Shown here piece by piece: positions 1 to 18,029 of a DNA stretch of 18,029 nucleotides (positions within the stretch are counted from its first letter, which is position 1; each line of letters starts with the position of its first letter). Source of the DNA: Clostridia bacterium. GTDB lineage: Bacteria > Bacillota_A > Clostridia > Oscillospirales > CAG-272. Where the stretch lies: the NCBI GenBank assembly GCA_017632155.1, contig JAGBRZ010000209.1:1-18029 (forward strand), given 5' to 3'. The notes under the pieces were generated by a model, which was not told the DNA's origin, made no database searches, and worked only from the letters and a program-made list of their open reading frames with translations. The position numbers and the translations under genes are program-made.

Positions 1-76
1 CATCGAGAGTCAAGCTTGTACTTCTTAGTCTGTTGTTCAATTTTCAATGACCTCGCTGTGCGCTCTGCGCGACAGC
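1..76 (-). other. Probable rRNA operon leader (5' end only)
   Basis: Read on the minus strand this is the first ~76 nt of a transcript from the promoter at 83-111. It opens with a 9-bp stem at 55-63/67-76 (loop AGA, one bulged base), so the RNA would start in a hairpin. Next comes a stretch containing CATTGAAAATTGAACAACAG (positions 47-28). It resembles the boxA-like sequence with a TTGAAAA core that precedes 16S and 23S genes in many Clostridia. The mature rRNA lies beyond the left edge. The rRNA assignment is inference from the promoter and the leader motif; a tRNA cluster is the main alternative. Confidence 0.6.
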
Positions 77-82
77 TTGTAT

Positions 83-111
83 ATTATACCACTTTCATCC
101 CCTTTTGTCAA
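83..111 (-). promoter_or_regulatory. Strong consensus promoter, rRNA type
   Basis: On the minus strand: -35 TTGACA (111-106), a 17-nt spacer, and -10 TATAAT (88-83), a perfect match to the sigma-A consensus. Transcription would start near 76 and run off the left edge. Perfect hexamers plus an A-tract upstream region are typical of stable RNA promoters. Confidence 0.88.
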
Positions 112-114
112 CAC

Positions 115-141
115 TTTTTTTGAAGTTTTTTTGATTTTTTT
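115..141 (-). promoter_or_regulatory. Phased A-tracts (UP-element-like)
   Basis: Three 7-nt T runs on the plus strand (115-121, 126-132, 135-141) are A-tracts on the minus strand, directly upstream of the -35 box. Their starts are 11 and 9 bp apart, close to one helical turn. This fits an intrinsically bent UP element that binds the RNA polymerase alpha subunit. The sequence pattern is seen; the function is inferred. Confidence 0.65.
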
Positions 142-235
142 AAGATTTGTTATTTTTGTTCCTTATTGCACAAATATTTGCCTTATCGTTTGTGTATTTT
201 GACGAACTAAATCGACTGAAATCGCAAATTTCCCC

Positions 236-264
236 TTGATTTCTTGATTATTATATAGTATAAT
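236..264 (+). promoter_or_regulatory. Promoter of the sugar kinase-galT operon
   Basis: -35 TTGATT (236-241), a 17-nt spacer, and -10 TATAAT (259-264). Predicted start is near 271, giving a 5' UTR of about 48 nt with GGAGG at 308-312. It is divergent from the leftward rRNA-type promoter. No clear operator palindrome or riboswitch is seen between 142 and 318. Confidence 0.8.
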
Positions 265-318
265 ATAAGATGGTAATATATCCGACTTCAAAAATATTCT
301 CAAATTCGGAGGTAAAAA

Positions 319-1260
319 ATGTCGATACCTAAAAGAATTTTAACCGTAAGCTCCGCAAATATGGACTTTGTTATGAGTGTCAGCAAGATTCCGCAGGGCG
401 GCGAAACGCAGCTTGAGAGCGGAACATATCAGTTTGTTCCCGGCGGAAAAGGTGCAAATTCCGCAGTTGCTGTCCGCAGACTTGGCGGCGACAGCGTTTT
501 CTGCTGCCGACTTGGCAAGGATGCGAACGGCTCCATCATGCATAATATTTATAAAAAGGAAGGACTCGACACACGATTTATCGTTGTCGATCCCGACGCT
601 GTTACCGGACTTGGCGCAATTATGGTTGAGCCGAACGGTCAGAACCGCATCATTCTTTTCCCCGGCGCGAACGTTCGCCTGACCCGCGAGGACATTGATG
701 CCTCCTTTATCTGCCGTCCCGATGCTCTTTTGATGCAGCTTGAGATCACCCAGGACGCGGTTATGCACGCGGCTTGGACTGCAAATGAAAAAGAAATTCC
801 GATAATTCTTGACGCGGGACCCGCAAACCCCGATTTTCCGCTCGAGGATCTGCCTCCTCTTGAAATTTTTTCGCCCAACGAAACAGAAACCGAAATTTTC
901 ACCGGTATCAATCCATCGAATCCCGACAACTGTCTGCGCGCGGCTATGGAGCTGCAGAAGCTCGTCACCGCAAAGTATTACGTCATCAAACTCGGCGGAC
1001 GCGGATGCTATATATATGATGGAAAATATTATCACTGCCTGCCCGCTTACGGCGTTAATGCAGTTGATACCACCGCCGCGGGCGACGCTTTCACCGCCGC
1101 GCTGACTCTCGAATATCTCCGTTCGGGCGATATCGTCCGTGCGGGACGATACGCAAATGTGGTCGGTGCACTTGCCGTCAGCAAGAAGGGCGCGCTTCCC
1201 TCGCTCCCGACCGAGGCATTGGTAAACAAATTCATCGCGGACAAGGCGATCAGACTTTAA
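319..1260 (+). CDS. rbsK: PfkB-family carbohydrate kinase, ribokinase-like
   Basis: Transfers phosphate from ATP to a terminal hydroxyl of a sugar, in ribokinase giving ribose-5-phosphate; cytoplasmic. The 313-aa length is normal for the family. The N-terminus has the ribokinase-type substrate segment (NMDFVM, residues 14-19) and the first PfkB signature around GGKGAN (42-47). The second signature is DTTAAGDAF (250-258), with D256 the expected catalytic base. The common GAGD is AAGD here, a variant I believe occurs in other clostridial ribokinases. GGAGG at 308-312 supports the start. It is the first gene of an operon, 31 nt before galT, which is not a usual partner of ribokinase. The substrate could therefore be another sugar; the family call is firm and the ribose specificity is not. 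Confidence 0.82.
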   Translation: MSIPKRILTVSSANMDFVMSVSKIPQGGETQLESGTYQFVPGGKGANSAVAVRRLGGDSVFCCRLGKDANGSIMHNIYKKEGLDTRFIVVDPDAVTGLGAIMVEPNGQNRIILFPGANVRLTREDIDASFICRPDALLMQLEITQDAVMHAAWTANEKEIPIILDAGPANPDFPLEDLPPLEIFSPNETETEIFTGINPSNPDNCLRAAMELQKLVTAKYYVIKLGGRGCYIYDGKYYHCLPAYGVNAVDTTAAGDAFTAALTLEYLRSGDIVRAGRYANVVGALAVSKKGALPSLPTEALVNKFIADKAIRL

Positions 1261-1291
1261 TTTCTTCCTTATATATAATAGAGGTGTAAAA

Positions 1292-2809
1292 ATGACTGAC
1301 AATAAAATCTGCCGACTCATCTCGGCTTTGCTTAACCATGCAGAAAAGTGCGGAATGCTCGACTCCGCTGACCGCATTTATGCCGCAAACACTCTTTGCG
1401 CCGAGCTTGGCATCACGGCTTTTGAGGATTATGCTTCCGACGAGGAAAAGGATCTCCGCCTGCACGAAATTCTCGACGCTATTTGCGAATATGCGGTAGC
1501 CAATAATATAATTAATGAAGGAATTACCGCGCACGACCTCTTTGACACCAAGCTGATGGGCATTCTTATGCCCCGTCCGAGCGAGGTCACCGCGAAATTC
1601 TTTGAGCTTTACAAGGACGATCCCAAGGCGGCGAGCGACTACTTCTACCGTCTTTCGATCGACTCGAACTACATACGCGAAGACCGTATTGAAAAGGACC
1701 GCCGTTGGTCCGTTGATTCGAAATACGGCAAGATCGACATTTCGATCAACCTTTCGAAGCCCGAAAAGGACCCGAAGGACATTGCGGCGGCGAAGCTTGC
1801 GCCTCAGTCGGGTTATCCCAAGTGTCTGCTCTGCCCCGAGAACGTGGGTTATGCGGGTCACGCAAATGCGCCCGCGCGACAGAATCTGCGCCAGATTCCC
1901 TTCACCCTTGGAGGTGACGAGTGGTTACTGCAATATTCGCCCTACGTTTATTACAACGAGCATTGTATCGCACTCTCAAAGGCTCACGTGCCGATGAAGA
2001 TCTGCCGCGCGACCTTCGAGCGTCAGCTTGATTTTGTCACCGAGCTTCCCCACTACTTTATCGGTTCTAATGCCGATATTCCGATCGTTGGCGGTTCTAT
2101 CCTCTCGCACGATCATATGCAGGGCGGCTGCTACACCTTCCCGATGGAGCGCGCAGAGATCATCATCCCCGTAAAATTCGAAAAATTCCCCGAGATCGAG
2201 GCGGGACTTGTCAACTGGCCGATGTCGGTTCTCCGTCTGCGCTCGAAGTCGAAGGCGGCTCTCGTTGAGCTTGCCGAGCACGTCCGCGTTGCTTGGTCGG
2301 GCTATTCCGACGAGGCAAACGGCGTTGTGGCTTTCTCGGGTGACGTACCTCACAACGCGATCACTCCCATCGCGCGCCGCCGCGGCGAGGACTTTGAGCT
2401 CGATCTTGTCCTCCGCAACAACCTGACGAGCGAGGAATTCCCGATGGGAATTTACCATCCGCACGCGGACAAGCATAATATAAAGAAGGAAAATATCGGT
2501 CTGATCGAAGTTATGGGACTTGCGATCCTCCCCGCGCGACTCAAGAAGGAGATGGCACGCCTCGGCGAGATCATACTTGCGGGCGGCGATCCCGCGACCG
2601 ATCCCGACTGCGAAAAGCACACCGCTTGGCTCAATAGCTTCAAGGACAACTACACCTTCACCGCAGAAAACGTCGAATCGATCCTCTACGAGGAGATAGG
2701 CAAGACCTTCACCGCAGTACTTGAGGACGCGGGAGTTTACAAGGCAACCGACGAGGGCAGACAGGCGATGATGAAGTTTGTGGAGTTTGCGGGAGGAAAA
2801 ATTTGTTAA
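1292..2809 (+). CDS. galT: UTP/UDP-glucose--hexose-1-phosphate uridylyltransferase, type II
   Basis: Leloir pathway enzyme that exchanges UMP between UDP-glucose and galactose-1-phosphate through a uridylylated histidine; cytoplasmic. At 505 aa it matches the long Gram-positive (type II) GalT class rather than the ~350-aa E. coli type. The histidine-triad-like active site HDHMQ lies at residues 273-277 (H273, H275, Q277), preceded by IVGG. A CLLC pair (C178, C181) precedes the conserved ENVGYAGHANAP region. GAGGTG at 1281-1286 supports the ATG. It has no promoter of its own and depends on the one upstream of the kinase gene. No galactokinase or GalE is in the window. The C-terminus is intact, and the gene is followed by an inverted-repeat element. 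Confidence 0.9.
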   Translation: MTDNKICRLISALLNHAEKCGMLDSADRIYAANTLCAELGITAFEDYASDEEKDLRLHEILDAICEYAVANNIINEGITAHDLFDTKLMGILMPRPSEVTAKFFELYKDDPKAASDYFYRLSIDSNYIREDRIEKDRRWSVDSKYGKIDISINLSKPEKDPKDIAAAKLAPQSGYPKCLLCPENVGYAGHANAPARQNLRQIPFTLGGDEWLLQYSPYVYYNEHCIALSKAHVPMKICRATFERQLDFVTELPHYFIGSNADIPIVGGSILSHDHMQGGCYTFPMERAEIIIPVKFEKFPEIEAGLVNWPMSVLRLRSKSKAALVELAEHVRVAWSGYSDEANGVVAFSGDVPHNAITPIARRRGEDFELDLVLRNNLTSEEFPMGIYHPHADKHNIKKENIGLIEVMGLAILPARLKKEMARLGEIILAGGDPATDPDCEKHTAWLNSFKDNYTFTAENVESILYEEIGKTFTAVLEDAGVYKATDEGRQAMMKFVEFAGGKIC

Positions 2810-2845
2810 ATAACGAGAACTATACTCGATTTTAATAACAATTAT

Positions 2846-3007
2846 ATTACGAGCCGTAGGGGACGGCGCCCTCGACGTCCCATTACAGCACATAATTATT
2901 TAGCTGGAAAAATTCAGAAGCTACAATATTATTTCCTTGATATAGTTGTACAGCAATAATTTAATTGGGCTGGGACGTCGAGGGCGCCGTCCCCTACGGC
3001 TCGTAAT
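2846..3007. repeat. 162-bp MITE-like element with 37-bp perfect inverted ends
   Basis: Positions 2846-2882 are the exact reverse complement of 2971-3007 (37 of 37), separated by an 88-nt AT-rich centre with no ORF. The arms are GC-rich, in contrast to their flanks, and contain the palindromes GGCGCC and GACGTC. Each arm can also fold by itself (GGGACG with CGTCCC). No convincing target-site duplication is visible. It lies between galT and the small membrane protein gene and would form a very stable RNA hairpin, so it may also end galT transcription. Similar GTAGGGGACGGC-type intergenic repeats are, to my recollection, common in gut Clostridia. Confidence 0.85.
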
Positions 3008-3065
3008 TACGTTTAGTATCATAATAGTATAACATGCTCGTGACATATTACGGAGAGGAGCACGA

Positions 3066-3560
3066 ATGAAACGCTACAATATTAATTGGTACAACGGTTG
3101 GAAGATACTGATCGATCTGGTCTATATTCCTTTATTGATTATATGTGTTCCGTTTGTTTGGACGATAATCTGTGTATGGTGGCTCATATTCTCGGATAAT
3201 CTGGCAATTCCGACCTTGGCCTGCGCTATTCTTGCCGTTGCGGTAATCTTAATAACGCTTTATTTCGGCTTGGCAAACCGCTTTTATTATGACGAAAATA
3301 ACCAGGAAATTATTCTTAAGCTGATCCATCAACAGCCACGGCGCATACCAATCCGCGATATTGCTCTTGTTTCGCGTAAAATTAATACAAACAAGGACAA
3401 AGGTCCGGTTACGCATTATGGCAAGAATGATGCTTACGAACATAAAACCTATGGCGTTTCAGATGCCGAGGGCAGGGATTATTTCTATATAAAAGATGAT
3501 CCTATTCTCTTTGAATTCTTTGAAAATTTGAAAATCAATGTCAAACGCAAGGAAGAATGA
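3066..3560 (+). CDS. Small membrane protein with C-terminal PH-like domain (paralogue 1)
   Basis: Not a recognised named family. The 164-residue protein has two hydrophobic segments (about 16-43 and 47-71), followed by a soluble part of about 90 residues. The soluble part starts at YYDENNQEIIL and continues through RRIPIRDI to DYFYIKDDP near the C-terminus. That layout resembles bacterial PH-like (DUF304-type) membrane proteins, which is inference only. AGGAG at 3056-3060 supports the ATG. It is a diverged paralogue of the protein at 13831-14304: both share the start MK-x-Y-x-IN-x2-NGW, the YYDE segment, RRI-x3-DI and DYF-x-I-x-D-x-P. It stands alone between two repeat regions, without the membrane partner found beside paralogue 2. 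No clear promoter was found. Confidence 0.7.
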   Translation: MKRYNINWYNGWKILIDLVYIPLLIICVPFVWTIICVWWLIFSDNLAIPTLACAILAVAVILITLYFGLANRFYYDENNQEIILKLIHQQPRRIPIRDIALVSRKINTNKDKGPVTHYGKNDAYEHKTYGVSDAEGRDYFYIKDDPILFEFFENLKINVKRKEE

Positions 3561-3566
3561 AATCTT

Positions 3567-3795
3567 TGCGCTTCGCGCAGGGTGACAGAGCGCAATACTT
3601 CCCTACATTCGGGAAGTATTGACTCTGTCCAAAAATCCGAAGCAGAGCTTCGTCTTTTTGAAGCATAGAAGCAAAGGCTGAAGCCTTTGCTTTGAAATGA
3701 GGCTCCGCCTCAAACTCCGCAAACTTTTGAAAAAGTTTGATCAAAACTTTCTCGCTGTTTTATTTTTATAAAAATTTTCGCGACAGCGAAAATTT
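3567..3795 (+). repeat. Palindrome array, copy 1 (hairpins A, B, C, D, E, F)
   Basis: A chain of hairpins starts 7 nt after the stop codon of paralogue 1. A small leading stem at 3567-3579 comes first. Hairpin A is 3584-3629: 7-bp outer stem, CG/A internal loop, 11-bp inner stem. Hairpin B is 3630-3660: 6-bp stem, TC/TC internal loop, 6-bp stem. Hairpin C is 3671-3690, hairpin D is 3698-3712 with a TCC loop, the 39-bp unit E is 3717-3755, and hairpin F is 3772-3795. A, B, D and E recur near 13619-13830 in the same order and on the same strand relative to the neighbouring paralogue. Whether it works as RNA, DNA or a mobile palindrome is unknown. Confidence 0.75.
3717..3755 (+). repeat. 39-bp repeat unit E, copy 1
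   Basis: Exact reverse complement of 13581-13619 (39 of 39). It contains two overlapping hairpins that cannot form together: CAAACTTT/AAAGTTTG and AAAGTTT/AAACTTT, which share the central AAAGTTT. That layout resembles a two-state RNA switch, but no regulated gene or ligand is evident. Confidence 0.9.
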
Positions 3796-3801
3796 CCTAT
3801 T

Positions 3802-3827
3802 CACTGTCCACTGACCTCTGTCCACTT
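3802..3827 (+). repeat. CTGTCCACT short repeats
   Basis: CACTGTCCACT followed by CTGTCCACT. The same 9-mer recurs at 7536-7565 and, inverted, at 7336-7350, so related short repeats flank the nuclease gene pair on both sides. The rest of the gap up to 3886 holds a direct repeat AAGGACAAAC (3838-3847 and 3875-3884), whose second copy carries the ribosome binding site of the next gene. Confidence 0.6.
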
Positions 3828-3886
3828 GCCACTCGCTAAGGACAAACGCACAAACAAAATTATAACTCCAAACAAAGGACAAACAT

Positions 3887-5002
3887 ATGCTTAAAATCCT
3901 CCACACGGGCGACTTTCATCTGGATTCGCCCTTCACCGGGGTCGATCTTCCGACGGGAGAGCGGCTTCGTGATGAACTCAGGAAAATTTTCATCGACGTC
4001 GTCGAGCTTGCGGGCGCGCACGATATGATGCTTATCGCGGGTGATCTTTTCGACTGCGGTTACGTCAGCCCCGAAACGCTCACCCTTGTGCGCGACTCGC
4101 TTGCGGCTTACGGCAAGCCCGTTGTCATTGCGCCCGGAAATCACGATCCTTATTCCTCCGGAAGCATCTGGACGGCGACCGCGTGGCCCGAGAACGTCTA
4201 TATTTTCGACACAGACGAGCTTTCGACCTTCCGATTCAACGTCGGCGAGGTCAGCGTTGCCGTGCACGGTTGGGCATTCACCTCGCCCTCGCTTGAGCGC
4301 TCGCCGCTTTCCTACGGTCTTTTGCCCGACAAGGGTGCCGTCAATCTCATCTGCGCGCACGCCGACACAGTTTCTCCGATCTCGAGATACGCGCCGACTC
4401 CCCACTCGCTCTTTGCGACATCGGGTTGTGATTACGCCGCGCTCGGGCACATACACAACGTCCCCGAGGTTGCTCTTGCGGGTCGCACGACAGTTGCCTA
4501 CTGCGGTTTTCCCGAGGGTCGATCCTTCGACGAGGAGGGCGACGGCGGTGTGCTTTCTGTCACGATTGAGGACGGAAAGGCTCCCGAAATTAAGAAAATT
4601 ATCACCTCAACTCACAAATACATCACCCGTCATCTTGAGGTCACGGGTTCGGCGAGCGACACCGAGGTTGCCGCGAAGATTATTGAACTTGCAAAAAGCG
4701 AAGGTTGCGACAAAAGCGTTTCGCTCAAGGTCTACCTTGAGGGCTCGATCCCGCCCGATTATGCGCCGAACGCCGCGCAGATCGAGCTTCTTGCGAATCT
4801 TCCGCTCTGCTCGCTCAAGCTCCGCGACCGTACCTCGCCCGTTTTTGGTGCGGAATATCTTGCGGGCGATATGACGATCAAGGGTGAGCTTTACCGCACG
4901 CTTCTCCCCCGACTTTCATCGGCGGACGAGAGCGAGCGCGCTCTTGCGGCGGAGGCTCTGCGCATCGGTCTGCTTGCGCTTGACGGACGCGCATTTCTTT
5001 AA
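3887..5002 (+). CDS. DNA repair exonuclease, SbcD/YhaO-like calcineurin phosphoesterase
   Basis: Predicted metal-dependent nuclease subunit of an Mre11/Rad50-like pair with the next gene; cytoplasmic, acting on DNA ends or hairpins. Metallophosphoesterase motifs appear in order: DFH (D9, H11), GDLFD (D53), GNHD (N85, H86, D87), CAHAD (H158) and GHIH (H188, H190). These are all the expected two-metal ligands, so it should be active. The 371 residues leave a C-terminal capping region of about 170 aa. AAAGGA at 3874-3879 supports the ATG. The stop codon overlaps the ribosome binding site of the next gene, so the two are translationally linked. It resembles Bacillus YhaO at least as much as SbcD, so I give no symbol. 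Confidence 0.85.
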   Translation: MLKILHTGDFHLDSPFTGVDLPTGERLRDELRKIFIDVVELAGAHDMMLIAGDLFDCGYVSPETLTLVRDSLAAYGKPVVIAPGNHDPYSSGSIWTATAWPENVYIFDTDELSTFRFNVGEVSVAVHGWAFTSPSLERSPLSYGLLPDKGAVNLICAHADTVSPISRYAPTPHSLFATSGCDYAALGHIHNVPEVALAGRTTVAYCGFPEGRSFDEEGDGGVLSVTIEDGKAPEIKKIITSTHKYITRHLEVTGSASDTEVAAKIIELAKSEGCDKSVSLKVYLEGSIPPDYAPNAAQIELLANLPLCSLKLRDRTSPVFGAEYLAGDMTIKGELYRTLLPRLSSADESERALAAEALRIGLLALDGRAFL

Positions 5003-5014
5003 GGAGGCGGTATT

Positions 5015-7336
5015 ATGATAATAAGGAAGATAAATATCACCTCATTTGGCACTCTTTCGGGTTTCAGCGCCGAACTTTCGGACGGGCTGAACGTCATTTC
5101 GGGTGCAAACGAATCGGGCAAGAGCACGATTCTCGCCTTCATCCGATTTATGCTTTACGGTCTGCCCTCACGAAGAAGCGAGGAGGGCACGCTTGAATAC
5201 GATCGCGCGCTTTCTTGGCTTGACGGCCGCGCAGAGGGAAGCATCGAAATTGAATGCGAAAAGGGTGCTTACCGCATCGAGCGACGCGGCATCAGAGCCG
5301 ACAACCGCGACGGTTACAGCGAAAAATGTCAGATCATTGATCTTGCCACCGGAAGCGTCGCCTTCAAGGGCGAGGTGCCCGGTCAGGTCTTTCTCGGAGT
5401 GCCCTCGGGCGTCTGGGATTCTACTTCATCGGTAAAACAGCAGGCGCTCTCGTCGCTTTCGGGCAGCGAGATCGGTTCTTCGATCGAAAACATCCTCTTT
5501 TCCGCCGACGAGGCGATCTACACCGAGCGCGCGCTGACAAGACTCAACACCGCGCGCCGTCAGTTCCGGCTTCAAAGAGGAACGGGCGGAAAAATCGATG
5601 AGCTCACCGCCGAGCGCGACACTCTGCGCCGCCGCCTTATCGAGGCGGAAGAGGCGGCAAAGAATATGCTCACTCTCCGCTCGACCGTTGAACGCGCGCG
5701 AAAGCTTTGCGCCGAGCTCCGCACCAAGCTGACTTCTGCGGAGGACAGACTCCGCGCCTTTGAAACGATACAAACGCTGAAGCGTTTTGATATGCTCCAC
5801 GCGGGCGAGGCAAAAGTCACCGCGCTGACCGAGGAGAAAAACGAGCTCCTTGCCGAGTACGGCTTTGAGGGCAAACTGCCCGACCGCGCCTACGTTGCAG
5901 AGCTTGATTCGCTTTCGCGCCGACTTGCATCTGCGGAATCGGATGCGGCAAAGAGTGCGGGCGAGCTTGCGGGACTCCGCTCCGAGCAGCTTGGCGACAC
6001 CAATCTTGCCGCGCGCGCCGAGGACATCGAGCGCACGGGCGGACCCGAGGCGGTTGCCGACAAATACAAAAAACTCCGCTCGTCGGTTGGCGCGCGCCTT
6101 GCTTGGGGAATTATCTTTGCGATCCTCGGCACCGCGCTCTGCGTCGGCTCGATGGCTTGCTATTTCCTCCATCTCTTCCCGTGGCTGACTATGCCGATCT
6201 CCTCGGGCGCGGCAGTTGGCGGCCTTATCGTCGCTCTGATCGGAATTTCTCTTGCGATCACCTCAGCGGGGGCTCGCAGACGGGCACAGAATTACATATT
6301 CGAGCTTGGAATCGAGGATGAAAAGCCGAAGAAGAAGGAGATCGTCGCGCATTGTGCCGCTTGCCTTGAGGCAAAGGGCGAGATCGACGATTTCGCAAAG
6401 CGCATCGGAACTCTTGAGCAGGCTCACGCGAAAAAGAGCGGTGCCGTGCTTGAGATCGTTTACGAGGCAAAATCCGTCCTCGGGCGCTTTGGCATCGACG
6501 GTGAAAACCAAAATATCTCCGAGCTTTTGGCTCTTTCGGCTGAAAAATACGCAAAGGTAGCCGAAAAGAGCGCATCACTTGATGCGGATATTGAAAAATA
6601 TTCGGCATCGGTCAAAGAATCGAAGGCAAAGCTTGAGGGCGAGGACGAAGCCGCGCTCCGAGCGCACCTCACCCCCGCCGCAAAATCGATGCTCGACCTT
6701 GCGAATCTCACCACCCTCAAGGGGGAGCGTGACGAATACGCCGCAAGGCTCGACGCGGCAAGAACGCGACTGCTCGATTCGGAAAAGAATCTCGGAATCA
6801 TCGAGGGAACTTGCGAAAACCCCAACCGTATCGCCGCGCTTCTTGAAGAAACCGAGGCGGAGCTTGCCGAGGCTGAAAGGAAATACGCCGCGATCGTCCT
6901 CGCGCACGAGTCGATCTCGAACGCAGGCGAAAGCCTTCGCCGCAACGTAACGCCCAGACTCCGCGCATCCGCGGGCGCGCTTATGAAGCATATGACGGAC
7001 GGAAAATACAGCGATTTCGGCATTGGCGAGGATTTCTCGCTCTCGATCCTCACCGAAAGCGGAACAAAACCGATCTCCTCGCTCAGCGCGGGCACGCGCG
7101 ACACGGCATATTTTGCCCTCCGCACCGCACTTTCCTCAATGCTCTTCCCCACCGACCGACCGCCCATGATCCTCGACGAGGTCTTCTCCCAACTCGATGA
7201 CACCCGCGCCGCGGCTCTTCTCGACCTTCTCACCAAGATCGCAGAGGAATCGCAGGTTATCCTCTTGACTTGTCACTCGAGAGAAGCGGAGATTCTTGAG
7301 AGAGAGAATAAGGAATTTAATAAGATTCTCTTATAA
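5015..7336 (+). CDS. SMC-like AAA ATPase, SbcC/YhaN-like
   Basis: ATPase partner of the upstream nuclease. Walker A is GANESGKST (30-38). Coiled-coil-rich segments follow from about residue 185. A hydrophobic double segment sits at about 362-412, inside the protein. The C-terminal head has the signature LSAGTRDTA, Walker B ILDEVF (about 717-722) and the H-loop TCHSRE. At 773 aa it is shorter than SbcC (over 1000) and lacks an evident zinc-hook CxxC in the middle, where the hydrophobic segment lies. This resembles the membrane-associated YhaN group. AAGGAGG at 5001-5007, overlapping the previous stop, sets the start. The last A of its stop codon is also the first base of an inverted-repeat element. 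Confidence 0.85.
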   Translation: MIIRKINITSFGTLSGFSAELSDGLNVISGANESGKSTILAFIRFMLYGLPSRRSEEGTLEYDRALSWLDGRAEGSIEIECEKGAYRIERRGIRADNRDGYSEKCQIIDLATGSVAFKGEVPGQVFLGVPSGVWDSTSSVKQQALSSLSGSEIGSSIENILFSADEAIYTERALTRLNTARRQFRLQRGTGGKIDELTAERDTLRRRLIEAEEAAKNMLTLRSTVERARKLCAELRTKLTSAEDRLRAFETIQTLKRFDMLHAGEAKVTALTEEKNELLAEYGFEGKLPDRAYVAELDSLSRRLASAESDAAKSAGELAGLRSEQLGDTNLAARAEDIERTGGPEAVADKYKKLRSSVGARLAWGIIFAILGTALCVGSMACYFLHLFPWLTMPISSGAAVGGLIVALIGISLAITSAGARRRAQNYIFELGIEDEKPKKKEIVAHCAACLEAKGEIDDFAKRIGTLEQAHAKKSGAVLEIVYEAKSVLGRFGIDGENQNISELLALSAEKYAKVAEKSASLDADIEKYSASVKESKAKLEGEDEAALRAHLTPAAKSMLDLANLTTLKGERDEYAARLDAARTRLLDSEKNLGIIEGTCENPNRIAALLEETEAELAEAERKYAAIVLAHESISNAGESLRRNVTPRLRASAGALMKHMTDGKYSDFGIGEDFSLSILTESGTKPISSLSAGTRDTAYFALRTALSSMLFPTDRPPMILDEVFSQLDDTRAAALLDLLTKIAEESQVILLTCHSREAEILERENKEFNKILL

Positions 7337-7550
7337 GTGGACAGTGGACAGAAAGTTGCGGGCAAATAATTTTGTACTGTACTATAAAAACACCGTTCAT
7401 TACAAAACTAAAATAAGCAAAAACTCGGATATTATGAAGCGCAAACTTCTTAATATCCGAGTTTATTGTTTATAAAATTATTAGTCGGTACAATGGAATG
7501 CAAATATCCAAATTAAATTATCATTCGCAACTTTCTGTCCACTGTCCACT
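7336..7550. repeat. 215-bp element with 25-bp perfect inverted ends
   Basis: 7336-7360 is the exact reverse complement of 7526-7550 (25 of 25). The ends consist of the CTGTCCACT short repeat plus TTTCTG/CGCAAC. Inside is a second perfect hairpin, 7421-7434 with 7451-7464 (14 bp), extended by a 4-bp GAAG/CTTC tip. No ORF is present. The left end begins on the final base of the SbcC-like stop codon. It has the size and layout of a MITE but no visible target duplication. Confidence 0.8.
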
Positions 7551-7564
7551 AATCACTGTCCACT

Positions 7565-7606
7565 AAAAAACCCACCCGTCAGCATTCGCTGACGGGTGGG
7601 TTTTTT
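7565..7606. terminator. Bidirectional rho-independent terminator
   Basis: A perfect stem at 7565-7583 and 7588-7606 with loop ATTC: 13 mostly GC pairs flanked by six A/T pairs that give a U-tract in both directions. It lies between the converging SbcC-like gene and rny and should end both transcripts. The remaining gap, 7607-7707, shows nothing recognisable. Confidence 0.93.
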
Positions 7607-7707
7607 ATTCACATCGCATTTCTGCGTTTTCTGCTTTAGGACTTTATATCAATATATCTTAAGCCGCGTGGGCTGATAAAAAGTGATAAAGTAAAATGTG
7701 ATTTTGA

Positions 7708-9258
7708 TTACTTTGCGTAATCTACCGCGCGGGATTCGCGGATGATGTGGACCTTGATCTGTCCGGGGTACTTGACGTCTTCCTTGATCTTCTGCGCCAT
7801 ATCGCGGGCGATGATCTTCATTGCAACGTCATCGACCTCCTCGGGCTTGACCATTACGCGGAGCTCGCGGCCTGCCTGGATTGCATAAGCCTTCTCGACT
7901 CCATTAAATTCCTTTGCGATCTCCTCAAGCTTTTCAAGACGCTTGGTGTAGTTTTCAAGATCCTCGCGGCGTGCGCCGGGTCTTGCGGCGGAGATTGCGT
8001 CTGCCGCCTGAACGAGAACTGCAATGATGGTTTTGGGTTCAACGTCGTTATGATGCGCCTCGATAGCGTGGATGACCTCGCGGCTCTCCTTGTACTTCTT
8101 GGCAGCGTTTACGCCGATCTGTACGTGAGTACCCTCGACGTCGTGGGGGAATGCCTTACCGATATCGTGGAGAAGACCCGCGCGACGAGCGGTTGCCGCG
8201 TCAACGCCGAGCTCTTCAGCCATGATTCCTGCGAGGAATGCAACCTCAACAGAGTGCTTGAGCACGTTCTGACCGTAGGATGTACGGTAACGGAGTCTTC
8301 CGAGAAGCTTGACAAGCTCGGGGTTAAGACCGTGAACGCCAACCTCGAAGGTTGCGCGCTCGCCCGCCTGCTTGACTCCTGCCTCGACCTCTCTCTTAGC
8401 CTTTTCAACCATCTCCTCAATGCGGGTGGGATGGATGCGGCCGTCCGCGATGAGCTTTTCAAGCGCAAGTCGCGCGATCTCGCGGCGAACGGGGTCGAAG
8501 CCCGAAAGGGTGATAGCCTCGGGGGTATCGTCGATGATGAGATCGACGCCCGTAAGCTTTTCGAGCATAAGAATGTTTCTTCCTTCGCGTCCGATGATGC
8601 GTCCCTTCATCTCCTCACCGGGGAGAGAAACGCTTGTGATGGTCGCCTCGGAAACGTTGTCCGCGGCGTATCTCTGGATAGCGAGTGAAATGTAATTGCG
8701 TGCCTTGGTGTCTGCCTCGTCCTTGAACTGCTCCTCGAGCTCGTCCATTCTCTGTGCAAACTCAAATTTTGCAACGCTTTCGAGCTTTTCGATAAGCTCT
8801 GTTTTTGCCTCCTCGGCGGTCAGACCCGAAATACGCTCAAGAGCCTTTGTCTGAAGTTCGAGAGAAGCATTGAGCTGTTCGCGAACGATCTCGTTGTCCT
8901 TGATGCGCTTATCAAGCTGCTCGTTCTTCTTTTCGAGCTGCTCGGTCTTTTTGTCGAGGGATTCTTCCTTCTGTGTTAATCTGCGCTCGGATCGGGAGAT
9001 CTCGCTACGGCGTTCCTTGATCTCTTTTTCGTTTTCGGAACGCATTTGATTGATCTCTTTCTGAGCGGCAAGTATCATCTTGTTTGCTTCGGCTTCTGCC
9101 GCAACTTTTGCGTCAGCTTCGATCTTCTTTGCGCGTTCTTCAGCAATGCCGAGTTTCTTTTCGGCAATTGAACGGCGGATGAGAATACCGATGACGATTC
9201 CAAGTGCGATACCGACAACACCGATAGCCACACAAATGATAATGTGAATCAATTCCAA
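7708..9258 (-). CDS. rny: Ribonuclease Y
   Basis: Membrane-anchored endoribonuclease that starts mRNA decay in Bacillota. Order: N-terminal transmembrane helix, a long charged coiled coil (to about residue 145), a KH domain with [10 protein letters not shown] (about 220-229), and an HD domain with HSVEVA and [11 protein letters not shown] (around 365). The C-terminal region is intact. With the first in-frame start (GTG at 9270) it is 520 aa, but the AAGGAGG there touches that GTG and leaves no spacing. The TTG at 9258-9256 follows the same site by about 11 nt, so I prefer a 516-aa product. Transcribed alone from the promoter at 9347-9375, with a leader of about 80 nt. Confidence 0.95.
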
Positions 9259-9346
9259 TTTCTTTTGCACCTCCTTTGTTGCTTTCTTTCAAAATCGAAA
9301 TTATGAGATATATACTAAATAAATAAGAATAAACTCATACCACTTT

Positions 9347-9375
9347 ATTGTATCACAAAAGATAGGATTTGTCAA
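9347..9375 (-). promoter_or_regulatory. rny promoter
   Basis: Minus strand: -35 TTGACA (9375-9370), a 17-nt spacer, and -10 TACAAT (9352-9347). It abuts the U-tract of the terminator that ends the upstream operon, so rny appears to be insulated from that operon. Confidence 0.85.
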
Positions 9376-9377
9376 GC

Positions 9378-9414
9378 AAAAAATGCAGAAAGTGAAGCTA
9401 CTTCCTGCATTTTT
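9378..9414 (-). terminator. Terminator of the five-gene operon
   Basis: Stem AAAAATGCAG/CTGCATTTTT (9405-9414 with 9379-9388) with an inner AAGT/ACTT pairing, followed on the minus strand by a run of T. It starts 17 nt after the last gene of the operon. The flanking A and T runs make it possibly bidirectional. Confidence 0.85.
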
Positions 9415-9430
9415 CAACAATATTTGAAAT

Positions 9431-10096
9431 TTAATCGTCCTCTTCTTTATCGTATCTCTTGAAGGGGTCCATTCTGTGTCTTTTCTCAAGCGGAATCGCG
9501 GCAAAGAACAGAACGAGGAATATCACGCAGAGGACGGAGGCAGCTATCGAGGGATTGAACCGCGCGGCGATAACGCTGAGGTCATTCATAACGTAATATT
9601 TATAAAACAGATGCCTGATAACGTAGGGCATAAAGGTCGGATAAACGGGCAAAAGCAAGGAAATAAACACAAGCCACTTGCCCGGGAAGAAGGTCTTGAA
9701 CCAGACCTTTGCGCGGTTGGTACCGGGCGACATCGGATCACCCGCAAGGATAAGGCAGGCGAAGACGAGCAGGTAGAGCGCAAGCACTCCCGCTATGACA
9801 AAGCAAAGCACGTATGCGGTGGTTGCCGGCTTGAGCGCGCCCGCAAGAAGCTCGGTGTAGCTATCGTCCTTTGCGGCATCGAAGGAGCCGATACCCGCCA
9901 AAGCAGCAGATACCATTTCATTCACCGATTGCAAGCTATACACGGTCTTTCCGTCATGGAAGCGGACGCATTTGACGAGGCAGAAGAACCACGATGCAAG
10001 TGTAAGTATCGCGGGCGAGCAATATTTGAGCCAAACGAGCGTCTTTTCGAAATTATGTCTGCGACGCGTTTTGATCGAGGGAATATGTTCTGCCAT
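9431..10096 (-). CDS. Hypothetical four-TM membrane protein
   Basis: Not recognised. 221 residues with a basic N-terminus (KTRRRH near residue 9) and about four hydrophobic helices, near 24-43, 93-115, 140-160 and 185-205. A soluble loop of about 45 residues lies between the first two, and the C-terminus is charged (ending KEEDD). The start at 10096 is chosen because its ATG is one base after the stop of the HD gene (TAAGATG). A longer reading to 10150 would overlap that gene. Last gene of the five-gene operon, directly followed by its terminator. The tight coupling suggests co-expression with the HD protein and MltG; a role in the envelope is possible but not shown. Confidence 0.75.
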   Translation of the reverse strand: MAEHIPSIKTRRRHNFEKTLVWLKYCSPAILTLASWFFCLVKCVRFHDGKTVYSLQSVNEMVSAALAGIGSFDAAKDDSYTELLAGALKPATTAYVLCFVIAGVLALYLLVFACLILAGDPMSPGTNRAKVWFKTFFPGKWLVFISLLLPVYPTFMPYVIRHLFYKYYVMNDLSVIAARFNPSIAASVLCVIFLVLFFAAIPLEKRHRMDPFKRYDKEEDD

Positions 10097-10097
10097 C

Positions 10098-10694
10098 TTA
10101 TTTATCCTCGGGCATTCCCTCAAGGAAATATGCGGCTTCCATATCCGCAACCATCAGGGCAAAGGCGAGGGGGAACATTTCAAGCGCACGGCCAACGGTG
10201 CCGTTGTCCTCGGGGCCCGAAAAACCCATATGATATCTGATGGCAAACGCCTCATCGCGGGTCAGGCGCATAAAGCCCGATGCGATATACACCGACTTTT
10301 CACCGTGGCCGTAGGGGAGGCTATCCTCGATGGTGTAATAGGGTACGGTCACCCACGCGCCGTTTTTCTTGACGTTGCGGCTTTCAACGCGGTAGAAATT
10401 GATCTTACAAAGATCGTGCAGAAGCGCGGCGATGGCAATGCTTTCGTCGCTGTAATGGATTCCGTAATCCTCCTTCATTCTTCTGCGGTTCATAATGTCA
10501 ACAAGGCAATCATAAACGTTGAGGCTGTGGCGGCAAAGTCCGCCAACCTCGGCGCCGTGATAGCGCGTCGAGGCGGGAGCCGTGAAGAAATCGCAGGACT
10601 CGGAGCAAAGATAGTTCAGCAGCTCCGCAGATCCCTCTCGGGTGATCTTTTCCTTGTATATCTGTATAAATCTTTCTTTATCCGTCATCATCAT
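10098..10694 (-). CDS. HD-domain hydrolase
   Basis: Predicted metal-dependent phosphohydrolase of the HD superfamily; substrate unknown. Metal-binding residues visible in 198 aa are H56 (RHSLNVYD), H93-D94 (LLHDLCK), H130 and H155 (RYHMG), and D184 (VADMEAA). That is a full HD set with extra histidines, compatible with a two-metal site as in nucleotide or cyclic-nucleotide hydrolases. AAAGGAG lies 9 nt before the first of three consecutive ATG/ATG/ATG codons. Fourth gene of the operon, 14 nt after MltG. Without a linked sensor or nucleic-acid-binding domain its partner cannot be named. Confidence 0.82.
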   Translation of the reverse strand: MMMTDKERFIQIYKEKITREGSAELLNYLCSESCDFFTAPASTRYHGAEVGGLCRHSLNVYDCLVDIMNRRRMKEDYGIHYSDESIAIAALLHDLCKINFYRVESRNVKKNGAWVTVPYYTIEDSLPYGHGEKSVYIASGFMRLTRDEAFAIRYHMGFSGPEDNGTVGRALEMFPLAFALMVADMEAAYFLEGMPEDK

Positions 10695-10708
10695 TTTGAT
10701 AATCTCCT

Positions 10709-11962
10709 TTATTCTTTTTCTGCGGCTTCGGCTTTCTTGATGTCCGCGATATTTTTCTCGTGATCTTTAAGAGTGGTGGCATAGTACATCACGCCGTATT
10801 TGTCGGAAACGAAGTAGTAATAATCCTTGTCGGCATCCGCGGGGTCGAAGGCGCAAGCGATCGAGTTATAGCTGGGGCTGCAGATCGGGCCGGGGGGCAG
10901 ACCTTCCTCTTTGTAGGAATTATAGGGATTATCAAGCTCCAGATCCTCCAGAGTGATGTCGGTGACTCGCTTGCCCGCGATGCAGGAAAGGGCATAGACT
11001 ATCGTCGAGTCGCACTCAAGATTGGGGAAGGTTGCGGGATCCTTGAGTCTGTTGTGGATGACCGAAGAAACCATATCAAAGTCATTGACCTGATACGCCT
11101 CCTTCTCGATGATGGATGCGATGGTCAGAAGCTCATCGATGGTGTATTCCGATTCCTCAGCCGCCTCGAAGAATTTCGACTGACGGAAGACCTTTGCAAA
11201 CTGATCGAGCAGACGGCAAAGGTAATATTCGGGCTTTCGTCCGGTGTAAAAATCATAGGTGTCGGGGTAGAGATAGCCCTCGAGCAGGTAATATCTGCCC
11301 GTCATATCAATATCCTTCAAAAATTCATATTCCGCGCCGAAATCATAAGTGGTCATACATTCAAGAAACTCCTCGCGGCTTGAGCAGCCGTTTGCCTCGA
11401 AGAGAGCAATGATCTCGTCAACCGTCGAGCCCTCGGGGAAGGTGATTCGAACCGTTGTCAGCGTCATCGTTTCAACGAAAGAGAGCATGAGGGTGTCGTA
11501 GTTCATATTCGTGGCGATGGTGTAAGTGCCGCCGACGAATTTGTAGGCGGGGCTTGTATCGACGTTTTTGAGCGTGCAATAAAATCTGAAAAGCCAGGGA
11601 TAATTGATCGCACCCGCGTCGCCGAGAATTTCGGAAAGCTCCTCTGTGGTGACGTAATCGGGGATGACGACCTCTACCGTCTTTTCCTCCTTGACGAAGG
11701 CAAAAATATCATTGGCGCAAGCAAGCGCGAAGGTCGAAAGCGCGATCGACACGGTTATGATGGCGACGATATAAACAAGCGCCTTGATGACCGCAGATAC
11801 CGTGCTTTGCGTTTCGGTATAGTCGCTTTTGTCGAAAAATTCCTTTTCCTCGGGGTCAAGATCGCGGAGGGCCGCGGCGTATTCTGCGCGGGTGTAGCCG
11901 CCGATCAGCTCCTTTTTATTCGGCTTTTTCGGCTTTTTTTGTGTGATTTTTTCTTTTTCCAT
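10709..11962 (-). CDS. mltG: Endolytic transglycosylase MltG (YceG-like)
   Basis: Cleaves nascent peptidoglycan strands and is thought to end glycan chain growth; anchored in the membrane. The 417-residue product has a basic, lysine-rich cytoplasmic N-terminus, one transmembrane helix near residue 60-85, and an extracellular YceG domain. The catalytic glutamate motif IIEKEA is in LLTIASIIEKEA, followed by NRL and LECDSTIVYAL. The C-terminus has the conserved NPYNSY-x5-PPGPI segment. The start at 11962 (MEKEK) has AAAGGAA in front; a longer frame from 12022 would overlap the upstream CPBP gene. Third gene of the operon. Confidence 0.92.
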   Translation of the reverse strand: MEKEKITQKKPKKPNKKELIGGYTRAEYAAALRDLDPEEKEFFDKSDYTETQSTVSAVIKALVYIVAIITVSIALSTFALACANDIFAFVKEEKTVEVVIPDYVTTEELSEILGDAGAINYPWLFRFYCTLKNVDTSPAYKFVGGTYTIATNMNYDTLMLSFVETMTLTTVRITFPEGSTVDEIIALFEANGCSSREEFLECMTTYDFGAEYEFLKDIDMTGRYYLLEGYLYPDTYDFYTGRKPEYYLCRLLDQFAKVFRQSKFFEAAEESEYTIDELLTIASIIEKEAYQVNDFDMVSSVIHNRLKDPATFPNLECDSTIVYALSCIAGKRVTDITLEDLELDNPYNSYKEEGLPPGPICSPSYNSIACAFDPADADKDYYYFVSDKYGVMYYATTLKDHEKNIADIKKAEAAEKE

Positions 11963-11975
11963 TGGTTTTCCTTTC

Positions 11976-12944
11976 TCAAAGATCGATAAAGACCGCCGCG
12001 GTATACGCGATATAGCATACAAGCGCGGGGAAGGAGAAGAAGGAGCCGAGCGTTGCGGCTATGCGCGGATGCTTCGCCGCGAATTCATCGAGGGGCGAGG
12101 AGTCGGCATCTGCGGGGGGATAGGGTGGATCGATCGTTCTGTAATCCGAGGGGAGATCGAACCTGGCGTAGTTCTTATAAAGTCTTGCCGCATCTGCGGT
12201 AAATATACCGAGCGATAGCAAAAATACTGCCGTCAAAAGGGTCATAAAGAGCTCGTCACCGCCAAGCTCGGCAAGCGTTTGCATATAGGGTCTGCCGAAA
12301 ATGCCGATCATATTGTGGCAGAAATGAAGAACCATAACCGCAAGGAGCGAGCGCGAGGCATAAAGCGTGAGCGCAAGAATCAGACCCGCGAAGAAATAGG
12401 TGGGGAAACGCTCGATGTCGAAATGCAGAAGCGCGAAAAATATCGAGCTGAGCAGAACGGCGGCGGTCGATGAGCGCTTTTCGTACTCCGATATCAGAAG
12501 TCCGCGGAACACAAATTCCTCGCAAAGCGCAGGAAGGGCGGCATAAGCTAAAATGAGATAGAGCGAGCTTTGCGCCGTGCCCTCGTTTTTCGAGATAAAC
12601 ACGCCCCAAAGGTCGTAATTTGCCGCAAATGCCGAGTCACCGAGGGTATAGCTGTCGATAAGTATCGTGCCCGAGGTGAGGGCGATCAGCCCCGAAATGA
12701 GCAAAAGCAGGTGACCGGGGCCGAAGATCGAGATGCGGAATCTTGTGAAATCGAGCCCCAGCGCCCTTATATAAAATGCGGCGGGCATCAAAAAGATCAC
12801 AAGCTGCAACACGATCACGGCAACGTACTCGTTTTCGCGCGTCAAGAGTGCGGTGTCGATCAGTCTGCTTGAATAAAGCAGCAGAAAGACCGCAAGAACG
12901 AGCAAGGGAGCCGTGTTGGCGGGGTTTTTGAAGTAATATTTCAT
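11976..12944 (-). CDS. CPBP family intramembrane metalloprotease (CAAX/Abi-like)
   Basis: 322-residue integral membrane protein with about seven to eight hydrophobic segments. CPBP motifs: CEEFVFR with E142, E143 and R147; FALLHFD with H174; and HFCHN with H207, H210 and N211. These are the expected glutamate and histidine metal ligands of the Rce1-like fold. The C-terminal 80 residues carry another helix pair and a proline-rich loop (PPYPPAD). Its ATG overlaps the stop of the DJ-1 gene by one base (TAATG), and MltG begins 13 nt downstream. Members process prenylated proteins or peptides, or act in bacteriocin immunity; the substrate here is unknown. Confidence 0.87.
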   Translation of the reverse strand: MKYYFKNPANTAPLLVLAVFLLLYSSRLIDTALLTRENEYVAVIVLQLVIFLMPAAFYIRALGLDFTRFRISIFGPGHLLLLISGLIALTSGTILIDSYTLGDSAFAANYDLWGVFISKNEGTAQSSLYLILAYAALPALCEEFVFRGLLISEYEKRSSTAAVLLSSIFFALLHFDIERFPTYFFAGLILALTLYASRSLLAVMVLHFCHNMIGIFGRPYMQTLAELGGDELFMTLLTAVFLLSLGIFTADAARLYKNYARFDLPSDYRTIDPPYPPADADSSPLDEFAAKHPRIAATLGSFFSFPALVCYIAYTAAVFIDL

Positions 12945-13480
12945 TATTTTGCAAGAACTGCGGCAAAGAGTTTGTCCGCCTCTTCTCTGCCCCTCAGGGC
13001 GGCAACGATCTCGATGCCGAACTCAAGAGCCGCGCCCATACCGACACCCGTGATGACCTGACCGTCACGCACAGCACGTCCGCCGACGGTCGCGCCCTCG
13101 AGATATTCTTCAAAACCGGGGAAGCAGGTTGCCTTTTTGCCGCGAAGAATGCCGCGCTTGCCGAGGATCATCGGCGCGGCGCAGATAGCGCAGATAAGAG
13201 CATTATTTTCAAGCGCGCTGTCAAGCGCCTTGTGAACGACGGGAGAAGCATCGAGATTCTTCGTTCCGGGCATACCGCCGGGAAGAATGACGCATTCGGG
13301 GGAGTTATCGGAGAGATCCGAGTCAAGCATATCAGCCTTCACGGTAATTCCGTGCGAGCCGGTAATGTCGAGCGAGCCGACACCGACAGTCTTGACATCA
13401 AGACCGGCGCGACGCATAAGGTCGAGGGGCATCAGAGCTTCAATTTCTTCGAATCCGTTTGCGAGAAACATATAGATCAT
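12944..13480 (-). CDS. DJ-1/PfpI (ThiJ/YajL-like) family protein
   Basis: 178-residue single-domain flavodoxin-like protein. The nucleophile-elbow cysteine is C100 in AICAAPM, and the supporting glutamate is E14 in FEEIEA. An oxyanion region with LPGGMPG lies at 66-72. Length and motifs match YajL/DJ-1-type proteins, reported as glyoxalases, chaperones or deglycases (the last is disputed). AAAGGAA upstream supports the ATG. First gene of the operon DJ-1, CPBP, MltG, HD, membrane protein. No convincing sigma-A promoter was found in 13481-13580; the stretch in front holds a 10-bp hairpin (13539-13560) and unit E. Confidence 0.9.
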   Translation of the reverse strand: MIYMFLANGFEEIEALMPLDLMRRAGLDVKTVGVGSLDITGSHGITVKADMLDSDLSDNSPECVILPGGMPGTKNLDASPVVHKALDSALENNALICAICAAPMILGKRGILRGKKATCFPGFEEYLEGATVGGRAVRDGQVITGVGMGAALEFGIEIVAALRGREEADKLFAAVLAK

Positions 13481-13538
13481 TGTTTTGGTTCCTTTTCTTT
13501 AGTTAGATGGTTTAAGTGCAGAGTGCCGAGTTATTGTA

Positions 13539-13830
13539 ACTTTTCGCCGAGGCGAAAAGTATTTTGTAAAATTTCAAAAAGCGAGAAAGTTTTGATCAAA
13601 CTTTTTCAAAAGTTTGCGGTTTCTTAAGGCGGAGCCTTAAGTCGCGCTCCGCAGACATATTTGCCTACGGCAAAAGTCGACTCTGTCTTGTCGGCTCCCG
13701 CCTCCATTTTCCTTCGGAAAACCGCCAGAGCCGCGGCGAAAATCCCATTGTGCTTCAAACAGACGGCGCCCCGCCGGCTGTTTGGAAGGAGTCAAGCCTT
13801 ACCTTGCGTAAGGCTTGCGCTCCTTCACCC
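13539..13830 (-). repeat. Palindrome array, copy 2 (hairpins A', B', D', E', F')
   Basis: On the minus strand it starts at the base after the TAA of paralogue 2. A' is 13826-13785: outer stem 13820-13826/13785-13791, inner stem 13808-13817/13793-13802. B' is 13784-13756. An extra set of stems covers 13733-13660, including CGGCTC/GAGCCG, TTTTCC/GGAAAA and TTTGCC/GGCAAA. D' is 13641-13623, E' is 13619-13581 and F' is 13560-13539. Order and strand relative to the gene match copy 1, although stem sequences differ and are compensated. The intervening part is longer here, so insertions or losses of hairpin units have occurred. Confidence 0.75.
13581..13619 (-). repeat. 39-bp repeat unit E, copy 2
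   Basis: Identical on the minus strand to 3717-3755 over all 39 bases. In both copies it lies three or four bases after the TCC-loop hairpin D. It is placed downstream of paralogue 2 and upstream of the DJ-1 operon. Confidence 0.9.
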
Positions 13831-14304
13831 TTATGAAAATTCTTTATCACGTTCCACGGTCGGAACGCCGTGATCCTTAAAAAATTGCATCAAAACCGGG
13901 CAATCCGAAATGAAAAAATAGTCATAGCCATCGCAGCTTTTGACTGCGTAGGTGGAATTATATTTATCTTTATACGAACCCAGCGTAATATCATCATTCC
14001 TCTTCGGAACGATCTTCTCAATATCCGAAAGTGCAATTCTTCGATCTTTTGAATGCAGACGGTGAAGGATCAGCTCGTCGGTCTTCTCGTCGTAATAAAT
14101 ACAGTTGTAGATCATACCGATAAGTATCCACACAATTCTCATACCTATCGGAACAAAAAACAAGATTTCAAATATTGCAAGGACTTTCGTTAATTTATAC
14201 GACCACACACACATCGCGATGATCATAACAATGAAAAAAACATACTGTCCGATATCTAAAAACATCCGCCATCCGTTGCGCATATTGATGTAATATTTTT
14301 TCAT
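13831..14304 (-). CDS. Small membrane protein with C-terminal PH-like domain (paralogue 2)
   Basis: 157 residues, paralogue of the protein at 3066-3560. It has the same start pattern (MKKYYIN-x2-NGW), two hydrophobic segments (about 17-37 and 42-72), then YYDEKTDELIL, RRIALSDI and DYFFISDCP. Function unknown; a PH-like soluble domain is inferred. Its ATG overlaps the TGA of the upstream gene (ATGA), so it is translationally coupled to the four-TM protein. Its own stop is followed immediately by the palindrome array. Base composition is more AT-rich than the surrounding housekeeping genes, as it is for paralogue 1, which hints at accessory status. Confidence 0.72.
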   Translation of the reverse strand: MKKYYINMRNGWRMFLDIGQYVFFIVMIIAMCVWSYKLTKVLAIFEILFFVPIGMRIVWILIGMIYNCIYYDEKTDELILHRLHSKDRRIALSDIEKIVPKRNDDITLGSYKDKYNSTYAVKSCDGYDYFFISDCPVLMQFFKDHGVPTVERDKEFS

Positions 14305-15164
14305 CTTCTTGTAACTTTCACCTTGCCTTTTGCCGATTCTGCACCGAAGCGGACGACGACGGTCTTGCCGCTGATGCCTTCAAGCGTGACCGATACTTCG
14401 TCATTGATCGGCACTCTTGAATGAATCACGCCGTCAACGAGTATGAAAATCTCCATATTTCCCTTTTCGTTAATTGACATGATCGTTAAGGTCAGCGAAT
14501 CGCTGTCGGTCAGAGTTGCCTGCATAGTTCGGATTCCGCTTATCTCGGATGCAGAAAATGACGAAATATCGTAATCATATTTCGCAAGGTCGCCCGTAAC
14601 ATTAGTCTGCGCGCCTTCAAACTTCTCGCTGAAAGCAAGCATCGTCAATTGACGAGATGAATTTATTATATCATCTTCGGTTATAACGGCAAGTGCTGTA
14701 CTCCCGACGCTCATATCTGGTATAGTGTAATCGGAATGAAGCGAAAGCATTTGCATCATCTTGATTAGGACTATCAAAATCACCGCAAATACAAGCGGAA
14801 TTGCTAAAAACGCAATGTAGGTGGATTTTTTTGCACTCGGACGACTCTTTTCTTCATCGGGATCATGTTCGCATTTGTATTGCTGTGCAACAAAAAGCAA
14901 ATTAGCAACAAATAGAATCAGACCTTCGACTACGATATTGAGTACCGTATTCTGCCCCGTCAAAACGTAATCGGAAAACAAATACGCTACTATGAATCCG
15001 CCGAAAAAGGTCAGCATAAACTTGCCCCATTCGACAGCGCTTCTCGGCTTGTGCTTTTTTATCACACCCATTGTAACAAACACGATGAAAATAGTAGACC
15101 AAAACGGAATAAAACTCAGCCATAGCTGTATTTTTTGAAATTTTGTGAAATTCTTAGTATCCAT
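14301..15164 (-). CDS. Hypothetical membrane protein with C-terminal extracytoplasmic domain
   Basis: Not recognised. In 287 residues there are four hydrophobic segments, near 12-33, 46-66, 72-93 and 115-138. A short cytoplasmic linker rich in charge and serine (EHDPDEEKSRPSAKKS) precedes the last one. The final ~145 residues look soluble and beta-rich, end in lysine and arginine, and would face outside if the N-terminus is inside. GGAGG at 15170-15174 supports the ATG. It forms a two-gene unit with paralogue 2. No enzyme motif is evident; a cell-envelope or sensing role is possible only by topology. Confidence 0.65.
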   Translation of the reverse strand: MDTKNFTKFQKIQLWLSFIPFWSTIFIVFVTMGVIKKHKPRSAVEWGKFMLTFFGGFIVAYLFSDYVLTGQNTVLNIVVEGLILFVANLLFVAQQYKCEHDPDEEKSRPSAKKSTYIAFLAIPLVFAVILIVLIKMMQMLSLHSDYTIPDMSVGSTALAVITEDDIINSSRQLTMLAFSEKFEGAQTNVTGDLAKYDYDISSFSASEISGIRTMQATLTDSDSLTLTIMSINEKGNMEIFILVDGVIHSRVPINDEVSVTLEGISGKTVVVRFGAESAKGKVKVTRR

Positions 15165-15222
15165 CTTTGCCTCCGTAAAAACTTTGCTACTATCTGTAGG
15201 GGATAATTTTATAAAATCGAAA

Positions 15223-15244
15223 AATTTTCGCCTTGGCGAAAATT
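15223..15244 (-). terminator. Hairpin F-type, likely terminator of the phosphodiesterase gene
   Basis: Stem AATTTTCGCC/GGCGAAAATT with a tight two-base loop, followed on the minus strand by further T residues. It lies 41 nt after the phosphodiesterase stop. Its core TTTTCG/CGAAAA is shared with hairpins F (3772-3795) and F' (13539-13560). Confidence 0.6.
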
Positions 15245-15284
15245 CACCTCACCTTTTCCCTTTTCCCTTTCACCTTTACCCTCT
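15245..15284 (-). repeat. Polypurine tract on the transcript strand
   Basis: 40 nt directly after the phosphodiesterase stop codon are almost entirely C/T on the plus strand (four A interruptions), built from CCCTTT/CCTTTTCC-type units. On the transcript strand this is an AAAGGG-rich purine run. Origin as a short-unit tandem repeat is likely; function unknown. Confidence 0.7.
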
Positions 15285-16034
15285 TTACGCTATCGGCGTA
15301 AAAACGCAATTCGACGGCTGATAATCAAGCCCCAGGTCGATCATCTCGCGGAGCTTTTCGCGTGTATCTGCGGCGCGGAGGCATACGCGGAGGTCGCGCT
15401 CGTGGATGTCGCCGATGATACCTTCGGGTAGATCGGCGGGGTCGGCGATCTTGAGCGAGAGTCCCGCGTAGCCGAGATCGCAGAGCGTGTCGAAATGCTT
15501 CTCTTTCGAGAAAATGTGATGTATAAATATCTCCGAGGAAAGGCGTCTTGCCTCGATCAAGTGATCGAGCTTGCCCGACGACGCAACCGCGTAATCAAGC
15601 ATTCCGCGGCGGCGGAGCATTTTTATTGCCGCCTCAACGCCCTCGGGGGTCTTGAACTCGATGAAGGGAACGCAACCATATCGCATACAGACGTCAAGGT
15701 ACTCCTCAAAAGTAGGCACGCGAAGCGCATCGGCGGGGAGCTTGTCCGCGCCGACGCCCTTGTTGATTCGAGCCTTGCTCACTTCCTCGAAAGTCATTTC
15801 CTCGATGATCCCGTCGTTGTCCGTCATTGTGGCAATGGTGCTGTCGTGCATACAGACCGCAACGCCGTCGCGCGTCAGGTGAATATCGGTCTCGATCGCC
15901 CAGACACCCATCTTCGCAACCACCTCAAAGGCGGGAAGCGAGTTCTGCGGCGCATAATTATTGCATCCTCTGTGCGCTATGATAAGCGGACGACGGTATG
16001 AATTTCTCTCGTGAAAAATGGGTCCTGTCTGCAT
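15285..16034 (-). CDS. ugpQ: Glycerophosphodiester phosphodiesterase
   Basis: Hydrolyses glycerophosphodiesters to glycerol-3-phosphate and an alcohol. GDPD motifs in 249 residues are HRG (H21, R22), ETDIHLTRDG (E48, D50), the second catalytic histidine in MHD (H63, D64), and FIEFKTP (about 118-124). The absence of a signal peptide indicates a cytoplasmic UgpQ-type enzyme rather than a secreted GlpQ. GGAG at 16043-16046 sets the ATG. It stands alone, ended by the hairpin at 15223-15244. A tandem 7-mer repeat lies just upstream of its ribosome binding site, which may interfere with or supply the promoter; no clear -35/-10 pair was found. Confidence 0.88.
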   Translation of the reverse strand: MQTGPIFHERNSYRRPLIIAHRGCNNYAPQNSLPAFEVVAKMGVWAIETDIHLTRDGVAVCMHDSTIATMTDNDGIIEEMTFEEVSKARINKGVGADKLPADALRVPTFEEYLDVCMRYGCVPFIEFKTPEGVEAAIKMLRRRGMLDYAVASSGKLDHLIEARRLSSEIFIHHIFSKEKHFDTLCDLGYAGLSLKIADPADLPEGIIGDIHERDLRVCLRAADTREKLREMIDLGLDYQPSNCVFTPIA

Positions 16035-16050
16035 TTCTTATACTCCAAAA

Positions 16051-16155
16051 TTATTCATTATTCATTATTCATTATTCATCATTCATTTGCCGAACGAAGA
16101 TGTTTTAATGAATAATGAAGCCGCTTCGCTGATGAATAATGAATAATTAATAATT
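16051..16155. repeat. Tandem TTATTCA repeats with inverted copies
   Basis: Five consecutive 7-mers (four TTATTCA and one TCATTCA) at 16051-16085. They are followed by inverted copies: 16131-16147 is the exact reverse complement of 16064-16080 (17 bp), with a further partial copy at 16107-16119 and a small GAAGC/GCTTC stem between. No ORF. Another imperfect hairpin (AATTTCC/GGAAATT, 16162-16186) follows. From 16190 to 16361 nothing is recognisable beyond AT-rich DNA. Confidence 0.75.
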
Positions 16156-16361
16156 GATGTGAATTTCCTTGCGTTGCGCGGAAATTTCCCCATCAGATCA
16201 ACAATCAAGTGCAAATATTTCCGTACCGGATTTTGATAAATATCCATTCGATAATATCTTTATATTATACACCAATTATATTATATCACATATTTACGGA
16301 TTTTTCCATACCTTCTGAATTTTTCTTTGAATTTTTTCGGATTTTTATTCGCTCAAACTCA

Positions 16362-16390
16362 TTGACTTCTCTCTTTTAGTGTGCTATAAT
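16362..16390 (+). promoter_or_regulatory. MATE transporter promoter
   Basis: -35 TTGACT (16362-16367), a 17-nt spacer, and -10 TATAAT (16385-16390). Start is expected near 16397, giving a leader of about 27 nt with GGAGG at 16414-16418. The leader is too short for a riboswitch. Confidence 0.87.
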
Positions 16391-16423
16391 TAGCATATCA
16401 TACTATGCCTATCGGAGGAAGAC

Positions 16424-17854
16424 ATGTCAACTTCAGCAGCCAAAACATTAAAGGCAAAGAAAGAGATCAACTTTACCTCGGGCCCCCTCTTTATGCCCAT
16501 CCTTCTCTTCACGCTACCCATCCTCGCGACGGGCATTTTGCAGTTCCTTTATAACACCGCCGACACCCTCATCGTTTCGAATTTTGCCGCTGACGGAGAA
16601 GCTGCGCTTGCCGCAGTTACCTCCACGGGCGCACTTTCGAACCTGATCACGGGACTCTTCATCGGTCTTTCCGTCGGTGCATCTGTCACGCTTTCGCACT
16701 CTTTGGGCGCGGGTCAGGATGACGAAGCAAGCGACGTTGTTCACACCGCCATTACAATTGCCGCGATCCTCGGCGTTATCGTTGGAGTCATCGGATTTAT
16801 CGCCTGCAAACCCCTGCTGATAATGATGGATTCCCCCATCGACGTGCTTGACCACGCCGCGCTTTATATGCGTATCATCTTCATCGGTATGCCCGCGCAG
16901 ATGGTTTATAACTACGGCGCCGCGCTCCTTCGCGCAAAGGGCGATACCAAGCGCCCCCTCTACTTCCTTATGGTAGCGGGCGCGGTTAACGTCATCTGCA
17001 ACCTGATTTTCGTTATCGTTTTCCACCTCGACGTTGCGGGCGTTGCGCTTGCGACTATCATCTCGCAGTACCTCTCCGCCGTCCTCGTCATCACCCGTCT
17101 GTGTCGCCTTGACGATGCGTGCAAGCTTGACCTGCGCCACCTTCACATCGCACCCTACCTTATGGTGAAGATCATCAAGGTTGGCATTCCCGCGGGAATT
17201 CAGGGTTGTCTTTTCTCCTTCTCAAACGTAATAATCCAGTCCTCGGTCAACTCCTTTGACAAGATCGGCGTTGCGGGCAACGGTGCCGCGGGCACGATCG
17301 ACGGACTTATCTACATCGCTCTCAACTCCTTCTACCACGCCGCGCTGACCTTCTCGGGTCAGAACCTCGGCGCACGGGAGATCCGGCGTGTAAAAAAGAT
17401 CTGCTATTACTGTCTGCTTTCGGTACTGATCATAGGCGTCCCGCTCTGTCTTGTCACCTACGCGTTCGGTGAGCCTCTGCTCAACATCTTCCTGCCCGCT
17501 GACGGCGCGGCAAACAAGCAGGCGATCATTGAATTCGGTATGGAGCGAATGTTCTACACCACTATTTTCTACTTCCTTTGCGGACTTATGGAGGTAATGT
17601 CGGGAATGCTTCGCGGACTCGGAGCATCAACGACCTCGATGGTCGTCAGCCTGATCGGTGCTTGCGCGATGCGAGTTGTTTGGGTCTACACCATCTTTGC
17701 GGAATTCAGAACTCCCGGCTCGCTTTACATCTCCTACCCGATCTCGTGGCTTGCAACCGCAATAGTGCTTTATATCTGCTACGCTGTCATTCTAAAGCGT
17801 ATCGAAAAGGGCTTTGCCAACATTGCTCCCCCCGCGCATCACAAGGGCGCGTAA
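16424..17854 (+). CDS. MATE family efflux transporter
   Basis: Cation-coupled multidrug or toxic-compound exporter in the cytoplasmic membrane. 476 residues, the usual MATE length, with about twelve hydrophobic segments in two halves. The N-terminal half carries LPILATGILQFLYNTADTLI, the GLFIGLSVGASVTLSHSLGA loop, and MPAQMVYNYGAALLRAKGD at the half-way region. The C-terminal half has the matching SGMLRGLGAS motif. GGAGG at 16414-16418 sets the ATG. No regulator gene is adjacent. The next gene, a lipoprotein, starts 24 nt downstream without a terminator, so the two are likely co-transcribed. The substrate cannot be inferred. Confidence 0.93.
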   Translation: MSTSAAKTLKAKKEINFTSGPLFMPILLFTLPILATGILQFLYNTADTLIVSNFAADGEAALAAVTSTGALSNLITGLFIGLSVGASVTLSHSLGAGQDDEASDVVHTAITIAAILGVIVGVIGFIACKPLLIMMDSPIDVLDHAALYMRIIFIGMPAQMVYNYGAALLRAKGDTKRPLYFLMVAGAVNVICNLIFVIVFHLDVAGVALATIISQYLSAVLVITRLCRLDDACKLDLRHLHIAPYLMVKIIKVGIPAGIQGCLFSFSNVIIQSSVNSFDKIGVAGNGAAGTIDGLIYIALNSFYHAALTFSGQNLGAREIRRVKKICYYCLLSVLIIGVPLCLVTYAFGEPLLNIFLPADGAANKQAIIEFGMERMFYTTIFYFLCGLMEVMSGMLRGLGASTTSMVVSLIGACAMRVVWVYTIFAEFRTPGSLYISYPISWLATAIVLYICYAVILKRIEKGFANIAPPAHHKGA

Positions 17855-17878
17855 AAAATATTACAAAGGAGAATCGCT

Positions 17879-18029
17879 ATGAAGACCAATAAGTATTTTC
17901 GACTGATCACAATCCTCTGCCTCTGCATCGCAATGATCCTACCCGTTCTCTCCTGCGCGGAGACCTCGGGCGGTGACACCACCACCGCATCCCCCGACCA
18001 AGGCGAAGCCGCACAGACTCAGGCTCCCA
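17879..18029 (+). CDS. Lipoprotein precursor, 5' end only
   Basis: Only the first 50 codons are in the window; the frame is open at the right edge. AAAGGAGA at 17865-17872 sets the ATG. The N-terminus has positive residues (MKTNKYFR), a hydrophobic core, and a lipobox PVLSC with the lipidated cysteine at residue 26. A Thr/Ser/Gly/Ala-rich linker follows, as in substrate-binding or other surface lipoproteins of Bacillota. It follows the MATE gene in the same direction. Product function cannot be told from this fragment. Confidence 0.82.
   Translation, partial: MKTNKYFRLITILCLCIAMILPVLSCAETSGGDTTTASPDQGEAAQTQAP

Follow-up and report, generated by a model that had tools for sequence, protein, structure and literature searches.

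A dispersed palindromic repeat of five hairpins with covarying stems in a small clade of gut Clostridia

Background

Two distant intergenic regions of one clostridial contig hold twin hairpins that share an architecture rather than a sequence. Are these isolated structured RNAs, hairpins that act in DNA, or parts of something larger? The window studied here is the whole stretch of 18,029 nucleotides of contig JAGBRZ010000209.1 (Clostridia bacterium, assembly GCA_017632155.1). A first-pass annotation, made from the letters of the window, described the hairpins, suggested that selection maintains their structure as RNA or as a hairpin recognised in DNA, and cautioned that DNA processes can also keep palindromes symmetric. 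We followed these ideas through related genomes.

Results and discussion

Two copies of one repeat unit

The twin hairpins are present at 3580-3665 (+) and 13830-13751 (-), with the architecture originally described. The unit is longer than that description implied, since at both places the hairpin pair continues into three more hairpins (Table 1). Each locus is a copy of the same intergenic repeat, a dispersed unit of about 170 bp that comprises five hairpins, A to E. When copies are set side by side, the order is RGGGTGA, hairpins A and B, GAAGCA, hairpins C, D and E, and finally AAAACTTT. Hairpin A usually has a 2x1 internal loop, and hairpin B usually has a 1x1 mismatch. The loop of hairpin C defines two types (TGAA, type I; TGCG, type II), and variants of D and E were found with both. 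The linkers CG and A, which had been taken as fixed, vary among copies, with CA, AT and a single T among the alternatives. The TC of hairpin B is not constant either: in copy 2, the outer stem extends to 7 bp and a single C.T mismatch remains.

Table 1. Positions of the repeat copies, their hairpins and a neighbouring inverted pair in the window
Feature	Positions	Strand	Remarks
Copy 1, repeat unit, type I	3580..3750	+	GGGTGA to AAAACTTT; model match 102.2 bits for 3580-3665; ends by copy-to-copy comparison
Copy 1, hairpin A	3584..3629	+	GACAGAG/CTCTGTC, CG x A internal loop, CAATACTTCCC/GGGAAGTATTG
Copy 1, hairpin B	3630..3660	+	CAAAAA/TTTTTG and CGAAGC/GCTTCG around unpaired TC x TC
Copy 1, hairpin C	3671..3690	+	Loop TGAA
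Copy 1, hairpin D	3698..3712	+	TGAGGCTCCGCCTCA
Copy 1, hairpin E	3720..3739	+	CAAACTTTTGAAAAAGTTTG, then ATCAAAACTTT
Optional extra hairpin	3567..3579	+	TGCGCTTCGCGCA, directly 5′ of the copy 1 unit
Copy 2, repeat unit, type II	13586..13830	-	Model match 82.1 bits for 13751-13830
Copy 2, hairpin A	13785..13826	-	GAAGGAG/CTCCTTC, CG x A, CAAGCCTTAC/GTAAGGCTTG
Copy 2, hairpin B	13756..13784	-	CAAACAG/CTGTTTG, one C.T mismatch, CGGCG/CGCCG
Copy 2, hairpin D	13623..13641	-	CTTAAGGCTCCGCCTTAAG
Copy 2, hairpin E	13597..13616	-	CAAACTTTTGAAAAAGTTTG
GTAG-type REPIN	2846-2882 / 2971-3007		37-nt perfect inverted pair, GTAGGGG/CCCCTAC

The extra hairpin that precedes the unit occurs in some copies only. 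Copy 2 carries an insert in its hairpin C part. This insert is also found in two other loci (L006 and L121), and it occurs alone, after other copies, as well.

Alignments between copies of the same genome place the ends of the unit. Of 181 such alignments, 98 start no more than 5 bases from GGGTGA and 83 start elsewhere; 21 of the starts lie at -14 to -18, often the site of the extra hairpin. The ends fall at +165 to +189 in 103 of 181 cases, and near +140 in 22. A purine immediately precedes the unit in 124 of 129 copies. Spacing is well kept: where E motifs have A/B upstream, 80 of 91 are 137-146 nt from the unit start. Listed A/B matches are missing upstream of 18 of 109 E motifs, about 11 of which do show A/B sequence by reading. 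A search with one E variant revealed no autonomous copy that encloses a gene.

Among 200 dinucleotide shuffles, no fold matched that of either window copy (z -5.55 for copy 1 and -5.00 for copy 2). When copy 1 is folded by itself as RNA, the structure of lowest energy lacks hairpin B, and a competitor hairpin of the GCTTCG/GAAGC type forms instead. We accepted hairpin B because of the comparison among copies, not from a single-copy fold. A terminator scan of the window found 35 candidates against 23.9 expected overall, and hairpin B of both copies is listed among them as weakly terminator-like. The look of an intrinsic terminator (a GC-rich stem and a T run) fits some copies of hairpin A, but not that of type I.

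Both window copies follow small genes. Copy 1 starts 19 nt past the stop codon of gene 3066-3560 (+) and copy 2 starts 0 nt past that of gene 14304-13831 (-), and the two genes are paralogues with 32% identity. We considered whether the unit is part of this family of small membrane-protein genes and rejected the idea, as the family was found next to the unit only at orthologous loci. The region 3066-3560 can be compared with the locus L123:212-700. Their upstream flanks are 98.8% identical over 247 nt, but the intervening genes are only 38% identical as proteins. Perhaps a gene was swapped for its paralogue between the REPIN and the five-hairpin unit, possibly through exchange at the repeats.

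Distribution

We scanned 84,980 species genomes with the invariant parts of hairpin A, using a seed pattern that fixes part of stem A and leaves hairpin B free. The scan gave 24 loci. Of these, 23 are in four MAGs, and the remaining one is a chance-like match in Gemmatimonadales without the rest of the unit. The four carriers (G001-G004, all of them draft genomes) are titled Clostridia bacterium and derive from goat colon, goat cecum, yak colon and dairy-cattle colon.

A covariance model of hairpins A and B (R1) has at least 62, at least 86, at least 29 and at least 58 matches in the four carriers (E up to 0.01), which are lower bounds because scoring was limited to 150 of the 1264-1418 first-look candidates in each genome. 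At the level of the genus, 4 of 13 genomes match (27-74 matches each, E up to 1e-4) and the other nine have no match. In a sample of 196 genomes from the family, searched with stricter filters, G001 and G002 are strong and one other genome is marginal (E 7e-4). We also ran the model on 656,704 bases, consisting of the window and, L200 excepted, the 100 regions extracted of 102 selected (two in G003 were left out). This yielded 177 matches, nine of which, as read from the table, overlap a better match on the opposite strand.

The first-pass annotation knew of no named family with this layout, and our searches agree: for the window and four carrier loci, Rfam returned weak matches only and nothing at gathering score. 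Two patterns gave 0 matches in viral contigs, the repeat had no match among plasmid and phage records, and we found no description of a five-hairpin repeat in the open-access literature. The repeat is a real, clade-restricted, high-copy dispersed family, not a pair of isolated structures. Its distribution, with tens of near-copies in 4 of the 13 related genomes and no copy in the remaining nine, is the pattern of a mobile repeat.

Covariation of the stems

We aligned 149 distinct copies, drawn from the best 150 of the 177 matches. In this alignment, which was fitted to its own model and therefore favours pairing, 94.2% of 4641 stem cells pair, versus 73.1% in shuffles, and 29 of 32 stem pairs show change on both sides. 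Two-sided cells number 920 (301 in shuffles), while one-sided cells with a standard pair, i.e., of the G.U type, number 13. Pairing falls to 35-52% when the partner is slid by 1-3 columns. With the APC-corrected G-statistic, the top 15 column pairs are all stem pairs and rank above every non-stem pair. A MAFFT alignment of 23 copies, from a set of 25 in which two with inserts in hairpin B were left out, has 94.7% pairing, and 16 of 32 pairs have two-sided changes. That paired substitutions hold the stems together, as was first proposed from two copies, is therefore seen over 149 copies with controls. A check for homologues and covariation had also been recommended. With dozens of copies in related Clostridia and covariation by the G-statistic, neither "few homologues" nor "no covariation" describes this family.

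Covariation this strong could mean that the array is transcribed and selected as RNA, for example as a transcript-end stabiliser, a bidirectional terminator or a small RNA, with the paired changes reflecting RNA folding. We regard this explanation as unlikely, although several features agree with it. On the plus strand, A.C accounts for most mismatches of hairpins A and B (82, versus 17 G.T; 61 versus 12 in the core). The excess of A.C recurs in one-sided differences between nearest neighbours (45 versus 8), and is 51 versus 4 by another hairpin finder. Such a bias is expected from tolerance of G.U in an RNA of the complementary strand. However, it is missing in hairpins C-E, which have 23 A.C and 36 G.T mismatches. 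We do not take the asymmetry as proof of RNA, since it is confined to A and B and would equally arise if the complementary strand deaminated more. The tetraloops TGCG and TGAA of hairpin C also speak for RNA, but on the plus strand they would suit an RNA of the other sense. Moreover, some copies of hairpin A resemble bidirectional terminators (e.g., L151 and L154). Against an RNA stand the small number of wobble-type one-sided cells (13), the lack of an Rfam match at gathering score and the mobile-repeat pattern among related genomes.

How the stems change

Changes in the stems mostly affect both sides of a pair. In 27 orthologous copy pairs, which were chosen by hand, have flanks that are mostly 75-93% identical and in some cases share a locus, 660 pair cells are unchanged, 29 are changed on one side and 132 on both. 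Nearest neighbours exhibit 132 two-sided and 66 one-sided changes, and 24 listed copy pairs with 1-4 differences exhibit 12 and 8, respectively. The sole difference between the copies of L153 and L115 over 86 nt is one base pair, which is CG in one and AT in the other. Similarly, L183/L139 and L186/L156 differ by two fully changed pairs each and are otherwise identical. Such base-pair swaps include transversions without a G.U step, so nothing in them singles out RNA. As a control for one- versus two-sided change, terminators supplied only 2 usable pairs.

Between orthologues, stem bases change about as often as unpaired bases (293 of 1642 versus 86 of 494). Stems thus change at the unpaired rate but in concert, and one-sided states must either be eliminated quickly or be made symmetric by copying from arm to arm.

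The second of these possibilities might be sufficient by itself. The hairpins could be functionless relics of some age whose symmetry is maintained by DNA repair that copies arm to arm, such as template switching or mismatch repair in hairpins, along with exchange between copies. Two-sided changes with few intermediates, transversions included, are what such repair would leave; the equal rates of change agree with it, as does one locus (L188) from which whole hairpins were lost. Nevertheless, we consider purely passive palindromes quite improbable. If repair acted alone, the 1x1 mismatch of hairpin B would be lost, but 131 of 149 copies retain it in one of three forms (C.T 58, T.C 47, A.A 26). 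Since this mismatch stays while the surrounding stem changes, copying of arms is insufficient on its own. Repair would also tend to invert loops, but the reverse-complement loops TTCA and CGCA are absent from the 14 commonest loops of hairpins C-E, and arm copying alone is thus insufficient for the loops too. In addition, the order and spacing of hairpins A-E are kept. The early caution about DNA processes was nonetheless apt, in that such processes fit at least as well as selection on RNA.

Orientation, gain and loss

By ORF calls that are crude, 115 of 150 copies could be placed between ORFs of at least 150 codons; 13 are inside such an ORF, and the remainder lack a flanking ORF. Among the placed copies, 40 lie in tandem gaps with the unit in gene direction and 35 in tandem gaps against it, 19 are in convergent gaps and 21 in divergent ones. 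With a cut-off of at least 100 codons, 101 copies are placed and 33 are inside an ORF, and tandem gaps have 30 with and 29 against. The direction is therefore even, divergent gaps included, which is a further point against a structured RNA. With placement so even, an RNA from one strand does not account for the mismatches and loops as a whole, and we favour folding as DNA with moderate confidence. The original suggestion of selection for structure, as RNA or as a DNA hairpin, thus stands as far as the compensatory pairing is concerned. Its RNA half fares less well, as nothing singles out RNA when gene direction is even and one-sided cells number 13 against 920 two-sided ones.

Most copies are singlets. 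In the set of 150 copies, all six close pairs (at most 300 bp apart) are head-to-head. From the 177 matches we picked by eye 15 head-to-head pairs, leaving out one convergent pair (L183), the nine overlapping matches on opposite strands and pairs more than 100 bp apart. The spacers of these 15 pairs range from 12 to 84 bp, with 11 at 22-28 bp, and differ in sequence.

We found no target-site duplication: direct repeats at the ends of 129 copies equal those of shuffled pairings. The unit is missing in only 5 of 55 flank-matched comparisons, and so copies mostly stay put. Those of the five that were inspected are loss-like or ambiguous. In L188, remnants of the unit's linkers persist while the hairpins are gone, so this locus reads as a loss and not as a clean empty site. 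Among the inspected loci there is no clean empty site; losses were seen and gains were not.

At one locus of G003 (L190:2130-2330), there is only a terminator-like hairpin, CAATAGCCCC..GGGGCTATTG, where other species hold the unit (L107, L128 and L183). The inner stem of this hairpin is the inner stem of hairpin A in the units at that locus. G003 may have kept hairpin A here, or the unit may have been built around a resident terminator.

Comparison with known repeats

The unit works like known palindromic repeats, yet it is neither a REP by definition nor a classical MITE. One close comparison is to REPs and REPINs, which are associated with TnpA-REP (RAYT). According to excerpts of the literature (PMC3116915, PMC8266576, PMC3733652), these are also intergenic, palindromic and present in high copy number, form head-to-head inverted pairs, keep a stem mismatch in some groups and exhibit compensatory stem changes. 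Specifically, the cited part of PMC3116915 describes REPIN doublets as inverted pairs and compensatory changes as common in the hairpins. Part of another report states that the E. coli REP enzyme requires the stem mismatch and acts on one strand only (PMC8266576), and a section of a third describes GTAG/CGTC tags and head-to-head dimers of REPs (PMC3733652). Head-to-head doublets with a preferred spacing, which characterize REPINs, are also formed by the present unit (6 of 6; 11 of 15 at 22-28 bp). However, REPs are single hairpins of 20-50 nt, whereas the unit has about 170 bp and five hairpins. REPs have a GTAG or CGTC tag by the hairpin; in the copies that we read, the unit has RGGGTGA before hairpin A and no GTAG, and CGTC occurs only inside some B stems and never as an unpaired tag. 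Finally, a RAYT gene is flanked by its repeat, but the present unit has no adjoining RAYT (L055, L056).

BOX elements of pneumococcus, BIMEs and NIMEs resemble the unit in other ways. As described in part of PMC3049150, they consist of modules in a fixed order, exchange module variants, are dispersed, fold and are thought to be parasitic; BOX itself is composite and probably parasitic. In contrast, all five modules of our unit are hairpins, and it is their stems rather than their sequences that are kept. This likeness is one of description, and by sequence the unit was compared with Rfam only. MITEs are likewise short, dispersed, non-coding and highly base-paired. Unlike in MITEs, the ends of the unit, GGGTGA and AAAACTTT, are not inverted repeats, and we found no target-site duplication.

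Palindromic candidate structured RNAs from human microbiomes are intergenic, exhibit significant covariation and come from gut genomes, as does our repeat. In the portion of the report that we cite, they are mostly predicted terminators, and the comparison is by description only (PMC8040213). Stem-loop families have been catalogued in 40 genomes, as an excerpt of that survey indicates (PMC2267715).

Enzyme partners

A GTAG-type REPIN is also present in the window (Table 1), and the unit could conceivably be mobilised together with it by the IS200-like Y1 (RAYT) enzymes of the clade. In carriers G002, G004 and G001, this REPIN has 47, 20 and 7 matches, and it has none in the other ten genomes of the genus. 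Two of the four carriers and one of the nine non-carriers have genes for Y1 transposases. Those of G003 (L055) and G002 (L056) score 27.3 and 23.2 bits as Y1_Tnp (cut-off 23), and both adjoin GTAG-type inverted pairs like that at 2846-3007, not the five-hairpin unit. Neither locus has an A/B match, and, by reading, no GTAG tag lies beside the unit's hairpins. G003 carries the unit, yet the window REPIN has no match above the cut-off there, while carriers G001 and G004, as draft genomes, show no Y1 gene. For these reasons, a Y1 partnership was not borne out, and mobilisation of the unit by these enzymes is highly improbable.

Other candidates fared no better. TnpB was found in 0 of 13 genomes of the genus. 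We rejected IS110, which is present in 1 of the 13, a non-carrier, and reverse transcriptase, which is present in 7 of the 13 but among carriers in G002 only. Hence, none of the tested families (Y1, TnpB, IS110 and reverse transcriptase) tracks the carriers.

A probable DNA repeat that may be read by its shape

Probably, the unit is a composite palindromic DNA repeat of a small clade that has multiplied in intergenic regions, is most likely non-autonomous and works like a large REPIN or BOX. A DNA repeat of the REPIN/BOX type, probably non-autonomous and once mobile, fits better than a discrete RNA, and we favour folding as DNA over folding as RNA with moderate confidence. The arms would fold while the DNA is single-stranded, and a protein supplied in trans would recognise the folded strand and copy the unit. 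A mutation in one arm would soon be copied to the other by hairpin-templated repair, or be removed by selection. With such a DNA repeat, the sequence would drift and the shape would stay. One observation against it is that TGCG loops, which are of the UNCG type on the plus strand, would suit RNA. Single-stranded DNA and UUCG loops are discussed for another motif in part of PMC2864571.

More tentatively, the unit might be a mobile element that is addressed by structure. A trans factor would then read the shape of the hairpins (the bulge in A, the 1x1 mismatch in B and the fixed loops) rather than their sequence. Stems would be free to drift, hairpins could be exchanged or rebuilt around resident ones, and hairpin-templated correction of DNA would keep the arms complementary. 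This more specific proposal is rather doubtful, but its consequences would be considerable. Strong covariation could then arise where no RNA is involved, and such elements might be among the structured-RNA candidates of gut Clostridia. If the enzyme exists, a mobile unit would be read by shape.

A functional RNA is usually argued from covariation. In this family, nearly all stem pairs covary, yet gene direction, the pattern within the clade and the scarcity of intermediates point to DNA. The family therefore warns against taking covariation alone as a sign of RNA. It also offers a natural data set for asking whether selection or templated repair keeps palindromes symmetric, in which orthologous copies in several species would allow the steps to be timed.

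Associated small palindromes

Two smaller kinds of palindrome accompany the repeat. A small hairpin, TTTGCCTTCGGCAAA or its complement, lies within hairpin B, C or E in individual copies (L101:2501-2604 (-), L125, L181 and similar), as if hairpins gained inserts as whole palindromes. In addition, tandem arrays of short palindromes are located 3′ of many copies (e.g., L115, L125, L128 and L142) with TTAACT or a similar spacer. Each of these palindromes has its own stem sequence, with loops such as GAA and GCA.
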